A stretch of DNA of 64,000 nucleotides from a virus: positions 1 through 64,000 of the IMG/VR virus record IMGVR_UViG_3300034061_004392, one strand, 5' to 3'. The notes below the pieces were generated by a model, which searched no databases, was not told the origin of the DNA, and saw only the letters and a list, made by a program, of their open reading frames with translations. Positions 1 to 64,000 of this stretch are shown here, one piece after another (position 1 is the stretch's first letter; each line of letters opens with the position of its first letter). Both the position numbers and the translations under genes were made by a program.

Positions 1-1037
1 GTAATGGTCAGATATGGTCGTAGTATGGTTCCTGTGCCGGTGCTGTCATTGCCGTCTTTGCTGACATGCATTTCAAGATCAAAACTGGTGCTGATACCAG
101 TCAACTGACTGCCGTCACCTATAAAGTAATTGCCGGACACATTGCCCGTGGCACTTAAAAAACTAGTAACATTCAAACTACCAGCAAAAGTTCCTGATGT
201 ATTTGCTAGTGCATTATTTGCTTTGTTATATGCACTATTAGCAGTAAACGACGCCATTTCGGCAAAGGTATTGACTGCTGTTATATTTGTATTCTGTGTA
301 TTATTAATATTGCCTTCAGCATTAGCCTTACCGTATGCAGCAAGAGCTAAAGTATTTGTATTAGTAATACTAGTATTCTGATTATTATTAATAGTTTGTA
401 GATATACAGTATTTGCTCCTGCTGTGTTTGCTGCTGCAAAAGCTTGTTGTGAGAAACTTGCTGATTCTGCTGCTGTATTTTGAGATGTTCCATCAGCGAA
501 AATGATAGGTTTCTTTGTCAATCTAAAACCAGTATCATCAATCATTCTTGCAACAACATTAGCTTGTTCAAAGCCACCAATAACAAACTCAATCTGCTTA
601 CCTGAAGTGATTGAACCTATCATCAAGTTACCACCAGGATCACCTGTTGCATCACCAGCAACAACTAAGTAGCCATCTAACGCACTAGTAGCATAATTTG
701 AATTATTGATACCCAAATCTATATAATGAGTAGTGTCTGTACCAACATCAGCAGTTACAACATAATCTGCTGAACCATTTGCTACACTATTCAATAGATT
801 AACTTGCAGATATGTTTCAGAATCTCCAGCAAACTGAGCAACAACATTTGGTAAAGTAACAGGATTATCTCCAACATTCAAAACATTGTTTGCGTAAAGT
901 CTATCTGCTAGTTGAGTTGCAGTAAATTTACCTGTAATACCTGTGGGAATGTCTACCCCAAGAAATAAACTGTTTGAAGTATTTGCATTTAATCCACCAG
1001 GAATATTTGGTAGCTGCGAAATCTTTACGGTACTCAT
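1..1037 (-). CDS. Tail fibre / tail-spike-like structural protein, C-terminus cut by window edge
   Basis: The minus-strand frame is open from an ATG at 1037 to the left edge without a stop, so about 345 residues of a longer protein are present. The start (MSTVKISQLP) is a common opening for fibre proteins of aquatic myoviruses. A central Asn/Ala/Thr-rich repetitive stretch (AANTAGANT, NNNQNTSITNTNT) is followed by YFIGDGSQLTGI-like text, a repeat unit typical of phage fibres. The last visible residues, HVSKDGNDSTGTGT, resemble the opening of a right-handed beta-helix domain (DUF1565/pectate-lyase fold), so the missing part may be a spike. It starts four bases downstream of the stop of the gp7-like gene, as the last gene seen in the baseplate operon. 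Base composition looks GC-richer over positions 1-170 than in the rest of the gene. Confidence 0.8.
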   Translation of the reverse strand, partial: MSTVKISQLPNIPGGLNANTSNSLFLGVDIPTGITGKFTATQLADRLYANNVLNVGDNPVTLPNVVAQFAGDSETYLQVNLLNSVANGSADYVVTADVGTDTTHYIDLGINNSNYATSALDGYLVVAGDATGDPGGNLMIGSITSGKQIEFVIGGFEQANVVARMIDDTGFRLTKKPIIFADGTSQNTAAESASFSQQAFAAANTAGANTVYLQTINNNQNTSITNTNTLALAAYGKANAEGNINNTQNTNITAVNTFAEMASFTANSAYNKANNALANTSGTFAGSLNVTSFLSATGNVSGNYFIGDGSQLTGISTSFDLEMHVSKDGNDSTGTGTILRPYLTI

Positions 1038-1041
1038 TCTT

Positions 1042-3873
1042 TTATCCTATTAAAATTATTTCGTCGTTTTCTGTTGTTATTACTTGACCCGATTCTGTAA
1101 TAAGTTCTGGGAAGTATTGCAATCCTAATGGTCCATAGATAACTATCTGATTTTGTTTAGTGATATCTCCACCAGCAGAGAAAGTTCTCAGAACACTCAA
1201 ATTTGCGCCACGAGGAGCAGTTACAGCAGAAGAAAGAATTATATTTCCTGCCGTATAATCAATACTAGATACAGTTCTTATTGCACCATTTACTCTGACT
1301 TGATCTCCCGCATAAACAATATCTTTTAGTGGATATGCAGTGTTGCTATAAACACCGTTATTGATAATGTCATAGGTGCCAGTTAGTGATAATATATTTA
1401 TTGTGGTGCATGAAGAAACCGCAGAAATATTTGCAACATTGGGGAATGTCAACCATGTATTTGCAGCTATTGTGATGCTGTTTGTTGCTGGATTTATAGA
1501 TGTAATCTCAGAGTGAACATTTGGTCCGTTCGTCGGTCCTAAAGAAATGGTACTATTGGCAAAAATAAAGTTTGCAATATTAACACCAGTGCCTAAGTTA
1601 TAGAAAGTGATCGTATTACTACTTAGGTTAGTGAAGTCTGTTCTAATGACTGCATTTGCTGATGCGGTTTGAGTATAGAAATATAAAGTTTCTCCTTTAA
1701 ATGTCGCATCAGTAATATGTATATTTAAATTATTATTAGATTTTAGTGCATATCTTCCTATAACTTTTGTTCCTGCAGGATGTAGTAGTCCTAATAATGT
1801 TTCTCTATATTTTGCAATCTCTTTATCTACAGTAATTTGATATGTGAAGTTATTATAATTCTCACTCTGTAGAACACTGAATGCACTAGGTTGTCCTCTG
1901 CTATCTAGGTATTGACCTTGACTGAAACTTAATCCATTTAAGAACGATGCTGTAGCTTTTGCTGTTCCATCTCCATATGTACGAACACCAGAAGTAAACT
2001 CTGGACTTCCTATAAAGAAATAATTTTCTGGATAACTTGTTGTGTCAATATCTAAAATTAAATCTTGGTTTGAAACTTTTAATTGTAGTGATGTATTTGG
2101 AGCAGCACTATAATTATAAACTCTTAATCTGTATTTTGACTGAGTTGTTATTAGGTTAGGCACAAGTAGAGAGAAAGAATCTATAGTAGCGGAATATGAT
2201 GCCGCTGCTGTGTTTGCTCCTTGGTATGCTGTGTTTCCTCTCTGTGATATCAAATTAATATCTACATTTGAAACAATAATATCTTGAACTTTCAGTGATA
2301 CTTGTGGAGCAGCTATGTAATCTTCTCCCAAGTTCGTAGCAGTGATATTGGTGATAGAACCAATTCTATCTGTAGCTGGTGTGAATGTCGCTCCTTGCCC
2401 CAAAATACCATCAATGTATATTGAACCGTTTGAACCACCAGATGTTGATATCGTCAAAATAGGCAAAGCATCTAAACGATAACCTAATCCACCAAGAGGA
2501 TATAATCCGTCATCTGGAACATATCGAATAGAAGTTATAGCACCGTTTGCTGCAACATTAGTTACATTTGCATGAGCGCCGTATCCTGAACCTCCAGTAA
2601 ATATAATTCGATCATTTATGGCATAACCTGTACCAGGATTTCCTATTTGTATTGGTGCTAATATACCAAGTGAACCTAAATCTCCATCCGCTGAAGGATT
2701 GTCTGTAGGATAAGTTGAAATGGCTGTAACTCCGATAGCAGCAGCCGAACTTATTCCTCCACCGCCATTGACAACATTAACGGAGCTAATCGGGAATGCA
2801 AAAAATGAAGTAGTATTAGGAAAAGCATTTAGTAGTGAAGTATTAGCGTTTGCTGTTGAACTTGTGCTAATAAAAGTATATGTTGCATTTCCAATAGGAA
2901 CATTAACAGCATACGATAAACTATAACCAATAACTCCTGCAACATTTGCTACAAGACCTTGAGTACCATTGAAATTTCCTACTTCAGCTATGGCTCCAGG
3001 TGCATTAGTTAGAACAATATTTGTATTTGAATTTGCATTATAACCATAACCACCAGTTATTGTATTGATTCGCTGAATTGAACCTTTTGTTGTTTCACTT
3101 ACAACAGCAGCAGCGCCTATTCCTGTATTAGAATTCAATCCACCAATAAAGACTACAGGATCACCTTCTTTGTATAGTTGGCCTCTATTTTGAGGATCGA
3201 TTCTTACCTGATTGATTTGTCCAATTATTTTTGCTCTGAGAATATTTCCATCAAAAAGAACTGGCTGATTATTTGAATCTACAACTCTAACAAATTCTCC
3301 AGTTTCAAAAACTCTAGTGATGTTTGAAATATAAACTTCTGTTTTAGTGTTTGCTAATACTGCATTTTCAATAGTAGCGATTGTCTTTGAGTTTTCACCA
3401 AATAGTCTTAGATTTGTGGTATCTAAAAAATTTATATCAGTAGAAGCTAAACGAACACTTCTGGCAACATACCAAATACCATCAGAAGCTCTTAACACAT
3501 AATCTTTTGTGTTAAAATAATCAAAGTCGGAGTCGTATAGAAGTCTGAAAAGGAATTTATATGATGCTGGTGTTCCTTTTGATTTATATAACTGTTTTGC
3601 TACTTTTATCGCTTTTCTTTTATCAGCTAAAATATCTTCTGGAAAATTAGAAAGAAAATCGTTGACAAAATAATTTAAAAATTCATCCGTAGTTCTATCA
3701 ATATCTTTGTAATTTAGAAGATTTTTTGAGTAGTCTAATACTCCTTGATTTTGTTCCATCCATTCATAATATGCCTGAATGAACTCAACAAATTTGGAAT
3801 AGTCAGGATTATCCCTGATGAATTCAGGAAGCTGAGATGGTATTAATAACGAAGTCTTTTTATCTGTAGACAT
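1042..3873 (-). CDS. Large baseplate wedge protein, gp7-like by position
   Basis: This 943-residue protein follows gp6 directly (TAATG overlap), where T4 has the wedge initiator gp7 (about 1,030 residues). The first 150 residues (IPSQLPEFIRDNPDYSKFVE, then KGTPASYKFLFRLLYDSD) match a conserved N-terminal module of large structural proteins in T4-like cyanophages. The middle and C-terminal parts are rich in Gly, Asn, Ser and Thr, with repeated motifs such as GGYGYN, GTGYAINDRI and GSGYG, typical of beta-rich virion proteins. I infer a wedge or fibre-attachment role from the gene order and the N-terminal module. It could instead be a fibre-connecting protein without a T4 equivalent. Confidence 0.75.
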   Translation of the reverse strand: MSTDKKTSLLIPSQLPEFIRDNPDYSKFVEFIQAYYEWMEQNQGVLDYSKNLLNYKDIDRTTDEFLNYFVNDFLSNFPEDILADKRKAIKVAKQLYKSKGTPASYKFLFRLLYDSDFDYFNTKDYVLRASDGIWYVARSVRLASTDINFLDTTNLRLFGENSKTIATIENAVLANTKTEVYISNITRVFETGEFVRVVDSNNQPVLFDGNILRAKIIGQINQVRIDPQNRGQLYKEGDPVVFIGGLNSNTGIGAAAVVSETTKGSIQRINTITGGYGYNANSNTNIVLTNAPGAIAEVGNFNGTQGLVANVAGVIGYSLSYAVNVPIGNATYTFISTSSTANANTSLLNAFPNTTSFFAFPISSVNVVNGGGGISSAAAIGVTAISTYPTDNPSADGDLGSLGILAPIQIGNPGTGYAINDRIIFTGGSGYGAHANVTNVAANGAITSIRYVPDDGLYPLGGLGYRLDALPILTISTSGGSNGSIYIDGILGQGATFTPATDRIGSITNITATNLGEDYIAAPQVSLKVQDIIVSNVDINLISQRGNTAYQGANTAAASYSATIDSFSLLVPNLITTQSKYRLRVYNYSAAPNTSLQLKVSNQDLILDIDTTSYPENYFFIGSPEFTSGVRTYGDGTAKATASFLNGLSFSQGQYLDSRGQPSAFSVLQSENYNNFTYQITVDKEIAKYRETLLGLLHPAGTKVIGRYALKSNNNLNIHITDATFKGETLYFYTQTASANAVIRTDFTNLSSNTITFYNLGTGVNIANFIFANSTISLGPTNGPNVHSEITSINPATNSITIAANTWLTFPNVANISAVSSCTTINILSLTGTYDIINNGVYSNTAYPLKDIVYAGDQVRVNGAIRTVSSIDYTAGNIILSSAVTAPRGANLSVLRTFSAGGDITKQNQIVIYGPLGLQYFPELITESGQVITTENDEIILIG

Positions 3874-5954
3874 TATTGCAGTTTAGCTGTTAAGTTTACA
3901 ATAATAGCATTAGGATCAAATTGATCTACTGTAATTATTCTATTAAATGATGACGATATAATTGATGTTGATGGATTCGCAGTAATAGTTAATTCTGCCA
4001 ATTCGTTGCTTATCCCTAAAGGATTGAAAGAATTTAGTTGAACAAGACCTGTTTCGTAATCAACCGTTCCGACAGCAGGATTAAGAATATTTTTCACGCC
4101 CGAAGCCGTATAATAATATGTTCTGAGTGTACCTAGTCTCCCTTCAATGTTTGCAACTGCCACACCTAAAGTTCCTGTAGTATCACCTTCTGCTGCTGTA
4201 ATTGTAACAACAGCACTCGTATATCCAGAACCGTTACTTGTCACTCTAATTTCTCTGATAGTACCATTTAAATTGATCAAAGCCAATGCAGTAGCTCCAG
4301 AACCATCTCCTGTTATTGTTACCGTTGGTGCTTTTTGATATTTAATACCCGGATTAATGATTGAAATAGAGTCAACACCACCAGTAGATGAAGGTATTTC
4401 TTCAATAAAAACATTTGTTATTGTACTAGTCAAGTTATTCGGATCTCTAAATGTCATTGCTGGAGTACTTGTAATCCCGCTCTGAAACATTCCTTTTGCT
4501 AATGTTGTTCCAAAGTTCAAATTATAACTGGTTGGAACTGCCAATGAAGGGAAAAACTTTTTCTGAGTTTGTACGATCAGTTCGTTAGTTATGATTGAAG
4601 AATCAATACTCATTATGGAATTCGTAATATCAGTTTCCAAAAATGTTGAATTAAATGTATTTAATGTACTTGTCGCTCTACTTAAAATAGACTGTTTTAT
4701 TGTATTTTGTAATTGTGGAGCAGTTAATGTTGTTTTTCTTGGATCATAAAGCACATTAGCTGTTAGCTTTAGATAGGTGTAGTCTGGATCAAGTAAAGTT
4801 GGCTCAACAGTTAGAACAGAAATTGGTTTAATAACATCTTGTATAATTTTCTGTTTTTGTGTATCCGTAAAGAAGTATGCACCTGCAGGTTTAAGTGAAA
4901 CAAAAACTTGACCATATACAGGAGGATCATTTTCTTGTCCTCCCCATACATTTACTGCATCAAAGGCATATCCTAAATTATTTTGTTGAATTAATGTGAT
5001 ATAATCATTTTTTGACACTGCACGATTTTGTGCAGTATATGATTTTGAAGCTTGAAATCTTATCGAATCAATACTTTCTTTTTCTCCACCATTCGTTGCT
5101 GGTACAACTGGAAATATAGAAGTATTAGAAAATCCTGAAATGGAATCAAGTAAAATAAAACTATTGGCACCTGCTGCTTTTGTTCCGTTTGTTGATAGAT
5201 AACTTAAGCGAACGATATTTCCATTAATAAGTTTTTTACCTATAATATCGTCACCAAAATATATCTCGTAGTTTCCATCAAGACCTTCTTGTAAGAAATA
5301 TACGGTGCTTGTCCCATCTAATAATAACACATCACTCGCTTGTGTATATACTGTGCTAAATGAATTCGTTCCTGAGTCTTGTACTGCAACTTCTAGTGTA
5401 GTGGTATCTATGGTTTCATCTGGAATTTGAAATATCAAATCTGGATTTGATGTAGTATCAACAGTAAATGAATAATCTACAGGAGTACCTTGTTTTATTG
5501 CTACATCAGTAAAATTTGCTTGCCCAGAAACAACTGAAACTGTTTGCTCATCATCATTTACAAAAATATAGTTAACACCATCAATTGCTTCCGAAATGAA
5601 CTTTGTAAACTTTGGAAGAGTTAATAAACTTGTAGTGACACTATATGCAGTTAAATTGATAGTTGCTGTTGGTGCTATAGTAGATTTTGGAGTGTAGTTT
5701 AATACTTTTGCCTGTGACACCACAGAACTTCTCTGTAGTGCGGTATCTAAGAACATCTCATTTCCTACCATGTTGAGATAATATGCATTATATTGTGTAT
5801 TATATGCAAGAATATCTAATAAGGTAGAAAGACCTGAACCCGAAAAGTTATAGTCCTTAAATGTATCTTGACTCTTTAAGAATGTTATTAGACTTGATTT
5901 AATATCTGCAAAATCTAAATCTGCAAACTGTATACTTGAGTTGGCTGTTGCCAT
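3873..5954 (-). CDS. gp6: Baseplate wedge protein gp6 (baseplate J family)
   Basis: This 693-residue protein matches the T4 gp6/baseplate-J-like family (T4 gp6 is 660 residues). The N-terminus (SGLSTLLDILAYNTQYNAYY, then NEMFLDTALQRSSVVSQAK) is the signature of this family; gp6 dimers form the inner ring of the baseplate wedge. A later part (GGVDSISIINPGIKYQKAPT) adds a Gly-rich beta-repeat of the kind seen in marine phage structural proteins. The stop overlaps the start of the gp7-like gene, and the start overlaps the stop of gp25, so these are translationally coupled. The order gp25-gp6-gp7 follows the conserved T4-like order. Confidence 0.93.
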   Translation of the reverse strand: MATANSSIQFADLDFADIKSSLITFLKSQDTFKDYNFSGSGLSTLLDILAYNTQYNAYYLNMVGNEMFLDTALQRSSVVSQAKVLNYTPKSTIAPTATINLTAYSVTTSLLTLPKFTKFISEAIDGVNYIFVNDDEQTVSVVSGQANFTDVAIKQGTPVDYSFTVDTTSNPDLIFQIPDETIDTTTLEVAVQDSGTNSFSTVYTQASDVLLLDGTSTVYFLQEGLDGNYEIYFGDDIIGKKLINGNIVRLSYLSTNGTKAAGANSFILLDSISGFSNTSIFPVVPATNGGEKESIDSIRFQASKSYTAQNRAVSKNDYITLIQQNNLGYAFDAVNVWGGQENDPPVYGQVFVSLKPAGAYFFTDTQKQKIIQDVIKPISVLTVEPTLLDPDYTYLKLTANVLYDPRKTTLTAPQLQNTIKQSILSRATSTLNTFNSTFLETDITNSIMSIDSSIITNELIVQTQKKFFPSLAVPTSYNLNFGTTLAKGMFQSGITSTPAMTFRDPNNLTSTITNVFIEEIPSSTGGVDSISIINPGIKYQKAPTVTITGDGSGATALALINLNGTIREIRVTSNGSGYTSAVVTITAAEGDTTGTLGVAVANIEGRLGTLRTYYYTASGVKNILNPAVGTVDYETGLVQLNSFNPLGISNELAELTITANPSTSIISSSFNRIITVDQFDPNAIIVNLTAKLQ

Positions 5955-6349
5955 TATCTTGACCTCTCAAGAAGTAGATTAATAGATGATGGTAATGTGT
6001 TATTTCCGACAAAGAACTGTAGCTCAACAAAAAAAGCATTCTGATCTTCTATCGATAACACATTAACATTAATTAAATTGACTCTCGGCTCATAATTTAT
6101 AATAGTGTTTCTTATTTCTGTTTCTAGTGCCGAAGCTGTTATCGCTGTCGTAGGCTCGAACAAATATCCATTAACATTTGAGCCTAAGTCTGGCTGAAAT
6201 GGTCTTTCATAGAAATTTGTTAGAAGTAGATTTCGGACCGAACGAACTACTGCGGTGTCATCGTAACTCAGTGAAACATCTTTGGTTACAGGATTCATGG
6301 CAAATGTTAAATCTAAATCTGAATATATTTTTTGTAGTGTAGTAGCCAT
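5954..6349 (-). CDS. gp25: Baseplate wedge protein gp25 (GPW/gp25 family)
   Basis: This 131-residue protein has the length and sequence of T4 gp25 (132 residues), a sheath-initiator-type wedge protein. The signature NLLLTNFYERPFQPDLGSNV sits in the middle (about residues 40-60), followed by the family's ETEIRNTIINYEPRV segment. gp25 stabilises the wedge and helps start sheath polymerisation. It lies between gp5 (16-base gap) and gp6 (one-base overlap) on the same strand. Confidence 0.95.
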   Translation of the reverse strand: MATTLQKIYSDLDLTFAMNPVTKDVSLSYDDTAVVRSVRNLLLTNFYERPFQPDLGSNVNGYLFEPTTAITASALETEIRNTIINYEPRVNLINVNVLSIEDQNAFFVELQFFVGNNTLPSSINLLLERSR

Positions 6350-6365
6350 CTTCTATTTATTATGG

Positions 6366-7325
6366 TTATTGTGCTGGTCCAGTGTTGCTTCCACCAGATT
6401 GAACACCCGAATGAGTATGATCCTGTAGACTTATTGAACCTGCCGTAACATCTCCTGTTGCAGTAATTTGTCCATCAACATTCAAATTACCGGTTAAATC
6501 AAAAGAACTCGCTGTTGCTACCACTTGTGCAGCCTTTAAGTTAACATTTCCCGAAACTGTTATATTGCATGTTCCTTTAATGTCAACATAATCATCACCT
6601 GCTATAATTTCATAGTTCTTGCCCAATACCTTTGTGACTTTACTTCCATCTGGACGCATCTCAACATAGGTACCAGTTCTGTGAGCAATATTGATTCTTT
6701 CAGCATTTGGTGTATCATCAAACTCCATTACATGACCAGATTCGGTTTCTTTAACATCATTATATGGAGGAACTGCTGCATAGGCTGATCTAGGTTCACT
6801 CCATTGTGTTCCTGCTGCTGTCTGTACTCCTGTGGTCAGAGAGTTGTTTCTTCTTCCTATGATTGTATCATCTATCTTTTCGTTTCTATACAGTCTACTT
6901 GTTGTTGGTTCACCAGGATATCTTGGGTTTCTCTTTAAGCTTCCATCAATCGGCTTCGGTGCATTTTGAAGCTGCTCGTTTGTTCTTGGATCATTAAATC
7001 CTTTCTGTGGATTGTTTTCATATGCAACAGGAATAGCTGGCATAACTCCAAAATATACGGGCACTTGACCCATAGGACCATCAAAGAAAAATCCAAATAC
7101 CCAATCACCTTCAAGTGGTGTCTTTGATTCGTTTGAAGTGTTTGTTGGTAATATTGGTTGCGCCCAAGGTAAATCTGCTGTAGGTATTAAATTCTTATCT
7201 GCTGTATGCCAACCAAAAACTCTGATTTGACAACGACACATATTCAATGGATCGTTTCTGTTTTCTACGACACCTACCCACCAGGTAAACCCATTCATTC
7301 CTGCAAAAACAGTTGTTTGATCCAT
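6366..7325 (-). CDS. gp5: Baseplate central spike gp5, without a lysozyme domain
   Basis: This 319-residue protein matches the OB-fold and spike parts of gp5/VgrG. The N-terminal region (WWVGVVENRNDPLNMCRCQI, then GWHTADKNLIPTADLPWAQP) is the OB-fold domain. From about residue 200, HVMEFDDTPNAERI leads into a beta-helix-forming tail with short repeats (GDVTAGSISL). The end, LQDHTHSGVQSG, is typical of these spikes. T4 gp5 has 575 residues and a lysozyme domain between the OB-fold and the spike; that domain is absent here, and the only muralytic domain in the virion cluster is in the gene at 13260. It overlaps the gp27-like gene by one base, as expected for the gp5-gp27 complex. Confidence 0.92.
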   Translation of the reverse strand: MDQTTVFAGMNGFTWWVGVVENRNDPLNMCRCQIRVFGWHTADKNLIPTADLPWAQPILPTNTSNESKTPLEGDWVFGFFFDGPMGQVPVYFGVMPAIPVAYENNPQKGFNDPRTNEQLQNAPKPIDGSLKRNPRYPGEPTTSRLYRNEKIDDTIIGRRNNSLTTGVQTAAGTQWSEPRSAYAAVPPYNDVKETESGHVMEFDDTPNAERINIAHRTGTYVEMRPDGSKVTKVLGKNYEIIAGDDYVDIKGTCNITVSGNVNLKAAQVVATASSFDLTGNLNVDGQITATGDVTAGSISLQDHTHSGVQSGGSNTGPAQ

Positions 7326-8758
7326 TATTTCTTCACTCCTGCTACTGTATTCTTAAATATAGGTCTTTCATTATCAACTTCTAGATATGCTTGAGGTAAA
7401 CTATCCTTTACAATTTCTAAAATTGTGTTGTAGCCACCAGTTTGAATAATGTGTCTTACCGCAGTCACAAGATATTTTCCGGAGTAATATGGATCTAACT
7501 GTTTTGGATCATTACTGGAAGCAGGATCTTGTGATAATAAGTTAAAATTTACCGTTGTACCTACGGTCACATTAGGATCACCTGCAATGTATAGTTTTGC
7601 TCTAGTGTAGTTTGCAAGACTTATTTGAGACTTTCTGTTTGAAAAAAATGTCTCAACAAATATATCTTTTGTAACTGAACCTGGTTTTGATTTAATATAA
7701 TCTACTTTTTCCCATCCACTATTTGTTCCAGCCAACTTCAAGCAACCTTGAGGAGTTTCATATAGAGCATTACCAAATCTATTCTTTAAGTTATTCACTA
7801 CTGGAAATTTATTTAAAGATTTTGATTTATTATGATAATCCATATAATTGAAATCTGTTATTTTATAATTACGAAGGAGAGTATCTACTGTAATCAATCT
7901 GTTTGCAAAAGTACCAGAAGAAATTCCTTGAATTACATTAAACGATTTTAGTATTTCGTATCCAAGAACATTGAATACTTCTTTGTCGATGTTTTTATCA
8001 TAATTTTCCATACTAATATTTTTTGGTCGATATTCGTATGTGTAGTATGGAGCTTTTTCAAATAAAGATTGTAGTGATGCAAAGTTATATCCTTTTGCAT
8101 TTTCAAAGAAAAGCATATCTGCACCAATTTTTGTTGCTGACTGAGCATACAAGGAAACCATATTGACAGCTTCAAACGGTTTCAAATTTGGAATTATGAT
8201 ACTATAGACGCCTTTTGTTTGTTCTATATTTTTAGGGTCATACTTGTTGCTTGGTACTCTCAAATAAGTTAAAAGAACATCATTAATGATTTGAGATACA
8301 CCTTTACCATTATATGATTTGCTTATCTTATATTGTTCGGACAAAATTAACTCATCAGAGCAAAAGTGTATTACATAGTTCTCTGTGTCAAATCCAGTGG
8401 TCTTTTGTCTGTTGCTTATGCTGTATATTCTGAATAGCTTGTCGATCATTACATTAGGGTTGCCGTCTTTACCAAAAGCCATACGAATGTATTCGTTTCC
8501 ATGTAGACCCATCTTTTCAATCAGACCTTGAGCATCACTTATTAAAATCTGACCAGACACTGAGTTACTATAGATATCTTCAAAGTAAGATAATTCTACC
8601 AACATTGGCTTTAAATCTAATGTAATAAATTGTCCAGACAGAATATTCAAAGCTATTAGATTATAGTCTTTTGAATATCTAATTCCGTCTGTTGTGCTGT
8701 TTGTGGAGTAATCTCTATTTACTCCAACGGTAGTATTATCTACTAATGTTGTTGTCAT
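7325..8758 (-). CDS. gp27: Baseplate hub protein gp27-like
   Basis: This 477-residue protein occupies the slot between gp5 and gp53. T4 gp27 (391 residues) forms the trimeric hub that holds the gp5 spike. The N-terminal part (LVELSYFEDIYSNSVSGQIL, then EYIRMAFGK) fits hub proteins of the gp27/gpD fold, where a strand-rich domain begins with a P-x-V-x-E-type phrase. The C-terminal part (YYSGKYLVTAVRHIIQTGGY) is the recurring final strand pair of such hub proteins. The assignment rests on family pattern plus gene order. Confidence 0.85.
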   Translation of the reverse strand: MTTTLVDNTTVGVNRDYSTNSTTDGIRYSKDYNLIALNILSGQFITLDLKPMLVELSYFEDIYSNSVSGQILISDAQGLIEKMGLHGNEYIRMAFGKDGNPNVMIDKLFRIYSISNRQKTTGFDTENYVIHFCSDELILSEQYKISKSYNGKGVSQIINDVLLTYLRVPSNKYDPKNIEQTKGVYSIIIPNLKPFEAVNMVSLYAQSATKIGADMLFFENAKGYNFASLQSLFEKAPYYTYEYRPKNISMENYDKNIDKEVFNVLGYEILKSFNVIQGISSGTFANRLITVDTLLRNYKITDFNYMDYHNKSKSLNKFPVVNNLKNRFGNALYETPQGCLKLAGTNSGWEKVDYIKSKPGSVTKDIFVETFFSNRKSQISLANYTRAKLYIAGDPNVTVGTTVNFNLLSQDPASSNDPKQLDPYYSGKYLVTAVRHIIQTGGYNTILEIVKDSLPQAYLEVDNERPIFKNTVAGVKK

Positions 8759-8759
8759 A

Positions 8760-9395
8760 TTATGTGCTTAATAATGATTTTAATTTTTCTTCCATTGAAC
8801 CAGCATAAGAACTATTAATGATATTTACTTGTCTTTTTTCTTCATTTGTTTCTAGCTCATAGTCGTAAATATTTTGGGTCTCTTTTGTTTCAGTCACAGT
8901 AACATAACTCAAAGCATTAAAATATTTTGTTGTTACTATATTAAAAGGAAGATTAGCATAGGTTTGTGCATCTACTTTATATTTCATTGTAGTTTCTGTT
9001 TGTGAACCAGAATCATAAGATATAACAACTTTTTTATAATATTTTGTAGTTGATTTTGTATATGCAATAACTGTTTGATTGTTGGAGTTTGCAGCAGCAT
9101 AATATTTACTTTGAAGATACGCATCAAAGTTTAAATTTGACAATGCAAGATCCCATTGAGGATCCATAATGTTGTTTCCATATAAGAATATCCAATATCT
9201 GTATGGATTATCATAATACTTAGACGCTATAATCTCTGGCGTATCACCATCTTGCATTGCATATTGATAATAGAGAGAAGGATTTTTTAATAAATTTGGA
9301 ATTAAATTCACTCTAGCTAGAAGATTAGTTGATAGAGTAACATTCCCTCTACCATCTGAAGTAATAAGTTTAGGAAAATTACTGAAGTATCTCAT
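8760..9395 (-). CDS. gp53: Baseplate wedge protein gp53
   Basis: This 211-residue protein has the hallmarks of gp53 (T4: 196 residues): YYQYAMQDGDTPEIIASKYY followed by YRYWIFLYGNNIMDPQWDLA, a LysM-like segment plus a conserved Trp/Asn-rich motif. gp53 joins wedges during baseplate assembly. It sits between gp48 (one-base overlap) and the gp27-like gene (two-base gap). Confidence 0.93.
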   Translation of the reverse strand: MRYFSNFPKLITSDGRGNVTLSTNLLARVNLIPNLLKNPSLYYQYAMQDGDTPEIIASKYYDNPYRYWIFLYGNNIMDPQWDLALSNLNFDAYLQSKYYAAANSNNQTVIAYTKSTTKYYKKVVISYDSGSQTETTMKYKVDAQTYANLPFNIVTTKYFNALSYVTVTETKETQNIYDYELETNEEKRQVNIINSSYAGSMEEKLKSLLST

Positions 9396-10534
9396 TATCT
9401 TACTCTCTTTTTAGGATCAGAATCGACCATTCTAGTTCTATCGAGAATATCCATTTCTTTAAATGATAGTGTTAATCTTGTTTGCACTGGTGCACCACCG
9501 GAGTATGCTGCCCAACCATTTGGTGCGTAATCTACTGAAATATCCTCTAACACACAATCACCAACTTTATACAATCTATCATTTTCGACACCAGCAGAAG
9601 CAGCACCAAATCTATTAACTAATGCATTCCCCAATGGCACTCCAGGAATAATGCTATTTCCTGCTTTCTGTAACATGTTAGTTAAACTAGAAAATTGTCC
9701 AGTTTTAGCCATCAAAAATTCCATATTGAATATTGACGGAGGAGTGAAGTACATACCACCAGTTTGTGTTTGGACTGTTGGTGCTGCTGCATAAATGAAG
9801 GAGTTTACAATTGCAGAAACTTGATCCGATTCTTCTTGTGTGCTAGGAGTAAAAAGAAATTCCATACTGAATGTTCTGAATCCTATACCTTTGTATACTA
9901 ATTGTAGTTGAGGATTAATTGCTAATCCCATAGCTCTTAATCCCAACTCGGTTGTTTGCATTCCAGTAGTTGCATCTATCGCCCTTAATGCTGCCTCAGG
10001 ACCATAAGTATTGACTCCTTTAATTAGAGAATTTTTAAGATTATCTCCTCCAACACCACCTTTTTGTATATCTTCCACTAATGACCCAACAGCACCAGCA
10101 ACTCTATTCATTCCATTAGTTGCATCCATGATTGATAATTCACTATACTCAGCATGATAATTCATCGATAAACTGTCTGGCATGTACAATGATATTACTG
10201 TTGCGGTTTTCTTGGTGTCAGGTTTAAGATATGCTTGTAGATTTTTTGCAACATCGGCACTTTTTGCAGTCACAGCTTGAGCCTTAGCGCCAATTTCTTC
10301 TTTTTTCGTTTGACTTATTGAATCATAAGTAGCTACAACATCAAATTGTTTGGGAATGACATTAGAGATTGTAAACTGTACAATATGCATTCTAGAAGGA
10401 TCATTACCTAGACTAGCAGGATATTTGTAATTAAAAGGAACATTTTTATTACCAAAAAGTTTGTCTAGAGGTCCTTTGAGGACTCCAGTTAACCCACCTG
10501 TGGATATTCCGCCAATTTGATTTAAGAGAGCCAT
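9395..10534 (-). CDS. gp48: Baseplate tail-tube cap protein gp48
   Basis: This 379-residue protein matches T4 gp48 (364 residues), which caps the hub and nucleates the tail tube. Visible features are an Ala/Gly-rich N-terminus, a long helical insert (about residues 95-130), then RTFSMEFLFTPSTQEESDQV and a C-terminal KVGDCVLEDISVDYAPNGWA motif found in tube-junction proteins. It is the first gene of the leftward structural operon. A TATAAATA motif lies 32 bases upstream of its ATG. Confidence 0.88.
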   Translation of the reverse strand: MALLNQIGGISTGGLTGVLKGPLDKLFGNKNVPFNYKYPASLGNDPSRMHIVQFTISNVIPKQFDVVATYDSISQTKKEEIGAKAQAVTAKSADVAKNLQAYLKPDTKKTATVISLYMPDSLSMNYHAEYSELSIMDATNGMNRVAGAVGSLVEDIQKGGVGGDNLKNSLIKGVNTYGPEAALRAIDATTGMQTTELGLRAMGLAINPQLQLVYKGIGFRTFSMEFLFTPSTQEESDQVSAIVNSFIYAAAPTVQTQTGGMYFTPPSIFNMEFLMAKTGQFSSLTNMLQKAGNSIIPGVPLGNALVNRFGAASAGVENDRLYKVGDCVLEDISVDYAPNGWAAYSGGAPVQTRLTLSFKEMDILDRTRMVDSDPKKRVR

Positions 10535-10539
10535 GGGTG

Positions 10540-10546
10540 TTAAATA
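10540..10546 (+). promoter_or_regulatory. Possible late-promoter-like motif for the rightward structural operon
   Basis: TTAAATA lies 26 bases before the gp4 ATG. It differs from the T4 late consensus TATAAATA, so support comes mainly from its position in the divergent intergenic region. Confidence 0.25.
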
Positions 10547-10565
10547 GATAAGAGATTAATGAAAG

Positions 10566-10573
10566 TATTTATA
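10566..10573 (-). promoter_or_regulatory. T4-type late promoter for the leftward baseplate operon
   Basis: The minus strand reads TATAAATA exactly here, the T4 late promoter -10 sequence recognised through gp55/gp33/gp45. It is 32 bases upstream of the gp48 start, and the start codon of the divergent gp4 touches its edge. A gp33 homologue is encoded at 19158. Confidence 0.65.
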
Positions 10574-11007
10574 TGGCATACTCTGGACGATTTAACCCAA
10601 CGAACCCACAAAAATACATAGGAGACTACAGGAATATCATCTACAGATCATCATGGGAGTGTAGGGTGATGAACTGGCTCGATAAGAATCCTGACATTAT
10701 GCAGTGGGGTTCTGAAGAACTTACTATACCATACAAATCTCCTGTGGATGGTAGATTTCATCGTTATTTTCCTGACTTTATCGTTAAAGTCAAGACGAGA
10801 GAAGGTAAAACAAAAACGATGATTATTGAAGTGAAACCTGACCGTGAGACAAAAGAACCTAAACCAAGAAAACGATTAACTAAACAATATCTACAAGAAG
10901 TTGCAACCTATGGAGTAAATCAAGCCAAATGGAAAGCAGCAGAAGAATATTGCTTAGATAGGGGTTGGGAGTTCAAAGTAATCACAGAAAAACATCTTGG
11001 CATCTAA
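10573..11007 (+). CDS. gp4: Head completion protein gp4, nuclease-like fold
   Basis: This 144-residue protein matches T4 gp4 (150 residues), needed to complete heads before tail joining. YRSSWECRVMNWLDKNPDI near residues 24-42 is typical. Glu29, Asp68 (YFPDF) and Glu86-Val-Lys88 fit a TnsA-like PD-(D/E)xK arrangement, so a nuclease-like active site is intact by eye. It opens the rightward operon. No strong Shine-Dalgarno sequence is seen just before this ATG, but it is the only start that keeps the conserved N-terminus. Confidence 0.9.
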   Translation: MAYSGRFNPTNPQKYIGDYRNIIYRSSWECRVMNWLDKNPDIMQWGSEELTIPYKSPVDGRFHRYFPDFIVKVKTREGKTKTMIIEVKPDRETKEPKPRKRLTKQYLQEVATYGVNQAKWKAAEEYCLDRGWEFKVITEKHLGI

Positions 11008-11019
11008 CATAAATATTCA

Positions 11020-11628
11020 ATGGAATCTAAACTCACTCAATTAGCACAACAACGATCAATGCTTGACTATGAAATAATGTCAAAGCAAAGTATTCGTTGG
11101 TTTCAGGAACAGGTAAGAAATCTTCGCAATCCTGCTCAAATGTCAAGAGCAATCATTCGTGAACAGGAAAGAAAGCAATCGAGAGTCATATTAGGAAATT
11201 TATACTTCTTTGCTTATGATCCAAAGTACGCTGAGGTTTTGCCATACTATGATATATTTCCATTGGTATTGGTATTGAAAAGAATGCCAGATGGATTTTT
11301 AGGAATCAACTTTCATTATTTGCCACCTACTGTTCGTGGTATGTTAATGGATGCATTGATGCCACTTGCCATTACCGACGATGACGGAGAGGGCATAGAA
11401 AGGGTCAGAATTACGAACAAAACCTACGATATGCTGGCCTCATCCAGACGCTTCAGAGCCTTTCTACCCTGTCTGAAGCACTATCTTTATGATCACATGG
11501 CTACACGACCTTTGAAAGTATTTCCCAAAGAATGGGAATCTGCATTATTCTTGCCAGTAGAAAGATTCCAAAAGCAAAATAAGAATTCTGTATTTAAAGA
11601 ATCCATGAGGAAGATAAGGAAAAAGTAA
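11020..11628 (+). CDS. Conserved T4-like virion assembly protein, possibly gp2-like
   Basis: This 202-residue protein contains the conserved block YFFAYDPKYAEVLPYYDIFP then FLGINFHYLPP (about residues 65-110), found next to gp4 in T4-like phages of aquatic bacteria. In T4, gp2 (DNA end protector) is encoded beside gp4, so a role in DNA packaging or head-tail joining is plausible but unproven. The N-terminal third is helical and charged; the C-terminus is Lys-rich. It is co-transcribed with gp4 (12-base gap), and its stop is next to the ATG of the following gene. Confidence 0.7.
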   Translation: MESKLTQLAQQRSMLDYEIMSKQSIRWFQEQVRNLRNPAQMSRAIIREQERKQSRVILGNLYFFAYDPKYAEVLPYYDIFPLVLVLKRMPDGFLGINFHYLPPTVRGMLMDALMPLAITDDDGEGIERVRITNKTYDMLASSRRFRAFLPCLKHYLYDHMATRPLKVFPKEWESALFLPVERFQKQNKNSVFKESMRKIRKK

Positions 11629-12324
11629 ATGCCGTCATTAAACGAATTTAAGGCAAGCTTCAAAACTGACTTAGCCAGACCAGCCAGATTTGATGTGGAA
11701 ATTCCAGTTCCACTGAAGCTTGTGGCATATCTAAACACAGGAAGACAAATTAAATTAAGATGTGAAAATGCGGAACTACCAAGCAAAACTTTAGCAACCG
11801 CAGAAAGAAAGATTTATGGTCCAACAGAAAAGCTTCCATATCTCACAACATTTAATGATACAACAATGACTTTTATGGTAAGTGATGATATGGCGGAAAA
11901 GAAATTGTTTGATGCTTGGATGAACTTAATCAATCCAAAAACAACATATGATTTTAATTATAGACAAGACTATGTTACACCAATTACCGTAAATCAATAT
12001 AATGTAAGAAATGAGCTTTCATACTCACTTACTCTGATTGATGCTTTTCCTGTTTCTGTCAATCAATTAGATTTAGATTGGAGTAATGAGAATACACATC
12101 ATAAGCTTTCTGTGACTTTTGCGTATTACACTTGGGAAAACAACTCTCTTGCAGCATTCGCAGAGAATCTTATCAATGCTGGAGTTGGAACTGCTGTTGA
12201 TGCAGCAACTAGTGCATTGAATAAGTATGCTGGTGGAACATCATATAATCCTACTAAAGGTAGTACATCAGGAAAGATTTATGATATGACTTCAATCGCT
12301 CAAGGATTTGTTAGTAAAGAATAA
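11629..12324 (+). CDS. gp54: Tail-tube-fold protein, probable baseplate-tail tube initiator (gp54-like)
   Basis: This 231-residue protein belongs to the gp19/gp54 tail-tube fold group. LARPARFDVEIPVPL at the start, QIKLRCENAELPSKTLAT, then VSDDMAEKKLFDAWMNLINP and a DFNYRQDYVTPITV strand are the recurring motifs. Its position between gp4 and gp26 and its length favour gp54, the ring that starts the tube on gp48, over the major tube protein gp19, which normally sits by the sheath gene. The two are hard to separate by eye. Confidence 0.7.
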   Translation: MPSLNEFKASFKTDLARPARFDVEIPVPLKLVAYLNTGRQIKLRCENAELPSKTLATAERKIYGPTEKLPYLTTFNDTTMTFMVSDDMAEKKLFDAWMNLINPKTTYDFNYRQDYVTPITVNQYNVRNELSYSLTLIDAFPVSVNQLDLDWSNENTHHKLSVTFAYYTWENNSLAAFAENLINAGVGTAVDAATSALNKYAGGTSYNPTKGSTSGKIYDMTSIAQGFVSKE

Positions 12325-12343
12325 TTTGTTATAGGAGATTGCC

Positions 12344-13069
12344 ATGGCCTTGCCAAAAATAGACACACCAATTTACGAACTTGATTTGCCGTTATCTGGA
12401 AAACACATTCGTTTCAGACCATTTCTAGTTAAAGAACAAAGAAACTTACTGATGGCGTTAGAAGCAAATGATGCGGATACTATCGAACAAAACATTCGTC
12501 AGGTATTACATAACTGCACATTGACTGAAGATATTGATATCGAAAAACTTCCAATTACTGACATTGAGTTTTACTTTTTAAATCTTCGTGCAAGATCAGT
12601 AGGTGAAGTTGCTGAAAACAAATACCGCTGCAACAATGAAGTTGAAGATAAAGAGTGCGGCAATATTATGGAAGTTAACATCAATCTATTAGATATACAA
12701 GTAGAGAAACCTGAAGGAATATCAGACACGATCAAGCTGACAGAGAACATAACAGTCAAGCTGAAGTATCCAGAGTTTTCTATTGTAAGAGAAACAAAGA
12801 ACACAAAAGACATTTCAGAGTTTGCATTGAAGATGATTGCTGATAGTATTGAATACATTCATGATGGCGAACAGTTCTATTATGCAAAAGAAGCAGACCC
12901 AAAAGAGTTACAAGAATTTGTTGATTCATTGAACCAACAGCAATTCAGTAGATTGGAAGAATTTTTCAATAACTTACCAAAGCTAGAAAAGACTGTTGAC
13001 TTTACATGTAACAAATGTGGTTACGAACATAAACTAGAGATTGAAGGACTCAACAATTTTTTCGTATAA
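12344..13069 (+). CDS. gp26: Baseplate hub assembly protein gp26 (T4_baseplate family)
   Basis: This 241-residue protein matches the T4 gp26 family of hub assembly factors (T4: 208 residues). The N-terminus (GKHIRFRPFLVKEQRNLLMA) is diagnostic. Two cysteine pairs, around CNNEVEDKEC and near the end (CNKCGYEH), look like a zinc site. The strong Shine-Dalgarno TAGGAG precedes the ATG. The last sense codons contain the slippery heptamer T TTT TTC in the reading phase, just before the stop, and the -1 frame stays open for 66 codons. A minority of ribosomes may therefore make a longer fusion with the gp51-like segment, as in the G/GT chaperones of lambda. Confidence 0.9.
   Translation: MALPKIDTPIYELDLPLSGKHIRFRPFLVKEQRNLLMALEANDADTIEQNIRQVLHNCTLTEDIDIEKLPITDIEFYFLNLRARSVGEVAENKYRCNNEVEDKECGNIMEVNINLLDIQVEKPEGISDTIKLTENITVKLKYPEFSIVRETKNTKDISEFALKMIADSIEYIHDGEQFYYAKEADPKELQEFVDSLNQQQFSRLEEFFNNLPKLEKTVDFTCNKCGYEHKLEIEGLNNFFV
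13057..13063 (+). other. Predicted -1 ribosomal frameshift site (T TTT TTC)
   Basis: The heptamer T TTT TTC is in phase with gp26 (codons AAT TTT TTC GTA TAA) and matches the X XXY YYZ pattern for tandem -1 slippage. The gp26 stop follows one codon later. The -1 frame then runs open from 13063 to the TGA at 13261. No obvious stimulatory hairpin or pseudoknot was seen downstream. Confidence 0.7.
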
Positions 13070-13263
13070 GTTTTCGTCATGATACATTGCAGAACTACTA
13101 CAAGACTAACTTTGCTTTAATACAACATCACAAATATAGTCTTGCAGAAATTGAGAATATGCTGCCATGGGAAAGAGATGTTTATGTCAATATGTTGATT
13201 CGTTATTTGGAAGAAGAAAATGAAAAAATAAAACAAAAACAATCACAGAGAACAAGTAGATGA
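13063..13263 (+). CDS. gp51-like hub assembly segment, probably expressed as a gp26 frameshift extension
   Basis: The -1 frame relative to gp26 encodes 66 residues with clear protein character: NYYKTNFALIQHHKYSLAEI, then ENMLPWERDVYVNMLIRYL and a charged Glu/Lys/Gln tail. The PWERDVYVxML phrase recurs in small tail-assembly and gp51-like proteins. There is no ATG in this frame and no ribosome-binding site ahead of the only near-cognate TTG (13087). Its TGA overlaps the next ATG (ATGA). Expression by frameshift from gp26 is the simplest explanation. A separate product from a weak start is the alternative. In T4, gp26 and gp51 act together in hub assembly as separate proteins. Confidence 0.7.
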   Translation, partial: RISFRHDTLQNYYKTNFALIQHHKYSLAEIENMLPWERDVYVNMLIRYLEEENEKIKQKQSQRTSR

Positions 13264-14762
13264 GTATATTAGGAAGTCTGTTAGGAACAAATTCTAACAG
13301 ACCAGAACCATCAGAAACAATGCAGAACAATGCTGGAGGATTGATGAATAGATTCAATCCTCTTAATTTGGCTTCGGGAATGTTTGGCAAAAGAAAGCCA
13401 GGTGCTGCGGACAACTATGCCGGTTCATCTGATGGTATGAAGAAAGGATTGAAGAATAAAAAAGATCCTAGATTTGTTACGAAATCAGTGACACCAGAAA
13501 CGCCTGTGCATAAAGGTGAATCTGTTACCGATATTGCAGCAAAATTGTTTGCCTTATTTAAATCTTCTTTTGATGAAGAAAATAAAGAAGAAAAAATAAA
13601 AAAGAATTCTGAAAAATCAATGGAAGCAGTTCGCAATAAGAGAAACAAAGAGTTAATCGCTGCTCTTACTGCTGAACCAAAAGATTTGAAAAAAGAAACA
13701 AAAGACATAAAGAAACAACAGGATCAAGTTAAAAAAGAAATACCAAAGCAACCTGCTGCACCCAAACCATCAGTAACAACAGCACCCAAGCCAGGAGCAC
13801 CTGCTGGTGCTGCACCTAAAGGACCTGCTCCAGCACAACCACCTACCGCTGCTGCACCTAAAGGACCAACTCCTTCGGCAACACCTGCACCTAAGCCAGG
13901 ACCGTCTGCTGCACCAGCACCGTCTGCTGGTCCTACAATACCTACAGGTACGGCAGCGAAAGTTGTTGTTGGTGGTACTGCTTTAGCTGGTACAACGGCA
14001 GCAATGGCTATGCCTTCTCCTGCTGTGGCAGATGTTATACAAAAGGCCGCAAAAACTGTCGGTGTTGATGTTGCTTTGATGTATGCAATGGCAAAGCAAG
14101 AAAGTGGATTTAATCCAAATGCAGCAGCAAAAACATCTTCGGCAAAAGGACTATATCAATTTATCAGAGGCACTTGGAAATCTATGGTGGAAAAATATGG
14201 TTCAAAATATCCAATATTAAAACAAAGAGATGCTCTTGATCCAGAGGCAAATGCTTTAGCGGGAGCATTATTCATAAAAGAAAATTCAGATATTTTAGAT
14301 CAAGCAAAAATACCAGTTAATGCTACAACTGTATATGCTGCTCACTTTTTAGGACCAGGTGGAGCAAAAACACTACTGAAAGGTGATCCAAATAAACCTG
14401 CTGCTAGTGTTTTGCCTTCTGCTGCATCAGCAAATAAATTCATTTTCTATAAACCAGACGAAAAAACTAAAAAACCTGATACTAACAAACCAAGAACTAT
14501 TCAAGAAGTTATTAATGTTCTTTTTGAAAAAGTAGGAAAGTATCAAGAATTATATTCAGTGGCGTTGAAAGATTCGAATACGGGTAAAAGATTAGCAGAA
14601 GCTTCCACTGAAGGAAGAGATTTGAAAAAAGAAACAGCCTCAGCAGGAGGAACTGTCATAGTAAATCAAAACAATAATATAGTAGCTACAGCAGATAAAG
14701 CAAGAACTATGACTGTACCTAGATCAGACGGGTCAAGATTCGTACAAGGAGCAACAACATAA
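13260..14762 (+). CDS. Hub/tape-measure-region protein with lytic transglycosylase domain
   Basis: This 500-residue protein has an N-terminal module (residues 1-140) shared with the next gene, a Pro/Ala-rich linker (about 165-230), and a lysozyme-like SLT domain at about 255-390. The SLT motifs are MYAMAKQESGFNP, with the catalytic Glu near residue 281, GLYQFIRGTWKSM and TTVYAAHFLGPGG. It could open peptidoglycan during DNA entry, replacing the lysozyme missing from this phage's gp5. Its place right after the gp26/gp51-like pair resembles the chaperone-then-tape-measure order of other tailed phages, so a hub or tape-measure role is inferred. Its ATG overlaps the preceding TGA. Confidence 0.75.
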   Translation: MSILGSLLGTNSNRPEPSETMQNNAGGLMNRFNPLNLASGMFGKRKPGAADNYAGSSDGMKKGLKNKKDPRFVTKSVTPETPVHKGESVTDIAAKLFALFKSSFDEENKEEKIKKNSEKSMEAVRNKRNKELIAALTAEPKDLKKETKDIKKQQDQVKKEIPKQPAAPKPSVTTAPKPGAPAGAAPKGPAPAQPPTAAAPKGPTPSATPAPKPGPSAAPAPSAGPTIPTGTAAKVVVGGTALAGTTAAMAMPSPAVADVIQKAAKTVGVDVALMYAMAKQESGFNPNAAAKTSSAKGLYQFIRGTWKSMVEKYGSKYPILKQRDALDPEANALAGALFIKENSDILDQAKIPVNATTVYAAHFLGPGGAKTLLKGDPNKPAASVLPSAASANKFIFYKPDEKTKKPDTNKPRTIQEVINVLFEKVGKYQELYSVALKDSNTGKRLAEASTEGRDLKKETASAGGTVIVNQNNNIVATADKARTMTVPRSDGSRFVQGATT

Positions 14763-16324
14763 TGGCAACAATACAAGATTATAGAGAAGCCAGAAGAACT
14801 GGTTCAATATCTCTCACCAACTTAATAGCAAGAAACATTGCAGAAGGTGGTGGATTTGGATCAGTAGGTCAAGCAATATCACAAAAAATTAAAGCAAGAG
14901 GAACAAGAATCAAAGAAGCCTTTGATCCATTGAATATTGCAAGTATGCTTGTAGGTAGGTCTAAATTAGGCACTGCGATTTTAGGTAGAATGATGGGTAG
15001 AGGTGCAGAAGATATTCAGTACTTTGCAAGAAAAGGTGCTGGCAGAGATGCAGCATATGATCCTTTTTTTGCTAGAAGTCCTCGTTCATTACAACCAGTA
15101 AGACAGAATGAAGGCATGGCAGACATATATGCCAAATTGTATGCTCTGATTAAAAAACAAATTGAAGAAGAAAACAAAAGAAAACAAACAGAAGAAAACT
15201 TCCAAGAAGAAAGAGAAATAGAAGATGATCGCCGACACAAAGAAATGTTGGTGGCGATTCGTGGTAAAGGAAAAGGAAAAGCAACACCAGTAGGTAAAAA
15301 AGAAGGTGGTGGATTGTTTGATTTAATTAAAGGAATGTTTTCTGGATTGACAGGCTTTTTAAACAATTTAAAAGAAGGATTAGTTTGGATGTTTGGTGCA
15401 ATGAAACCAATAATCACAATGTTAGGAAAAGGTTTATTGGCAATTTTTGAGGCTATGATTGCAGCAGGAAAATCATTTTTAACCTTCTTAGCAAGTCCTG
15501 CGGGATTTATAACTGCAATTGCAACCGCACAAATTGCTTCTGCTCTTAAAGGAACATCTGATGTAGAAACTAAAATTGAAAAGGCAGCAGAAAAAGGTGA
15601 CATAGGAACAGTAACAACAGAAGTAATGAAGCGTCCTGCTGCTCAATCTGCTCTTGGTGCAGAGTTTCAAGACCCTATGAAGTTTTCAGAAGCAAGAACC
15701 GAAACAAGAAAAGAACTAAAAGCAGCAGCAGATAAAGGTTCTCCTGAAGCAAAATCTGCATTACAGAAATTTGATAAAGAAGAACTTACAAGTAAATACG
15801 CCGAAGATTATTTGAGAAAAAAAGGATATGATGTTGATGAAGGTGGTGTTTATCTTGCTACAAAAAAAGGAACAAGTACTTTAGGATTTGGTGGCGAAAA
15901 AGTATCAAGAAAACTTGCAGAAGAAGCTTTAACTTATGGTAGAAAAAAAGCTGAGTCAGAATCTAAAGTTACTCCTGTACCAAAAAAGGCAACACCTTCA
16001 CCTGAAACAAAAGGATCAGCACCATCTTCTTCTCCTGCGCCGGCGGCAGCATCGGCTCCTTCAGCAGCACCAGCAGCAGCAACACCAGCACCTTCATTAC
16101 CTGCTACACCTCCTGTTGTTACTGCTACAGGACAAAATATGGAGTTAGAATCTGAGAGTATGTATACTATGCAATCAGCACCTATGATATTCAATAAGAG
16201 TGCAACAACTGGAGTAAATCTAGGTGGTCAAGACACTGGTACTGCAACTGGTGCTGCACCTATTCGTGATGATGCAATTGAAGATATTATAAACAAACTT
16301 CAGCGTAGATCCTCTGTAATGTAA
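14762..16324 (+). CDS. Putative tape-measure / hub protein, paralogue of the preceding gene
   Basis: This 520-residue protein shares its N-terminal layout with the gene at 13260: FDPLNIAS (there FNPLNLAS) followed about 80 residues later by MADIYAKLYALIKKQIEEEN (there VTDIAAKLFALFKSSFDEEN) and a long charged coiled-coil. A central hydrophobic segment (about residues 180-260, e.g. GLLAIFEAMIAAG, then FLASPAGFITAIATA) could enter a membrane, as in tape-measure proteins. A Pro/Ala/Ser-rich linker precedes a short C-terminal domain. T4 gp29 (tape measure) has 590 residues, so the size is compatible. It is the last gene of the rightward operon. Confidence 0.6.
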   Translation: MATIQDYREARRTGSISLTNLIARNIAEGGGFGSVGQAISQKIKARGTRIKEAFDPLNIASMLVGRSKLGTAILGRMMGRGAEDIQYFARKGAGRDAAYDPFFARSPRSLQPVRQNEGMADIYAKLYALIKKQIEEENKRKQTEENFQEEREIEDDRRHKEMLVAIRGKGKGKATPVGKKEGGGLFDLIKGMFSGLTGFLNNLKEGLVWMFGAMKPIITMLGKGLLAIFEAMIAAGKSFLTFLASPAGFITAIATAQIASALKGTSDVETKIEKAAEKGDIGTVTTEVMKRPAAQSALGAEFQDPMKFSEARTETRKELKAAADKGSPEAKSALQKFDKEELTSKYAEDYLRKKGYDVDEGGVYLATKKGTSTLGFGGEKVSRKLAEEALTYGRKKAESESKVTPVPKKATPSPETKGSAPSSSPAPAAASAPSAAPAAATPAPSLPATPPVVTATGQNMELESESMYTMQSAPMIFNKSATTGVNLGGQDTGTATGAAPIRDDAIEDIINKLQRRSSVM

Positions 16325-16345
16325 AAACCCCGCACTAAGGCGGGG
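16323..16345 (-). terminator. Intrinsic terminator after gp32
   Basis: CCCCGC and GCGGGG form a 6-bp GC stem with a 6-base loop. Read on the minus strand it is followed by TTTTT, so it ends the leftward gp32 transcript. It sits at the convergent junction and overlaps the stop of the rightward gene. A weaker second hairpin (16347-16370) has no clear T tract. Confidence 0.85.
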
Positions 16346-16368
16346 CTAAACAAGACCGTCTAGTCTGT

Positions 16369-17274
16369 TTAATCTTCTGCTGCAAGCTTTGCAAAGTAGT
16401 TCATATCATCATCTTCATCTTCACCAACTGAAGGTGCTTTCACTGGAGCTTTCTTTGCAACAGGCTTCTCATCATCTTCAGTTTGAAACATATGAGAACT
16501 ATCTTCAACTGTAGTTCTTGGTGCAGCAGCACCTGCTAGACCTAGAACTTTATCCAATCGTGCTTTGATAGCATCATATGATTTAAACTTGCTAGGATCA
16601 ATCAACTCTTTGAGAGAGTATTCTTGCTTCCATACTTTTTCAAGTGCATCGTCATCATCAAGTAGTGCAGCAGGTGTATCAAACTCACACTTGTCATAGT
16701 TTTGATAACCATCAACTTTACGAATCTTAACTTTGAAGTTAGCACCTTTCCACAAATCAAATGGGTTCATTGGCTTCTCATCTTCAAACTCAGGATGCAT
16801 AGCACCATTGATTTTATCAAAGATGCTCTTACCATATTTGAATAGAAAAACTTTACCGTTGTTTTCAGGACGCTTAGGATCTTCAACAACATAAATGTTT
16901 GAAATGTAAGTCAGCTTACGCTTTTGATCACGGGCAATCTTTTTGTTTGCTTCGATGCCTGAGTTCCACAATTGTGTATTGTGTTCACAAACAGGACACT
17001 TTTCATTGAGTGTAGTACGGCAGTCATCAATAAGCCAACCACCAGGACCTTGAAAGCCATGACGGAACATTTTGACCCATGGGAGTCCATCTTCATCTTT
17101 TGGTGGTTCGGGAAGAAAACGAATGACTGCATAACCATTACCAGACTTATCTAGTTCAGGTTTCCAGTAATGATCATCGTCGGAATTTGATTCTGAAGAA
17201 GTGTTGACTGCTTCTAGTGCTTTGGTGAGTTTGTCAAGGTTAGACGAACTCTTTTTGAGTTTTGAAAAATCCAT
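16369..17274 (-). CDS. gp32: Single-stranded DNA-binding protein gp32
   Basis: This 301-residue protein matches T4 gp32 (also 301 residues). It has the basic, Ser/Leu-rich N-terminal cooperativity segment (LKKSSSNLDKL), the OB-fold core with the zinc ligands His72, Cys85, Cys93 and Cys96, and a strongly acidic C-terminus (EDEDDDMNYF) used to recruit replication partners. gp32 coats ssDNA at the replication fork. It has its own promoter and terminator. Its leader contains a tandem AT-rich repeat that may serve translational autoregulation. The helicase loader gp59, its known partner, is encoded just upstream. Confidence 0.96.
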   Translation of the reverse strand: MDFSKLKKSSSNLDKLTKALEAVNTSSESNSDDDHYWKPELDKSGNGYAVIRFLPEPPKDEDGLPWVKMFRHGFQGPGGWLIDDCRTTLNEKCPVCEHNTQLWNSGIEANKKIARDQKRKLTYISNIYVVEDPKRPENNGKVFLFKYGKSIFDKINGAMHPEFEDEKPMNPFDLWKGANFKVKIRKVDGYQNYDKCEFDTPAALLDDDDALEKVWKQEYSLKELIDPSKFKSYDAIKARLDKVLGLAGAAAPRTTVEDSSHMFQTEDDEKPVAKKAPVKAPSVGEDEDDDMNYFAKLAAED

Positions 17275-17284
17275 TAATATCTCC

Positions 17285-17305
17285 TAGTATAAACTTAGTA
17301 TAAAC
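17285..17305 (-). repeat. Tandem repeat in the gp32 mRNA leader
   Basis: TAGTATAAAC occurs twice in a row with one base between, just upstream of the gp32 ribosome-binding site (AGGAG). In T4, gp32 represses its own translation by binding an unstructured AU-rich leader. This repeat is in the right place for such an operator; that function is inferred. Confidence 0.5.
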
Positions 17306-17325
17306 GACTTGTCCACATACATCTC

Positions 17326-17355
17326 ATTATATCATAGTATTTAGTCAGATAGCAA
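17326..17355 (-). promoter_or_regulatory. sigma70-like promoter for gp32
   Basis: Minus-strand -35 TTGCTA (17350-17355) and -10 TATAAT (17326-17331) are separated by 18 bp. The start codon is about 50 bases downstream. A CTAAATAC motif lying in the spacer could also be a weak late element. Confidence 0.55.
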
Positions 17356-17833
17356 GAGCATCCAGTATCAATCTCTTAGTATTGCCTAAATCTCTATGTA
17401 ATATACCAATACCACCATTGTTAATGAATCCTTCTATAACATAGTCTGTATCATCAACAAGAATGGTATTGGCACCTTTGGCATAAGTACCTTTCAATCT
17501 GCTACCTGGAATAATATTTTGCTTGTACTTAATGCCATGATCTTGTAACCACTTCTGTTTTTGCTCTGTTACTTCTTTGTGATATTTAGGTCCACCACTT
17601 GAACTTAGAATTTCAATATTGATGTTAGGAATAGAATCAACAAACTCTAGTAGTTCTTGACCACCTGGCCACCATTCAAGTGTTGCAAAGTTACCACCTT
17701 GAATGAATGTTTCCCAATCTGAACTAAATTCTTTTTGATCTCTTGATTCATTTGGAGTCTTGTTAAACAATTCTTCAAATCGTTTTTCGAAGTTAGCTAA
17801 GACCCCATCCATATCTAGGTACAATGTTTTCAT
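17345..17833 (-). CDS. HAD-superfamily phosphatase, 5'-nucleotidase-like
   Basis: This 162-residue protein has the HAD motifs: LDMDGVLANF (Asp7 and Asp9), a ILSSSG motif II, and ILVDDTDYVIEGF as motif IV. The size and motif I fit the 5'(3')-deoxyribonucleotidase-like branch, which would dephosphorylate nucleotides during host DNA recycling. The substrate cannot be read from sequence. It overlaps gp59 by four bases and lies upstream of the gp32 promoter. Confidence 0.85.
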   Translation of the reverse strand: MKTLYLDMDGVLANFEKRFEELFNKTPNESRDQKEFSSDWETFIQGGNFATLEWWPGGQELLEFVDSIPNINIEILSSSGGPKYHKEVTEQKQKWLQDHGIKYKQNIIPGSRLKGTYAKGANTILVDDTDYVIEGFINNGGIGILHRDLGNTKRLILDALAI

Positions 17834-18414
17834 AAGTATTTCCTCACAATATCACGAAATTTTATTTTATCATAAACAACAAACGGTGTATATTTTTTTA
17901 TCTTTCTTTTCCAACTTGGCCATATTATATCATCATCAATTTTCTTCTCCCACATTGGCAAAAAGTTCATCATGTCATTCAATATCACAACAGTTTCCAA
18001 AGTTACCTTATGTCTGAGTAATTCATCATATAGTTTTGGTGATCCAGATTTAACTGATATGAAGTCTTTGTGATGATCAAACAAGTAACTTATATCATTT
18101 TCAAAGGTATATGTCAAGGACTGTTTTGTTTTTAGCCAATTTTTAAAATTATCTTCTGCTTCTGGTGTAAGTAATTCACCAACCCAATTGAAATCCTGGC
18201 ATACAAAATTGGATACCAAAAAGTCTTTGCAATCTTCCAAAGAATATTTTCTGGATAATTTGTAGAAAGAATACTTGTTTTTATGTGTGAGAAAAGATTC
18301 TTTGGTACTATTGGTCTTGCCGTTATATTTGAAGTAATCGTAACTATCAGATATAAAATGCAATCTTAAAGACTGATACATCATATAGACGGCGTATCCG
18401 CCATTTTCACTCAT
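17830..18414 (-). CDS. gp59: Helicase loader gp59
   Basis: This 194-residue protein aligns with T4 gp59 (217 residues): the N-terminal segment YAVYMMYQSLRLHF...YFKYNGKT corresponds to the T4 YKLYLMIKQHM...VIKYN region, and YSFYKLSRKY, FLVSNFVCQDFNWVGEL and VILNDMMNFL all have T4 counterparts. gp59 loads the gp41 helicase on gp32-coated DNA at forks and recombination intermediates. It overlaps both neighbours by four bases. Confidence 0.88.
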   Translation of the reverse strand: MSENGGYAVYMMYQSLRLHFISDSYDYFKYNGKTNSTKESFLTHKNKYSFYKLSRKYSLEDCKDFLVSNFVCQDFNWVGELLTPEAEDNFKNWLKTKQSLTYTFENDISYLFDHHKDFISVKSGSPKLYDELLRHKVTLETVVILNDMMNFLPMWEKKIDDDIIWPSWKRKIKKYTPFVVYDKIKFRDIVRKYL

Positions 18415-19145
18415 AACGAAAATTCATTAAAAATAACATTGTTTGGCCAGTTATCCACAATATGAAACTGAGGACTGTGATTATATCCATCATCAGTTCT
18501 GTTTCCTTTTATTTGTAACCACAAAATAGGTTTGTTGTTCGGTGTAATACATCGAATGACTGTACCTCTAGGCATCGTAATATATTCACATTCTTCATTA
18601 ATATAACGAATTAATTTTTCTGTGTCAATAATCTTTACATTTTTTGTTTTTTTATTTACCCAAACAATGAAGTTAATTTTTTCAGATTCTTTTAGATTTT
18701 CTACTAATAGCCTAGGTAATAAATTCTTATTATTTGAATCATTAAACCATTTTTCAACGACTTCCCATTTTTCAATATTACTACTTTTCAATCTTTGGTG
18801 TTTTATTTCGTATTTTGAAAGATTCTTATTTTGTTTCCATAAATCAAAAATAGTTTGATCATTATCTCCTAACCACATTCTCAATTTTTCTATAATTTCT
18901 TGTGGTACATTCATTTTGACAGAAAATTTTTTTAATGTAGTTAAATGTATCTGTGTATTTTTTCCAGAGACATTTTTGACAGAAAAAGAAATTGTGTTCT
19001 TTCCTTTTGTGCCTAGTATATCTATTTTTGTATTTGGACTACCAACAGAGGTTATTGTATCAAATTCAAATAACCTAACAAGACGATCATGTAAATATGG
19101 ATTGATTTCCATATTTCTACCATCATAATATTCTTCACTAGGCAT
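18411..19145 (-). CDS. Putative restriction-endonuclease-like protein
   Basis: This 244-residue protein is not firmly recognised. A segment near residues 38-60 (TKIDILGTKGKNTISFSVKN) has the spacing of a degenerate PD-(D/E)xK core, with Asp followed by S-V-K on the next strand. The rest is basic and helical; a later part (GNRTDDGYNHSPQFHIVDNW) resembles the C-terminal region of some type II restriction-like proteins. Genes like this are seen between gp59 and gp33 in some T4-like phages. A DNA nuclease or homing role is inferred only. The ORF is AT-richer than its neighbours. Confidence 0.55.
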   Translation of the reverse strand: MPSEEYYDGRNMEINPYLHDRLVRLFEFDTITSVGSPNTKIDILGTKGKNTISFSVKNVSGKNTQIHLTTLKKFSVKMNVPQEIIEKLRMWLGDNDQTIFDLWKQNKNLSKYEIKHQRLKSSNIEKWEVVEKWFNDSNNKNLLPRLLVENLKESEKINFIVWVNKKTKNVKIIDTEKLIRYINEECEYITMPRGTVIRCITPNNKPILWLQIKGNRTDDGYNHSPQFHIVDNWPNNVIFNEFSL

Positions 19146-19157
19146 TATAAAATTCTG

Positions 19158-19379
19158 TTATAAAGGTAGTCTGTTTGTTTTCTTTAATTGATTGTTACCT
19201 TCTGCCTGCTCTCGTATTTTTGATTTGAGAGCAGGAGAGATTAGTGATGAGGCGACTTCAACTTCAAGTCCTGTTTGTTCACAATGATGAAGTATGGCAT
19301 CTAAGTAGTCACAACTTATCTCACCTGCCATAGCTTCAATCATTAAACTAAATGTCTTAATTTCTTCTCTTGTGGGCAT
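19158..19379 (-). CDS. gp33: Late transcription co-activator gp33
   Basis: This 73-residue protein matches gp33 homologues of T4-like phages. It opens with MPTREEIKTFSLMIEAMA and has the conserved GLEVEVASSLISPALKSKI core and a short LPL end, which probably contacts the sliding clamp. gp33 links RNA polymerase to the gp45 clamp for late transcription. It overlaps the endolysin start by one base. Confidence 0.85.
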   Translation of the reverse strand: MPTREEIKTFSLMIEAMAGEISCDYLDAILHHCEQTGLEVEVASSLISPALKSKIREQAEGNNQLKKTNRLPL

Positions 19380-19918
19380 TATGTTCTAGCATAAAAAATA
19401 TGATTACCAATTCGCATGACTACACCACTCTTTTTCCATCCAGGATTGATGTAGGCTCCATGAAAATACATTACATTATGTGCTGCTATTTTAGCATGAG
19501 CAATAGGTTCTGTCAATGCTTTTTTGGCAATATATTGTGCTTCTTCCCACAGATAGTGATTTTTATTTGTGTGAACTTTTTCACATACCCAACTGAACTG
19601 GCACAATATTTTTCCATTAATTCTATCTTTCTGATAGACAACACCACAGATGGTGTTTGGATATTTGTGCGATTTCGTTCTGTTGATAGTAACTTGTGCT
19701 ACGGCAAGTTTTCCTTCGAATGATTCTCTACCTGCTTCGTAATAGATGTTATTGGCAAGACACTCAACATCTTTAGCCATAACTTGTTTTGTTTCTGTAA
19801 TTATTTCCTCCGCAACGACTTGGGGTACTGTTTCTGCAATTACAGAAACGGATAATAAGGCAGCAACAATTAATAAACTAATTGTGGTGAATATAGCTGT
19901 GGCTTTATCTTTAAGCAT
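19379..19918 (-). CDS. SleB/CwlJ-type cell wall hydrolase, probable endolysin with N-terminal signal-anchor
   Basis: This 179-residue protein has a single hydrophobic segment at residues 8-28 (IFTTISLLIVAALLSVSVIA), then a Hydrolase_2 domain from about residue 48 (CLANNIYYEAGRESFEGKLA, VAQVTINR, ending MRIGNHIFYA). The family cleaves peptidoglycan and is a common endolysin of T4-like marine phages. The membrane segment suggests a signal-arrest-release or sec-exported endolysin that may not need a classic holin. The start has the ribosome-binding site AAGGAG. Confidence 0.85.
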   Translation of the reverse strand: MLKDKATAIFTTISLLIVAALLSVSVIAETVPQVVAEEIITETKQVMAKDVECLANNIYYEAGRESFEGKLAVAQVTINRTKSHKYPNTICGVVYQKDRINGKILCQFSWVCEKVHTNKNHYLWEEAQYIAKKALTEPIAHAKIAAHNVMYFHGAYINPGWKKSGVVMRIGNHIFYART

Positions 19919-19966
19919 TACTTCTCCTTAATAGTTAGAGGTGTGCCGAAGCACACCCGTTCCCGA

Positions 19967-20239
19967 TCAGGTAGACTTTTTGCTAGTAGTCTTTTCTGTT
20001 GTGATGTTTGAAACGAACCCATTCAAAGACTGTGCTTTGTTAATGATGTCTGTTTCTGTGGGATATGATGGATAAGGTGGATGATCAGGTATTGGTTGTC
20101 CGTTTAGTTTTGCGGACTCTACTTTTACATGCCACTCTTGTTGTAGGCGATCTTTATTAGAATGATATTCTTCTAACAAAAGTTCTTTCGCCATTCTTAA
20201 AAGTTCGAGGCGAATCTCGAACGGTGTGAGATTACTCAT
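19967..20239 (-). CDS. Conserved T4-like phage protein of unknown function
   Basis: This 90-residue protein opens with SNLTPFEIRLELLRMAKELL and has a Pro/Tyr-rich middle (PIPDHPPYPSYPTETDI). It is a known-looking small conserved protein of T4-like phages from aquatic bacteria. The N-terminal half is helical and charged; the C-terminus is Lys/Thr-rich. No catalytic motif is visible. A good AAGGAG precedes the ATG. Confidence 0.75.
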   Translation of the reverse strand: MSNLTPFEIRLELLRMAKELLLEEYHSNKDRLQQEWHVKVESAKLNGQPIPDHPPYPSYPTETDIINKAQSLNGFVSNITTEKTTSKKST

Positions 20240-20329
20240 TTACTTCTCCTTATTGTGTGTTGTGTGTAATAGTGGGTTTTTGTAAAGGTACCCACTGAAC
20301 CTTTAAAGTGCTGCAACCAGTACTATTAT

Positions 20330-20764
20330 TTAGCTATGGTCTGCTTTATATGCATCTAGTGTTTTCTTGAACTTTCCTGCATGTGAGCGTTCTGCTTTTG
20401 CAAGTGTTTCAAACCAGTCTGCAATTTCATCAAAGCCTTCTTCACGGGCTGTTTTAGCCATACCAGGATACATATCGGTGTATTCGTGAGTTTCACCTTC
20501 GATGGCAGATTCAAGAGCTTCTGCAACATTATTCACCTGCATTCCTGTTGCAGGATCGCCAGCGGAACCATCTAACAGATATTCCATGTGTCCGTGTGCA
20601 TGTCCAGTTTCACCTTCTGCTGTATGACGGAATACCGCAGCAACTTCTGGTGAGCCTTCAATGTCGGCCATGTTTGCAAAGTAAAGATAACGGCGATTTG
20701 CTTGTGATTCTCCCGCAAATGCTTCTTTCAAATTCATTTCAGTTTTAGTTCCTTTGACTTTCAT
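20330..20764 (-). CDS. Rubrerythrin-like diiron protein
   Basis: This 144-residue protein is the ferritin-like four-helix domain of rubrerythrin without the C-terminal rubredoxin domain. The metal-binding motifs are [44 protein letters not shown] and [13 protein letters not shown], giving the expected Glu and His ligands. Rubrerythrins reduce peroxide or protect iron centres. Here it lies 15 bases after the pqqA-like gene under one promoter, so both are probably made together early in infection. AGGAGATATA precedes the ATG. It looks host-derived; function in the phage is inferred. Confidence 0.9.
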
Positions 20765-20779
20765 TATATCTCCTAATTA

Positions 20780-20854
20780 TTAACGATTTGCAATGTAAAG
20801 AGTGATTTCAAATCCAAAACGCATATCGTTTGCTGAAGGTGTAGTCCAATTCAT
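20780..20854 (-). CDS. pqqA: PqqA-like pyrroloquinoline quinone precursor peptide
   Basis: A 24-codon ORF starts at 20854 behind a strong AGGAG, six bases from the ATG. The peptide has Trp3 and Pro6, then MRFGFEITLYIANR. It fits PqqA, the ribosomal peptide whose cross-linked Glu and Tyr become PQQ: Glu16 and Tyr20 are at the positions used in 24-residue PqqA peptides, and the G-F-E-x-T-x-Y-x-x-N/S-R ending is the family signature. PQQ serves methanol and glucose dehydrogenases in the periplasm. No pqqB-E genes are in this window, so host enzymes would have to process it. It is driven by its own sigma70-like promoter and is followed by rubrerythrin. Confidence 0.9.
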   Translation of the reverse strand: MNWTTPSANDMRFGFEITLYIANR

Positions 20855-20898
20855 AGTAGTCTCCTAAAGGTTTAATCGCAACAAGTGTTACGACTGAA

Positions 20899-20928
20899 AT
20901 TATATATTAACTTAATTGGATTTGTCAA
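20899..20928 (-). promoter_or_regulatory. sigma70-like promoter for pqqA and rubrerythrin
   Basis: Minus-strand TTGACA (20923-20928) and TATAAT (20899-20904) are both perfect consensus hexamers with an 18-bp spacer. The pqqA start is 45 bases downstream. Confidence 0.85.
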
Positions 20929-21017
20929 GTAGAGAAAATCATGATAATAGTCTACTGATAAAATTACTGCCAGTTGATTGGGTAATAAGGACAACTGGCG
21001 AACACCTCAGTTTAACC

Positions 21018-21050
21018 TCAAGCGGCTAAACGGTATGAATTATCGTTTGC
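21018..21050 (-). other. tmRNA tag reading frame (ANDNSYRLAA, stop)
   Basis: GCA AAC GAT starts a 10-codon frame ending GCC GCT TGA. The product ANDNSYRLAA has the conserved AND start and the LAA end that is recognised by ClpXP-type proteases. Confidence 0.92.
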
Positions 21051-21133
21051 GGATAATTTAATTTACTTTTTACGACTCTCTGTGTCGTGTTGCCGTCTCT
21101 GTTAGCTCACCCTGTCGAAACCTTGACTGGCCC

Positions 21134-21203
21134 ATCATAAGTTGATTTCGTTCTGCAATACGGTTCTTTTCACAAGAGGTCGCACGATCTGCAAATCAAC
21201 TTA
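21134..21203 (-). repeat. Inverted repeat closing the tmRNA intervening segment
   Basis: TAAGTTGATTT and AAATCAACTTA form a perfect stem joining the CCA end of the acceptor piece to the 5' end of the coding piece. It would hold both ends together for processing and is expected to be removed from mature tmRNA. Confidence 0.85.
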
Positions 21204-21273
21204 TGGTGGACCAGGAGGGAATCGAACCCTCGTCCAGAATGCCTTCACTTTGAAGGATATACAACAATTTTAA

Positions 21274-21396
21274 TTAATTGAATGGCCAATTATTTATGAT
21301 GATGACTATCGTAAACATCAACCAAGCAACTCTCAGTACATTATCAAAGGTTCTTTCGAATTTATCCAGTAATGTTTTTTTATCCGTATCTGACAT
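21274..21396 (-). CDS. Small membrane protein (40 residues)
   Basis: The ATG at 21396 follows GATAGGAG by six bases. A charged N-terminus (MSDTDKKTLLDKFERTF) precedes one hydrophobic segment, VAWLMFTIVIII. It overlaps the upstream tiny ORF by 17 bases and ends just before the tmRNA. No family is recognised; a one-segment membrane peptide near the endolysin could act in lysis, but nothing shows this. Confidence 0.6.
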   Translation of the reverse strand: MSDTDKKTLLDKFERTFDNVLRVAWLMFTIVIIINNWPFN

Positions 21397-21469
21397 TGAT
21401 GCTCCTATCTATTAAACCAAAGACAGCAGCATTACCAAACAATACGACAACAAAGAGCAGAATGCCCAT
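21380..21469 (-). CDS. Very small membrane peptide (29 residues)
   Basis: The ATG at 21469 is preceded by AGGAGATAAAC. The peptide begins MGILLFVVVLFGNAAVFGLI, a single hydrophobic helix with a short basic end. It is the first gene after a TTGACA-17-TACAAT promoter, which supports real expression. Function unknown. Confidence 0.55.
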   Translation of the reverse strand: MGILLFVVVLFGNAAVFGLIDRSINVRYG

Positions 21470-21483
21470 GTTTATCTCCTTAG

Positions 21484-21512
21484 ATTGTAACACATTAATT
21501 TGTAAATGTCAA
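21484..21512 (-). promoter_or_regulatory. sigma70-like promoter upstream of the small membrane ORFs and tmRNA
   Basis: Minus-strand TTGACA (21507-21512) and TACAAT (21484-21489) with a 17-bp spacer; the first ATG is 15 bases downstream of the -10 box. The -35 box overlaps the stop of the exonuclease gene. Confidence 0.8.
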
Positions 21513-22171
21513 GTTTTGTTTTGGTGATAATACTTGATAACATCAACCAAACCATCCAAATGATCAGATGTTTTCTCTTGAAAAATGATAGGGGAAGAAT
21601 CTTTGACCGCAATGATAATCACAAGATTATCTATGGGAGTACCAATCAGTTCTTCGTACATAAGAGAGTATGCCGTAGTCTGCCAAAAATAATCTAGTAC
21701 ATCATCTCTTTTCTTTGGTCTTGCAGAGGTTTTAAAATCAATTACAGAAAGTTTACCATCATACTCTGCAATACAGTCTACTCTACCAGCCATACCTACT
21801 GCTTTAGACCACAATGCCTGCTCTTGATAATGAATGTTGTTTATCTTGTTCAGATAGGGTTTTAACGGGAGAAAAAACTCAACAGCATCAGGCATTACAC
21901 CTTTCATGTAATCCTGTTTATTATTTAGATAGTTCTCACAGATAGTATGTACATTCGTGCCACGGGATGTAGCTTGTTTGGAAATACGATTGGCTTCTTC
22001 TTCACCAACTCTGGCTCTCCACTCCATAATAGCTTTTTTCTTTTTGGCACCAACAACAGTAGTTACAGATGGCAGCTTAGTACCATCTGGTAACTTGTAG
22101 TATCTTTTACCGTCAGGAAAAGTTTCTGATTGAAGGTCTTGTAATTCTTTAGGTGGGCAATAGTTAAACAT
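21509..22171 (-). CDS. PD-(D/E)xK exonuclease (MGME1/RecB-like)
   Basis: This 220-residue protein has the RecB-family nuclease core GRVDCIAEYDGKLSVIDFKT at about residues 128-148: Asp in GRVD, then Asp-Phe-Lys. A QTTAYSLMYEE helix follows, matching the QxxxY motif. The N-terminal phrase KLPSVTTVVGAKKK is usual in the phage/mitochondrial MGME1-like group. It probably degrades or trims DNA ends during replication or recombination. Its start overlaps the stop of the downstream-transcribed oxygenase gene by one base. Confidence 0.88.
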   Translation of the reverse strand: MFNYCPPKELQDLQSETFPDGKRYYKLPDGTKLPSVTTVVGAKKKKAIMEWRARVGEEEANRISKQATSRGTNVHTICENYLNNKQDYMKGVMPDAVEFFLPLKPYLNKINNIHYQEQALWSKAVGMAGRVDCIAEYDGKLSVIDFKTSARPKKRDDVLDYFWQTTAYSLMYEELIGTPIDNLVIIIAVKDSSPIIFQEKTSDHLDGLVDVIKYYHQNKT

Positions 22172-22785
22172 TATTTAAATCCAGGACCACCAACCCACAA
22201 CACTAACGAACGGCGAATGCCTCTAGTGACTGGTGTAACTCTATGTAATGTCCATGAAGGAAAGAACCATGCACGACCTCTTTTCTGTTCTACATTTCTA
22301 ATATCATCAGAACCATATTTGACTTGTAATTCTCCGCCTTCAAACTCTGAAGTGTCACTAAGCATAAGGCACATTGATAGTTTCCTAAACGGTGTATTGC
22401 TACCCGCTAAACTTGTATCTGTATGCCAATCATAATGACCTTGGTCGTGTTGTGTATATGAACCAAGTTGTGCTAGTTCATAACAGCCAGTCAAATCAAA
22501 CTGAAAGAATTGTCTGTTAGCAGACCAAACTGCATTGGTAATTTTTTCCCAAATATGTTGATTGTTTTTATCAACACCCATCCAACCAATGTTTGTTCTT
22601 CGTTTTTCTTGATTGACTTGACCTTCTCCGCCATATCCCACTTGTGCAGCCTTTTGATCATGCCATTCGGGACGAGAGAGGATATAATTGATATCATCAT
22701 CAGAGAGAAAATCTTCCCAATAACAAACATCATCTTTTCCTGGTGCATTGAAAGGTGCAATAGGATATACCAAATTATGTAACAT
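22171..22785 (-). CDS. 2OG-Fe(II) oxygenase, prolyl/PKHD-hydroxylase type
   Basis: This protein of about 204 residues has the jelly-roll oxygenase ligands: HYDWHTD supplies His and Asp, and LHRVTPVTRGIRRSLVLWVGG supplies the distal His and the 2-oxoglutarate-binding Arg. The GGELQVKYG and GRAWFFPSW strands are typical. A longer version from 22812 is possible, but the ATG at 22785 lies just after the stop of the previous gene. Substrate unknown. It is one of five such enzymes in this window. Confidence 0.88.
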   Translation of the reverse strand: MLHNLVYPIAPFNAPGKDDVCYWEDFLSDDDINYILSRPEWHDQKAAQVGYGGEGQVNQEKRRTNIGWMGVDKNNQHIWEKITNAVWSANRQFFQFDLTGCYELAQLGSYTQHDQGHYDWHTDTSLAGSNTPFRKLSMCLMLSDTSEFEGGELQVKYGSDDIRNVEQKRGRAWFFPSWTLHRVTPVTRGIRRSLVLWVGGPGFK

Positions 22786-22792
22786 AATTATC

Positions 22793-23386
22793 TCACTTTC
22801 TATACATATCAATCATACGATTTCTTACAAATGGATGTTGTCCATTCCATCTTCTGTCTCCAGCAAACTCTGGATATGGTCCATTTGCACGAACAAAGTG
22901 ACAGAACACTTGTCCAGAATAATAATTTTCTGGACCATCACATGGTTTTCTCCAGTGTAATAGATCACATCCTTTATACACAACACCATCACCTTCTGCT
23001 AAATCATAACGATGACCTGCCATGTATATAGGCCATGAATAATGATGGGAACGACCTAGCTGTATTGTAACAGATATCTCACATGAAGGTCTATCAGAAT
23101 GTATCTTTAACTCATCATCATTACCATACAAACGAGCATACGAATAGGTAGGAATGAGTTCTTCTTCTAGTGCATCTTCAAGTCTTGGCCATACCATTTC
23201 TAGGATGGTTTCAGTTGCCATCTCTCCATGACCTGCTGCTTTTGAGTTGGGTATTTGATCATCACCACCTACTCCCATTGCACCTTTGACGGCAAGTAGG
23301 TGGGTTAGAAATTTAGATACTTCAAGTGGTACTAGATTTTGAAAATGTAGTACACCTTTGCTATTAAAATAATCTTTAGCACTCAT
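22793..23386 (-). CDS. 2OG-Fe(II) oxygenase-like protein
   Basis: This 197-residue protein carries YARLYGNDDELKIHSDRPSC, with His-x-Asp in IHSD, and ISVTIQLG, a usual core strand. The distal part (GDGVVYKGCDLLHWRKPC) gives the second His. The overall form matches uncharacterised oxygenases of T4-like phages. It overlaps the P-loop kinase gene by four bases. Confidence 0.82.
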   Translation of the reverse strand: MSAKDYFNSKGVLHFQNLVPLEVSKFLTHLLAVKGAMGVGGDDQIPNSKAAGHGEMATETILEMVWPRLEDALEEELIPTYSYARLYGNDDELKIHSDRPSCEISVTIQLGRSHHYSWPIYMAGHRYDLAEGDGVVYKGCDLLHWRKPCDGPENYYSGQVFCHFVRANGPYPEFAGDRRWNGQHPFVRNRMIDMYRK

Positions 23387-23790
23387 TCATCACCTCTTTT
23401 AATATAATCAAAAATAATTTTTGCCCATTTATCTGAATTCTTTTCGTGAATTCTAAAATCATATTTTGTTGGAATTTCAAAAATAGAATTGGTATCTTGA
23501 AATCTACTTTCTTCTATTGTGTCCATCCATATTGTTAAGTCTGCATTGTATATAGTTCTGATTTCTTCCGTGGGCGCAACGAAATCACAGACAACATCAC
23601 CATATGAAGAAGTGGATAGTTCATACATTCTTCTTGCTTGCCTTAATCTACCTTCGGCGGAGAAATCCCAATCATTGTATAACTTTCTAACTTCATCCGC
23701 ATTATACCAGATAGAATTTAGCAGTTCAACTAATTTTTTAGCCAATGTTGTTTTACCAGACCCTGGCAATCCCATCACAAGTATTCTCAT
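23383..23790 (-). CDS. P-loop kinase, adenylylsulfate-kinase-like
   Basis: This 135-residue protein begins MRILVMGLPGSGKTTLAKKL, a clear Walker A, followed by SIWYNADEVRKLYNDWDFS and GRLRQARRM, as in APS kinase-related small kinases. It is shorter than CysC (about 200 residues) and lacks a clear APS-binding lid, so the substrate is uncertain. It sits within the oxygenase cluster with four-base overlaps on both sides. Confidence 0.75.
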   Translation of the reverse strand: MRILVMGLPGSGKTTLAKKLVELLNSIWYNADEVRKLYNDWDFSAEGRLRQARRMYELSTSSYGDVVCDFVAPTEEIRTIYNADLTIWMDTIEESRFQDTNSIFEIPTKYDFRIHEKNSDKWAKIIFDYIKRGDE

Positions 23791-24686
23791 ACCACCTTTA
23801 AATCGGTTATAACATAAGCATCATCAATTTCCATATATCTCTGACCTTTCATTTGTTTCGTATCAAACAAAGAAATATAACAATTATTTTTATATATCAC
23901 TCTTTCTGCTTTATGATTATTTGAACATCCTATCAACAATTTGTTTTGATATATGTCAAGTCCTCTCAAAAAGGTTTTATCTGGATTCACATACTCCATG
24001 CAAATTGCTTGATTAGTATTTAAGTCTATGTTAACAAGTTCACCCGTACCAGACGATAGTGAGTATAGATGATTATTCAATATTACCACATTATGAGAAT
24101 TATATCCAGCTTCAGCTATTATCTCTGCTTTTAGTGTATCTTTATGAAAGAATCCATATTGTGACTTTTTTTCTCCATGATTATGTAAACAAAAATAAAT
24201 TTTATCTTCATGTTCATATAATGAATTCACATGAGCCGTATCATGTGAATATACACTTGTTGGTGTGGGAGCAGTATCTTTGACCTCAAATGTGGTTACA
24301 TTCAAAAATAAATTTTTTCTGGTAGCTAAATTATAAACTCCTATCGTATCGTTTGATGTATTTGTGACATATAGGTACTGTCTACTCTTTAATATTTGAT
24401 GTGTGTTTAAAAATGCAGGTACATCTAGAAGCCCACACATTTCATAATTAAGATAGTTAAAATATCCAATTTTATTATTTGATGCAATGGTTATAAATCT
24501 ATCGTCACTTGTAATACCAAAAGGACGAAATGTTGATCTTCCTTGGCCTTCTAATTCTAAGCAATCGAGAGAAAGTTCTTTTCGTTGCTTATGAATTAAA
24601 TTTTTTTTCTGTAAGTCGTATACTAAAAAAGTGTAAATGTCCTCACGATAAGTATGGTCATCGGGAGTAATAATCAGTCGCTTCAT
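23787..24686 (-). CDS. Predicted beta-propeller protein
   Basis: This 299-residue protein has repeated four-strand patterns with phrases such as FGITSDDRFITIASNN, RQYLYVTNTSNDTIGVYNL, HVNSLYEHEDKIYFCLHNHG and YSLSSGTGELVNID, consistent with a six-bladed NHL/YWTD-like propeller. The blade with AHVNSLYEHEDKIYF resembles the DUF4915/TIGR03032 group. Role unknown. Its place between a kinase and oxygenases suggests a shared modification pathway. Confidence 0.65.
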   Translation of the reverse strand: MKRLIITPDDHTYREDIYTFLVYDLQKKNLIHKQRKELSLDCLELEGQGRSTFRPFGITSDDRFITIASNNKIGYFNYLNYEMCGLLDVPAFLNTHQILKSRQYLYVTNTSNDTIGVYNLATRKNLFLNVTTFEVKDTAPTPTSVYSHDTAHVNSLYEHEDKIYFCLHNHGEKKSQYGFFHKDTLKAEIIAEAGYNSHNVVILNNHLYSLSSGTGELVNIDLNTNQAICMEYVNPDKTFLRGLDIYQNKLLIGCSNNHKAERVIYKNNCYISLFDTKQMKGQRYMEIDDAYVITDLKVV

Positions 24687-25357
24687 GCTGTAATTCTATG
24701 CACCCGTGATATTGGAGTATTATTTACCAAAAGTTTGTTTACAAAAAACACCAATGTTAACCGTGAATCTTCACCTTCTCCAAAAAAATCTTGTGCTGCA
24801 TGATGTAGATGTGAATCGAAAGAAACCAATCGATTATAAACATTAGATACACGAATTGTTTCTTCATATTGTGCATTATGTTCTTCTTTGTATTTTTTAG
24901 CATCCTCAATTGTCATATTATTCTTATAACTATCTTCTTTATGTTTTACACTACGATGTACATGATGAATCAAATTGGTTTTTTCTCTATAGATGGATGT
25001 ACCGCCATTCAGATTTGAATTGGGAGAAAGATAAACAATACCAGTTATTTGAGATGTTTCTTCATCAGAATGAATCCAGCCAGAATCATAACCACCATGT
25101 ACGATTTGAAAATACATTGAAACTTTCCATTGAATTTCATGTTCGGATTTAAAATCATAAAACTGTGAAAAAAACTTACGGCATGTTGATTGGAAGAATG
25201 GATCATCTAATTCATAGATTTGTTTTGATCGAAGTCCTGGCCAACGACCATCAGGATCAGGAAAATATTCTTGTTGCAGAGCCCATTTTCGAATCTTATC
25301 CGGATCATCAAAAAAATTGTCCAGAACTGTCACAGGAATTAAGTGCATATGTTGCAT
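24683..25357 (-). CDS. 2OG-Fe(II) oxygenase-like protein (DUF6445-like)
   Basis: This 224-residue protein has the elements GGYDSGWIHSDEETSQITGI and VYLSPN, with His-x-Asp, then NRLVSFDSHLHHAAQDFFGE and SRLTLVFFV, with a distal His and Arg. These match phage oxygenases of the DUF6445 type. It is the third oxygenase in the cluster and overlaps the propeller gene by four bases. Confidence 0.82.
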   Translation of the reverse strand: MQHMHLIPVTVLDNFFDDPDKIRKWALQQEYFPDPDGRWPGLRSKQIYELDDPFFQSTCRKFFSQFYDFKSEHEIQWKVSMYFQIVHGGYDSGWIHSDEETSQITGIVYLSPNSNLNGGTSIYREKTNLIHHVHRSVKHKEDSYKNNMTIEDAKKYKEEHNAQYEETIRVSNVYNRLVSFDSHLHHAAQDFFGEGEDSRLTLVFFVNKLLVNNTPISRVHRITA

Positions 25358-25359
25358 AA

Positions 25360-25971
25360 TTATTTGGGTATTAAGTTGACATCAAAAGAAATTGATATTC
25401 TATCATCATCTGTCTGATTAGGCAAGACATAGTGTTGAAGCCAAGAAGGAAAAATGATAAGTTTACCGGGTTCTGGTTTATAATAAACTTTTGCCATTGA
25501 ATGCTCTAAAGTTTGGCATTTAAAAGGAGACACAGGTAAATGATTTACCCAACTTTCATAATGATAGGGGAATACTTGTGAGGGGTGAACGAGGATCAAA
25601 TCACCACAATTTTCTGGTGCAGTAACATAATACACACCAGAAAATGTGTATCCACGATGCGTATGTGGATGATTAAAATGTCCTTTGTTGTTTATTGTAA
25701 ACCATGCAGTTTCAATTTTTGGTTTCAGATCATCACGAAAATTAAAAATTTCATGTAGTTTAAGAAGTCTTATGTAAGCCTCCTTAAACAAATTATTTAA
25801 TACCGGAACATGCCCTGTCATAACATTACTATGCCAACCACCATAGTTAGAATAGCTTCTACTTTCTCCTTGCCTTTCACGAACATCATAACAAAATTGT
25901 TTGATGGCTTCATTATCAATTTCAAGCATATCAACAGCAACGGTTGACACAAAAATATTTTCAATAAGCAT
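25360..25971 (-). CDS. 2OG-Fe(II) oxygenase, TIGR02466 family
   Basis: This 203-residue protein matches the TIGR02466 group of phage oxygenases: NHPHTHRGYTFSGVYYV provides the first ligands, and PGKLIIFPSWLQHYVLPNQT then RISISFDV provide the distal His and Arg. Similar genes are common in T4-like aquatic phages and often lie near fibre genes. A small protein and a Gly-rich adhesin gene lie immediately upstream. Confidence 0.88.
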   Translation of the reverse strand: MLIENIFVSTVAVDMLEIDNEAIKQFCYDVRERQGESRSYSNYGGWHSNVMTGHVPVLNNLFKEAYIRLLKLHEIFNFRDDLKPKIETAWFTINNKGHFNHPHTHRGYTFSGVYYVTAPENCGDLILVHPSQVFPYHYESWVNHLPVSPFKCQTLEHSMAKVYYKPEPGKLIIFPSWLQHYVLPNQTDDDRISISFDVNLIPK

Positions 25972-25990
25972 AATTAATAAAAATCAAAGA

Positions 25991-26332
25991 TTAAGCGGTA
26001 TTTGCACTATTAAAAGTTATACCATATTCTTTTAGTTTTTCTTCCAAAAGTTTCTTGATTAATTCTTCATTTGTTAGTGACTCTCTCTGTGGAGGTTCTG
26101 GATTAACTAATATTTTTAGAAGATGTTCTTCTGGTATATATTTTACTGTTTGATCAGCTTCATCATAGTAAAAAAATTGTGGATCAGCATCTTCAAAACC
26201 ATAAGATGTATCAATAAAGAATAAAGGTTCAGCGACATCAATTTCTTCATTGTAAAAATAACAGACTCTTAATCCTAAGATATTATTATCTTTGTCATAA
26301 ATTTTTTCGTCTGGGTTAATTAAAGCTAACAT
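25991..26332 (-). CDS. Small acidic protein next to the adhesin gene, unknown function
   Basis: This 113-residue acidic protein (FYNEEIDVAEPLFFIDTSYG, then YDEADQTVKYIPEEHLLKIL) shows no enzymatic motif. It lies 13 bases after the glycine-rich adhesin-like gene with a GAGGAG-type ribosome-binding site. It may be a fibre-associated protein or chaperone, by position only. Confidence 0.65.
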   Translation of the reverse strand: MLALINPDEKIYDKDNNILGLRVCYFYNEEIDVAEPLFFIDTSYGFEDADPQFFYYDEADQTVKYIPEEHLLKILVNPEPPQRESLTNEELIKKLLEEKLKEYGITFNSANTA

Positions 26333-26345
26333 TTTACTCCTCTTA

Positions 26346-27230
26346 TTAGTATTCTACGATAACTATACCACTATGACCACCAGCACCACCAGCACCCGCT
26401 TGAGACCCCTCGCCGCCGCCGACACCGCCGGCACCACCAGAGCCGCCACCAAATCTATTAAACGGTCCAGTTCCTGGAGTTCCGGCTTGAGCTGGCGCAC
26501 CTCCGGTGCCCGTACCCATTGTTCCGGCAGCTCCTGCGGTACCAACTATGCCTGCCGCTCCTCCTCCACCACCGCCTCCAGCTCCCCTCTGTATGGAGGG
26601 AGGAGAGTTTCCTCCAGCTCCACCATTACCTCCGTTTGCTCCGCTTCCGGCTTGCCCGGCGCCACCAGCACCGGTGCCATCGCTGCCACCTCCACCACCG
26701 CCTCCACCTCCAGGACCCACTGTGATCGGAACAGCAGTAACAGGGAAAGGAGCAGATATGATTTTTTCACCATAACCACCCAAGCCAGCAAATGGATTAA
26801 GACTGCCCAAGCCGTTGCTTCCATATTTTCCAAGTATTTTACCATCAAGAATCAAGTCAGCACCAGGAGCAGTTCCAGATGCAGGTACACTTCCTCCTGT
26901 TGCTGTTTGATATGGTCCGAATGATGATGGTCCTCCAGTAGCACCAGCACCACCAGCCCGTGACTGCGCCGAAGGGGTGCCCGGAACTCCGGCACCACCA
27001 CCAACCACAGTAACCTTCACTTTTGTTGTGCTTGGTGGAATATTAAATGTTCCTGGTGAAGTAAATACTGACAGGTTAGTAAATCCACCAGAAGGAATAA
27101 CGCCAGGCGCAATCTGTGGTCCTGTAATGGTTCCAGTAATATTAGCAGCAGCAACAGCACCAGTAAACCCAAATCGCTGTGTGCTTCCGTCGTTGAAAAT
27201 TAGAGTTGTTCCATTTGAAGAAACTGCCAT
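26346..27230 (-). CDS. Glycine-rich tail-tip adhesin-like protein
   Basis: This 294-residue protein starts with a fibre-type motif (LIFNDGSTQRFGF), then FTSPGTFNIPPSTTKVKVTV and VGGGAG, a phrase common in phage Gly-rich fibre proteins. From residue 85 on, more than a third of residues are Gly, in tracts such as GPGGGGGGGGGSDGTG and GAGGGGGGGAAGI, ending HSGIVIVEY. The pattern recalls polyglycine-II helical bundles of gp38-type adhesins, which set receptor specificity. Gly-coding makes the DNA much GC-richer than its surroundings. Receptor-binding function is inferred. Confidence 0.75.
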   Translation of the reverse strand: MAVSSNGTTLIFNDGSTQRFGFTGAVAAANITGTITGPQIAPGVIPSGGFTNLSVFTSPGTFNIPPSTTKVKVTVVGGGAGVPGTPSAQSRAGGAGATGGPSSFGPYQTATGGSVPASGTAPGADLILDGKILGKYGSNGLGSLNPFAGLGGYGEKIISAPFPVTAVPITVGPGGGGGGGGGSDGTGAGGAGQAGSGANGGNGGAGGNSPPSIQRGAGGGGGGGAAGIVGTAGAAGTMGTGTGGAPAQAGTPGTGPFNRFGGGSGGAGGVGGGEGSQAGAGGAGGHSGIVIVEY

Positions 27231-27240
27231 TTTGTGTCCT

Positions 27241-27957
27241 TTATAGTCCTAATTTTTCCTTTTGAGTGAGATATTCCCTGACAAATCCGCTTCGGACAAT
27301 ATCTTCCAACCCAAATTTAATATGGTGTACATCTTTGATGTTATTTAGTATAGTTACAGCATCAGTCAAACCAGACTTTTCTTTCTTGTTGTTCAGATCG
27401 TTCTGGTTGTAATCACCGCATAACACAAATCTACAGTTCTCACCAATACGAGTTAAGACAGTATCAATCTCATGAAAAGTCGCTGATTGAAACTCATCAA
27501 ATACGATAATACAGTCACTAAATGTCAATCCACGCAGAAAGCTAGTGGTCTGAAACTCAATAATTTCTTTATGTAACAAGAAATGCCATGCATCTCCACG
27601 ACCTATCAGCTCATTGACAATATTCTGATACGGTTCTTGATATATCTTTGCTTTTTCTTCCAGTGTACCTGGTACAAATCCTAAGTCTCTTGACGGTACC
27701 GCTGAACGAATAATGACTATTTTTTTATAGTGTGACCCATCTTCTAGTAAATCTCTCAATCCAAGATACATTGCAAGAAAAGACTTACCTGATCCTGCTG
27801 ATCCTGATAAAACTAAATGATTACCTGCATCATATGCTGCAAATGTTCTTTCTTGATTCTCTGTTAAGGGTTTAACTTTTTTAAGTGAAAAGTGTTGTGC
27901 TTTGGCTTCTGCTGAGGCTGTTCTTTTTCTTGGTGCCAATTTTTTCTCCTTTACCAT
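27241..27957 (-). CDS. phoH: PhoH-like P-loop ATPase
   Basis: This 238-residue protein has the PhoH family features: LTENQERTFAAYDAGNHLVL, Walker A GSAGSGKS (about residues 54-61), VPSRDLGFVPGTLEEK and Walker B DCIIVFDE. PhoH-like genes are frequent in marine and freshwater phages; the biochemical role is unclear (RNA-related ATPase suspected). The stop lies 10 bases upstream of the adhesin gene's start. Confidence 0.95.
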   Translation of the reverse strand: MVKEKKLAPRKRTASAEAKAQHFSLKKVKPLTENQERTFAAYDAGNHLVLSGSAGSGKSFLAMYLGLRDLLEDGSHYKKIVIIRSAVPSRDLGFVPGTLEEKAKIYQEPYQNIVNELIGRGDAWHFLLHKEIIEFQTTSFLRGLTFSDCIIVFDEFQSATFHEIDTVLTRIGENCRFVLCGDYNQNDLNNKKEKSGLTDAVTILNNIKDVHHIKFGLEDIVRSGFVREYLTQKEKLGL

Positions 27958-28226
27958 TCACGAGGCATTTTAGTTTTATGTCCTGCTTTTACAGTGTTGT
28001 GGGGAACTCTCTCTTTGATGCGGCCTATAATCTCTCTTTCAAATCGTGCATCAGGTTGACCAATACCTGGTACTGACATACGCATACCATCACCTAGTGT
28101 AGGTGTCTCTGCAATATATCTTTCTAGGTGGGGATTGTTTGCTTTGAAGTTATCATACTCAGATATTTTCATCATATGTTCTTCAATTTCATTGGTTTCT
28201 TTGTTCAAGAATTCGTAAGTTGGCAT
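27951..28226 (-). CDS. Conserved T4-like phage protein, unknown function
   Basis: This 91-residue protein starts MPTYEFLNKETNEIEEHMMK, a form close to the start of FmdB-like regulators but without the zinc-ribbon cysteines. NPHLERYIAETPTLGDGMR and a GRIKERVPHNTVKAG end follow. It is a recurrent gene beside phoH in T4-like phages. It overlaps both neighbours. Confidence 0.75.
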   Translation of the reverse strand: MPTYEFLNKETNEIEEHMMKISEYDNFKANNPHLERYIAETPTLGDGMRMSVPGIGQPDARFEREIIGRIKERVPHNTVKAGHKTKMPREW

Positions 28227-28474
28227 ATTGTCATATCAGCAGGTTTATCATTAATGATTGCAGTAGAGGTCACTCTATCTATTTCGAGATATCCATGACA
28301 AACAATGTTCCAGTGTTGACCATCTTCTTCAGTCTCACCTTTACATGGTACATTGATTGTCACATTCTTGAAAAGATATTCTCTATCGTTTTCAAACACT
28401 CTCCAGACATGGTCAGCAGTACCTCTGCCTGGATTTCCTCTTGTGTGATTGAATCGTATCTTATATTTATTCAT
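28205..28474 (-). CDS. Small conserved phage protein, unknown function
   Basis: This 89-residue protein (KIRFNHTRGNPGRGTADHVW, then INVPCKGETEEDGQHWNIVC) is beta-rich with no catalytic motif visible. It overlaps the next gene by 22 bases and the upstream oxygenase by four, so the three are coupled. Confidence 0.7.
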   Translation of the reverse strand: MNKYKIRFNHTRGNPGRGTADHVWRVFENDREYLFKNVTINVPCKGETEEDGQHWNIVCHGYLEIDRVTSTAIINDKPADMTICQLTNS

Positions 28475-29124
28475 ATGATGATTGGCTCAGGTGGTGGGCA
28501 ATAGTTTTGAATTCTTCCTACGCCTAGATTGAAGTGGATAAAAGTAAATGGATTATCATTTGCATTTCTAGTAAACCCATGAGGTAACCAGGAGTTGGTG
28601 AAATACATCATACCTGGTTCAGGTTTGAAATAGGTAGCGATATTAGCATAAGTCAATTCGTTCATATCTTTTGGATACATGTTGATTTGACGCTTTGCTG
28701 GTCGTGGGTCATGTACAACAAACTGACAAGAGTTTTCTGGCACATCTATAAAATATAAACCTGTCAATTGATGTCCAAAGCCATGCACATGCTCATCATG
28801 CCCAGAATACTTCTCATGTTCTTGACACCAGAATTCTTTACATACAACAGTCCAACCTTCCATATCGAACCCTTGTGATTGTAAAATATTCCATCCGGTA
28901 CCAGCGATATACTCTATCATTGGATAGATTCTAGGATCATCCATATACTCTGTCATGTGTACAGGATACACAGGATTACATTCTGTCTTTTGTTTTTTAA
29001 TTTTGGCAAGATAAGCATAAGAAACTTCTTTTGCTATCTCAAGATATTCTGGTCTGTGTATCCAATAGATATTGGAAGGAAAAAGACTTTGTACGCTCAA
29101 TTCATTGTTCATTTGTTCTTCCAT
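28471..29124 (-). CDS. 2OG-Fe(II) oxygenase-like protein, TIGR02466 type
   Basis: This 217-residue protein has DEHVHGFGHQLTGLYFIDVP, then KPEPGMMYFTNSWLPHGFTR and FTFIHFNLGV. These match the core strands of TIGR02466 proteins, with the distal His in WLPHGF. The usual final Arg after the distal His is not obvious at the expected strand (NPFTFIHF), so activity is less certain than for the other four. It has its own promoter just upstream. Confidence 0.75.
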   Translation of the reverse strand: MEEQMNNELSVQSLFPSNIYWIHRPEYLEIAKEVSYAYLAKIKKQKTECNPVYPVHMTEYMDDPRIYPMIEYIAGTGWNILQSQGFDMEGWTVVCKEFWCQEHEKYSGHDEHVHGFGHQLTGLYFIDVPENSCQFVVHDPRPAKRQINMYPKDMNELTYANIATYFKPEPGMMYFTNSWLPHGFTRNANDNPFTFIHFNLGVGRIQNYCPPPEPIII

Positions 29125-29140
29125 AAAAAAACATAGGTTA

Positions 29141-29169
29141 ATTATATACGATTACTTAACGAGTGTCAA
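29141..29169 (-). promoter_or_regulatory. sigma70-like promoter upstream of the 28471 oxygenase
   Basis: Minus-strand TTGACA (29164-29169) and TATAAT (29141-29146), both perfect, 17-bp spacer, 17 bases before the ATG. Confidence 0.85.
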
Positions 29170-29181
29170 GCTTTTTAGTAT

Positions 29182-29889
29182 TTAGTTCCAGTATTTTGAG
29201 TAATCAATATTCTTCCAATATTGTTCATTGTTGCGATACCAGAAGTTCTTGATGAGGTAGTAAGCCATACCAAAATAACCCATTCTTTTAAATCGTCTGC
29301 TATCCTGACCCAAGTAATGATTGGCTATTCTAAATTTCTTTGGATCATATTGTTTAGATAAAAAGAAATCTTCACTTGTACCGTACTTTTCTCCAAACCC
29401 ACCATACTCCCAAAACTTGTCCGTCCTAGTCAACATAAAAGCACCAACAGCAAACGGTGACCAGTATTTCAGAATACTATTGATACTATTGAATATCATG
29501 AAACCAATTTGTGTTCTAATGTCACCATCATAGCATTTGATATTCAAACCAATCAAATCTAAGTTTTCTTTTTGTATTGTGTGGACACAATCATGTATCA
29601 CAGAATCATTAAAGAATCTAACATCACTATCTATAAACAGTATATACGGCGTTGTCACAAGTCTAGCACCATTGTTCTTTGCTGTAGATACGGGACCACC
29701 TTCAATAATCTCTACATTCAAGCTACCTTTGTTGGCTTCTATAACTTCTCTTGTTTTGTCTGTAGATGCATCAGCAATGATAACTCTAGTGTTACCTATG
29801 TTTTGTTTTTTCAAATGCTCTAATAAATGATGAATATAGTCTTCCTCATTCTTACAAGGAACAACTATTGTGATTATGCTTTCTGACAT
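29182..29889 (-). CDS. Family 2 glycosyltransferase
   Basis: This 235-residue protein is a GT-A fold enzyme: IITIVVPCKNEEDYIHHLLE at the start, then VIIADASTDKTREV, VSTAKNNGARLVTTPYILF and IDSDVRF (the DxD motif). A C-terminal basic/aromatic part follows. It would transfer a sugar to a surface glycan, DNA base or protein; the acceptor cannot be read. It neighbours an LpxH-like enzyme and the porin, which points to envelope modification. Confidence 0.88.
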   Translation of the reverse strand: MSESIITIVVPCKNEEDYIHHLLEHLKKQNIGNTRVIIADASTDKTREVIEANKGSLNVEIIEGGPVSTAKNNGARLVTTPYILFIDSDVRFFNDSVIHDCVHTIQKENLDLIGLNIKCYDGDIRTQIGFMIFNSINSILKYWSPFAVGAFMLTRTDKFWEYGGFGEKYGTSEDFFLSKQYDPKKFRIANHYLGQDSRRFKRMGYFGMAYYLIKNFWYRNNEQYWKNIDYSKYWN

Positions 29890-30044
29890 TTACCTTCAAC
29901 CTTAAAACTATCAAACTTCAACCAATATGTCATAGACTGTAGAACCTGTTCACATTGTTGTTGTGTTTGAAATTGTAAATTAATTCTTCCTGGTATGTCG
30001 TTTGGATTGTTTATGTGGACCGCTATCAATATCATCCACCACAT
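29874..30044 (-). CDS. Small conserved phage protein overlapping lpxH-like gene
   Basis: A 56-residue frame begins MWWMILIAVHINNPNDIPGR and continues with QTQQQCEQVLQSMTYW and FDSFKVEGKCQK. The NNPNDxPG phrase with two Cys resembles a small secreted or periplasmic protein family repeatedly found in T4-like aquatic phages, with the first nine residues as a short hydrophobic leader. It overlaps the 3' end of the LpxH-like gene in another frame and the start of the glycosyltransferase gene. Confidence 0.7.
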   Translation of the reverse strand: MWWMILIAVHINNPNDIPGRINLQFQTQQQCEQVLQSMTYWLKFDSFKVEGKCQKA

Positions 30045-30795
30045 TATCGCTCTCCTGTGTCCATGTTACTATTTCCCATCGGCCATCATGATGCTCAACA
30101 AGTGCAGTCAACGATTCAACCCAGTCACCATCATTCATATAAGTTACACCATCAATCTCTTTAATTTCTGCATGATGTATATGCCCACAAATTACTCCAT
30201 CATATCCTTTCTTCTTGCAATAACCTGCTAAGTTTTTTTCAAACTGAAACATAAAGTCTACTGCTTTTTTTACCTTGTGCTTAAGGAAACCAGAAAGGCT
30301 CCAATAATTAAAACCAATTCTATGTAAGAACCAATTAAGTCTATTATTAACTGATAAGATGAAGTCATATGCCCTGTCTCCTAAAAATGATAACCATGGT
30401 GCTAGTCTTGTGATACCATCAAACAAATCACCATGAACCACAAGATAATGTTTCCCATCAGCACCAACATGTTCACATTGATTAGTAATCTCAACCATTC
30501 CAAACCCAAGACCATAATGTAAATAGGGTCGTAGAAATTCATCGTGGTTTCCTATTACATAAATTACTTTTGTGCTACGCTTTGCATGACCTAGAATTCT
30601 ACGAACAACATTGGTATGACTTTGTTTCCAACGCCATTTATTTTGTTTGATTTTCCATGCATCGATTATATCGCCGACAAGATATAGTGTCTCACATGTG
30701 TTATGTTTGAGAAAGTTATTGAGTGCTTCAGCCTTGCAATCTTTTGTGCCAAGGTGAACATCTGAAATAAAAATACTACGATATGTTTTTTGCAT
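29980..30795 (-). CDS. LpxH-like UDP-2,3-diacylglucosamine diphosphatase / metallophosphoesterase
   Basis: This 271-residue protein has the metallophosphoesterase motifs FISDVHLGT, YLVGDIIDAWK, YVIGNHDEF, VVHGDLFD and CGHIHHAE, and the helical insert typical of the LpxH/YbbF group. LpxH cleaves UDP-2,3-diacylglucosamine in lipid A synthesis at the inner membrane. With the nearby glycosyltransferase and porin it suggests envelope remodelling during infection. The C-terminal 25 residues are basic and unusual. Confidence 0.85.
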   Translation of the reverse strand: MQKTYRSIFISDVHLGTKDCKAEALNNFLKHNTCETLYLVGDIIDAWKIKQNKWRWKQSHTNVVRRILGHAKRSTKVIYVIGNHDEFLRPYLHYGLGFGMVEITNQCEHVGADGKHYLVVHGDLFDGITRLAPWLSFLGDRAYDFILSVNNRLNWFLHRIGFNYWSLSGFLKHKVKKAVDFMFQFEKNLAGYCKKKGYDGVICGHIHHAEIKEIDGVTYMNDGDWVESLTALVEHHDGRWEIVTWTQESDNVVDDIDSGPHKQSKRHTRKN

Positions 30796-30851
30796 ATTAG
30801 TTCTGGTTACGGATCCAGAGTCACCTGATCGTTGTGACCGATTTTTCTACC
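30796..30851. other. Intergenic stretch between porin and lpxH-like genes
   Basis: Two small hairpins can be drawn (GTCAC/GTGAC and TCTGG/CCAGA), but neither is followed by a T tract on the minus strand. They may be weak termination or RNA-stability elements for the pstS-porin mRNA. Confidence 0.3.
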
Positions 30852-32258
30852 TTAGAAGTTTAATTGGCTTCTGAACATGATTGCTTTATCACCATTCACA
30901 CGGCTGCCTGATGACCCAACCAATGCATCAAACTTAGTATCAACATAGTTTACCATGAAACGCACATTATCTGTAGCAAACCATGTGACACCATAAGTCA
31001 TTGCAGTAGCACGATTTGATTTGCCAGCAACTACTGTAATATTACTAGCATCAAATTCACTCATACGCACATTGACTTGAACAGCACCTTTGCCACCTTT
31101 ATCTAGCGGGTTAGCAGGCTTGATTGCACCAAATACACCATCCTTATAATTGTATGATTCACCAGTCAGGTTATACGATGCAAGAACATAGTATCCTTTA
31201 ATTTCTTGATTGTTTCCTGTTGTAGGATCGTATGTGAAATTAAATTGTTCTGCTTGTACTTTTAAAGCATTATAAGCAAATGCTGCTTCGAGACCTTGAC
31301 GAGTTCTATCTGTTAAACCACTCAACGCAGGACCAGTAAACCAAGCATTTTGTGAACGAGATTCTGTTCTGCCACTTGCTGGTGTCACACCACCTTTGAT
31401 AGTACCCATGCTGTATGCGGCACCCAAATGCAATGTATATGCTTTGCTACCTTGTAGTTCAGCAATGTTTGTAGTAACACGACCAATGTAGTCAAAGTTG
31501 TCACTCACAGCATCCTTGTTGCTTTTGCCACGACTTGCTGCCACAGCATAAGTCAAACCAGCTTTGGGTACACCGTGCACCATGAAGCCAGTTTCTTTGC
31601 CAGGAATCAGCTCGCTGTCGTTTTGACCAATCAAGCTACGCTCCATGAAGTCAATGTTGTTTGAGCTGGTCAATTGTTCAAGACTGAACGGCATCTTGAA
31701 CAAACCAAACTGAAACTGCATTTCAGGATTGGCAGCATAGTTCACATATGCCACATCCATGGTAGTTGATGAACTACTAGCACCTACATCGTTGCCGAAA
31801 TTTCCTACGATCTCATATTTAAAATCTTTCTGGAACTGTCCACGCACACCAAATCTAGCACGACGAATTTCTGCTAGGTTCTGATACGAATCCGTGGTTT
31901 GGCCTGTACCATAAGCGGGGTCGTACTGACGATAGTCCATATGAATTCGACCTCCAAATTGAATGGTATTATTTCCATCTTTTGACTTGAGGCCGATACC
32001 GCTTTCGGTGACTGATCCATCGTTTGCCCTGGCCTGTCTGTACTTGACTGAATCGCTAACATCTTTGTCGATTCGTTGGGTTGCAAACTTTTTGTTTTCT
32101 TCTTTTTCTTCATATGCTTTCAGTCTTGCTTCATATTCTTTTTGAGTGATTACATTCTTCTCTCTCAGAATACTTAAAGTATCTTTATACTCATCAGCAT
32201 ATGCTGGAATTACTGCTGCTAACGCAACTACAATAGAAAGTTTTTTGAGTAATTTCAT
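30852..32258 (-). CDS. Phosphate-selective porin (OprP/OprO-like)
   Basis: This 468-residue protein has a signal peptide (MKLLKKLSIVVALAAVIPAYA), a short coiled-coil segment, then the OprP/OprO family domain: TIQFGGRIHMDYRQYDP, AEIRRARFGVRGQFQKDFKY, FQFGLFKMPFSLEQLTSSNN and ETGFMVHG. The last residue is Phe in RSQLNF, the usual outer-membrane assembly signal. It should form a trimeric anion channel in the outer membrane of a Gram-negative host. It follows pstS by nine bases with AAGGATATATC before the ATG. Base use looks GC-richer than surrounding phage genes, suggesting acquisition from a host. Confidence 0.92.
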   Translation of the reverse strand: MKLLKKLSIVVALAAVIPAYADEYKDTLSILREKNVITQKEYEARLKAYEEKEENKKFATQRIDKDVSDSVKYRQARANDGSVTESGIGLKSKDGNNTIQFGGRIHMDYRQYDPAYGTGQTTDSYQNLAEIRRARFGVRGQFQKDFKYEIVGNFGNDVGASSSSTTMDVAYVNYAANPEMQFQFGLFKMPFSLEQLTSSNNIDFMERSLIGQNDSELIPGKETGFMVHGVPKAGLTYAVAASRGKSNKDAVSDNFDYIGRVTTNIAELQGSKAYTLHLGAAYSMGTIKGGVTPASGRTESRSQNAWFTGPALSGLTDRTRQGLEAAFAYNALKVQAEQFNFTYDPTTGNNQEIKGYYVLASYNLTGESYNYKDGVFGAIKPANPLDKGGKGAVQVNVRMSEFDASNITVVAGKSNRATAMTYGVTWFATDNVRFMVNYVDTKFDALVGSSGSRVNGDKAIMFRSQLNF

Positions 32259-32267
32259 GATATATCC

Positions 32268-33299
32268 TTATTTCCAAATTGGGTTATTGTCTGGACCACG
32301 GAAGTCTTTCTTCCAATTTTCTTGTACTAACTTAATTACATCGGCTGGCATGTGAACATACTCTAAGTCTGCTGCCATTTGACCACCGTTCTTGTAACTC
32401 CAGTCAAAGAACTTGAGAACTGCACGACCTGTCAATGCGTCTGCCTGTTGCTTGTGCATGAGAATAAAACTTGCACCTGTTGCTGGCCAAGCATCCTTGC
32501 CTGTCTGCCAAGTTAGTAGTAGATACATACCTGGAGCATTTGCCCAATCTGCATTGGCTGTTGCTGCTTTGAATGTGCTATCATCCGGTGACACAAAGTT
32601 ACCGTCACGATTTTTTAGTGATGCATAAGGAATCTTGTTTCTTTTTGCATAGGCATACTCAACATAACCAAAGGCACCTTTGATACGCTGAACCTGTGCT
32701 GCAACACCCTCATTGCCTTTACCACCTACACCCGTTGGCCACTTGACTGCTGAGCCTTCGCCCACAGCCTTTTGGAAGTCTGCGTTGGCTTTGCTCAGGA
32801 AGTTGGTCCAAATAAATGTAGTGCCTGAACCGTCTGCACGATGAACTACGGTGATGTTCATGGCAGGAAGCGTGACTCCTGGATTTAGTTCTGCGATTGC
32901 CTTGTCATTCCACTTGGTAATCTTGCCTAAATGAATATTAGCAATTACATCCGGGGTGAGTCGTAATTGACCTTGTGCTACACCGTCAAGATTGAACACT
33001 GGCACAACACCACCAATGATTGCTGGGAATTGAACAAGACCTTCTTTGTCTAGTTCTTCTTTCTTGAGTGGCATATCACTTGCGCCAAAGTCAACTGTCT
33101 TGGCTTTGATCTGACGAATACCACCACCTGATCCGATTGATTGATAGTTTAGACCAATACCAGTTTGAGCTTTATAGGCTTCTGCCCATTTAGCGTAAAT
33201 TGGGAATGGAAAGGTTGCGCCTGCACCAGTGAATTCTGCTGCTGATACAACCGTAGAGAGGAATAAAAAGGATGCTGCTAAAAGATTTTTGAATTTCAT
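32268..33299 (-). CDS. pstS: Phosphate ABC transporter substrate-binding protein PstS
   Basis: From the ATG at 33299 (AAAGGAG six bases upstream) the protein has 343 residues, starting with a signal peptide (FKNLLAASFLFLSTVVSAAE). PstS motifs are GAGATFPFPIYAKWAEAY, YQSIGSGGGIRQI, VDFGASDMPL and VHRADGSGTTFIWTNFL. It would bind phosphate in the periplasm and feed the host PstCAB transporter. A longer ORF from 33335 exists but would remove the signal peptide from the N-terminus. pstS is known in several aquatic phages; pairing with a porin is uncommon. Codon use looks host-like. Confidence 0.95.
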   Translation of the reverse strand: MKFKNLLAASFLFLSTVVSAAEFTGAGATFPFPIYAKWAEAYKAQTGIGLNYQSIGSGGGIRQIKAKTVDFGASDMPLKKEELDKEGLVQFPAIIGGVVPVFNLDGVAQGQLRLTPDVIANIHLGKITKWNDKAIAELNPGVTLPAMNITVVHRADGSGTTFIWTNFLSKANADFQKAVGEGSAVKWPTGVGGKGNEGVAAQVQRIKGAFGYVEYAYAKRNKIPYASLKNRDGNFVSPDDSTFKAATANADWANAPGMYLLLTWQTGKDAWPATGASFILMHKQQADALTGRAVLKFFDWSYKNGGQMAADLEYVHMPADVIKLVQENWKKDFRGPDNNPIWK

Positions 33300-33336
33300 G
33301 TTATCTCCTTTGGTTGAACTACTTAAAACACCCAAA

Positions 33337-33354
33337 TCGTAACGGAATTGTCAC
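33337..33354. promoter_or_regulatory. Possible Pho-box-like direct repeat upstream of pstS
   Basis: TCGTAAC and TTGTCAC lie 11 bp apart, matching 5 of 7 to each other and resembling the Pho-box half-site (CTGTCAT). They are on the plus strand, opposite to pstS, so orientation is atypical. If real, the host PhoB would tune pstS-porin to phosphate starvation. Confidence 0.35.
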
Positions 33355-33369
33355 AATTTAGAATTTTTT

Positions 33370-33978
33370 TTAAGCGTACAATCCAAGTTCTTGGTTGATA
33401 TCAACCATTTTTTGGAGACAACCTTCAGTATACCATGCAGGTATTGGTCTTGAATTGACCTTACCTTTCCATGATGCAAGATGTGTTTTATTATTTATGT
33501 AATAATTTCTGTAAGAAGTAATGGAATCGTCAAATACTTTTACATCATCAGGCATAGCAGGTGTAGGTTCAGTAAATGCAACATCATTGCGTATATTTTT
33601 TGGGTGAATACGCAGAGCATCAACAAGACCTATCTCTTGACACTTGTGTACCTTACCATAACGATAGGTATACTCAGCACACAATTCAATCAGCAAGTGA
33701 ACAAGCCAATCATAATTAGCAGCAGATTGTCTTGCCCACACAGCAGAAGGATGGCTCACATGAGTGGCAGAATATAAAATCTCATCTAGTTCGTTGTTAA
33801 GTTTCCAGCGTTTAACATTACGACCAGTTTTTGATTTTGCTTCAATTGGTGTGCCGTCGAGAATACGGTGTGCAGTTGATAGTAACTGACAATATTCAAG
33901 AATCATTTTGATACAATGCTTATCATTGTGATATACAGCACACACTTTAGGATCATTATGTAAGTAAAAGATATTCAT
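33370..33978 (-). CDS. Conserved T4-like phage protein, unknown function
   Basis: This 202-residue protein starts MNIFYLHNDPKVCAVYHNDK and has HCIKMILEYCQLLSTAHRIL, HPSAVWARQSAANYDWLVHL and CAEYTYRYGKVHKC. These His/Lys/Trp-rich motifs recur in a family seen widely in T4-like phages and some bacteria. No function is established that I can name. It precedes the pstS promoter region. Confidence 0.75.
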   Translation of the reverse strand: MNIFYLHNDPKVCAVYHNDKHCIKMILEYCQLLSTAHRILDGTPIEAKSKTGRNVKRWKLNNELDEILYSATHVSHPSAVWARQSAANYDWLVHLLIELCAEYTYRYGKVHKCQEIGLVDALRIHPKNIRNDVAFTEPTPAMPDDVKVFDDSITSYRNYYINNKTHLASWKGKVNSRPIPAWYTEGCLQKMVDINQELGLYA

Positions 33979-34193
33979 TACCAGTCCAATGAGTCTTTTA
34001 TATCTTCAGTAGTTAAAGGTTTCAGAATGCCGCTAGACATATCATGTGTTATTTCATCAACATAGTATCCAGCACCACGAAGGAACAATGTAAAATTAGC
34101 TAGTACTTCATCAAGTGTTTCTGCTTCAAAAGAAACTGTAGTTTGATAATTTTCATCATTGTTATGATCTGCTCTGAATTCAAAGTGTATCAT
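33978..34193 (-). CDS. Small conserved phage protein
   Basis: This 71-residue protein (FEFRADHNNDENYQTTVSFE, then LANFTLFLRGAGYYVDEI) is mixed alpha/beta without motifs. It overlaps both neighbours (1 and 4 bases). Confidence 0.65.
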   Translation of the reverse strand: MIHFEFRADHNNDENYQTTVSFEAETLDEVLANFTLFLRGAGYYVDEITHDMSSGILKPLTTEDIKDSLDW

Positions 34194-34465
34194 AGTTTAG
34201 GAATCTCCATTTTCACCGATTTATCTTTTTTGGTTGGAAACCGAGCGGCAATATCTTCTGCTGATACTGTTTGCATAGCGAATTGTTTGAATTGATCATA
34301 AGTGTCTTTTACTGGATATGCAGATTTACCATTCACAGCAGCAGAGTCAGCAAAGAATAATACACAGCCACCAATAGCCAGTGGAGCGATTTCAATTACT
34401 TCATCAAGGTTAATAATTACTTTACAGTTTTTTTCTACGGAATCAACTTCAATAAATGTGGCCAT
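34190..34465 (-). CDS. Small protein of unknown function
   Basis: This 91-residue protein opens with FIEVDSVEKNCKVIINLDEV, a short strand pattern like small PH-like or LytTR-like phage proteins, and ends with a Lys-rich tail. The start is coupled to the upstream ORF through TAATG. Confidence 0.65.
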   Translation of the reverse strand: MATFIEVDSVEKNCKVIINLDEVIEIAPLAIGGCVLFFADSAAVNGKSAYPVKDTYDQFKQFAMQTVSAEDIAARFPTKKDKSVKMEIPKL

Positions 34466-34638
34466 TATGCCTCCAGGTCAGGTTTAGAATTATCTTTAAT
34501 TTTTGCATTTTTTGCTTTTGCTTCTGCAATTTCAGCTTCAATCATCATTTTTTTCATGAATGGTAACTCAGATTTAGGTACAGTCATTAGCATTCTTTTG
34601 GTTTCTTTGGACATCTTATAACTTGAATTTACTTTCAC
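34465..34638 (-). CDS. Small basic helical protein with GTG start
   Basis: A 57-residue frame begins with GTG at 34638 behind AAGGAGAAACT. It is Lys/Met-rich (YKMSKETKRMLMTVPKSELP, then MIEAEIAEAKAKNAKIK). It overlaps the next start by one base. No family recognised. Confidence 0.6.
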   Translation of the reverse strand: MKVNSSYKMSKETKRMLMTVPKSELPFMKKMMIEAEIAEAKAKNAKIKDNSKPDLEA

Positions 34639-34647
34639 AGTTTCTCC

Positions 34648-34905
34648 TTAACGAACTTTGTTGCAATCAGGTACAGCGATCAGATAGTTGGTGTATTCAT
34701 TGTGAGGACGAACAAAGTAACAGTTACCATTTACATCCCACACTAAATGATTCTGTACACCTTTCACTTCAGTCAATGCTGGAGGATTCTTTAGTTCTTC
34801 AAAATCTTTTTTTGCCGACCGAGCCAAAAGAAAAGCCATCGCTAACAAAAACAAAATCATAATAATATGCATCAAGTTCTTTCTCATCAATATCAAGTAT
34901 TTCAT
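34648..34905 (-). CDS. Single-pass membrane protein
   Basis: This 85-residue protein has a hydrophobic helix near residues 11-30 (NLMHIIMILFLLAMAFLLAR) and a periplasm-compatible C-terminal domain with two Cys (NCYFVRPHNEY, then VPDCNK). Function unknown. Confidence 0.65.
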   Translation of the reverse strand: MKYLILMRKNLMHIIMILFLLAMAFLLARSAKKDFEELKNPPALTEVKGVQNHLVWDVNGNCYFVRPHNEYTNYLIAVPDCNKVR

Positions 34906-35144
34906 AACATTCCTATTCCTTCAAACAGTTCATATACTAAGTAACATGATAACACAATACCACCGAATATTAAAGAGATATAGGCTAAGTTTTCCACTTT
35001 TTCTCGGTAGTATTCCACTTCAAACTTAATCATGTCTCTCTGTCCCCGCATCATTGGCGATACATCACCATCCAACATGGCAAAAGTCTTATCTGCTTCT
35101 TCCAATCTTCGCTTTGCGGAAATATAATGAATGATAGAAATCAT
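34902..35144 (-). CDS. Membrane-anchored coiled-coil protein
   Basis: From the ATG at 35144 (GGAG nine to ten bases upstream) this 80-residue protein has a helical N-terminus (YISAKRRLEEADKTFAMLDG), then a C-terminal membrane helix (LAYISLIFGGIVLSCYLVYE). A longer reading from 35171 would start at a non-optimal position inside the upstream gene. Unknown function. Confidence 0.6.
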   Translation of the reverse strand: MISIIHYISAKRRLEEADKTFAMLDGDVSPMMRGQRDMIKFEVEYYREKVENLAYISLIFGGIVLSCYLVYELFEGIGML

Positions 35145-35145
35145 T

Positions 35146-35409
35146 TTAGTATTTCTCCAATTTAATACCAAGAAGTTTGAACAATATTTTACGATACCAT
35201 GGGGGTTCTTCTTTGTATGTAAATGTTACTGTATCTTCTGCCAATTTCAATACAGAAGTACCCCAATTAACTTGTGTCGATATTAGACCATCATATGTGA
35301 AGGATGATGTATAAGTCGGCGTTTTCTGAACAGCACAACCTTCATAATCTAATTCTAATGGTATCTGTTCAGTAAGAGGCCAGAAAAATTGTATCTCTAA
35401 TTGATGCAT
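35146..35409 (-). CDS. Small phage protein, unknown function
   Basis: This 87-residue protein starts at ATG 35409, though a GTG at 35421 is also in frame. It contains IQFFWPLTEQIPLELDYEGC and ends with basic residues. No motif recognised. Confidence 0.6.
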   Translation of the reverse strand: MHQLEIQFFWPLTEQIPLELDYEGCAVQKTPTYTSSFTYDGLISTQVNWGTSVLKLAEDTVTFTYKEEPPWYRKILFKLLGIKLEKY

Positions 35410-35411
35410 AA

Positions 35412-36071
35412 TTAATCCCACAGGTTGCGGTAGTATTTACCAAACAAACGGAAACCATTTTGCATTCTTTCCTCTACCGCACGAATACCATCGTAGTCGC
35501 ATTTATAGGTATGTTTAGGACCATGGCCCATCTGAAAAAGTAAATGCTCACCTTTTGGTACTTCATTTCCATCTTTGTCTACAGGTGTCCATGTCATATC
35601 AATTTCACCTGAACTATATGCATCTTGCCATGAATCATCAACGAGGTGTTCAAATGCAAAAATCATTTCATCAAGAACATAATCCCAACGACCGAAGTGA
35701 TTATCATCAACAGCATATTCATCTTCTTTGGGAGGTGCAGAGGTAGATTTTAATTGTTCAGGAACATCTTCATCACCAACAGTAGGAGCACCATGCTTAG
35801 TTTCTTTTAGTTGCTTGAGCATAGGAAGAATGATGTAGGACAATGTATGATCCATGCTCCATGTATCCCAGCGGTCAATCTTAACATGACGAACCTGTGG
35901 GTGTACAAAGTCTAGAAATTTTTGAAGTGCGGTAGTAAAAGGCAAGAGAATATCTGACAGCTTTACAATGATAGGCTCATCATAATCAATTTCACGCCAG
36001 AAGAAAACTTTTTCTAAAATAGTATATGGAGAAATCCAATGACTTCTATAGTTGGAAATGTAGATTTTCAT
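35412..36071 (-). CDS. Conserved T4-like phage protein with Trp/Asp-rich core
   Basis: This 219-residue protein has KIDRWDTWSMDHTLSYIILP then MLKQLKETKHGAPTVGDEDV, and NHFGRWDYVLDEMIFAFEHL. These motifs occur in a protein nearly universal in T4-like aquatic phages, but its role is not known to me. The two His/Asp blocks look like ligand-binding sites. It shares ATGA-type coupling with the next small ORF. Confidence 0.8.
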   Translation of the reverse strand: MKIYISNYRSHWISPYTILEKVFFWREIDYDEPIIVKLSDILLPFTTALQKFLDFVHPQVRHVKIDRWDTWSMDHTLSYIILPMLKQLKETKHGAPTVGDEDVPEQLKSTSAPPKEDEYAVDDNHFGRWDYVLDEMIFAFEHLVDDSWQDAYSSGEIDMTWTPVDKDGNEVPKGEHLLFQMGHGPKHTYKCDYDGIRAVEERMQNGFRLFGKYYRNLWD

Positions 36072-36202
36072 TCATCTTTATCCATAATGTGCAACATAGT
36101 AAAAAAACCTATTGTCATCAAAAGAAAACCAAATAAGTCACCAAACCTTATAGAAAGAAAGGTAAATACAAAGAACAAAAAATAAACTAAATTATCTCTC
36201 AT
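36068..36202 (-). CDS. Small membrane protein (44 residues)
   Basis: Starts at 36202 and reads MRDNLVYFLFFVFTFLSIRF followed by GDLFGFLLMTIGFFTM, two hydrophobic helices. It overlaps the upstream gene by 11 bases and the next by four. Unknown role. Confidence 0.55.
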   Translation of the reverse strand: MRDNLVYFLFFVFTFLSIRFGDLFGFLLMTIGFFTMLHIMDKDE

Positions 36203-36404
36203 TAACAATGGCGGTAATCTGATGGGCAGGAATGCCAATATCATACGCCATACAATGATAGGTCATTAGCTGAATGATTCTGGCAGCTTTATTTATGAGT
36301 ACACCACGCTCATGTTCACCAAATTGATTTTGAAGTATGGCATACTCATTCAACTGCTCAATGAACCTATCTATTGCTAGAGAGTCTTTAACTATCTCAC
36401 TCAT
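36192..36404 (-). CDS. Small helical protein, unknown function
   Basis: This 70-residue protein (KDSLAIDRFIEQLNEYAILQ, then RIIQLMTYHCMAYDIGIPAH) shows no known motif. Overlaps both neighbours. Confidence 0.6.
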   Translation of the reverse strand: MSEIVKDSLAIDRFIEQLNEYAILQNQFGEHERGVLINKAARIIQLMTYHCMAYDIGIPAHQITAIVNER

Positions 36405-36606
36405 TGGTTATAGGAAATAATTTTAGTGCTTCTAGTTTATCTTGATATTCTGCAATATAAGCCAATTCTTTTTCAATAGCATCCATCAGGTCTGTGTGTT
36501 CTGGTAGTGCTGTAGGATTACGCAGCATCACCTCAACATTCACACGGTGCTTTTGAATATGGCTTTGAAAGTGAACCATACTCGCTTTTAATATTTCATT
36601 CCTCAT
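36397..36606 (-). CDS. Small conserved phage protein
   Basis: This 69-residue protein (MRNEILKASMVHFQSHIQKH, then MRN/MLRNPTALPEHTDLMDA and IEKELAYIAEYQDKLEAL) resembles a small helical protein repeatedly found among early genes of T4-like phages. Function unknown. Confidence 0.65.
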   Translation of the reverse strand: MRNEILKASMVHFQSHIQKHRVNVEVMLRNPTALPEHTDLMDAIEKELAYIAEYQDKLEALKLFPITNE

Positions 36607-36884
36607 TCTTCATCTCCTTCAATTAGATCATAGGTAACATCATACCCACCTTTTCGTGAGGTCCACCAATCATCATATTCGTGGTCCCAATCAATATCAA
36701 CACCTGCATTCCATGCATCATCCATGATTTCCGACACACTTAATTCACCAGATGAAAGATCAGACATTTTTTGCTTAATCTCATCTTCTTCTAATTCTGG
36801 ATAAACTTCACCAATGAAATCTTCAGTAATCTCAAATGTCCATTGTGAGTCTACAGAATGCCACTCATGCTTCATAACTTTCAT
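36603..36884 (-). CDS. Small acidic protein, unknown function
   Basis: This 93-residue acidic protein (HSVDSQWTFEITEDFIGEVY, then DDAWNAGVDIDWDHEYDDWW) has no recognised motif. It abuts the phosphoesterase gene. Confidence 0.6.
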   Translation of the reverse strand: MKVMKHEWHSVDSQWTFEITEDFIGEVYPELEEDEIKQKMSDLSSGELSVSEIMDDAWNAGVDIDWDHEYDDWWTSRKGGYDVTYDLIEGDEE

Positions 36885-37700
36885 CTATACCTCCACATAC
36901 TTCAGTTTAAAATTGTCTGCACGGCTTTCATACCCATCATAACCACGAGGATTACATACGACACGGGTAGTACCAACCATATAATCAAACTCATCGTGGG
37001 TGTGACCGTGCGTCCACAATTTGATGTTTCGGTTATTCAGAATGAACTCGATAAGGTCACTTGAATAGGCTCCGTTGATTAAATGTTCCTTAGCATATTT
37101 AGGCTTAACACTTTCCTTTGTTGGTGCATGATGACCCACAACAACAAACTTGGTATCAGGATTCAATGACAAACAAGTTTTCAGTCTGGTCAAGAACTGT
37201 TCATGATCCTTCATAGCATCTTCAGGAAGAAAACGATATCCTTCACCATTTTTCTTGTTAGTTACCAAACGAAAATCATTCATTCTTTGAAGAACATTGT
37301 TAAGGGTAAGAGGATCACCTCTGTTCATATCAGTCCACAATGTACCACCAAAGAAAATAACATCATCAATACGAAGGCTCTCTTTGTCTAGGATAACGAG
37401 ATTATCGAATCTAAACACCTTACGGAGTATAGGCAAAGTATTACCAAAGTCGCCATGATAGTGTTCATGGTTGCCGGCGATATACAATACCATCTTGAAT
37501 TCTTTGCAGCAATTCTCAACGAAATCATAGAACTTTTGTGCCCGTAGTGCTCCATCATCCATGATAGGATCATGGAACATTTCAAGGTCTTTAGCAACTA
37601 GAATATCACCACCAAGAATCAATACATCGGCACCTTCTTCATTGCGAAGAACCAGGTTACCAAACTCAAGATGAAGGTCAGAGCAAACGGCGATTTTCAT
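36885..37700 (-). CDS. Calcineurin-like metallophosphoesterase
   Basis: This 271-residue protein has CSDLHLEFG, VLILGGDILVAKDL, YIAGNHEHYHGDFG, VVVGHHAPT and LWTHGHTHDEFDY, the five metallophosphoesterase blocks. It is a different branch from the LpxH-like enzyme. Possible substrates are nucleotides or nucleic acid ends. It overlaps the next gene by four bases and is under the promoter at 37966. Confidence 0.9.
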   Translation of the reverse strand: MKIAVCSDLHLEFGNLVLRNEEGADVLILGGDILVAKDLEMFHDPIMDDGALRAQKFYDFVENCCKEFKMVLYIAGNHEHYHGDFGNTLPILRKVFRFDNLVILDKESLRIDDVIFFGGTLWTDMNRGDPLTLNNVLQRMNDFRLVTNKKNGEGYRFLPEDAMKDHEQFLTRLKTCLSLNPDTKFVVVGHHAPTKESVKPKYAKEHLINGAYSSDLIEFILNNRNIKLWTHGHTHDEFDYMVGTTRVVCNPRGYDGYESRADNFKLKYVEV

Positions 37701-37936
37701 AGGTATTTGTATAATTCAAGTCGAGCATCAGTTAAGGAAGAAAACTTCTTATCTTTTATATAGATGGTCTTTGATGACATTACACGGCATTCACCAATAA
37801 GTGTATCGAATGAGTAATAGGTATTCTTACCATCAACCACTTTTGTTTTGCAATGATAGTCTTTTGCTAGACCAGAAAACATCAGCAATTCACGGAATTC
37901 ATCAGATACAAGTTTACGCAGGTATGCAGCGTTCAT
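37697..37936 (-). CDS. Small protein, unknown function
   Basis: This 79-residue protein (AAYLRKLVSDEFRELLMFSG, then YSFDTLIGECRVMSSKTIYI) has no recognised motif. First gene after the 37966 promoter. Confidence 0.6.
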   Translation of the reverse strand: MNAAYLRKLVSDEFRELLMFSGLAKDYHCKTKVVDGKNTYYSFDTLIGECRVMSSKTIYIKDKKFSSLTDARLELYKYL

Positions 37937-37965
37937 AATGTAGACCTTTTCTCACTCAATGCTTT

Positions 37966-37994
37966 ATTGTATCATAGCTGGCTTGAATTGTCAA
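37966..37994 (-). promoter_or_regulatory. sigma70-like promoter for the 37936-leftward operon
   Basis: Minus-strand TTGACA (37989-37994), 17-bp spacer, TACAAT (37966-37971). Confidence 0.82.
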
Positions 37995-38014
37995 CTGTTT
38001 CTTTTTTGCAACAC

Positions 38015-38356
38015 TTATGGTATCACTTTGTTAACTCTTAGCAACTGTACTTGGTCTTTTGGTGTGGCGAATATTCTAGCACGGCAAATAACCGTATTCA
38101 TTGAAAAATTTTCTTCTTTGGTAAATTCAATAGCATTATTTTCCAAAAGTTTTTTGACTAATAGGTCACATAATTCCATCTTAATCTCATAATCAGCAAC
38201 TATCCTATCTTCAAGTTCAGATTTTGATTTTTCTACCTGAGCATAGATGGGTGTACCTCTAACCTCTGCTATACTAACCACACTAGTCGTAGTTAAATTT
38301 GAATTTATAGGACCTATAGTAGTACCTATGGTGCCTGATGCATTGGTCATAGCCAT
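38015..38356 (-). CDS. Hypothetical protein
   Basis: This 113-residue protein has a Thr/Asn/Ser-rich N-terminus (NASGTIGTTIGPINSNLTTT), then a charged helical part and a basic C-terminus. Nothing identifies it. Confidence 0.6.
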   Translation of the reverse strand: MAMTNASGTIGTTIGPINSNLTTTSVVSIAEVRGTPIYAQVEKSKSELEDRIVADYEIKMELCDLLVKKLLENNAIEFTKEENFSMNTVICRARIFATPKDQVQLLRVNKVIP

Positions 38357-38359
38357 TTT

Positions 38360-38458
38360 TTACATTATATGAGTTAAGTAAATTAAAAATAGATGAAACA
38401 ACAAAGGCGTTGATAAAAAAATTAAAGTAAAGGTAAAAAGAAAAAAATGAAATGGCAT
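38360..38458 (-). CDS. Very small hydrophobic peptide (32 residues)
   Basis: ATG at 38458, reading PFHFFLFTFTLIFLSTPLLF then a short hydrophobic end. Fills the gap between two genes in the same operon. The ribosome-binding site is weak, so it may not be expressed. Confidence 0.4.
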   Translation of the reverse strand: MPFHFFLFTFTLIFLSTPLLFHLFLIYLTHIM

Positions 38459-38462
38459 GATA

Positions 38463-38672
38463 TTATTTCTTCTTAATAGGTTTCTTAGGAAATTTCGTGC
38501 ACCACAAACACTTTGTTGTTGCCGTATCATGAAAATACAAATTCATATCAAAATATTCTTTGCTGCATGATGTGCAGGTGAATTTGTGCATCTCAACATC
38601 TACCTGTTCGGCTACTTGTCGTTTTCTATTTAGGCGTTTAGGTTTATCTTCCATAAAATCAAGAACTGACAT
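38463..38672 (-). CDS. Zinc-ribbon-like small protein
   Basis: This 69-residue protein has CTSC (about residue 33) and CLWC (about residue 55) on either side of a strand pattern, and basic ends (KRLNRKRQVAEQ, KPIKKK). This fits a zinc ribbon, perhaps nucleic-acid binding. Confidence 0.65.
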   Translation of the reverse strand: MSVLDFMEDKPKRLNRKRQVAEQVDVEMHKFTCTSCSKEYFDMNLYFHDTATTKCLWCTKFPKKPIKKK

Positions 38673-39039
38673 TGGGTTGCTCTTTTTGTAGGTAGTTTGG
38701 AGTTTCTTCTACTTGTTTTTGTATTTTAACAGGAGGTTTAACAGGTACATCTTCTGGCTTATGTCCTGCAATTACAACTAGGCAGAACAAAGCTAATGCA
38801 CCAGCAACAATAAACTTCCAGAACAAAACAAAAACAAGACCAACAATAGCAATGATAATACCAAAGATTACAATATTCTCAAGGACTGGTGTTGAAACAC
38901 CTAGCAATGAAGCAAAGTCAACATTCAATCCTGTTGAACTAGGAGCAGGTGGTACATTCGTTATGATCTCCACGGTTTCTTTGATTGGAGTTACCGAAGG
39001 TACATCTTCTATCACTTCTGGTGCTATGCTAATAGGCAT
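38659..39039 (-). CDS. Two-helix membrane protein
   Basis: This 126-residue protein has a Pro-rich N-terminal third, hydrophobic stretches NIVIFGIIIAIVGLVFVLFW and FIVAGALALFCLVVIAG, and a Pro/Lys/Gln-rich cytoplasmic end. Unknown function. Overlaps the zinc-ribbon gene by 14 bases. Confidence 0.6.
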   Translation of the reverse strand: MPISIAPEVIEDVPSVTPIKETVEIITNVPPAPSSTGLNVDFASLLGVSTPVLENIVIFGIIIAIVGLVFVLFWKFIVAGALALFCLVVIAGHKPEDVPVKPPVKIQKQVEETPNYLQKEQPNVSS

Positions 39040-39051
39040 AATAAATCCTCA

Positions 39052-39234
39052 CTATTTTTGAAGATAACTCAAAACATAATCAATTACTTGCTGCTCATCT
39101 TCCTCATACACTTGATCTGGTGTTTTATTCTCAAATGCAAGATTAGGACTTTCCCACCATCTGTTCACAAGGTCATCACTACCTAACATAGCAAACAGCA
39201 TGATATTCAGTTTTCTTTTTTTATCAGAGTCCAT
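39052..39234 (-). CDS. Small protein with resemblance to the MbcA/ParS/Xre antitoxin C-terminal domain
   Basis: This 60-residue protein has LGSDDLVNRWWESPNLAFEN then KTPDQVYEEDEQQVIDYVLS. The pattern W-W-x-S-P-N-x-A-F-x-x-x-T-P-x-x-V resembles DUF2384, the toxin-binding part of some antitoxins. No toxin-like RES gene is adjacent. Similar standalone proteins are seen in T4-like phages. Confidence 0.5.
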   Translation of the reverse strand: MDSDKKRKLNIMLFAMLGSDDLVNRWWESPNLAFENKTPDQVYEEDEQQVIDYVLSYLQK

Positions 39235-39451
39235 TGTAATAGTTCACCATACCAACAACATAAAGGAATACTATTATGCATTGAACGGTCATCAGGCTCC
39301 ACTTACGCCAGTGCCAACCTAGAATAAACCACATCAGGTTACCTATTGTTTGCACATATAGGTAATAAGGAAATAAATTGAAGGCAGCCATTGCCACACC
39401 AATAATCAGTATGACTGTGGCTGACCACTCAAAATAGAATTCCTTACTCAC
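39224..39451 (-). CDS. Membrane protein with two helices
   Basis: This 75-residue protein has hydrophobic stretches ATVILIIGVAMAAFNLFPYY and LMTVQCIIVFLYVVGMVNYY with a Trp/Lys loop (GWHWRKWSL). Overlaps both neighbours. Unknown function. Confidence 0.65.
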   Translation of the reverse strand: MSKEFYFEWSATVILIIGVAMAAFNLFPYYLYVQTIGNLMWFILGWHWRKWSLMTVQCIIVFLYVVGMVNYYNGL

Positions 39452-39774
39452 ACTGCCTCAGCGGCTTCTTTTGTTTCAACAGGTGCTGGTGTAGCAGCAG
39501 GCTTGCCAGTGTAGCAACCATTCGTGTCGAACTCTTTGAAGTTTACAAGTTGGTATGCAGACACTTTACGGCCGTCTTTGATGACCTTGATGACGCCGTT
39601 ATCAAACTTACGGATGTCATAGATGAAGGTAGACAGGCGATACATCAAGGCAGACATTTTAGCATCAGCAGCAAAGGATGCTTTGATATCGTCAACAGCT
39701 ACAACTTTACCGCTCAGGAGAACCTGTGCAACTTTGTTGTGAGGACGGATTTTAGGTGCTTTAGTTTTAGACAT
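39448..39774 (-). CDS. Conserved small phage protein, unknown function
   Basis: From ATG 39774 (GGAG ten bases upstream) this 108-residue protein begins SKTKAPKIRPHNKVAQVLLS, contains LMYRLSTFIYDIRKFDNGVI and a Pro/Ala-rich end. A helix-turn-helix-like middle is possible. The TTG at 39789 is a less likely start. It is the first gene after the 39808 promoter. Confidence 0.65.
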   Translation of the reverse strand: MSKTKAPKIRPHNKVAQVLLSGKVVAVDDIKASFAADAKMSALMYRLSTFIYDIRKFDNGVIKVIKDGRKVSAYQLVNFKEFDTNGCYTGKPAATPAPVETKEAAEAV

Positions 39775-39807
39775 AATATAAATCTCCAATCAAGTTAGTA
39801 CAATGAT

Positions 39808-39836
39808 ATCTTAACACACTTTGGATAGTATGTCAA
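39808..39836 (-). promoter_or_regulatory. sigma70-like promoter for the 39774-leftward operon
   Basis: Minus-strand TTGACA (39831-39836), 17-bp spacer, TAAGAT (39808-39813). The -35 box lies just after the stop of the CobS-like gene. Confidence 0.75.
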
Positions 39837-39839
39837 GGG

Positions 39840-40997
39840 TTAAAAAGGAATTTCGCCAGATGGCTGTGGTGCTACTGGTACAGGTTCTGGTTCATTCGCT
39901 TTTGCATCAATCTTGGTGTACAGATCCAAGAATGAAGTTTTGGTTTCAGCATCAAAACGAGCCACACACAATTCAATGGCTTTCATGCGGTCACCAAAAA
40001 TCTTATATGCTTTGGCAATGTGAACAAGACGGCGAGTAGAAATAATTTCATCTACGGCATTCTCATTAAACGATTTGCGAATAACATCTGCCCACTGTGT
40101 AAGCAGTTCAACAAATTCTTTGTCCTCGATAAGAGGTGTAAGAATTTTCTTTTCTGTCTTAACATCAGGATATTCTTGTTCGACAGTAATAGGGAAACGC
40201 TCAAGGAATGCATCATCAAGAATTTGTGACAGATACTTACCTTCATCAGAGCCACGACCTTTGGTGTTTGCAGTAGCAATCACATTGAAGCCAGGTGCAG
40301 GATAGACCATCTCACCATTCTTTTTGTTGTAGTATGGTTTGCCTTCTAAGATACCTTGTAGGCACATGAGTTTATTAGAACCACGGTCAACTTCATCAAT
40401 CAACAGAATGGCACCTCGCTTCATTGCAACGATAACAGGACCATCACGGTTAACCACATTACCGTCAACAAGTGTAGGACCACCAAGTAGATCAGATTCA
40501 TCGGTCTCAATAGAAATATTGACACGGATACATTCTCGCTTTAGTGTGGCACACACTTGTTCAACCATCAAGGTCTTACCGTTACCCGATAGACCAGTAA
40601 CGAAGATAGGATAGAATTGTTTTGAGCCAATGATTTGATTCAGGTCCTTGTAGAAACCAAAAGGAACATAATCGGGATATAGACTAGGAATAGAAGGTTC
40701 TGATTCATCAATCAATTTGGGTTGTTTGAAAGCCAGTACCTGAGCAGCCAGTTCAACGGTCTCGGTTTCTTTTACCTCAACAGTAACAGGAACCTTTACC
40801 TCAACTTTGCTACCTTGAAGGACAGGAAGTTTATACTGACCACGACCTGCACGGTAAGTAGGACGAGAAACAAACCAGTATGGGAACGGTGCATCCTTTT
40901 CTGTTACCACACGGTCAATAGCATCCCGTGTAAGAATAGCACCAGGACCATATACCTCAGTGGCCGCTTCAACAAAGGCAATTGCATTACGATTCAT
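39840..40997 (-). CDS. cobS: CobS-like AAA+ ATPase
   Basis: From ATG 40997 (GAGGTGAAT just upstream) this protein has 385 residues. Walker A is GLSGNGKTLM near residue 140 and Walker B is ILLIDEVDRGSN; MKRGAILLIDEVDRG, VIATANTKGRGSDEG and LDDAFLERFPITVEQ are typical of CobS/MoxR AAA+ proteins. CobS with CobT makes the cobaltochelatase ATPase, but phage versions more likely pair with the VWA protein at 55094 to act on virion or host complexes. The N-terminal 100 residues are phage-specific. Perfect consensus promoter at 41197. Confidence 0.88.
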   Translation of the reverse strand: MNRNAIAFVEAATEVYGPGAILTRDAIDRVVTEKDAPFPYWFVSRPTYRAGRGQYKLPVLQGSKVEVKVPVTVEVKETETVELAAQVLAFKQPKLIDESEPSIPSLYPDYVPFGFYKDLNQIIGSKQFYPIFVTGLSGNGKTLMVEQVCATLKRECIRVNISIETDESDLLGGPTLVDGNVVNRDGPVIVAMKRGAILLIDEVDRGSNKLMCLQGILEGKPYYNKKNGEMVYPAPGFNVIATANTKGRGSDEGKYLSQILDDAFLERFPITVEQEYPDVKTEKKILTPLIEDKEFVELLTQWADVIRKSFNENAVDEIISTRRLVHIAKAYKIFGDRMKAIELCVARFDAETKTSFLDLYTKIDAKANEPEPVPVAPQPSGEIPF

Positions 40998-41166
40998 ATT
41001 CACCTCGCTCATAATCAGATTCATCAGGATACAAGTATCCCATCTTTTCCATCGTTTTTATTACCTCATCAATGGTTATACCTAGAAAGGTTGAAACTTG
41101 CCTAGGTGTATATCCATCGTCAATCAATTCCATAATTGATATCATTTGGTCTTTCATTTTACCCAT
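40987..41166 (-). CDS. Small helix-turn-helix-like protein
   Basis: A 59-residue frame from ATG 41166 (GAGGTAAAAC before it) reads MISIMELIDDGYTPRQVSTF then LGITIDEVIKTMEKMGYLYP, a plausible helix-turn-helix. It overlaps the CobS start. Could be a small transcription regulator; not proven. Confidence 0.6.
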   Translation of the reverse strand: MGKMKDQMISIMELIDDGYTPRQVSTFLGITIDEVIKTMEKMGYLYPDESDYERGEYES

Positions 41167-41196
41167 TGTTTTACCTCATTGTTACCAACACCATTA

Positions 41197-41225
41197 ATTA
41201 TAATGGTTACCTGGTGAATTGTCAA
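41197..41225 (-). promoter_or_regulatory. Consensus sigma70-like promoter for the small regulator and cobS
   Basis: Minus-strand TTGACA (41220-41225) and TATAAT (41197-41202), both perfect, 17-bp spacer. Confidence 0.87.
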
Positions 41226-41257
41226 CAAGTTTACCTCAATGTTGTAAAAATACAACA

Positions 41258-41587
41258 TCAAGCCCCCGGCCAACGCACGGTACCATAATTGAATGTCAAA
41301 ATGTTACCTCGGGCAAAGTTGGTAGCAGGTGCATTCCAACTTGCGGCTTTGAGAATATCACCTTTCTTAAATTTCTTACCATCCTCTTTTACAATAAAAG
41401 AATGGACAGAGGTACCTTGAATAACCTTGATATATTTGCTACCTTCCTTGAAGGTTAGTTTATTTGCAAATTCCTCAATCATCCGTTCACGGACACCACA
41501 GGAAACATCATCATCCCTAGAACGGCCTTGCCATTGTTTATAGTCATCAAAGATATAATTAAGATAATAATAAATTTCGTTATTCAT
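41258..41587 (-). CDS. Conserved phage protein, unknown function
   Basis: This 109-residue protein has IYYYLNYIFDDYKQWQGRSR and a beta-rich C-terminal half (FIVKEDGKKFKKGDILKAAS, then NFARGNILTFNYGTVRWPGA) like small SH3-type proteins of T4-like phages. No known role. Confidence 0.65.
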   Translation of the reverse strand: MNNEIYYYLNYIFDDYKQWQGRSRDDDVSCGVRERMIEEFANKLTFKEGSKYIKVIQGTSVHSFIVKEDGKKFKKGDILKAASWNAPATNFARGNILTFNYGTVRWPGA

Positions 41588-41590
41588 ATA

Positions 41591-41827
41591 TTAACCTTTT
41601 ACAAAATTGTCAACGGTTTGTTGGCGGATTTGATCCATTACATTTTTGAAAACTTCCTCGCTTACATTTTGCGAAAGGACACTTACTAAAATTGAATGTA
41701 GGTAGCCAGAGGTGTAAGAATAGCCGCCCACGGTGTTATATTTTTGAACATTGACAGCCGTGAAACCTTCCAGGGTTGCTTTGGCCTCATCACGGCGGCG
41801 TTGGACTGTTATTAAACTTTTGTGCAT
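41591..41827 (-). CDS. Small phage protein, unknown function
   Basis: This 78-residue protein (SLITVQRRRDEAKATLEGFT, then GYSYTSGYLHSILVSVLSQN) has no recognised motif. Confidence 0.6.
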   Translation of the reverse strand: MHKSLITVQRRRDEAKATLEGFTAVNVQKYNTVGGYSYTSGYLHSILVSVLSQNVSEEVFKNVMDQIRQQTVDNFVKG

Positions 41828-41979
41828 ACTTGATTCTCCGTAATTTTCACAATGTAAACCGTTGGATCAGCCTTGAATGCCCAATCTTTTTTAACATGGT
41901 CTTTGGCTTCCTCCAAGGTCTTAAAAGTGGCTCGCCAGCGAACCTGTTTGGAACGAATCTGATATTTTGTTTTCATCAT
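41812..41979 (-). CDS. Small basic protein (55 residues)
   Basis: Two ATGs in a row (41979, 41976) begin a frame reading KTKYQIRSKQVRWRATFKTL then EEAKDHVKKDWAFKADPTVY. Basic, mixed alpha/beta. First gene after the 42005 promoter; overlaps the next by 16 bases. Confidence 0.6.
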   Translation of the reverse strand: MMKTKYQIRSKQVRWRATFKTLEEAKDHVKKDWAFKADPTVYIVKITENQVCTKV

Positions 41980-42004
41980 GCGTCCTATCAATCAATATGG
42001 ATAC

Positions 42005-42033
42005 ATTATGGGGTATCCATGCCGAATTGTCAA
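42005..42033 (-). promoter_or_regulatory. sigma70-like promoter, inverted-repeat cassette copy
   Basis: Minus-strand TTGACA (42028-42033), 17-bp spacer, CATAAT (42005-42010). TGGATAC and GTATCCA flank the -10 box as a 7-bp inverted repeat; the same cassette recurs at 45105, 45703 and 46720, with one arm altered at 44862. Confidence 0.85.
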
Positions 42034-42102
42034 GGACTTTTTTTGTTGTAATTTTGACAACATGGCTACTGGACCGCTCAGGACCTAGTGGCTATGCGGT
42101 CC

Positions 42103-42131
42103 GACGGGAGGCTAGGAAGGGTTATAGGAGG
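42103..42131. repeat. 29-bp exact repeat, copy 1
   Basis: The sequence beginning GACGGGAGGCTAGG and ending TTATAGGAGG is identical to 44948-44976. In copy 2 the minus strand lies inside a small ORF, coding PPITLPSLPS; the same frame is readable here without a good start. Confidence 0.8.
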
Positions 42132-42165
42132 TTTTCTGGTAGTGGTCCATATGGAGATATCAGCC

Positions 42166-42194
42166 AAAAAAAGAGCCTCCTATGCGGAGGCTCT
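42166..42194 (-). terminator. Intrinsic terminator, minus strand
   Basis: AGAGCCTCC/GGAGGCTCT form a perfect 9-bp stem with a 5-base loop, followed on the minus strand by seven T residues. It ends the operon of the AAA+ ATPase and small genes upstream. Confidence 0.9.
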
Positions 42195-42225
42195 GGAAAT
42201 TATCAAAAAAGAAATTGTTGGATTA

Positions 42226-42396
42226 TTAATTTTTATCCATTGGTACGGCTATTATCTTACAATTAACATTCCTAGGCAATTCTTTTTGGCATTCCTCAAT
42301 GGCTTGCCTTGCTTCGGCTTGACCAAAATGATGGCCAAAAAGTGTTCCTAGGAATGCAAAGAAAAGCATTAAAATAAATGTAGGTCCATCGCTCAT
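42226..42396 (-). CDS. Small membrane protein (56 residues)
   Basis: ATG at 42396; MSDGPTFILMLFFAFLGTLF is a single hydrophobic helix, then GHHFGQAEARQAIEECQKEL and two Cys. Resembles one-helix phage membrane proteins with a periplasmic Cys pair. Lies just before a strong terminator. Confidence 0.6.
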   Translation of the reverse strand: MSDGPTFILMLFFAFLGTLFGHHFGQAEARQAIEECQKELPRNVNCKIIAVPMDKN

Positions 42397-42416
42397 TATT
42401 CAATTCCAAAAGGTTT

Positions 42417-42662
42417 TTATCCAAAAATAGCTTGATTCATTTCATACACTTTCATTTCCTTTTCCGTGTATGATACGGCATGCCATTCACCGTCAGGTGT
42501 CTGGGCTTTTACAATATCAAAAGAATAGATAGAACCCATTTCCGTGCAATAGCCTTCAACCTCTGCAAAGCGGGTGACAGCCTTTTTATTATCCATCATG
42601 GTACCGAACCATCCATTACGGAGTTGGATACGCATACCTTTTTTAATTTCAGCGGTTTTCAT
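42417..42662 (-). CDS. Small SH3-like protein, unknown function
   Basis: From ATG 42662 (AGGAGATTTT upstream) this 81-residue protein reads MKTAEIKKGMRIQLRNGWFG then TMMDNKKAVTRFAEVEGYCT, strands similar to small beta-barrels. The 42704 start reads through the upstream gene end and is unlikely. Confidence 0.6.
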   Translation of the reverse strand: MKTAEIKKGMRIQLRNGWFGTMMDNKKAVTRFAEVEGYCTEMGSIYSFDIVKAQTPDGEWHAVSYTEKEMKVYEMNQAIFG

Positions 42663-42678
42663 AAAATCTCCTATAAAA

Positions 42679-43521
42679 TTAACCACAGATTGTATACTCA
42701 GCAAGGGACTTCCAGTTGCCGTTCGGGTTTGCTTTGCGAATCTTGGTCACTTGGATCAAGGTACGCAGTGACAATTCCTTGACAGTATCTCGCAGGGAAT
42801 TAATCAGGTTCAAGGCATCAAGTTTCATTGCCCGTGGGAACTCAGGCATGAATTCATCGGAATCAAGGATGAATTTCATCCGCTCAATTTTTTGTTGCGG
42901 TGTCATAGACAGGTCAACGGCCATTGATCGGGTGATGATGGCTTGGTCAATCTGATTGGATGACAGGTTGCTGATAAAAATAACACGGCCTTTGAATTCA
43001 AAAGTGGTAGGCAGGTCATCATCACGGAGGTCAGCACGCCATGAGATAATACGGCGAGAATAGGAATCCAATGCACCTTTGAGCAGGTTAAGGGATACAG
43101 GGTCTTTGAGGACAGAATCACAATCATCAAAAACAATCACGCCGTTACGGTTCTCATATAGTGTACGGTACAGGCCTTTAGGTGTTGAATAGCCTTTGAT
43201 TACACGGTAGGCACTTTTGCTGATGGCTTCGCCAACTTCAAAATCTTCGGTCAGCGAAACATCCTGCAGGCCTGCTTGGCGTAGGGCTTGGGTTACAGTA
43301 AAGGACTTGCCAAGACCGCCAGGACCAGTGACAATGACGGAAGCCTGATCGCCAATAGCCAACATGGTAACCATGTCAGATACAAAGCCGAATCGCTCAT
43401 TAATTGAAAAGCGGGACTCCACAGCAGGAGTAGGCTCTGCATTAAACTTGGTGATAGTAACGGGACCATTTACTTGGTTTTTAGTACGGCGGTAGCCTGC
43501 TTTTGGGACGCCTCTTGGCAT
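42679..43521 (-). CDS. AAA+ ATPase, second in window
   Basis: This protein (280 residues from ATG 43521, with GGAG eight bases ahead) has Walker A GPGGLGKS near residue 68, Walker B VIVFDDCD near residue 130, and a sensor-like FKGRVIFISNLSSNQIDQAI. The N-terminus is short and basic (PKAGYRRTKNQVNG). It differs from the CobS-like protein, lacks a known partner and resembles uncharacterised phage ATPases often annotated only as AAA. May act in DNA metabolism. Confidence 0.85.
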   Translation of the reverse strand: MPRGVPKAGYRRTKNQVNGPVTITKFNAEPTPAVESRFSINERFGFVSDMVTMLAIGDQASVIVTGPGGLGKSFTVTQALRQAGLQDVSLTEDFEVGEAISKSAYRVIKGYSTPKGLYRTLYENRNGVIVFDDCDSVLKDPVSLNLLKGALDSYSRRIISWRADLRDDDLPTTFEFKGRVIFISNLSSNQIDQAIITRSMAVDLSMTPQQKIERMKFILDSDEFMPEFPRAMKLDALNLINSLRDTVKELSLRTLIQVTKIRKANPNGNWKSLAEYTICG

Positions 43522-43554
43522 AATCAATTCTCCATATCAAGTGTTGATAGTGCT

Positions 43555-43583
43555 ATTATGGGGTATATCTTGCCAATTGTCAA
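43555..43583 (-). promoter_or_regulatory. sigma70-like promoter for the AAA+ gene
   Basis: Minus-strand TTGACA (43578-43583), 17-bp spacer, CATAAT (43555-43560). No complete inverted repeat around the -10. Confidence 0.82.
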
Positions 43584-43586
43584 GGA

Positions 43587-43787
43587 TTATTTTTGTTGCA
43601 AAAGTGACAATGCCTCAGGATCATATTTTTCAATAAAAGCAACAAATTCTTTATTTGTCATTTTGTCAAGTTTTTCCATCAAGGCTTCCCATGCTAGGTC
43701 TACTAGGTCATATTCGGATGCCTTTGTGATCCAACGATCCGCATAGGTTCGCTGGAGGTGTTCTCGGTCGATATCTGATATTTTCAT
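43587..43787 (-). CDS. Small helical protein, unknown function
   Basis: This 66-residue protein (SDIDREHLQRTYADRWITKA, then WEALMEKLDKMTNKEFVAFI) has no known motif. Its stop lies three bases before the next promoter's -35 box. Confidence 0.6.
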   Translation of the reverse strand: MKISDIDREHLQRTYADRWITKASEYDLVDLAWEALMEKLDKMTNKEFVAFIEKYDPEALSLLQQK

Positions 43788-43793
43788 GGTATA

Positions 43794-43822
43794 AGTGTAA
43801 AGGAATTAAATTGAATTGTCAA
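43794..43822 (-). promoter_or_regulatory. sigma70-like promoter for the 43787 gene
   Basis: Minus-strand TTGACA (43817-43822), 17-bp spacer, TACACT (43794-43799). The -35 box contains the TGA stop of the upstream 43819 ORF. Confidence 0.75.
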
Positions 43823-43953
43823 GGGTTATTCCAGTCCTCTAGCCACTCCTCTAGGTTGTCATATTGATATTCTGCCCACTCCCAAAAGTGTTGCAATAAT
43901 AGCAATGGGAGCAGGATTGTCAATCTGACAACCCATGTTAGTGTCCACTTCAT
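43819..43953 (-). CDS. Small membrane protein (44 residues)
   Basis: ATG at 43953 starts KWTLTWVVRLTILLPLLLLQ, a hydrophobic helix, then a Trp/Glu-rich end (HFWEWAEYQYDNLEEWLEDW). The start overlaps the stop of the upstream gene (ATATGA). Confidence 0.6.
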   Translation of the reverse strand: MKWTLTWVVRLTILLPLLLLQHFWEWAEYQYDNLEEWLEDWNNP

Positions 43954-44174
43954 ATTGTAGTGGTTGCTTCGGCAGCCATCATCATGATAGCCCTGCCTGC
44001 TGCCTCTCGGGCATTGGTGCCTGCATAGTCATCGGACAGGCTATTGAAGCCACGATATAATTCCCAATTACCTGCACGGCTTACCTCTACCCGATAATCA
44101 TAAGGATTGGTAAATGGGTCAGCAAGGGTCACAATACGGACCAGTCCAAAATCTTTTATCATCATATTATTCAC
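43950..44174 (-). CDS. Small phage protein, unknown function
   Basis: This 74-residue protein (FGLVRIVTLADPFTNPYDYR, then AGTNAREAAGRAIMMMAAEA) is mixed alpha/beta. In-frame ATGs at 44165 and 44162 could also be used. Confidence 0.6.
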   Translation of the reverse strand: MNNMMIKDFGLVRIVTLADPFTNPYDYRVEVSRAGNWELYRGFNSLSDDYAGTNAREAAGRAIMMMAAEATTTI

Positions 44175-44439
44175 CTATAAATTCTACAATTTCCACTACC
44201 TCACCGCTAGGGAAATACTTTTGAAAAAATGCCTCGGCTTCGGCTTCAGTATTGACACCTCTAACCGTTACCTCATACGGATAAGAATAATCACCTACAT
44301 TGTACACCACACGGTAACCTAATTTTTTACCTTCAAAGGTTACCTTCGGTTTTACCGTTTTAGGTTTTCGAGGTGTTTTAGGTTTTGCCTCAGGTGCTAC
44401 ACCTCGGGGCTTATTTTTACTGCCTTTGGGTCTACCCAT
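44167..44439 (-). CDS. AT-hook-like DNA-binding protein
   Basis: From ATG 44439 (GGAGACTAAC upstream) this 90-residue protein begins MGRPKGSKNKPRGVAPEAKP, an AT-hook-like core (GRPKGSK), followed by Lys/Pro-rich residues. The C-terminal half is beta-rich (GYRVVYNVGDYSYPYEVTVR). It may bind DNA or act as a nucleoid-associated protein; inferred. Confidence 0.65.
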   Translation of the reverse strand: MGRPKGSKNKPRGVAPEAKPKTPRKPKTVKPKVTFEGKKLGYRVVYNVGDYSYPYEVTVRGVNTEAEAEAFFQKYFPSGEVVEIVEFIGE

Positions 44440-44440
44440 G

Positions 44441-44587
44441 TTAGTCTCCACTCACATTTGCATAAAGGTTAACCCGCTGCCATGCCCACAGGTCTGTTAT
44501 CTTATTGAAAACAGGACCGAATAGGTAACCCGTATTGGCCACGCAGGTCTGCCAGCCACCGATAACACTTTTACAATTAATTGTCAT
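44441..44587 (-). CDS. Small protein (48 residues)
   Basis: ATG at 44587 behind GGAGTTTTAATT reads TINCKSVIGGWQTCVANTGY then LFGPVFNKITDLWAWQRVNL. Two Cys. Fills a gap between genes in the operon. Unknown. Confidence 0.55.
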   Translation of the reverse strand: MTINCKSVIGGWQTCVANTGYLFGPVFNKITDLWAWQRVNLYANVSGD

Positions 44588-44589
44588 AA

Positions 44590-44823
44590 TTAAAACTCCT
44601 CGCCATAGTAGCCGTAATCCTCATCGGTGCCGTAGCCAGCTGAGGCCATGGCCGAATCGAAATCACCATCCATGGAATCGTCATAAGCCTCGGCCATTTG
44701 ATCCATGAATTCCTCGAAAATCAATTCCACATCGGTAATTGTCATATTGAACATTTCCGCTATTTCAGCAAAGGTCAGGTCGCCAGCGGAAATTTGGTCT
44801 TGCACCTTTGATATGATATCCAT
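44590..44823 (-). CDS. Small helix-turn-helix-like acidic protein
   Basis: This 77-residue protein has SAGDLTFAEIAEMFNMTITD, a helix-turn-helix-like stretch, and an acidic Asp/Glu/Tyr-rich tail (GYGTDEDYGYYGEEF). The 44862 promoter drives it. Confidence 0.6.
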   Translation of the reverse strand: MDIISKVQDQISAGDLTFAEIAEMFNMTITDVELIFEEFMDQMAEAYDDSMDGDFDSAMASAGYGTDEDYGYYGEEF

Positions 44824-44861
44824 TTGATAATCTCCTTTGTTTAATCAATCAGTATGGATAC

Positions 44862-44890
44862 ATTATGGGGTAAGTGGCTCGAATTGTCAA
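44862..44890 (-). promoter_or_regulatory. sigma70-like promoter, cassette with one altered arm
   Basis: Minus-strand TTGACA (44885-44890), 17-bp spacer, CATAAT (44862-44867). TGGATAC is present, but the partner arm has changed (GTAAGTG), so this is a partial cassette. Confidence 0.83.
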
Positions 44891-44919
44891 GGGCTCCATG
44901 GGTCATTTTTTGCATGGTC

Positions 44920-45045
44920 TTAGGATTGTCTTATAATAAGACGGTTAGACGGGAGGCTAGGAAGGGTTATAGGAGGCTCCAGGTAGGGGGTTGATATTAG
45001 ACTATGGCTGGCTAGGATCGCCTCCCACAGCCCGGTGTTATCCAT
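44920..45045 (-). CDS. Small ORF containing repeat copy 2 (41 residues)
   Basis: ATG at 45045 follows the recurring leader GTTATCAA and GGGGGAAAT. It reads MDNTGLWEAILASHSLISTP then YLEPPITLPSLPSNRLIIRQ. The 29-bp repeat codes PPITLPSLPS. The promoter at 45105 and the leader support expression; an ATG at 45087 would make a longer form. Confidence 0.5.
   Translation of the reverse strand: MDNTGLWEAILASHSLISTPYLEPPITLPSLPSNRLIIRQS
44948..44976. repeat. 29-bp exact repeat, copy 2
   Basis: Identical to 42103-42131, same orientation. Located in the 3' half of the small ORF at 44920. Flanking bases differ between copies, so the repeat unit is bounded. Confidence 0.8.
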
Positions 45046-45104
45046 TTGATAACATTTCCCCCAGGAGGTGCTTCGTTGACCAATCATGGACTGCCAATGG
45101 ATAC

Positions 45105-45133
45105 ATTATGGGGTATCCACCGGCAATTGTCAA
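45105..45133 (-). promoter_or_regulatory. sigma70-like promoter, complete inverted-repeat cassette
   Basis: Minus-strand TTGACA (45128-45133), 17-bp spacer, CATAAT (45105-45110), with TGGATAC/GTATCCA around the -10 box. Confidence 0.85.
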
Positions 45134-45136
45134 GGA

Positions 45137-45322
45137 TTATTCCATTAATCCTCGCTCTAGCATTTCCGACAATAGTTCCGCATCCGTCAGGTCTCTCCAG
45201 CCCTTGACACCAAATTCTAGTATATTTGACAAGTATTCAAAATCCCGATTGGCTATACATTCCGTTATGGTATTGATATCATCATCCAACAAGGCATCAA
45301 TGGCCTTTTCACGGTTAAACAT
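45137..45322 (-). CDS. Small acidic helical protein
   Basis: This 61-residue protein (FNREKAIDALLDDDINTITE, then GWRDLTDAELLSEMLERGLM) has no known motif. Leader AGGAGTGTTATCAA before the ATG is shared with several genes here. Confidence 0.6.
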   Translation of the reverse strand: MFNREKAIDALLDDDINTITECIANRDFEYLSNILEFGVKGWRDLTDAELLSEMLERGLME

Positions 45323-45341
45323 TTGATAACACTCCTTTAGG

Positions 45342-45668
45342 TTAGGCTACTAGGTTGTCATATTGCAAAGTGGGTTCAGGGAATATAATTTCCCCATCAT
45401 ATTCCAACTGGTCCTTTTCAAATTGTGAAAGGTAGCGGTCATTTTCGATTGACCAATCGATAACATATTCCTCAAAATAATTGTCGGAAATTTCCACTGA
45501 GGTTCTTGCAATATTGAAAACTTCCTGAAAATCCACATCTACAGGAAGGCCCAGGACTTTATACTCTGAGCCGCCTTTGGCTTTCCAATACTGCGGGCAT
45601 TCGCCTTTGCCGTCCCAATCGTGGGCGCCGTAATTTTCGTGGACTTGGGTGCGGATCACTAGCATCAT
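45342..45668 (-). CDS. Small phage protein, unknown function
   Basis: This 108-residue protein (VIRTQVHENYGAHDWDGKGE, then SEYKVLGLPVDVDFQEVFNI) is acidic. The HENYGAHDWDGKG motif recurs among small T4-like early proteins. Two ATGs occur at the start; the downstream one (45665) would give a nearly identical product. Confidence 0.65.
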   Translation of the reverse strand: MMLVIRTQVHENYGAHDWDGKGECPQYWKAKGGSEYKVLGLPVDVDFQEVFNIARTSVEISDNYFEEYVIDWSIENDRYLSQFEKDQLEYDGEIIFPEPTLQYDNLVA

Positions 45669-45702
45669 GGGAATCTCCTTTAATCAATCAATGTATGGAT
45701 AC

Positions 45703-45731
45703 ATTATGGGGTATCCATGCCGAATTGTCAA
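45703..45731 (-). promoter_or_regulatory. sigma70-like promoter, complete inverted-repeat cassette
   Basis: Minus-strand TTGACA (45726-45731), 17-bp spacer, CATAAT (45703-45708), with TGGATAC/GTATCCA arms. Nearly identical to the 42005 copy. Confidence 0.86.
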
Positions 45732-45736
45732 GGGTT

Positions 45737-45889
45737 TTAGCCGTTATAGTAAGCCTCAGGTAAAAAACCTTTTAATCGGTCCTCTGGCACGGATGCCAGT
45801 AATTCCTCCAAGGCTGTATAATCCTTGTCCTGGATATCTTTTTCAATTTGGTCAATTACGGAATTAATAAGGTTTTCTTTGGTATTCAT
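45737..45889 (-). CDS. Small acidic protein (50 residues)
   Basis: ATG 45889 after AGGAGTGTTATCAA reads NTKENLINSVIDQIEKDIQD then YTALEELLASVPEDRLKGFL. Helical, acidic, unknown. Shares its leader sequence with the 45137 gene. Confidence 0.6.
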   Translation of the reverse strand: MNTKENLINSVIDQIEKDIQDKDYTALEELLASVPEDRLKGFLPEAYYNG

Positions 45890-45930
45890 TTGATAACACT
45901 CCTATAGGTTAGTGGTTACTATTTTATTAA

Positions 45931-46680
45931 TTATGCAGCCTTGAGCATAATTGTCGGAAACTTAACAAAGCCGCTGGTATCTTTTTTTGCTTTGCCTTTT
46001 GCATACAGGCCAACGATAACACCTTTAGGATCAAGGAAGCGGAGGTCGGAATCGTCACCATTGAATACAGGCAGACCATTGTAGGACTCAGGCATTGGTT
46101 CGGTCTTTTTGATGCCGAACACCGTTGCCACATTATAGCCTTGCTGAATGGCTTTGAGGACATCCAGGTCATTGCCATCGGCAGCGGAGAAGGTCAAGTG
46201 GTAGTTAGGAATGCCTTTCACTTTGCGACCAAGGATTTTGGTGTAATCATAGAATTGGACATCAGGGAAAGCGGCAAAGATATTAGCATAATCAACACCA
46301 TCCACGGTGACCGAATACTTTTCAAAGGACAGGTCAGAGGTGCCATTCAAGCGGAAAACAGGAATCAAACCAAGCTTAGCCGATTGTTTAATCGCCAGCT
46401 TAATATCTGCTACAAGCCATTCCATGAAACCTTTTCGTTCCTCAAAGAAAAATAAGGTCTTGCGGATACGGGCTTGTTGGATAATGTTAGTGGTCTCGCC
46501 TTTTTTAAACATTCCACCACGACCAGCGGTATTAAGACAGGCAGCCGTGCAGCCAGCGGTCCGCTTCGGGCAGGTCTCAAAGCCAGATAGGTTAGCAGGT
46601 GCAAGGTGCAGGATATAGGTGTTATAGCCTTGCTTAGTGCCTTTGAGAATCTTAGGATTGCCTGTGGATAACAATTTCAT
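45931..46680 (-). CDS. GP88-family phage protein
   Basis: From ATG 46680 (AGAGGAAATGTT before it) this 249-residue protein begins MKLLSTGNPKILKGTKQGYN. ETCPKRTAGCTAACLNTAGR GGMF with its Cys residues, then RIRKTLFFFEERKGFMEWLV and RLNGTSDLSFEKY, match the phage GP88 family (PF17338-like), common in mycobacteriophages and some T4-like phages. Its role is unknown; the cysteine cluster suggests a metal centre. Promoter at 46720. Confidence 0.8.
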   Translation of the reverse strand: MKLLSTGNPKILKGTKQGYNTYILHLAPANLSGFETCPKRTAGCTAACLNTAGRGGMFKKGETTNIIQQARIRKTLFFFEERKGFMEWLVADIKLAIKQSAKLGLIPVFRLNGTSDLSFEKYSVTVDGVDYANIFAAFPDVQFYDYTKILGRKVKGIPNYHLTFSAADGNDLDVLKAIQQGYNVATVFGIKKTEPMPESYNGLPVFNGDDSDLRFLDPKGVIVGLYAKGKAKKDTSGFVKFPTIMLKAA

Positions 46681-46719
46681 AACATTTCCTCTCAATCAAT
46701 CATTAATCAGTATGGATAC

Positions 46720-46748
46720 ATTATGGGGTATCCACTGGCAATTGTCAA
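46720..46748 (-). promoter_or_regulatory. sigma70-like promoter, complete inverted-repeat cassette
   Basis: Minus-strand TTGACA (46743-46748), 17-bp spacer, CATAAT (46720-46725), TGGATAC/GTATCCA arms. Confidence 0.86.
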
Positions 46749-46754
46749 GGGTTA

Positions 46755-46925
46755 TTAGGCTTTTCCTAAGATATCATCAGGACCCATATAATAGACCATG
46801 GTCATAAAGTCCGTTGTTACTCTGACAACCGCAAGGTCCGTTGTCATTTCAGCAAGGAGTCCAACGAAAATTTCACCATTAGATTCAAATTTGACAAGGT
46901 CGCCAGGTATAGGTTTTGTTGTCAT
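46755..46925 (-). CDS. Small beta-rich protein (56 residues)
   Basis: ATG 46925 reads TTKPIPGDLVKFESNGEIFV then GLLAEMTTDLAVVRVTTDFM. Likely a small beta-barrel. Start is coupled to the upstream stop. Unknown. Confidence 0.6.
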   Translation of the reverse strand: MTTKPIPGDLVKFESNGEIFVGLLAEMTTDLAVVRVTTDFMTMVYYMGPDDILGKA

Positions 46926-47074
46926 TATCGCACCTTTTTACGGAACACCGCAGCCACTTCACCATAGCTAATTTGCAATTCCATGGAGATATAGTCTATG
47001 GTGTCAGGTTGACAACCTTTCGGATCACCTAGTTCCTTAGCCATGGCCAATATCATTTTATCAATTGTTTTCAT
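46925..47074 (-). CDS. Small helix-turn-helix-like protein (49 residues)
   Basis: ATG 47074 reads KTIDKMILAMAKELGDPKGC then QPDTIDYISMELQISYGEVA, resembling a helix-turn-helix. Coupled on both sides by TAATG overlaps. Confidence 0.6.
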   Translation of the reverse strand: MKTIDKMILAMAKELGDPKGCQPDTIDYISMELQISYGEVAAVFRKKVR

Positions 47075-47292
47075 TATAGCAATCCTTTCTGGTATTTCGA
47101 GCCATCAAACCATAAGCAAAAAAGTAACACCCATACAACCATTATTGATCCAGCAACCATTTCAAAAGAATATCCATATAGGTGTTTCATTAATAGTCCA
47201 ACAAGTAAAGGACCACCCATAAAAGGACTCATTAGAATAAATGTCCATCCGATAATCTTTTGCATTATAGTGCCATTCGTTTTATTCATCAT
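47074..47292 (-). CDS. Two-helix membrane protein
   Basis: This 72-residue protein has hydrophobic stretches IIGWTFILMSPFMGGPLLVG and MVAGSIMVVWVLLFCLWFDG. Function unknown. First gene behind the 47299 promoter. Confidence 0.65.
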   Translation of the reverse strand: MMNKTNGTIMQKIIGWTFILMSPFMGGPLLVGLLMKHLYGYSFEMVAGSIMVVWVLLFCLWFDGSKYQKGLL

Positions 47293-47298
47293 GGATAC

Positions 47299-47327
47299 AG
47301 TATAGAGGAATGCCAGGGAATTGTCAA
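47299..47327 (-). promoter_or_regulatory. sigma70-like promoter
   Basis: Minus-strand TTGACA (47322-47327), 17-bp spacer, TATACT (47299-47304). Confidence 0.82.
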
Positions 47328-47464
47328 TGGTAATCCACAGGTTTTGTGCGGATTCTTGCGGAATTCTGCGGTATTATCAAGGTGTTAAAAAGTGGGGGAA
47401 AGTGTCGCATGATTCCTCGCTGGTTCCTCTGGGGATCAGGTCTTTGCATGAGCCACCGAGCCAT
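47324..47464 (-). CDS. Possible small basic ORF (46 residues)
   Basis: ATG 47464 lies right after GAAAGG; it reads ARWLMQRPDPQRNQRGIMRH and ends in PVDYH. Its TGA lies in the -35 box of the 47299 promoter. The spacing to the AGG is very short and nothing else supports it. The rest of 47465-47660 shows no convincing gene on either strand, only small hairpins. Confidence 0.35.
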   Translation of the reverse strand: MARWLMQRPDPQRNQRGIMRHFPPLFNTLIIPQNSARIRTKPVDYH

Positions 47465-47668
47465 CCTTTCAGAATTTATACTGGCAGGACAGGTTCAGAG
47501 GGTCTCAGAGGGGTTAAAATACTGGCATTGGGTATAGCATAGTGGCCCGAAAAAGCCTCGGAGATACCCTTCTGGCAGGAATCTTATCAGAAGGACACTC
47601 TATTGCAATAATGATAACATATAGTGCAGGAGTGGATTAGAGCCTCGGATGTCCAGTGCTATGGTGTA

Positions 47669-47697
47669 ATAATACAGATATACCCCCGAATTGTCAA
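47669..47697 (-). promoter_or_regulatory. sigma70-like promoter upstream of the 47.3-47.66 kb stretch
   Basis: Minus-strand TTGACA (47692-47697), 17-bp spacer, TATTAT (47669-47674). It points into about 330 bases with no firm gene, so it may drive a small RNA or the weak ORF at 47324. Confidence 0.7.
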
Positions 47698-47708
47698 TGG
47701 TATATACC

Positions 47709-47739
47709 AAAAAAAGTCCTTAGCATTGCACTAAGGACT
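47709..47739 (-). terminator. Intrinsic terminator, minus strand
   Basis: AGTCCTTAG/CTAAGGACT form a 9-bp stem with a 7-base loop, then a run of T on the minus strand. It ends the 47759 gene's transcript just before the next promoter. Confidence 0.9.
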
Positions 47740-47758
47740 GTTAGTAATATTACTATGA

Positions 47759-48055
47759 TTATGCGTATACTTTGGTGATGGTGACAGGAGAAGGTTTACG
47801 GGCTGCCTTTTTTGCTTTTGTTCCCACTTTTGGTGCTTTGAGAGCGGCCAGCTTGGCTTCCATTTTGGCGATTCGGGCAGCCTTTTTGGCTTCACGGTCT
47901 TGGATTTTCAGGTCCCGCATGGCAGCCTTGGATTCTGCGGCTACATTTTTTGCAAAGTACAATTCGGCTTTGAGGCGTTTTAAGGTCTCACGGTTTGCCT
48001 TCAGGTTGGCCATAGTGGTGGCAATATTGGCTTTGATGGAATCAACGGTTGTCAT
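47759..48055 (-). CDS. Basic coiled-coil protein
   Basis: This 98-residue protein is a long helix (ANIATTMANLKANRETLKRL then KAELYFAKNVAAESKAAMRD) with Lys/Ala-rich C-terminus (KAPKVGTKAKKAARKPSP), like histone-H1-type tails. May bind nucleic acid. Alone between a promoter and terminator, so expressed as a single gene. Confidence 0.65.
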   Translation of the reverse strand: MTTVDSIKANIATTMANLKANRETLKRLKAELYFAKNVAAESKAAMRDLKIQDREAKKAARIAKMEAKLAALKAPKVGTKAKKAARKPSPVTITKVYA

Positions 48056-48087
48056 AATGTAATCTCCTAATTAATTAATGTGGATAC

Positions 48088-48116
48088 AGTATAGCGGCTT
48101 TGGTACCAATTGTCAA
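48088..48116 (-). promoter_or_regulatory. sigma70-like promoter for the coiled-coil gene
   Basis: Minus-strand TTGACA (48111-48116), 17-bp spacer, TATACT (48088-48093). Confidence 0.82.
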
Positions 48117-48119
48117 GGG

Positions 48120-48314
48120 TTAATCTTCAATTTCCCAGCCGTCTTCCTCGAGGCTGGAAATGTAGTCACTCAGATAACACCGGTAGGCTACAGGATCGCA
48201 TTCCCGTAGGATCGTGGACTTATTAAACTCAATACCTGCTACCTCCACGGTACCTTCACAATCCAAGGCATCCTCGAACATATCCACAGCGGTTGCATAA
48301 TCGATAACATTCAT
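48120..48314 (-). CDS. Small acidic protein
   Basis: This 64-residue protein (NVIDYATAVDMFEDALDCEG then SDYISSLEEDGWEIED) has no motif. The stop lies three bases before the 48088 promoter's -35 box. Start overlaps the upstream stop (ATGA). Confidence 0.6.
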   Translation of the reverse strand: MNVIDYATAVDMFEDALDCEGTVEVAGIEFNKSTILRECDPVAYRCYLSDYISSLEEDGWEIED

Positions 48315-48403
48315 TTTGGGCTCCTATCGTCCATTGCATCCTTGATAATAACTACACTTGCAAATAAAGCAAATATTACAATGATAATCTCAGCGGCATC
48401 CAT
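48311..48403 (-). CDS. Very small membrane peptide (30 residues)
   Basis: ATG 48403 after AAAGGATAAC reads MDAAEIIIVIFALFASVVII then KDAMDDRSPK. One hydrophobic helix. Unknown role. Confidence 0.5.
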   Translation of the reverse strand: MDAAEIIIVIFALFASVVIIKDAMDDRSPK

Positions 48404-48417
48404 ATGTTATCCTTTTA

Positions 48418-48549
48418 TTATTGGCACAGGCTGATCAGGTCACAGGCTACCTCATAGGCACCGCTACCCACGATGGAGGCTACGGTGAGGACGGCTTTGT
48501 GAAAATAGGCACCGAACAGGATTGATACGGAAATGATAATTGCTTGCAT
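48418..48549 (-). CDS. Small membrane protein (43 residues)
   Basis: ATG 48549 after GGAGAACCAA reads QAIIISVSILFGAYFHKAVL then TVASIVGSGAYEVACDLISL. One or two hydrophobic segments. First gene behind the 48586 promoter. Confidence 0.55.
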   Translation of the reverse strand: MQAIIISVSILFGAYFHKAVLTVASIVGSGAYEVACDLISLCQ

Positions 48550-48585
48550 TTTGGTTCTCCTTCGTTTTCTTCACTGTATGGACAC

Positions 48586-48614
48586 AGTATACAGGCAACG
48601 GTGCCAATTGTCAA
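48586..48614 (-). promoter_or_regulatory. sigma70-like promoter
   Basis: Minus-strand TTGACA (48609-48614), 17-bp spacer, TATACT (48586-48591). Confidence 0.82.
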
Positions 48615-48912
48615 GGGCTTTGTGGTACTTTGTGGGTTCTGAGGTGGCTTGGGTGTTGCTGGAAGGATAAGGTTTGGAGGACTTAGTGAAATTAAAAAAA
48701 AGGGTTGGAGGTCAAACCCCTAGACCCGTAACTAGAAATCTGGAAGTGGAACCCATGGAAACCAAAATTTTTTCCGGAGCGGAATCAGAGGAATTTCGAA
48801 TTTTTCCCTACAGTACCTACAGCCATCCACAGAAACACCATAGCAACTCTTAGGGAATTCAGGCTTCTTTTGAGGTAATACAGTCTATACTTCAGAGAGG
48901 TTCTCATTAGTC
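48615..48912. other. Gene-free stretch of about 300 bases
   Basis: No credible ORF is seen on either strand. It contains the terminator at 48694. The part 48720-48912 could be a 3' untranslated region or a small RNA, but I see no specific structure. Confidence 0.5.
48694..48719 (-). terminator. Intrinsic terminator of the 48.9-52.2 kb operon
   Basis: GGGTT/AACCC form a short stem with an 8-base loop, followed on the minus strand by eight T residues. It lies about 200 bases after the last gene of the long operon. Confidence 0.7.
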
Positions 48913-49182
48913 TTATGCATTGTCAGGTATATTGTATTTTCTTTCGTACTGTGAGTGATGTCCTATAGTCTCTGGTCCAGGATACATTACATTACTCTCT
49001 ACAGGCAGACCAAAGCATTTACGAATATTCTTTCGGTCAGCTTGAGAACCACAGCAATCTATACACTCTTGTATAATCAACTCGGCGAATTTTTTACACT
49101 CGGGCATATCCCAGTGTCCGATGCCAAAGCCATCTTCCATGTATCCAGCCTGTACGGCAAGTTCTCTGATTCGTTTATTCAT
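48913..49182 (-). CDS. Member 1 of a tandem paralogue family, unknown function
   Basis: This 89-residue protein opens MNKRIRELAVQAGYMEDGFG then FAELIIQECIDCCGSQADRK and IRKCFGL. It shares the pattern MNxRIxELA...FAELIxxE...IxxxFG with the proteins at 49182, 49379 and 50212. Last gene of the operon. It has a longer C-terminus than its sisters. Confidence 0.7.
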   Translation of the reverse strand: MNKRIRELAVQAGYMEDGFGIGHWDMPECKKFAELIIQECIDCCGSQADRKNIRKCFGLPVESNVMYPGPETIGHHSQYERKYNIPDNA

Positions 49183-49382
49183 TATTCTAGTCCAAAGTGT
49201 TGTCTGATCGTTTTATCAATTCTACGCTGATACTGTTCATCAGTAAAGGTAAGAGGAAATAATGAGGCACATTCTTTCACTATTAGCTCGGCGAACTTCC
49301 AATATTCAAAATGGTCAGTATGAGGGCTGCCAGTTTTAACATAACATTGTTCGGCAAGTTCTTCAATTCTCTCGTTCATCAT
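49182..49382 (-). CDS. Member 2 of the tandem paralogue family
   Basis: This 66-residue protein reads MNERIEELAEQCYVKTGSPH then FAELIVKECASLFPLTF and IRQHFGLE. Two ATGs begin it; the second (49379) matches the family start MNERI. One-base overlap with member 1. Confidence 0.7.
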   Translation of the reverse strand: MMNERIEELAEQCYVKTGSPHTDHFEYWKFAELIVKECASLFPLTFTDEQYQRRIDKTIRQHFGLE

Positions 49383-49609
49383 TCAACTCCAAAGTGCTGC
49401 TTGATAGCTTTCTCAACAAACACAGTACCATCATAGTTCTCAGAGATACCACTGGTCTTTAGTGTGTACTCTCTGGCTACTCTTGAGGCTTCTGTGATAA
49501 TTAACTCAGCTAACATCTCAATCCTATGTTGGCAATCTTCTGAGATATTTTTCTGTAGACCATGATTACGCATGATCTCTGATATTCTTTGGTTCATTTT
49601 TTGGTTCAT
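49379..49609 (-). CDS. Member 3 of the tandem paralogue family
   Basis: From ATG 49609 this 76-residue protein reads MNQKMNQRISEIMRNHGLQK, then LAELIITEASRVAREYTLKT and AIKQHFGVE. The family alignment would favour the ATG at 49597; GTG 49621 is also in frame. The start is thus uncertain by a few codons. Confidence 0.65.
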   Translation of the reverse strand: MNQKMNQRISEIMRNHGLQKNISEDCQHRIEMLAELIITEASRVAREYTLKTSGISENYDGTVFVEKAIKQHFGVE

Positions 49610-49776
49610 TTTGTGGACCACTCGCAGGTGATTTGGTTACCTTGTATGCAATCTTTGAAATTTCCTGTCGGACTTGGTAAAGCTCGTATGATGATGGGTG
49701 ATTGACAACCAGAGAGAAATAGGGCGGCCAACAGTAGAAGTCTGGAAGGCGGGTACAACCATTGAGGGATCGTCAT
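49606..49776 (-). CDS. Small lipoprotein with lipobox
   Basis: ATG 49776 begins TIPQWLYPPSRLLLLAALFL followed by SGCQSP: a signal peptide with lipobox LSGC. The mature part has about 33 residues, including two further Cys. Start and stop overlap the neighbouring genes (ATGA). It could be an outer-membrane spanin subunit or an exclusion lipoprotein; no partner identified. Confidence 0.7.
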   Translation of the reverse strand: MTIPQWLYPPSRLLLLAALFLSGCQSPIIIRALPSPTGNFKDCIQGNQITCEWSTK

Positions 49777-50036
49777 AGATTCTTTAAGGTAGACCAGTGT
49801 TTAAGTTTCTCTCTCTTAGCTCGAACATAATGTTGGAGACGAAGTGGTTTGATTATTCCTTGCTCAATACATAGGTCGATCATACACTGAAGGTCACCAA
49901 GTTCTTTGTGTAGCGTTTCGATACTTGATTCATTGGTGATAGGATTGTGATTGTCAATCCCGAATCGATGGATTTTTGAGACGGCTTGGATGACTTCAGC
50001 AGCTTCTTCTTGCAGAATGACTAGGGTTTCATTCAT
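49773..50036 (-). CDS. MazG-like nucleotide pyrophosphohydrolase
   Basis: This 87-residue protein has the all-alpha NTP pyrophosphatase pattern: LQEEAAEVIQAVSKIHRFGI (EExxE) and LHKELGDLQCMIDLCIEQ (ExxD). It resembles phage MazG-like enzymes that hydrolyse (deoxy)nucleotides or (p)ppGpp-related pools. It overlaps the lipoprotein start by four bases and the upstream gene by four. Confidence 0.82.
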   Translation of the reverse strand: MNETLVILQEEAAEVIQAVSKIHRFGIDNHNPITNESSIETLHKELGDLQCMIDLCIEQGIIKPLRLQHYVRAKREKLKHWSTLKNL

Positions 50037-50209
50037 TTGTAGGTGTTCACATCAAAGATAATAAAAGCACCGGCGCAAAACCAGAACAGACCGACGACCC
50101 AATCTCCAACGACTAGATTGAGTAGACCACAGAACATATTCATTCCACCAATGGTATAACCAATTCTTGTTCTGTTTTGCAGAAACCATTCAACAATCTT
50201 TTCTTTCAT
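50033..50209 (-). CDS. Small membrane protein (58 residues)
   Basis: ATG 50209 reads KEKIVEWFLQNRTRIGYTIG then GGMNMFCGLLNLVVGDWVVG and LFWFCAGAFIIFDV: two hydrophobic segments after a basic amphipathic start. Resembles small inner-membrane phage proteins. Overlaps MazG by four bases. Confidence 0.6.
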   Translation of the reverse strand: MKEKIVEWFLQNRTRIGYTIGGMNMFCGLLNLVVGDWVVGLFWFCAGAFIIFDVNTYK

Positions 50210-50211
50210 AA

Positions 50212-50460
50212 TTAGATTATCCCAAATTCATTTTTGATTGCTCGGATGTAAACATCTGCACTCTTACCATAATTGAAGCCTGCAGGAATATTATCTTGTT
50301 CTCGCATGATTCTAAACACTTCCTCTAGAATCAATTTACCATAATCATCAACTTCATCTGCTTCTGCCCAGCCAGCAACAAAGTAATGCCTAGGAGTCTC
50401 ATTATCAATGTAATTGAGAACTCCGGCATCGACAGCTAACTCAGACAACTTACGATTCAT
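50212..50460 (-). CDS. Member 4 of the paralogue family
   Basis: From ATG 50460 this 82-residue protein begins MNRKLSELAVDAGVLNYIDN then GKLILEEVFRIMREQDNIPA and AIKNEFGII. It has the MNxxxxELAxxAG and IKxxFG ends of the 48913-49609 family, separated from them by three other genes. The ATG at 50475 is an alternative start. Confidence 0.65.
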   Translation of the reverse strand: MNRKLSELAVDAGVLNYIDNETPRHYFVAGWAEADEVDDYGKLILEEVFRIMREQDNIPAGFNYGKSADVYIRAIKNEFGII

Positions 50461-50464
50461 ATTT

Positions 50465-50632
50465 TTATCGGCCACACACAGCTAGAATGTCTGTTGCACT
50501 CATTCCTTTTTCGATAGCCTTAACATGGCACTCATGGGTATTTGAATTTGAGTTCATAGCAAGACCAAACAGCATTGCAAAGAAAAGCAAAAAGCCTGCA
50601 ACAAAAGCGATAGTATCAAAATGTTCCTTCAT
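50465..50632 (-). CDS. Small membrane protein (55 residues)
   Basis: ATG 50632 after CAGGAGTAAATC reads KEHFDTIAFVAGFLLFFAML then FGLAMNSNSNTHECHVKAIE and a C-terminal Cys. One hydrophobic helix with a soluble end. Unknown. Confidence 0.6.
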   Translation of the reverse strand: MKEHFDTIAFVAGFLLFFAMLFGLAMNSNSNTHECHVKAIEKGMSATDILAVCGR

Positions 50633-50635
50633 GAT

Positions 50636-50788
50636 TTACTCCTGATTAGTGGGGGTTGATTTAAATGCACGATGCATAGACTTTCTCCATTTTACTTTCT
50701 GTCTCTTGGGGAGAGCATTGTAAATTGTACGAAAGTGCTTATGTTCTTTCTCATCCTTTACATAACTAAAAAACTTCGGTAATGCCAT
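50636..50788 (-). CDS. Small basic protein (50 residues)
   Basis: ATG 50788 after GGAGAACTAAT reads ALPKFFSYVKDEKEHKHFRT then IYNALPKRQKVKWRKSMHRA. Strongly basic, may bind nucleic acid. Unknown. Confidence 0.6.
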   Translation of the reverse strand: MALPKFFSYVKDEKEHKHFRTIYNALPKRQKVKWRKSMHRAFKSTPTNQE

Positions 50789-50789
50789 A

Positions 50790-51053
50790 TTAGTTCTCCG
50801 CTATTAGTGTTCTACTTTTTACATCCCAAAAATGTTCAATAGCTTTCTTTGCAAAAGTTGCATCTAGGTATTGTCCTAAATGTCTTTCATCATCAGCCGC
50901 AAGATAGGTATATTCATTGACATATACTACAGCAAACCAGTTCTCTTGTAAAGCGAGTTTTGAAGCTTTGCCACAAATCTTGCCAGTCGCTTCTTCATAA
51001 TAGTAATAGGTTTCTGCTCCGTAACTTCTAAGTTGCCAATTATACATACACAT
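50790..51053 (-). CDS. Small Tyr-rich protein, unknown function
   Basis: This 87-residue protein (YNWQLRSYGAETYYYYEEAT, then AVVYVNEYTYLAADDERHLG) is Tyr-rich with an alpha/beta end. ATG 51047 is an alternative start. Overlaps the next gene by 14 bases. Confidence 0.6.
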   Translation of the reverse strand: MCMYNWQLRSYGAETYYYYEEATGKICGKASKLALQENWFAVVYVNEYTYLAADDERHLGQYLDATFAKKAIEHFWDVKSRTLIAEN

Positions 51054-51225
51054 CCACTTTCGTTGCTGAAACTACTATTTCATGTTGCCTCTCTTGATAG
51101 GCTTGCATCTTTTCTTTTTTCATTGCCGCTTCTAAACGATCCATCTGATCTCTGTAATCTTCTATACGGAGATTACGGCGTAACTCTAAAAGATTGACAT
51201 ACGCATTAATCTTTGCTATGTTCAT
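51040..51225 (-). CDS. Small helical protein, unknown function
   Basis: This 61-residue protein (NIAKINAYVNLLELRRNLRI, then DRLEAAMKKEKMQAYQERQH) is a basic coiled-coil. Confidence 0.55.
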   Translation of the reverse strand: MNIAKINAYVNLLELRRNLRIEDYRDQMDRLEAAMKKEKMQAYQERQHEIVVSATKVDVYV

Positions 51226-51373
51226 TTTTGTTTTCCTTTACTGCTTGTAATAGGTCTAATAGTGAGTATGATGAAGTACCCCAATAATCAGAATCTATAA
51301 TAGGTTCTGTGTTTGCTTGTGGATCTGATTGTTTAAACGGGATGATGTTGGATTGTAGATTCTTTAGGCTCAT
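51206..51373 (-). CDS. Conserved small phage protein (55 residues)
   Basis: ATG 51373 reads SLKNLQSNIIPFKQSDPQAN then DSDYWGTSSYSLLDLLQAVK. The pair IIPFK and DYWGTSSYSLLDL is a recurring small-protein signature in T4-like phages. It overlaps the end of the 51333 gene in another frame and the start of the 51040 gene. Confidence 0.7.
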   Translation of the reverse strand: MSLKNLQSNIIPFKQSDPQANTEPIIDSDYWGTSSYSLLDLLQAVKENKNEHSKD

Positions 51374-51725
51374 AATGTTTATCACATAGAGTTCTTACCC
51401 AACTAGTCGGTCTTAGTTCTCCTCTATTACCGCATACTTCACAAATGTGATAAGACATTCTTTCTGCTAGGTCAATAGCACCATCAGCATAACTGTTTGT
51501 ATTATCAGCATAGAACCTCAGACCACCAAACTTTTCTTTAATCTGAACAACTCTAGGAAACTCATCTCCTGCACGATGATAGATGATTCTAGAAAGTTCA
51601 TCAACCAGAGAAAACCATCCTTTGTCTATGTAAATACCACAATAAGGATCTCCATACATCTCAGGATAAACCTCTTTGAGATATTCTACAAATTTGTCAA
51701 GATTGTCAATAGCATCAATGTCCAT
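51333..51725 (-). CDS. Zinc-ribbon-ended conserved phage protein
   Basis: This 130-residue protein has VVQIKEKFGGLRFYADNTNS and a C-terminal zinc-like motif HICEVCGNRGELRP...TLCDKHYE. Relatives occur broadly in phages and as bacterial hypotheticals. Unknown function. Confidence 0.7.
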   Translation of the reverse strand: MDIDAIDNLDKFVEYLKEVYPEMYGDPYCGIYIDKGWFSLVDELSRIIYHRAGDEFPRVVQIKEKFGGLRFYADNTNSYADGAIDLAERMSYHICEVCGNRGELRPTSWVRTLCDKHYEPKESTIQHHPV

Positions 51726-51927
51726 AATACTCTAGTGTTCTCCGTGACACTTCTATCCACATCATACTAACTTCTTGAAAGTCATACATGGCTTTATATT
51801 CTTCAGTGACTTGATATGATTCAAGCCAGACAGTGTACTCATCTACCTTTGTTGGTAGAAACGCAAACTTGTTTCGGCGTCTGATATCACCAACTTTAGG
51901 TTCTGGTCTTTTTGTTAACCATCTCAT
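51715..51927 (-). CDS. Small phage protein, unknown function
   Basis: This 70-residue protein (RWLTKRPEPKVGDIRRRNKF then YTVWLESYQVTEEYKAMYDF) has no motif recognised. Confidence 0.6.
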   Translation of the reverse strand: MRWLTKRPEPKVGDIRRRNKFAFLPTKVDEYTVWLESYQVTEEYKAMYDFQEVSMMWIEVSRRTLEYYGH

Positions 51928-51929
51928 GA

Positions 51930-52172
51930 TTAAGCTCCATCATATGGATTTAGATACTCATCTACTTTCTGATTTGCTTCTTCAAGTGTTAATGCATAAA
52001 CAGTAAATGCCATTATACCTTTTGCATTGATAGAAATAGTAAAAGGTACAGGACCACCACGAAACTCAAAATCTTCAGGTACAGGTCGTAGGATACGAAA
52101 CTTCTGAGTCTGTTTCATTCGGTCAATGATTTCGCTGGTAAGCTGGCTAGGTGTTTTATCAGTCATGGTCAT
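51930..52172 (-). CDS. Small phage protein, unknown function
   Basis: This 80-residue protein (LTSEIIDRMKQTQKFRILRP then GGPVPFTISINAKGIMAFTV) is mixed alpha/beta. It is the first gene after the 52173 promoter and heads the long operon down to 48913. Confidence 0.65.
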   Translation of the reverse strand: MTMTDKTPSQLTSEIIDRMKQTQKFRILRPVPEDFEFRGGPVPFTISINAKGIMAFTVYALTLEEANQKVDEYLNPYDGA

Positions 52173-52201
52173 AGTATAACAGATAGGAGATTAATTGTCA
52201 A
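52173..52201 (-). promoter_or_regulatory. sigma70-like promoter for the 52.2-48.9 kb operon
   Basis: Minus-strand TTGACA (52196-52201), 17-bp spacer, TATACT (52173-52178). The -35 box lies at the end of the cupin gene. Confidence 0.82.
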
Positions 52202-52562
52202 GCTTGCTTTGTGAATCACCTGGCAATACTCGATAATTATCTTCGACAGAATCTGGTGTTGATACTTCGATAATTGTTCCTTCTTGATGGCAAACTAACT
52301 GATGCGGCATCAGTGGAGGATTATGCCAAACAGCACCCGCAGATAATCTAGAATGTTTTATTGTTGCATCTTTTGTGTCTATCCAATTTACTTGAAAGTC
52401 ACCAGATAAGACATACCAAGTTTCATCTTTCTCAGCATGAAAGTGCATACTGAACTTTGCATCTTTTTTAAAGTGCATCATCTTACCACAATACTTATCG
52501 TTGGTTGCCCAGATTTCTTCGTGACCCCAACCTTTTTCTACTTTACCGGATAATCGCATCAT
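52191..52562 (-). CDS. Cupin-domain protein, sugar isomerase-like
   Basis: This 123-residue protein opens GKVEKGWGHEEIWATNDKYC and has the cupin ligands in FSMHFHAEKDETWYVLSGDF and PHQLVCHQEGTIIEVSTPDS. It resembles the cupin end of mannose-6-phosphate isomerase/GDP-mannose enzymes. With the adjacent HldE-like genes it could act on a sugar phosphate. Overlaps the kinase gene by 20 bases. Confidence 0.82.
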   Translation of the reverse strand: MMRLSGKVEKGWGHEEIWATNDKYCGKMMHFKKDAKFSMHFHAEKDETWYVLSGDFQVNWIDTKDATIKHSRLSAGAVWHNPPLMPHQLVCHQEGTIIEVSTPDSVEDNYRVLPGDSQSKLDN

Positions 52563-53316
52563 TAATTTCCTCTAGAGATGGTGCATAGACTCCTAAGTGT
52601 TTTACTGTAATTGATGCTGCACAATTTGCAAACTGGATAGCAGCTTCTATATTGTTATTCATTGTGTGATAGTATGCAAGAGCAGCAAGAAAGGTATCAC
52701 CCGCACCACATACATCTGAAACTTCTACTAAAGGAGCAGGATACAAAACATCCTTATACAAAGCTCCTTCTTTTCCTTTTGTTACAATCAAGTTTCTGTG
52801 GTAAGACCTGAGTGCTTTACTTTCTTGTTCATTGATTTTCACATATATTTCTCTTTTTGGCCAAATATGATCAAACCGTTCGATATCCGTTTTCTTTGTA
52901 TCAATAAAAATAGGACCTTGGTAGTAATCTATAATTTCTTCTATTGCTTCATAACTCAAAGAACCTTTATCATAATCTGAAATGATGACACAATCTGGAT
53001 TGTATTCTTTTATAGTTTCTTTAGATACTCTTATTGATTCGGAAATATTATTCTCGTCGATGCGTAAAAGCTGTTGACCACTTCTTTCATCAATAATTCT
53101 TGTTTTTACTGAAGCAACATTACCAGTTATATATTTTATATTGCAGCCGAGTTTGTTTAGATTCTCTGCAACATTTGATGACATGCCTCTTTTTGTTTCT
53201 TCACGAACAAAGTCAAACACGGGAACTGGTGCTTCGGGATTAATTCTTGTTACAGTGCCATATTGATAAACATCAACACAGTCATCACCGTAAAGTAATA
53301 CGCTTAATCGTTTCAC
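52543..53316 (-). CDS. HldE/RfaE-like heptose-7-phosphate kinase domain (PfkB family)
   Basis: This 257-residue protein matches the kinase half of HldE: YGDDCVDVYQYGTVTRINPE followed by APVPVF near the start, and the PfkB signature VSDVCGAGDTFLAALAYYHT near residue 205. HldE kinase makes heptose-1,7-bisphosphate for LPS inner-core heptose. The start is a GTG with AAAGGA 10 to 13 bases before it and overlaps the nucleotidyltransferase end by 32 bases. This is the two HldE domains as separate overlapping genes in reverse order. The exact sugar is inferred. Confidence 0.82.
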   Translation of the reverse strand: MKRLSVLLYGDDCVDVYQYGTVTRINPEAPVPVFDFVREETKRGMSSNVAENLNKLGCNIKYITGNVASVKTRIIDERSGQQLLRIDENNISESIRVSKETIKEYNPDCVIISDYDKGSLSYEAIEEIIDYYQGPIFIDTKKTDIERFDHIWPKREIYVKINEQESKALRSYHRNLIVTKGKEGALYKDVLYPAPLVEVSDVCGAGDTFLAALAYYHTMNNNIEAAIQFANCAASITVKHLGVYAPSLEEINDAIIR

Positions 53317-53677
53317 TTGTAGAGTATCCTTTCACCAAATCAAAGAAGATGATTTCTTTACATACATCTTGACCAACAATATCTTTGCCAATATAGTCTG
53401 AACCTTTTACCATTGCATCATGCTTTGATATTAGTTCACGAAGGTCATCATCAGTTTCAAAATTCGCAACAGCATCAACCACTTTCAAGTGCATCAACAT
53501 TAACATTCTGTCAACACAAGTATTGATTGGTCGTGTAGCACCTTTTAGTCTTTTAACTCTATCATCAGTGTCTACAGCTACAGTAAGAAAGTCACCTTGT
53601 TCTTTTGCGAACAATAACATTTCAAGGTGACCTCGATGTAGAATATCAAAGGTACCATTAACAAATATTTTTCTCAT
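53285..53677 (-). CDS. HldE/RfaE2-like nucleotidyltransferase
   Basis: This 130-residue protein has VNGTFDILHRGHLEMLLFAK, the GxFDxxHxGH catalytic motif intact, then VDTDDRVKRLKGATRPINTC and the ending GYSTSETIKRI. This matches the ADP-heptose synthase (HldE C-terminal) group of cytidylyltransferase-like enzymes. Together with the kinase gene it would make a nucleotide-activated sugar such as ADP-heptose. Confidence 0.85.
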   Translation of the reverse strand: MRKIFVNGTFDILHRGHLEMLLFAKEQGDFLTVAVDTDDRVKRLKGATRPINTCVDRMLMLMHLKVVDAVANFETDDDLRELISKHDAMVKGSDYIGKDIVGQDVCKEIIFFDLVKGYSTSETIKRITLR

Positions 53678-53955
53678 TCTTGATATAGTTTTTTCTGCTT
53701 ATGGCTTTTCTCTTGCATGGTTTCTTCCTCAAAGAACTTTCTAGGATTACCACACATAGAACACTTGGGATCACCACAATTAAAAATATGTACTTTGTGG
53801 GCACGATGTGGCTGAAGCAAATATCGCCACTTGTGCATAGAATTATTTAATTTATGATATCCATAATCTTTAGCTAATTGAAGTTGCTTCTTTACATGAT
53901 TTTCTTTTTGCTGAATTCGCTTAGAGTGTTTTTCTTTAGCTTCTTGATCCATCAT
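53674..53955 (-). CDS. Small conserved phage protein with zinc-like motif
   Basis: From ATG 53955 this 93-residue protein has a basic helical N-terminus (EKHSKRIQQKENHVKKQLQL) and CGDPKCSMCGNPRKFFEEET, a Cys cluster recurring in T4-like proteins. The longer ORF from 53997 would overlap the upstream gene; the shorter start follows its stop. Confidence 0.65.
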   Translation of the reverse strand: MMDQEAKEKHSKRIQQKENHVKKQLQLAKDYGYHKLNNSMHKWRYLLQPHRAHKVHIFNCGDPKCSMCGNPRKFFEEETMQEKSHKQKKLYQE

Positions 53956-53956
53956 A

Positions 53957-54148
53957 TTATTCTGCCAAAAATATTGGGGAAGAACCTTCATGTACAAAAT
54001 CTTCTGCTAACTTTTCTGCTTCATTAATTCTCATTTCACTTACTCTTTGTATATGTTTTCCATCAACAAAGAAATCAATCATGTAAGTATTTGAGAATTT
54101 AGATACAGTCGCTTTTCTATTGTCAATCTGAAACTCCGATAGTAGCAT
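53957..54148 (-). CDS. Small protein, unknown function
   Basis: This 63-residue protein (LLSEFQIDNRKATVSKFSNT then GKHIQRVSEMRINEAEKLAE) shows no motif. Overlaps GalE's end by 26 bases. Confidence 0.6.
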   Translation of the reverse strand: MLLSEFQIDNRKATVSKFSNTYMIDFFVDGKHIQRVSEMRINEAEKLAEDFVHEGSSPIFLAE

Positions 54149-55097
54149 TTGGCACTCTCCTTTGAATCGACTCCCACCGATAGGCAGTAGAGATTATTTC
54201 TTCTAACCCATATTTCGGTTTGAATTTTAATATTTTTTCTGATCGTTCAACATCTTCACATACTAACTTGGCAGGATCACCTGGTCTGCGGTCACTGTAT
54301 TTAATCTTAAAATTAATTCCTGTAACTTCTTCTACCACTGTAATAACATCCAGAACAGAATAACCTGTACCAGAACCGAGATTAAAAATGCTAGAAGTTT
54401 TACTTTCATTTAGAAACTCTGCTGCCTTTACATGAGCCTCTGCTAAGTCAGATACATGTATATAGTCTCTTATACAGGTGCCGTCAGAAGTAGGAAAATC
54501 ATTACCATAAACAGTGAAATCATACAGGGTAAGAATACGAGGAATGAGATGTGATTCAGGATCATGATTCTCACCAAACTCCCCATCAGGATCAGCACCA
54601 GCAACATTGAAGTACCTAAGAATAGCACTGTTAACTCCCTCTTTATTAGCATCTTTCAGAATAGTCTCACACATTCGTTTTGTTTGACCATATACTGATT
54701 CTGGATTCTCAGCAGCACAAGAAGATGAGAATACAATCTTATTACAATCATATTCTCTCATCAGCTTTAGGATATTGATTGTACTAGAAACATTGTTCTC
54801 ATAATAATAAGTAGGCATTTCTTCACTCTCACCTACTTCTATAGAACCAGCAAGATGAAAGACAATATCAAAACTAAATTTGTCATCATCAAACATTTTA
54901 CCATACTCTATCTCATAGAGAATATGGTCATAGTTTCTTATATCGGTATGAATGTACTCATCACAATATTTTGTTGCCATGAGTTGCGATGGATGTTTTC
55001 TATCCATCACAATCACATAGTAACCATTTTTCTTTAACTCTTTCTGGAGATGATGACCAATATAGCCAGTACCTCCAGTAATCAAAGCTTTCTTCAT
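54123..55097 (-). CDS. galE: UDP-glucose 4-epimerase-like GalE
   Basis: This 324-residue protein is a short-chain dehydrogenase of the GalE type: GGTGYIGHHL near the start binds NAD, YGQTKRMCE provides the YxxxK catalytic pair, and LRYFNVAGADPDGEFGENHD, then IRDYIHVSDLAEAHV and RRPGDPAKLV, are GalE motifs. It would interconvert UDP-glucose and UDP-galactose. It shares four bases with the VWA gene. Confidence 0.92.
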   Translation of the reverse strand: MKKALITGGTGYIGHHLQKELKKNGYYVIVMDRKHPSQLMATKYCDEYIHTDIRNYDHILYEIEYGKMFDDDKFSFDIVFHLAGSIEVGESEEMPTYYYENNVSSTINILKLMREYDCNKIVFSSSCAAENPESVYGQTKRMCETILKDANKEGVNSAILRYFNVAGADPDGEFGENHDPESHLIPRILTLYDFTVYGNDFPTSDGTCIRDYIHVSDLAEAHVKAAEFLNESKTSSIFNLGSGTGYSVLDVITVVEEVTGINFKIKYSDRRPGDPAKLVCEDVERSEKILKFKPKYGLEEIISTAYRWESIQRRVPNATIGVSD

Positions 55098-57232
55098 GCA
55101 ATCAATCCAATAAATTTAGTCAGAACGGTACGATTAACAATCTTACCTGTATTGTACTTAGTAAAGGCAGAAACAAGACTACGGGTAGTTGTCGATTTTA
55201 CTTCAAGTTCACTATCATCGTCAACATCAGTTTCGGCACGAATCAAATAATATTCATCATAGCCACCAGTAGTGCAAACAATGCTCTTTTCTTTCATGAA
55301 AGTATCACGCAGAGCCTCTTTGTTTGCTGTTGGAGGATATAGTCTGCCAATTACATATCTGGAATCTTTTTTGTCTAACAAATAGAATCCAATAATGTTA
55401 GTGTTTGTAACTTGTTTTAAAATCTTAAGTGCAGCCTTTGTATAGTTTTCGGTTGCGCTATCTTCAATTTTTTCAGACACACCGCTTTTTACATGTCGAA
55501 GAATACCTTTTACTTTTCCACTAGATCCAAAATAATTATATTCATCAGATTTAGTCATGAATTTTCTTTGAAGGTGATGTCCTTCACCATCTGTCAAAAA
55601 TACAGTATTCACAATCTGTAGTTTGTTTTCTTTTTGAAACTCTGGAATGATTTTCATTGCACAGAAAATGGTTTCATTTAGTGGTGTGTAGTGCATACTC
55701 ATCCAGTCGGGGAGGTCTGCGGTGAAATGTCTACGACCACTAGGATTATGAGAACCTTTAAGTAATGCAGATGCCATATAAGTCATCTCACTAGAACTCA
55801 TCTTACTTGAGAACAAATTCAATAGGTTAACTTTCTTCAACATAATATCGCCATCATTATAATTTACGGCAGTATATGAATCAAATTTTCCAGCAGTACC
55901 AGTTTCATCATAGAAGCGAGTTGAGAATGCATACACCTCAAAAGGAATATTTACTTTCTTGCAGAAAAGAACCAGATTCAAAAGTTGCTTAATTGTTTGG
56001 TGAAGATTGTCTGACATAGAACCAGACCAGTCCATGAACATGACAAGACCATGTGATTTACCGCCAGGAACAACAGTCAATCTTTTGAAGATATCGTCAT
56101 TGAATTTGTATGAATAAACCTTGCTCATATTGAGTTCACCAGTTTTTGCAACAGATGCTCGTTTCATTTGATCTGCGTTTTTACGGAGTTCAAATTCTTT
56201 AACAAGATAAGAAACTACTTTTCCTGATTTTGCACGGAACTGATTGAATGTTGCAGGATTAGCATCATGACACCAAATGCTCTTTTTGTGTCTTTCAATG
56301 ATATGCTTGAATGGCACAATAATTTTTTTCAGATCAATATTCTCAGGAATGTTTCCATAAACATAATCAGCACCATTGGCATTGATTAGTTCTTTCTCGT
56401 TTTTACGGAATGCATCATCGGTATGAGATTTAAATTCATTATCAATATTATTATCTTCAGAATTTTTACCACTCTCATCTTCAGATTCTTCATCTTCAGC
56501 TTTTTCATTTTCTGGTGAAGCATCGACACTGTTTGATTCTTCTTCACTTTCAGATTCTTCAGAATCATCCCAATCATCATAATCAAAAGAATCATCTGAA
56601 TCGGTTTCATCAGACCATTCTTCGCTTTCTTCTCCTTCACCATCAGAGGCTCGTTTTTCCTGTTGTTTTTTCTTTTCTTGACGATACATCTCCATGATCT
56701 TTTGTGAAAGAACAACAACCTCTTCAAATGTTTCTAGTTCTTCCATTTCACGGACAATAACCATTTCTTCAGCATTGAACTTAATGCCTTGAGATGCACC
56801 AACTTTGAAATGCATATTCAGGCGATCTAGAATGTTCATGGCATTCAGATCAACACCTTTGGTTTGAAAGAAATTGCGGGAAACAAGTTCACGATAGGCT
56901 TTTGAGAAAGAAGCACGAAGGCCAGGATACTTGCGTTTGATTAGTTTTTCAATTCGTGCATCTTCTACAACATTAAGAATAGACCTAGGAATTTTAAGAT
57001 CGATAATCGAATCGTGCCAACCTTCTGCTGGTGTATTCAATGCATGACCAACTTCATGACCAATGAAAAGGTCATACAGTTCAGGAGTTAATTCATCCTT
57101 GAGGATAGGAACAACAAGCTTGCGTTCCTTTGTATTGAAATATGCGGTAGGAACATTTTTATGTTCAACAATCAGGTTTTCTGTCGCCAGAAGTTTAGCG
57201 AGTTGAGTTTTGGATTCTTGAGTTGTTAACAT
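55094..57232 (-). CDS. CobT-like VWA protein with metalloprotease-like motif
   Basis: This 712-residue protein has GH EVGHALN near residue 58, an HExxH-like site (HEVGH), a long acidic Ser/Glu/Asp-rich middle (about residues 200-265), and a C-terminal VWA domain with MIDAS MDWSGSMS near residue 402 and VFLTDGEG. This arrangement matches the CobT-like proteins paired with CobS in T4-like aquatic phages. CobT in cobaltochelatase has VWA and acidic regions; the peptidase-like part is phage-specific. With CobS (39840) it may remodel a virion or host complex. Promoter at 57261. Confidence 0.85.
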   Translation of the reverse strand: MLTTQESKTQLAKLLATENLIVEHKNVPTAYFNTKERKLVVPILKDELTPELYDLFIGHEVGHALNTPAEGWHDSIIDLKIPRSILNVVEDARIEKLIKRKYPGLRASFSKAYRELVSRNFFQTKGVDLNAMNILDRLNMHFKVGASQGIKFNAEEMVIVREMEELETFEEVVVLSQKIMEMYRQEKKKQQEKRASDGEGEESEEWSDETDSDDSFDYDDWDDSEESESEEESNSVDASPENEKAEDEESEDESGKNSEDNNIDNEFKSHTDDAFRKNEKELINANGADYVYGNIPENIDLKKIIVPFKHIIERHKKSIWCHDANPATFNQFRAKSGKVVSYLVKEFELRKNADQMKRASVAKTGELNMSKVYSYKFNDDIFKRLTVVPGGKSHGLVMFMDWSGSMSDNLHQTIKQLLNLVLFCKKVNIPFEVYAFSTRFYDETGTAGKFDSYTAVNYNDGDIMLKKVNLLNLFSSKMSSSEMTYMASALLKGSHNPSGRRHFTADLPDWMSMHYTPLNETIFCAMKIIPEFQKENKLQIVNTVFLTDGEGHHLQRKFMTKSDEYNYFGSSGKVKGILRHVKSGVSEKIEDSATENYTKAALKILKQVTNTNIIGFYLLDKKDSRYVIGRLYPPTANKEALRDTFMKEKSIVCTTGGYDEYYLIRAETDVDDDSELEVKSTTTRSLVSAFTKYNTGKIVNRTVLTKFIGLIA

Positions 57233-57260
57233 TTTGATATCTCTCTATTGAAGATAAGAC

Positions 57261-57289
57261 ATTATCTCACAAAACAAACCATTTGTCAA
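57261..57289 (-). promoter_or_regulatory. sigma70-like promoter for the VWA/GalE/HldE operon
   Basis: Minus-strand TTGACA (57284-57289), 17-bp spacer, GATAAT (57261-57266). Confidence 0.8.
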
Positions 57290-57311
57290 TAGCAAACCTG
57301 ATTGTTGTTTT

Positions 57312-57494
57312 TTATGCAACAGCACTTATCACAACGACATTACCAGCTTCGTCTACTTTTAGGTCAAAGTTTATTTCTGTACCTTCGCCCCATCCAAGTT
57401 CCTGTAGCATTTGATCTGGAAATTCTATGTATACATCTCCACTACCATCGTTACAATCTTTTACTGTCGTGGTATATACTTTTGGATTATCCAT
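57312..57494 (-). CDS. AbrB-like small protein
   Basis: This 60-residue protein (DNPKVYTTTVKDCNDGSGDV then YIEFPDQMLQELGWGEGTEI, FDLKVDEAGNVVV) resembles the SpoVT/AbrB swapped-hairpin fold and is common in T4-like phages. DNA-binding is plausible, unproven. Confidence 0.7.
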   Translation of the reverse strand: MDNPKVYTTTVKDCNDGSGDVYIEFPDQMLQELGWGEGTEINFDLKVDEAGNVVVISAVA

Positions 57495-57630
57495 TTGCGA
57501 CCTTTTGTTTTAGTTCTTCATAATAATCTAAATCTTTTTGCCACTTTGACATAACAGCCCACTTCTTTACAATTTCTTCGATTTCTGCCAAGGCTTCGAT
57601 TTGTTGGTCTGCGATTGTTTTGGTTTCCAT
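57487..57630 (-). CDS. Small helical protein (47 residues)
   Basis: ATG 57630 after GGAGAATTAC reads ETKTIADQQIEALAEIEEIV then KKWAVMSKWQKDLDYYEELK. Overlaps the AbrB-like start. Unknown. Confidence 0.6.
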   Translation of the reverse strand: METKTIADQQIEALAEIEEIVKKWAVMSKWQKDLDYYEELKQKVANG

Positions 57631-57640
57631 GTAATTCTCC

Positions 57641-57835
57641 TTAATGATAAAAGTCACTTCGATCAGTCATAAAAATCATTTTCTCTTTTTTCTTTTGAGC
57701 CATAATTTCAACCATTTCTACAAAGGTATCATATTCCTCCTGTGACATTTCTTCAATCATTTCTCCCATTTCTTCAAGTAGAATAAGTTCTTCATCGGTG
57801 AAGTTCTCAAGCTCATTCAAATTTAAGTCCAACAT
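57641..57835 (-). CDS. Small acidic protein (64 residues)
   Basis: From ATG 57835 the protein reads LDLNLNELENFTDEELILLE then EMGEMIEEMSQEEYDTFVEM. Helical and very acidic. The longer ORF upstream is the methyltransferase gene in another frame; the two overlap by 23 bases. Confidence 0.65.
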   Translation of the reverse strand: MLDLNLNELENFTDEELILLEEMGEMIEEMSQEEYDTFVEMVEIMAQKKKEKMIFMTDRSDFYH

Positions 57836-58511
57836 AGCCGTTGTTCCTTTCATCATAAATTGTAGACAAACGATTTTTTGCAAGTTCAAAAACTTCAGGA
57901 ACAATTTCTGCTCCAGTCCATTTTCTACTAGCATAAACACATGCTTCTGCGGTACTACCCGATCCCATGAATGGATCAAAGATTAATTCACCAGGATTTG
58001 TGTATGCATCAATAAAATGATTCAATAATTCGGTAGGATAGTTGTCAACATAGGTTTTATATGGTTTGACAGGATGTTCTAACACATCAGGAATAGCAAG
58101 GTCACTAAATTCCTCCCGAGAAAACTGTTTTCCGGGGCGCTTGAAGGTTAAAACAAAGGAGTAGTTAAAACGATATAGATTAGCTGCCTTTGATCTGACC
58201 CATATTTTTTGACTTTTATGTACCCATCCCAATTCTTCCATTGTTTGGGTCACAAAGGTGTGCTTTTTGATGATTTTTCCACCAGATTTTCGATCTCTGA
58301 GAACAATTGTAACGACATTATTGATTGGTTTGAGTTTGGAGAAGGTGTCATACATCAAATTTTCCCATTTTCTCATGGTTTCATCTGGATTTTCACCAAT
58401 TTCATCAAAATCCGGGGGTGATGTAATGACATAGTGATACTGGAGACCCCGATCCAGGGTCTTTAAGCAGTCCTCATTATATAAAACACATTCATCCATA
58501 GGTGCGAACAT
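57813..58511 (-). CDS. DNA methyltransferase (amino-methylase)
   Basis: From ATG 58511 (GGAG upstream) this 232-residue protein has motif IV in YHYVITSPPDFDE and motif I in LIFDPFMGSGSTAEACV, in the order motif IV then I typical of beta-class N6-adenine or N4-cytosine methyltransferases. Motif IV here is SPP rather than DPPY. It could methylate phage DNA against host restriction. Target site not predictable. Confidence 0.88.
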   Translation of the reverse strand: MFAPMDECVLYNEDCLKTLDRGLQYHYVITSPPDFDEIGENPDETMRKWENLMYDTFSKLKPINNVVTIVLRDRKSGGKIIKKHTFVTQTMEELGWVHKSQKIWVRSKAANLYRFNYSFVLTFKRPGKQFSREEFSDLAIPDVLEHPVKPYKTYVDNYPTELLNHFIDAYTNPGELIFDPFMGSGSTAEACVYASRKWTGAEIVPEVFELAKNRLSTIYDERNNGYVGLKFE

Positions 58512-58626
58512 CAATTTTCTCCTTATGTTTCACTTTTCGGGTATATCGTACATCGATTGTATGTTTTTGTGGGGCAGGAATAGGTGTACGACAGATCGGC
58601 TTTGGTATTTTCACATGTATCTTCAT
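58492..58626 (-). CDS. Small basic protein (44 residues)
   Basis: ATG 58626 after AGGCGATAAA reads KIHVKIPKPICRTPIPAPQK then HTIDVRYTRKVKHKEKIDVR. Pro/Lys-rich; similar small proteins occur beside methyltransferases in T4-like phages. Overlaps the methyltransferase start. Confidence 0.6.
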   Translation of the reverse strand: MKIHVKIPKPICRTPIPAPQKHTIDVRYTRKVKHKEKIDVRTYG

Positions 58627-58627
58627 T

Positions 58628-58990
58628 TTATCGCCTCATTCTGGCAATATCTTTTGCTTCGGTATCATTAAAAACAGGAACAGCGTTAGACTTGTGCAAA
58701 GTACCAACACCTAGCATTTTGTCGCCAGTGTATTGTGTAACTTTATCTTTTCTGTTCCAGTTTGCAACCTGTACGCCTGTGTCTACTGAAGGATATTGCT
58801 TAGGATTTCGTTCCGCAGGGATAACAAGCTTAGGCATTTTGTTGCTAGTTTTGAAAGTTGATTTTGTTATCTTAGTAACTTTTGGTGAAGTACCAATACC
58901 AACTTTACGGCACCACGCATCATACTCAGCTTGTTGCACTTTTGTCAACTTCTTTGATTTTGATTTGCGAATGTAGCCATAAACTATCAT
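58628..58990 (-). CDS. Conserved T4-like phage protein, unknown function
   Basis: This 120-residue protein (IRKSKSKKLTKVQQAEYDAW then CRKVGIGTSPKVTKITKSTF, later QYPSVDTGVQVANWNRKDKV) is basic. It matches a conserved small protein of T4-like aquatic phages. Function unknown. Confidence 0.7.
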   Translation of the reverse strand: MIVYGYIRKSKSKKLTKVQQAEYDAWCRKVGIGTSPKVTKITKSTFKTSNKMPKLVIPAERNPKQYPSVDTGVQVANWNRKDKVTQYTGDKMLGVGTLHKSNAVPVFNDTEAKDIARMRR

Positions 58991-59017
58991 AATGATGTCC
59001 TCAATTAATGAGACTAT

Positions 59018-59046
59018 ATTATATCAAGCTAGGAACGAATTGTCAA
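59018..59046 (-). promoter_or_regulatory. sigma70-like promoter for the 58990-leftward operon
   Basis: Minus-strand TTGACA (59041-59046) and TATAAT (59018-59023), both perfect, 17-bp spacer. Confidence 0.86.
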
Positions 59047-59059
59047 GGATTATTTTGTT

Positions 59060-59236
59060 TCAATATTTGTAATGACGATCATCATCTTCATGGCGGTTTT
59101 CATATTCCCATTGCCTTAGCTTTTTCTTAACTTCACCATGCTCTTTGGATTTGCGTTTCTTTCTTGAACTTTTAGCAAATTCAAAATCGTCACCGTAATC
59201 ATTATTTTTACGGAATTTACCAGCAAACTTAGTCAT
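59060..59236 (-). CDS. Small charged protein (58 residues)
   Basis: ATG 59236 reads TKFAGKFRKNNDYGDDFEFA then KSSRKKRKSKEHGEVKKKLR and an Asp/His-rich end. A recurring small protein of T4-like aquatic phages. Unknown role. Confidence 0.65.
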   Translation of the reverse strand: MTKFAGKFRKNNDYGDDFEFAKSSRKKRKSKEHGEVKKKLRQWEYENRHEDDDRHYKY

Positions 59237-59254
59237 TTGATTTTATGAACTCCA

Positions 59255-59632
59255 TTATTTCATTAGTAGGAACTTGATGCCTTTCATTTTACCTTCAGGC
59301 GAGGTTTCTTTATCTCCGTTTTTAGATATAAAGATTATTTCGGAATAAGGATAGCACATTTGCACTATCTTGAGTAATTGACATGCAGTACCGTCAGCAT
59401 CATTATACATAAAAACTTCATCCACAAATTTTAAGTGTTTGACGATCTCTGATCGAGAGTTGTAGTTTTGAATAAAGCCTTTGTCATACTTTGTTAGGTA
59501 AATATCGGAGTGTACGCCGACAATTAACCAATCGCCTTTTGATTTAGCTTTTTTTAAAAAATTGATATCTGATAATTCTATAGGATCAAACGCACCAATT
59601 GTTACTATTATTTTTTCTTTTCTTAACTTCAT
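59255..59632 (-). CDS. Degenerate cytidylyltransferase-like protein
   Basis: This 125-residue protein keeps the nucleotidyltransferase fold signature (IIVTIGAFDPIELSDINFLK then KAKSKGDWLIVGVHSDIYLT), but the catalytic HxGH of the family is replaced by ELSD. The rest (FVDEVFMYNDADG) still fits the fold. It may be an inactive paralogue with a binding or regulatory role. A true nucleotidyltransferase of the same superfamily, with intact motif, is at 53285. Confidence 0.75.
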   Translation of the reverse strand: MKLRKEKIIVTIGAFDPIELSDINFLKKAKSKGDWLIVGVHSDIYLTKYDKGFIQNYNSRSEIVKHLKFVDEVFMYNDADGTACQLLKIVQMCYPYSEIIFISKNGDKETSPEGKMKGIKFLLMK

Positions 59633-60051
59633 GGTAACATGTTAGGAAAACACTCCTTGACAAAATTATAAGTTAGTCCTTTTACACCTAAGTCTTTTCT
59701 CATTATTCCTATAATAACTTCTGATTCTCTTGGTTCTAAAGATTCTAAAAGTTGAATCAATAATTCATTTTTTCTTTGCTCATTCAAACTCAATGATGTT
59801 GGATGTCCTTCCTGAAACAGATAGATTCTTCGCAATTCCGTCCCGAGATGAGCAAAAGAAACTCCAGGTAAAGTATCAGGAACTTTATAATTATCCGGTA
59901 CTTCTTTTACTGTCCATTTATAATCTGGATGAAATGCATATTCTAATACTTTTACAAAAGTAGGAGAAAGATTTTGCTCTATTACTTTTTTTCTATCTGC
60001 TTTTGTTTTGGCTTCTTCAAATTCATCAAATATTTCATATATATTTTTCAT
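59629..60051 (-). CDS. Conserved T4-like phage protein (DUF6433-like)
   Basis: This 140-residue protein has KKVIEQNLSPTFVKVLEYAF, TLPGVSFAHLGTELRRIYLF and RESEVIIGIMRKDLGVKGLT. It matches a conserved small protein family in T4-like phages. Often seen near rnh. Function unknown. Confidence 0.75.
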   Translation of the reverse strand: MKNIYEIFDEFEEAKTKADRKKVIEQNLSPTFVKVLEYAFHPDYKWTVKEVPDNYKVPDTLPGVSFAHLGTELRRIYLFQEGHPTSLSLNEQRKNELLIQLLESLEPRESEVIIGIMRKDLGVKGLTYNFVKECFPNMLP

Positions 60052-60908
60052 TAAAATTCCTCAATTACATCCATCAAGTTTTTTAGTCTATATTCAATAA
60101 AGTAATTTAATAACTTACTTCTTGAGGCTGGTTTTGTTTCTTCATAAGTATTTATGATTTTTTCTTTTATATCGCCTGGTATAAGTCTCAGATCAATCAA
60201 TAGTTGATTTCTAGTGAAGCCAGTATTTGCAGTGGATTCATATTCACTATAATGTTCAGCCAAAAACTTTTCCAGTTTACCTTTTGTGATAGGTGTCTGG
60301 CGTTTATCTAAAACGAAACAGTCTGAAGATGACAGTATGTTAGGAATACCATCGCCTTTGTCGCCTTTGATGATTTTTTCTTTGAGATCAATTGCCGGAT
60401 TTTCAGAAATAACAAATTTCTTCATTGCAGGATTATACTGCTTCACTTTGTATTTACCGTTTGCATTATATGCTTGAAGTTGAAGAAAATCACCATCACT
60501 GGAGATAATAAGAATATCTTCATGCATAATATGACGAGGTACAAGTGTGCCAATGATATCGTCGGCTTCGGCACCATCAACATCAATTACTTTATATGGA
60601 AAGTTTTCTTTGAGTTCTGCTTTTAGTTTAGATAGAATATCAAATATGAGGTGCCAATCGAGATCAGACTTTTCTCTGGCTTTTTTGCGCCCAGCCTTGT
60701 AGAAAGGAAAAATAGATTTACGCCAGTAGTTACGATTATCGCAACAAAGCACTATCTCGCCATATTCTTTAAACTTGTTGGTATGAGTTCTTAGAACATT
60801 TAATACTAGATGGCGAATAAGTCCTTCTTCAAGCTTGACATTTTTTTGTGATGCGAGTTGTGCCATAATGCCAGATAGCAGAACTTGATTTAGATCAATT
60901 AGTATCAT
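60051..60908 (-). CDS. rnh: RNase H / FEN-1-like 5'-3' exonuclease (T4 Rnh-like)
   Basis: This 285-residue protein matches T4 RNase H (305 residues): MILIDLNQVLLSGIMA, CCDNRNYWRKSIFPFYKAGR, VDGAEADDIIGTLV, ISSDGDFLQLQ and KGDKGDGIPNIL supply the conserved Asp/Glu metal ligands. Rnh removes RNA primers from Okazaki fragments. Start overlaps the DUF6433-like gene's stop by one base on the other side. Confidence 0.93.
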   Translation of the reverse strand: MILIDLNQVLLSGIMAQLASQKNVKLEEGLIRHLVLNVLRTHTNKFKEYGEIVLCCDNRNYWRKSIFPFYKAGRKKAREKSDLDWHLIFDILSKLKAELKENFPYKVIDVDGAEADDIIGTLVPRHIMHEDILIISSDGDFLQLQAYNANGKYKVKQYNPAMKKFVISENPAIDLKEKIIKGDKGDGIPNILSSSDCFVLDKRQTPITKGKLEKFLAEHYSEYESTANTGFTRNQLLIDLRLIPGDIKEKIINTYEETKPASRSKLLNYFIEYRLKNLMDVIEEF

Positions 60909-60935
60909 GATAACACTCTATAGTCAGGAAACTAC

Positions 60936-60964
60936 AGTCTACTCTATTTCCTTCAATTTGTCAA
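60936..60964 (-). promoter_or_regulatory. sigma70-like promoter for rnh
   Basis: Minus-strand TTGACA (60959-60964), 17-bp spacer, TAGACT (60936-60941). It overlaps the end of the upstream gene. Confidence 0.65.
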
Positions 60965-61283
60965 ACATATTTTGGATGAAATCGCTGGAGGTAGTTGTTT
61001 TTTTAGCAACTAATCCATAGAAGTCACATTTTATAACTCTAGAAATATATTCCAAAGGTTCAATCAAAATAGCCTCAAACAGATCGGGATCTATAGGATA
61101 TCCTTCATTGTCTTGTTTGAATAAAACAATGTGATACATGTTTCCCATATTACATGCGTCAACATCTTCACCTGGTGTTTTGTATTTTGCTGCTTCTACT
61201 TTCACCATATCTTCTTCTGGTCCAGGCATGAAAAAGACTGCATCAAAATGATCATCCTTCAGTTCTCTCAGAAATTCTAGCAT
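60939..61283 (-). CDS. Conserved small phage protein, unknown function
   Basis: This 114-residue protein (FLRELKDDHFDAVFFMPGPE then EYISRVIKCDFYGLVAKKTT) is a recurring small protein near rnh in T4-like phages. No motif recognised. Overlaps the GIY-YIG-like gene by 32 bases. Confidence 0.65.
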   Translation of the reverse strand: MLEFLRELKDDHFDAVFFMPGPEEDMVKVEAAKYKTPGEDVDACNMGNMYHIVLFKQDNEGYPIDPDLFEAILIEPLEYISRVIKCDFYGLVAKKTTTSSDFIQNMFDKLKEIE

Positions 61284-61689
61284 TGTATGCCTTAATATGT
61301 GATTTTCTAACTCTTACCATTATCCATACATTGTAATAGTCATTACTTTCCATTACACCACGAACAAACTGCTCTTTTGCTTCTAAATATCCACATTCGC
61401 CTTTTGATTTACACAAATGTAATATCTGACGGGAGAAGTTTTCTTTCCCGTGTAGTATAACATCATTTTGTAGTTCTGCGTTAGAGCCATAGTAAGTTTG
61501 CCAATCACTAGCTACTTTCACTTTTTTCTTTTTACCTTTGACTTGTTTGGTTTTGGCAGAATAGAAAAATTTCTTGCCTATATATTTTCTTTTATTCGTA
61601 AGATTTATAATCTCGTAGACGAATCCGTAATTATCACCAATCAAGTCTTCCGTAAAATCTTCGTTATTATATTTCCAATTTAATTCCAT
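61252..61689 (-). CDS. GIY-YIG-like nuclease domain protein
   Basis: This 145-residue protein has YGFVYEIINLTNKRKYIGKK, a GIY-YIG-type start (YGFVY...YIGKK), and GKENFSRQILHLCKSKGECG YLEAKEQ. The GIY-YIG fold is shared by homing and repair nucleases. No flanking intron is seen, so it may be a resident DNA-processing enzyme. Overlaps both neighbours. Confidence 0.75.
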   Translation of the reverse strand: MELNWKYNNEDFTEDLIGDNYGFVYEIINLTNKRKYIGKKFFYSAKTKQVKGKKKKVKVASDWQTYYGSNAELQNDVILHGKENFSRQILHLCKSKGECGYLEAKEQFVRGVMESNDYYNVWIMVRVRKSHIKAYNARISERTEG

Positions 61690-61865
61690 TCTTCATCATC
61701 TTCAGAGTCCTCATCTTCTATATATTCTTCTTCAATTTCTTCGATGAGTTCTCCGCAGAATGGGCAATGCTCTGGATATTCTTGAGACACAAATTCCTCT
61801 GTATAGTTGATTTGATAGGATGATTCGCAGCTATGACATTCTGCTGTTATTGTTTTATCGTTCAT
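61680..61865 (-). CDS. Zinc-ribbon small protein
   Basis: This 61-residue protein has CHSC and CPFCG, a zinc-ribbon pattern, and an acidic Glu/Asp tail. It may bind nucleic acid or a protein partner. Overlaps the GIY-YIG gene by 10 bases. Confidence 0.7.
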   Translation of the reverse strand: MNDKTITAECHSCESSYQINYTEEFVSQEYPEHCPFCGELIEEIEEEYIEDEDSEDDEEWN

Positions 61866-61874
61866 TTGATTTCC

Positions 61875-62864
61875 TTAGTGTGCCCAAACATCACCCCAAT
61901 CGCCAGCTAGAGCACCTTTTGCATAGTCTGTTGCTCTATTTTCAAAGAAGTTGGTGTGTGTTGGTGCGTTAATCATTTCTTCTACCCAAGGTAGAGGATT
62001 TCTTTTGACTTTATTGATACCTTTTAGACCAAGAGAAATTAATCTTCGGTCAGCAATATAACGAATGTACATTTTCACATCATTTGCAGATAAGCCTTCA
62101 ATACCTCCAGTGTTAAATGCAAGGTCAATAAACTTATCTTCAAGTTCAACCATCGTTTCTGCAATTTTATAAATTTGAGACTTCAAGTGATCATTCCATA
62201 TTTCTTTATTTTCTTCAATATAGGTACGGAACAATTTAATCATAGACTCGGCATGTTGTGTTTCATCTACAATTGACCATGTAACAATCTGACCCATACC
62301 TTTCATCTTACCTTGGCGTGGGAAGTTAAGTAGCATGATAAAGGAACTGAATAATTGCATCCCTTCGGTGAAAGCAGAGAATACTGCAATATTAGTAGCA
62401 GTAGTAACAGCATTGCTATTCTGTGAGCTAATATCAAGGATGTAATTATGTTTTTCACGCATAGCCTCATATTCTAAAAATTCATTGTATGTAGTTTCAG
62501 GCAAGCCTAGTGTTTCAATTAGATGTGAATATGCAGCAATATGTAATGCTTCTCTTGCAGCAAAGCCAGCTAACATCATTCTTACTTCAGGCTGAGGGAA
62601 ATAAGGTAGGTAATTATTAACATAGCCACCTGCAACATCAATGTCACCCTGAGTAAAAAATCTGAATATATGAGTGAGAAAGTTTTTCTCAGAATCAGTA
62701 AGTTTCTTTTTCCAATCCTTGACATCCTCAAGCATCGGGACTTCAGTGTGTAACCAGTGTGATTGTTCATGCTTTAACCAAGCTTCGTATGCCCAAGGGT
62801 AATTAAAAGGTTTAAAGTAATTTCTATTTTCTGTTAGTTTTTGTTGTGGTGCTTTTTTGATCAT
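61875..62864 (-). CDS. nrdB: Ribonucleotide reductase small subunit (class Ia NrdB-like)
   Basis: This 329-residue protein matches NrdB: AREALHIAAYSHLIETL contains the metal ligands and the expected radical Tyr, and EGMQLFSSFIMLLNF and SIVDETQHAESMIKLF give further iron ligands. Phage RNR makes deoxynucleotides from host ribonucleotides. The large subunit gene must lie outside this window. Confidence 0.95.
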   Translation of the reverse strand: MIKKAPQQKLTENRNYFKPFNYPWAYEAWLKHEQSHWLHTEVPMLEDVKDWKKKLTDSEKNFLTHIFRFFTQGDIDVAGGYVNNYLPYFPQPEVRMMLAGFAAREALHIAAYSHLIETLGLPETTYNEFLEYEAMREKHNYILDISSQNSNAVTTATNIAVFSAFTEGMQLFSSFIMLLNFPRQGKMKGMGQIVTWSIVDETQHAESMIKLFRTYIEENKEIWNDHLKSQIYKIAETMVELEDKFIDLAFNTGGIEGLSANDVKMYIRYIADRRLISLGLKGINKVKRNPLPWVEEMINAPTHTNFFENRATDYAKGALAGDWGDVWAH

Positions 62865-62877
62865 TTATTTTTGTCCT

Positions 62878-63513
62878 CTATTCATACATTACTGTTTCTG
62901 TGTCGCCCAAGCTCCATTTTGGATTTTGTTCAACGACATATTTCTTTGTGCAAACTTTAAAGTCTGGAAACTTTAGTTGCTTTGGATTACTTGCTGCATC
63001 CAAGAATAAACAACGGTTGTTTGGTTGTGCAGCATACTGCCCATTGTCTAGTTCAATAAAATTATAACTTTTATGATCTTCAGGCCACTCAGCATAACTC
63101 GTATCTATAATGTTCAAATCGGGTGCAGAATGATCAACAGTGAAAAGATAATTACCAGAATAAAATTGTTTATCTTTTGCATAGAACTTTGCTGTAAGAT
63201 TTCTCAGAAAAGCTTTTTGTATAACAGTAAAGTCATAACTAAAACAATCCCAGATTTGCAGTGTATCTAAAGGTAAAAAAGTCTGTGTTTCAAGATTTTC
63301 CTTGCGTGATACAAACGCATGGAGAGGTAGTTTGTCATAAAGTGCGCCATAGTTCGGTAAGTAACTTTCTATTCTAAATGCTTGACCACGAATACTTTTA
63401 ATTGATACCCATATACAAGGTTCATATTCCCCATGACCTTTCTCAAAGTCATAAAGAAACTCTTTACGAATATAACAATGAATCGGTGGTATGTTTGCTA
63501 CTAAATGTGCCAT
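62878..63513 (-). CDS. Conserved T4-like phage protein, unknown function
   Basis: This 211-residue protein (IPPIHCYIRKEFLYDFEKGH then ESYLPNYGALYDKLPLHAFV, later LPLDTLQIWDCFSYDFTVIQ) is a conserved protein found next to RNR genes in T4-like aquatic phages. Function unknown. Confidence 0.75.
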   Translation of the reverse strand: MAHLVANIPPIHCYIRKEFLYDFEKGHGEYEPCIWVSIKSIRGQAFRIESYLPNYGALYDKLPLHAFVSRKENLETQTFLPLDTLQIWDCFSYDFTVIQKAFLRNLTAKFYAKDKQFYSGNYLFTVDHSAPDLNIIDTSYAEWPEDHKSYNFIELDNGQYAAQPNNRCLFLDAASNPKQLKFPDFKVCTKKYVVEQNPKWSLGDTETVMYE

Positions 63514-63514
63514 T

Positions 63515-64000
63515 TTATTTTTCCATTAGCTTGTTAACAAAATTAAGCAAAAGCTTATGATGCTTGCCGTCATGATATTTTCCTTTCATCCAACTATAAG
63601 AATTATACCAATGAACTTCACTTTCAGGATGACATCCTATTATACCTATGTTGTTTTGTATGACAGCCATAGGATCACCATTCATATACCTTGCTAATGT
63701 TTCAAATTTACTTTCATCACCAGTGATTGTACAACCATCGTAGAAATACATTCTTTCTAATTGGTCTTCCCACAATACTTGCAAATGTTTAGCATGTGGT
63801 CGTTTTGTGTCTGTGTTTGGTCTTTTGATGTATTGTACGGCGTTACAATCATCAGATAAAAAATTAAAATAATATGAGCTGGCCCAATAACCGCCCATGC
63901 ATATTCCGAGATACTTACCACCTGATTGTACAAATCTGGTGATACAATCAGTGTTATTGGCAAAGCACATATCAAACTTACTAGCATCACCAAATCCACC
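63515..64000 (-). CDS. Glutamine-amidotransferase-like protein, N-terminus beyond window
   Basis: The minus-strand frame is open to the right edge. The visible C-terminal part of about 161 residues reads GGFGDASKFDMCFANNTDCI at the edge, then GGKYLGICMGGYWASSYYFN, the nucleophile elbow with Cys in GICMGGYWA, and IIGCHPESEVHWY with His-Pro-Glu. This is the class I glutamine-amidotransferase / BPL_N-type fold. Partner or substrate unknown. The start lies upstream of this window. Confidence 0.8.
   Translation of the reverse strand, partial: GGFGDASKFDMCFANNTDCITRFVQSGGKYLGICMGGYWASSYYFNFLSDDCNAVQYIKRPNTDTKRPHAKHLQVLWEDQLERMYFYDGCTITGDESKFETLARYMNGDPMAVIQNNIGIIGCHPESEVHWYNSYSWMKGKYHDGKHHKLLLNFVNKLMEK

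What the first reader, a model, noticed from the sequence alone, without database searches (positions are those of the whole stretch)
20780..20854. Phage-encoded PqqA: a PQQ precursor peptide
The 24-residue ORF has the full PqqA pattern: Trp3, Pro6, then GFEITLYIANR with Glu16 and Tyr20 at the positions whose side chains become PQQ. It has a strong Shine-Dalgarno sequence and its own consensus promoter. No PQQ biosynthesis enzymes are nearby, so the phage may raise precursor supply to boost host PQQ enzymes such as methanol dehydrogenase during infection. I do not recall a phage system described this way.
Basis: partly seen in the sequence, partly recalled or inferred. Interest (0 to 1): 0.95.

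Follow-up and report, generated by a model that had tools for sequence, protein, structure and literature searches.

The report
Phage-carried precursor peptide for PQQ cofactor
This phage carries a genuine 24-residue PqqA gene, the peptide that bacteria cut into the redox cofactor PQQ, without any of the enzymes that process it; the same orphan gene turns up in more than 150 other viral sequences and in all six methanol-eater phages that could be checked, where it is unannotated, so feeding the host's PQQ pathway looks like a common but largely overlooked phage strategy.

Summary
Window 20780-20854, minus strand, encodes MNWTTPSANDMRFGFEITLYIANR, which passes the curated PqqA cut-offs (PF08042 36 bits, TIGR02107 36.9 bits). 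Glu16 and Tyr20, the two residues that become PQQ, are intact. The gene has the only perfect sigma-70 promoter of its spacing in the 64 kb. Relatives of the virus keep that promoter and a covarying hairpin in the 5' untranslated region.

The gene is an orphan: no PqqB-E in 237 viral loci. In the annotated phage collection, apart from one metagenomic phage and two mislabelled bacterial contigs, PqqA occurs only in methylophages (Melnitz, P19250A, Venkman, MEP301, MEP401, MEP402), always unannotated.

The most likely mechanism is precursor supply: phage PqqA feeds the host's PqqB-E and sustains PQQ-dependent dehydrogenases during infection.

Corrections: phage PqqA was already reported (Lake Baikal, 2020; a reservoir study, 2026), so the idea is not new. 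The host is unproven. This PqqA subtype is absent from 187 Methylophilaceae genomes and resembles that of other Burkholderiales, so 'methanol dehydrogenase' is inference here. Expression is untested.

The parts
20780..20854 (-). pqqA: 24-aa PQQ precursor peptide with Glu16 and Tyr20
   Evidence: PF08042 36 bits, TIGR02107 36.9 bits, both over the curated cut-offs
20861..20865 (-). Shine-Dalgarno sequence AGGAG, 6 nt before the ATG
   Evidence: Sequence; AGGAG/AAGGAG also precedes pqqA in the relatives
20875..20894 (-). Hairpin in the 5' untranslated region, at or next to the expected transcript start; 8 conserved base pairs
   Evidence: fold -10.1 kcal/mol; 64 of 64 pairs standard in 8 sequences, compensatory changes at 4 of 8 pairs
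20899..20928 (-). Sigma-70 type promoter TTGACA-18-TATAAT
   Evidence: only zero-mismatch match to this pattern in 64 kb; conserved in relatives
20330..20764 (-). Rubrerythrin-like protein, the next gene downstream
   Evidence: PF02915 E 3.3e-27; downstream neighbour also in close relatives (cluster 18); 70% nt identity to a gene of Pelagibacter phage Mosig
20927..21314 (-). Permuted two-piece tmRNA upstream of the pqqA promoter
   Evidence: ARAGORN 20927-21296; Rfam beta_tmRNA 136 bits and tmRNA_permuted 119.5 bits
16369..17274 (-). gp32 single-strand DNA-binding protein, used as lineage marker for a T4-like phage
   Evidence: phrog_224 E 6.2e-115

Best explanation
A T4-like phage carries an orphan, functional pqqA as an auxiliary metabolic gene. 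During infection the peptide is made from its own promoter, probably by host sigma-70 RNA polymerase, and is processed by the host's PqqD/E, PqqB, protease and PqqC into PQQ. PqqA is the only part of the pathway consumed one-for-one per PQQ, while the enzymes are reused. Replacing just the precursor would therefore sustain PQQ-dependent dehydrogenases, and so energy and carbon flow, after host gene expression falls. Shown: the gene, its intact key residues, its regulatory signals, its purifying selection and its recurrence in many phages. Inferred: expression, processing by host enzymes and the benefit to the phage. Also inferred: the exact host, which for this virus is most likely a PQQ-making Burkholderiales or other betaproteobacterium, and which dehydrogenase benefits.
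For: Curated PqqA models are passed. All 120 viral loci found without constraining Glu/Tyr keep both. Pooled pN/pS is 0.16 over 128 distinct 23-codon viral genes, and 0.04 over the codons around Glu and Tyr, a stretch that the first scan pattern largely fixes at the protein level. Virus relatives found by gp32, not by PqqA, carry it: all three long records of 143-163 kb and all 8 loci with at least 86% gp32 identity whose contig reaches the position. One relative deviates from the family motif at a Thr but keeps Glu and Tyr (L366). The promoter is conserved in relatives and the hairpin covaries. In 50,697 phage records PqqA occurs only in 9 methylophage records (6 phages), one metagenomic phage, and two contigs labelled phage that are bacterial, one of them shown to hold pqqB-E. 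For the methylophage type, viral peptides are often identical to Methylophilaceae host PqqA. 34 of 35 Methylophilaceae genomes have pqqA, usually in several copies: 3 in most 1.3 Mb OM43-type genomes, up to 12, which suggests that precursor dosage matters. One PqqA-bearing phage also carries a PQQ methanol dehydrogenase 95% identical to that of OM43 bacteria. Cell-free extract plus added PqqA gave 70-80% conversion to PQQ, as cited in PMC9851590.
Against: No expression or processing data. The host of this virus is not identified and it carries no PQQ enzyme. Only 1 of the viral records searched carries an MDH. In one engineering study pqqAB overexpression raised PQQ by 29% while the whole pqqABCDE cluster raised it eightfold (PMC7936290), so precursor is not always the main limit.
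Confidence: 0.75

Rival explanations
1. Same precursor supply, but the beneficiary is not methanol oxidation: PQQ feeds another periplasmic dehydrogenase (glucose or ethanol type), possibly tied to phosphate acquisition, since this phage also carries phosphate-uptake genes.
For: The window encodes a phosphate-selective porin and a phosphate-binding-type protein. Its PqqA subtype is found in non-Methylophilaceae Burkholderiales beside pqqB and in none of 187 Methylophilaceae genomes.
Against: All isolated phages with PqqA infect methylotrophs. Phosphate genes are common in aquatic phages for unrelated reasons.
Confidence: 0.3
2. The peptide is not made into PQQ but acts as a decoy or inhibitor that occupies PqqD/PqqE, or as a peptide with another role in infection.
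For: It is carried without any PQQ enzyme, and such a small peptide could bind PqqD.
Against: Glu and Tyr, needed for PQQ but not obviously for mere binding, are invariant in 120 of 120 viral sequences chosen without regard to them. Many viral copies are identical to the host substrate. One phage adds its own MDH.
Confidence: 0.1
3. Neutral passenger: a recently captured host pqqA without benefit to the phage.
For: Viral peptides of the Methylophilaceae type are often identical to those of hosts.
Against: pN/pS 0.16 with up to 20 different DNA versions of one peptide; 54 groups by immediate neighbour genes; conserved promoter and covarying hairpin.
Confidence: 0.07
4. Chance ORF or host DNA mis-binned as virus.
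For: A 24-codon ORF is short, and two database records labelled Acinetobacter phage hold PqqA on contigs that are bacterial (one search shows one with pqqB-E).
Against: Both curated models are passed. The window is flanked by phage baseplate, gp32 and endolysin genes. No PqqB-E in 237 viral loci. It occurs in sequenced phage isolates.
Confidence: 0.01

Closest known systems
PqqA family (PF08042 / TIGR02107)
   Same: Length, W/P N-terminal half, RFGFE-x3-Y core with Glu16 and Tyr20, basic C-terminus; both curated cut-offs passed
   Different: Encoded by a virus, with no pqqBCDE in the virus
Lake Baikal methylophage VP_266 PqqA (Coutinho et al. 2020, PMC7678222)
   Same: Virus-encoded PqqA proposed as an auxiliary gene for PQQ-dependent methanol oxidation
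   Different: That virus also encodes methanol dehydrogenase. The window virus has neither that enzyme nor a proven methylotroph host, and its PqqA belongs to the MRFGFEITxYIANR subtype
Orphan pqqA genes of cultured methylophages (Melnitz, P19250A, Venkman, MEP301, MEP401, MEP402)
   Same: Single orphan pqqA in a phage genome; Melnitz is also T4-like, with a gp6 baseplate protein 40.7% identical to the window's
   Different: Their peptides are mostly the Methylophilaceae type [23 protein letters not shown]; none is annotated as PqqA in its record
Cyanophage psbA and similar auxiliary metabolic genes (from general knowledge)
   Same: The phage supplies the quickly consumed part of a host energy pathway
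   Different: Here the supplied part is a ribosomal peptide precursor of a cofactor, not an enzyme or photosystem protein

Membership tests
PqqA (PF08042, TIGR02107) | Passes curated profile cut-offs over the full model | tested here: met
PqqA (PF08042, TIGR02107) | Glu and Tyr separated by three residues (E-x3-Y), the residues that become PQQ | tested here: met
   E16, Y20; also 120 of 120 viral sequences chosen without this constraint
PqqA (PF08042, TIGR02107) | Cross-linked by PqqE with chaperone PqqD | not testable with these tools
   Needs biochemistry
pqqABCDE operon | pqqA next to pqqB-E | tested here: not met
   No PqqB-E in 237 viral loci by tblastn, while host loci rang; it is not filed under this heading. 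Host genomes carry more pqqA copies than one operon would need, so adjacency does not define PqqA
Phage auxiliary metabolic gene | Lies in a virus genome among virus genes | tested here: met
   Baseplate, gp32 and endolysin genes in the window; isolates carry it too
Phage auxiliary metabolic gene | Homologous to a host metabolic gene and kept by selection | tested here: met
Phage auxiliary metabolic gene | Expressed in infection and raises the metabolic product | not testable with these tools
   Only promoter and 5' UTR evidence
Methylophage (phage of Methylophilaceae) | PqqA subtype matches Methylophilaceae hosts | tested here: not met
   Subtype absent from 187 Methylophilaceae genomes; present in 6 of 399 Burkholderiales genomes

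The most novel reading that the evidence does not exclude
Orphan pqqA is a near-universal, repeatedly acquired gene of phages that infect PQQ-dependent bacteria, above all aerobic methylotrophs. Precursor-peptide supply would be their counterpart of cyanophage psbA, and in the window lineage it would be driven by a dedicated promoter and a conserved 5' hairpin.
Probability: 0.55. Interest if true: 0.75.

Novelty: new member of a known kind. Interest (0 to 1): 0.6.

Why it matters
PqqA is the one consumable of PQQ synthesis, so a virus can adjust a whole cofactor pathway with about 75 bases. The gene was found in every methylophage isolate seen in the searched collection, yet none of those records labels it. 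The three isolate papers that deal with the phages MEP301, Venkman, MEP401 and MEP402 do not mention PQQ at all, and the Melnitz paper mentions it only as a medium ingredient. Culturable systems (OM43 phages) therefore already exist in which the effect of viruses on methanol turnover could be tested directly.

Tried and rejected
Plus-strand reading of the coordinates: no ORF. Chance ORF and host contamination: rejected. tmRNA as a host marker: only the tRNA-like arm matched and it did not separate host groups. MAFFT alignment of the 5' UTRs misplaced the 3' arm of the hairpin, so the pairs were counted by script; there the arms had been picked as foldable, and an arm-swap control reached full pairing in 2 of 1000 shuffles. 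A search for phages MEP431-434, which would test universality: four guessed accession numbers in the OR4207xx series, plausibly theirs, are not in the collection, so the test could not be made. Promoters in front of all viral pqqA genes: two-mismatch matches are only slightly more common than in shuffles (15% against 10%; one mismatch 8% against 1%), so the strong promoter is a feature of the window lineage, not of all.

Full report
Observation. The ORF at 20780-20854 is real and on the minus strand. It reads MNWTTPSANDMRFGFEITLYIANR and scores above the curated cut-offs of PF08042 (36 against 21.1 bits) and TIGR02107 (36.9 against 20 bits). Glu16 and Tyr20 have the E-x3-Y spacing of PqqA substrates. 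The record holds one such match and the 14 control genomes none.

Surroundings. The record is a 65.8 kb viral contig. Baseplate wedge genes, gp32 (phrog_224, E 6.2e-115) and an endolysin lie nearby, so it is T4-like; for the gp6 baseplate gene, Synechococcus phage S-H25 (32%) ranks first and Melnitz (40.7%) second by the tool's coverage-weighted order. Upstream of pqqA is a permuted tmRNA, downstream a rubrerythrin-like gene. The promoter TTGACA-18-TATAAT at 20928-20899 is the only zero-mismatch match to that 18-spacer pattern in 64 kb. AGGAG stands six bases before the ATG.

Regulation is conserved. In relatives found by gp32, the same promoter stands before pqqA although the spacer bases differ. 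Between promoter and Shine-Dalgarno lies an 8-pair hairpin: in eight sequences 64 of 64 pairs are standard, with compensatory changes at pairs 3, 4, 7 and 8. It starts about where transcription should begin; a role in mRNA stability is my inference.

Conservation in the lineage. The gp32 search did not select for PqqA. Every close relative (at least 86% gp32 identity) whose contig reaches the position has it, and the 163, 161 and 143 kb relatives all have it. More distant gp32 relatives (about 62% and below) that were searched as records have none, but most are fragments.

Recurrence. A degenerate pattern for the PqqA core hit 120 IMG/VR contigs and stopped at its limit. A pattern for the N-terminal half, silent about Glu and Tyr, also hit 120, of which 31 were new, and all 120 encode a 23-residue PqqA with both residues. 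One peptide occurs with 20 different DNA sequences; pooled pN/pS is 0.16. By immediate neighbour genes, 166 loci fall into 54 groups. None of 237 viral loci encodes PqqB, C, D or E, whereas host loci do.

Isolates. In 50,697 phage records three different PqqA queries return the same 12 records: Melnitz (4 records), P19250A, Venkman, MEP301, MEP401, MEP402, the metagenomic ctXG6705, and two records named Acinetobacter phage. One of the latter was opened and is a bacterial contig with pqqB-E. None of the isolate records annotates the gene; in Melnitz a hypothetical protein is called on the opposite strand. The papers on MEP301, MEP401/402 and Venkman do not mention PQQ; the Melnitz paper mentions it once, as a medium ingredient. 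Phages MEP431-434 could not be tested.

Hosts. Methylophilaceae PqqA is often identical to viral PqqA ([23 protein letters not shown]), and these bacteria carry several copies: mostly 3 in 1.3 Mb OM43-type genomes, 12 in Methylotenera mobilis 13. The window peptide differs. Its RFGFEITxYIANR form is in none of 187 Methylophilaceae genomes but in 6 of 399 Burkholderiales, beside pqqB in those where tblastn found it. The window's host is therefore best guessed as a PQQ-making betaproteobacterium, not shown to be a methylotroph.

Mechanism. PqqA is consumed one-for-one while PqqB-E are reused (established pathway knowledge). PMC9851590 cites work in which cell-free extract converted 70-80% of added PqqA to PQQ. 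A phage that supplies only PqqA can therefore plausibly keep PQQ synthesis going after host shutoff. A 72 kb phage contig carries PqqA together with a methanol dehydrogenase 95% identical to that of OM43 bacteria, a formate-dehydrogenase-like protein and a SoxYZ-like protein, besides phage-type ribonucleotide reductase and DNA ligase. That fits the metabolic reading.

Novelty. Coutinho et al. 2020 (PMC7678222) reported PqqA in a methylophage and proposed the same purpose; PMC13188868 lists viral pqqA. I therefore file this as a new member of a known kind. What I did not find in the held literature is the recurrence of the orphan gene, its presence in every methylophage isolate seen in the collection, its purifying selection, and the conserved promoter and hairpin of this lineage.

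Noticed in passing
G013 (IMGVR_UViG_3300025120_009955), L162:3990-5864 and neighbours: A 72 kb phage contig with PqqA, an OM43-like methanol dehydrogenase (95% identity), a formate-dehydrogenase-like molybdoprotein, a SoxYZ-like protein, GroEL, Hsp70, adenylate cyclase-like and curlin-repeat proteins.
   Followed up: partly
window 20927-21314: Permuted two-piece tmRNA directly upstream of the pqqA promoter, with tag peptide ANDNSYRLAA.
   Followed up: partly
window 30852-33335: Phosphate-selective porin O/P and a PBP-family (phosphate-binding-type) protein side by side, likely phosphate-uptake auxiliary genes.
   Followed up: no
upstream of pqqA in the window and relatives (window about 20929-20945, minus strand): A shared sequence ATCATGATTTTC lies just upstream of the -35 box in many relatives; it could be a phage promoter element or operator.
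   Followed up: no
L008 (CAKLQF020000010.1): Record labelled 'Acinetobacter phage MD-2021a' holds pqqA-E, polyphosphate kinase and other bacterial genes and looks like a mislabelled bacterial contig.
   Followed up: yes
L163-L242 genomes (Methylophilaceae): pqqA is strongly multicopy in Methylophilaceae, even in streamlined OM43-type genomes, where two copies stand about 200 bp apart.
   Followed up: partly
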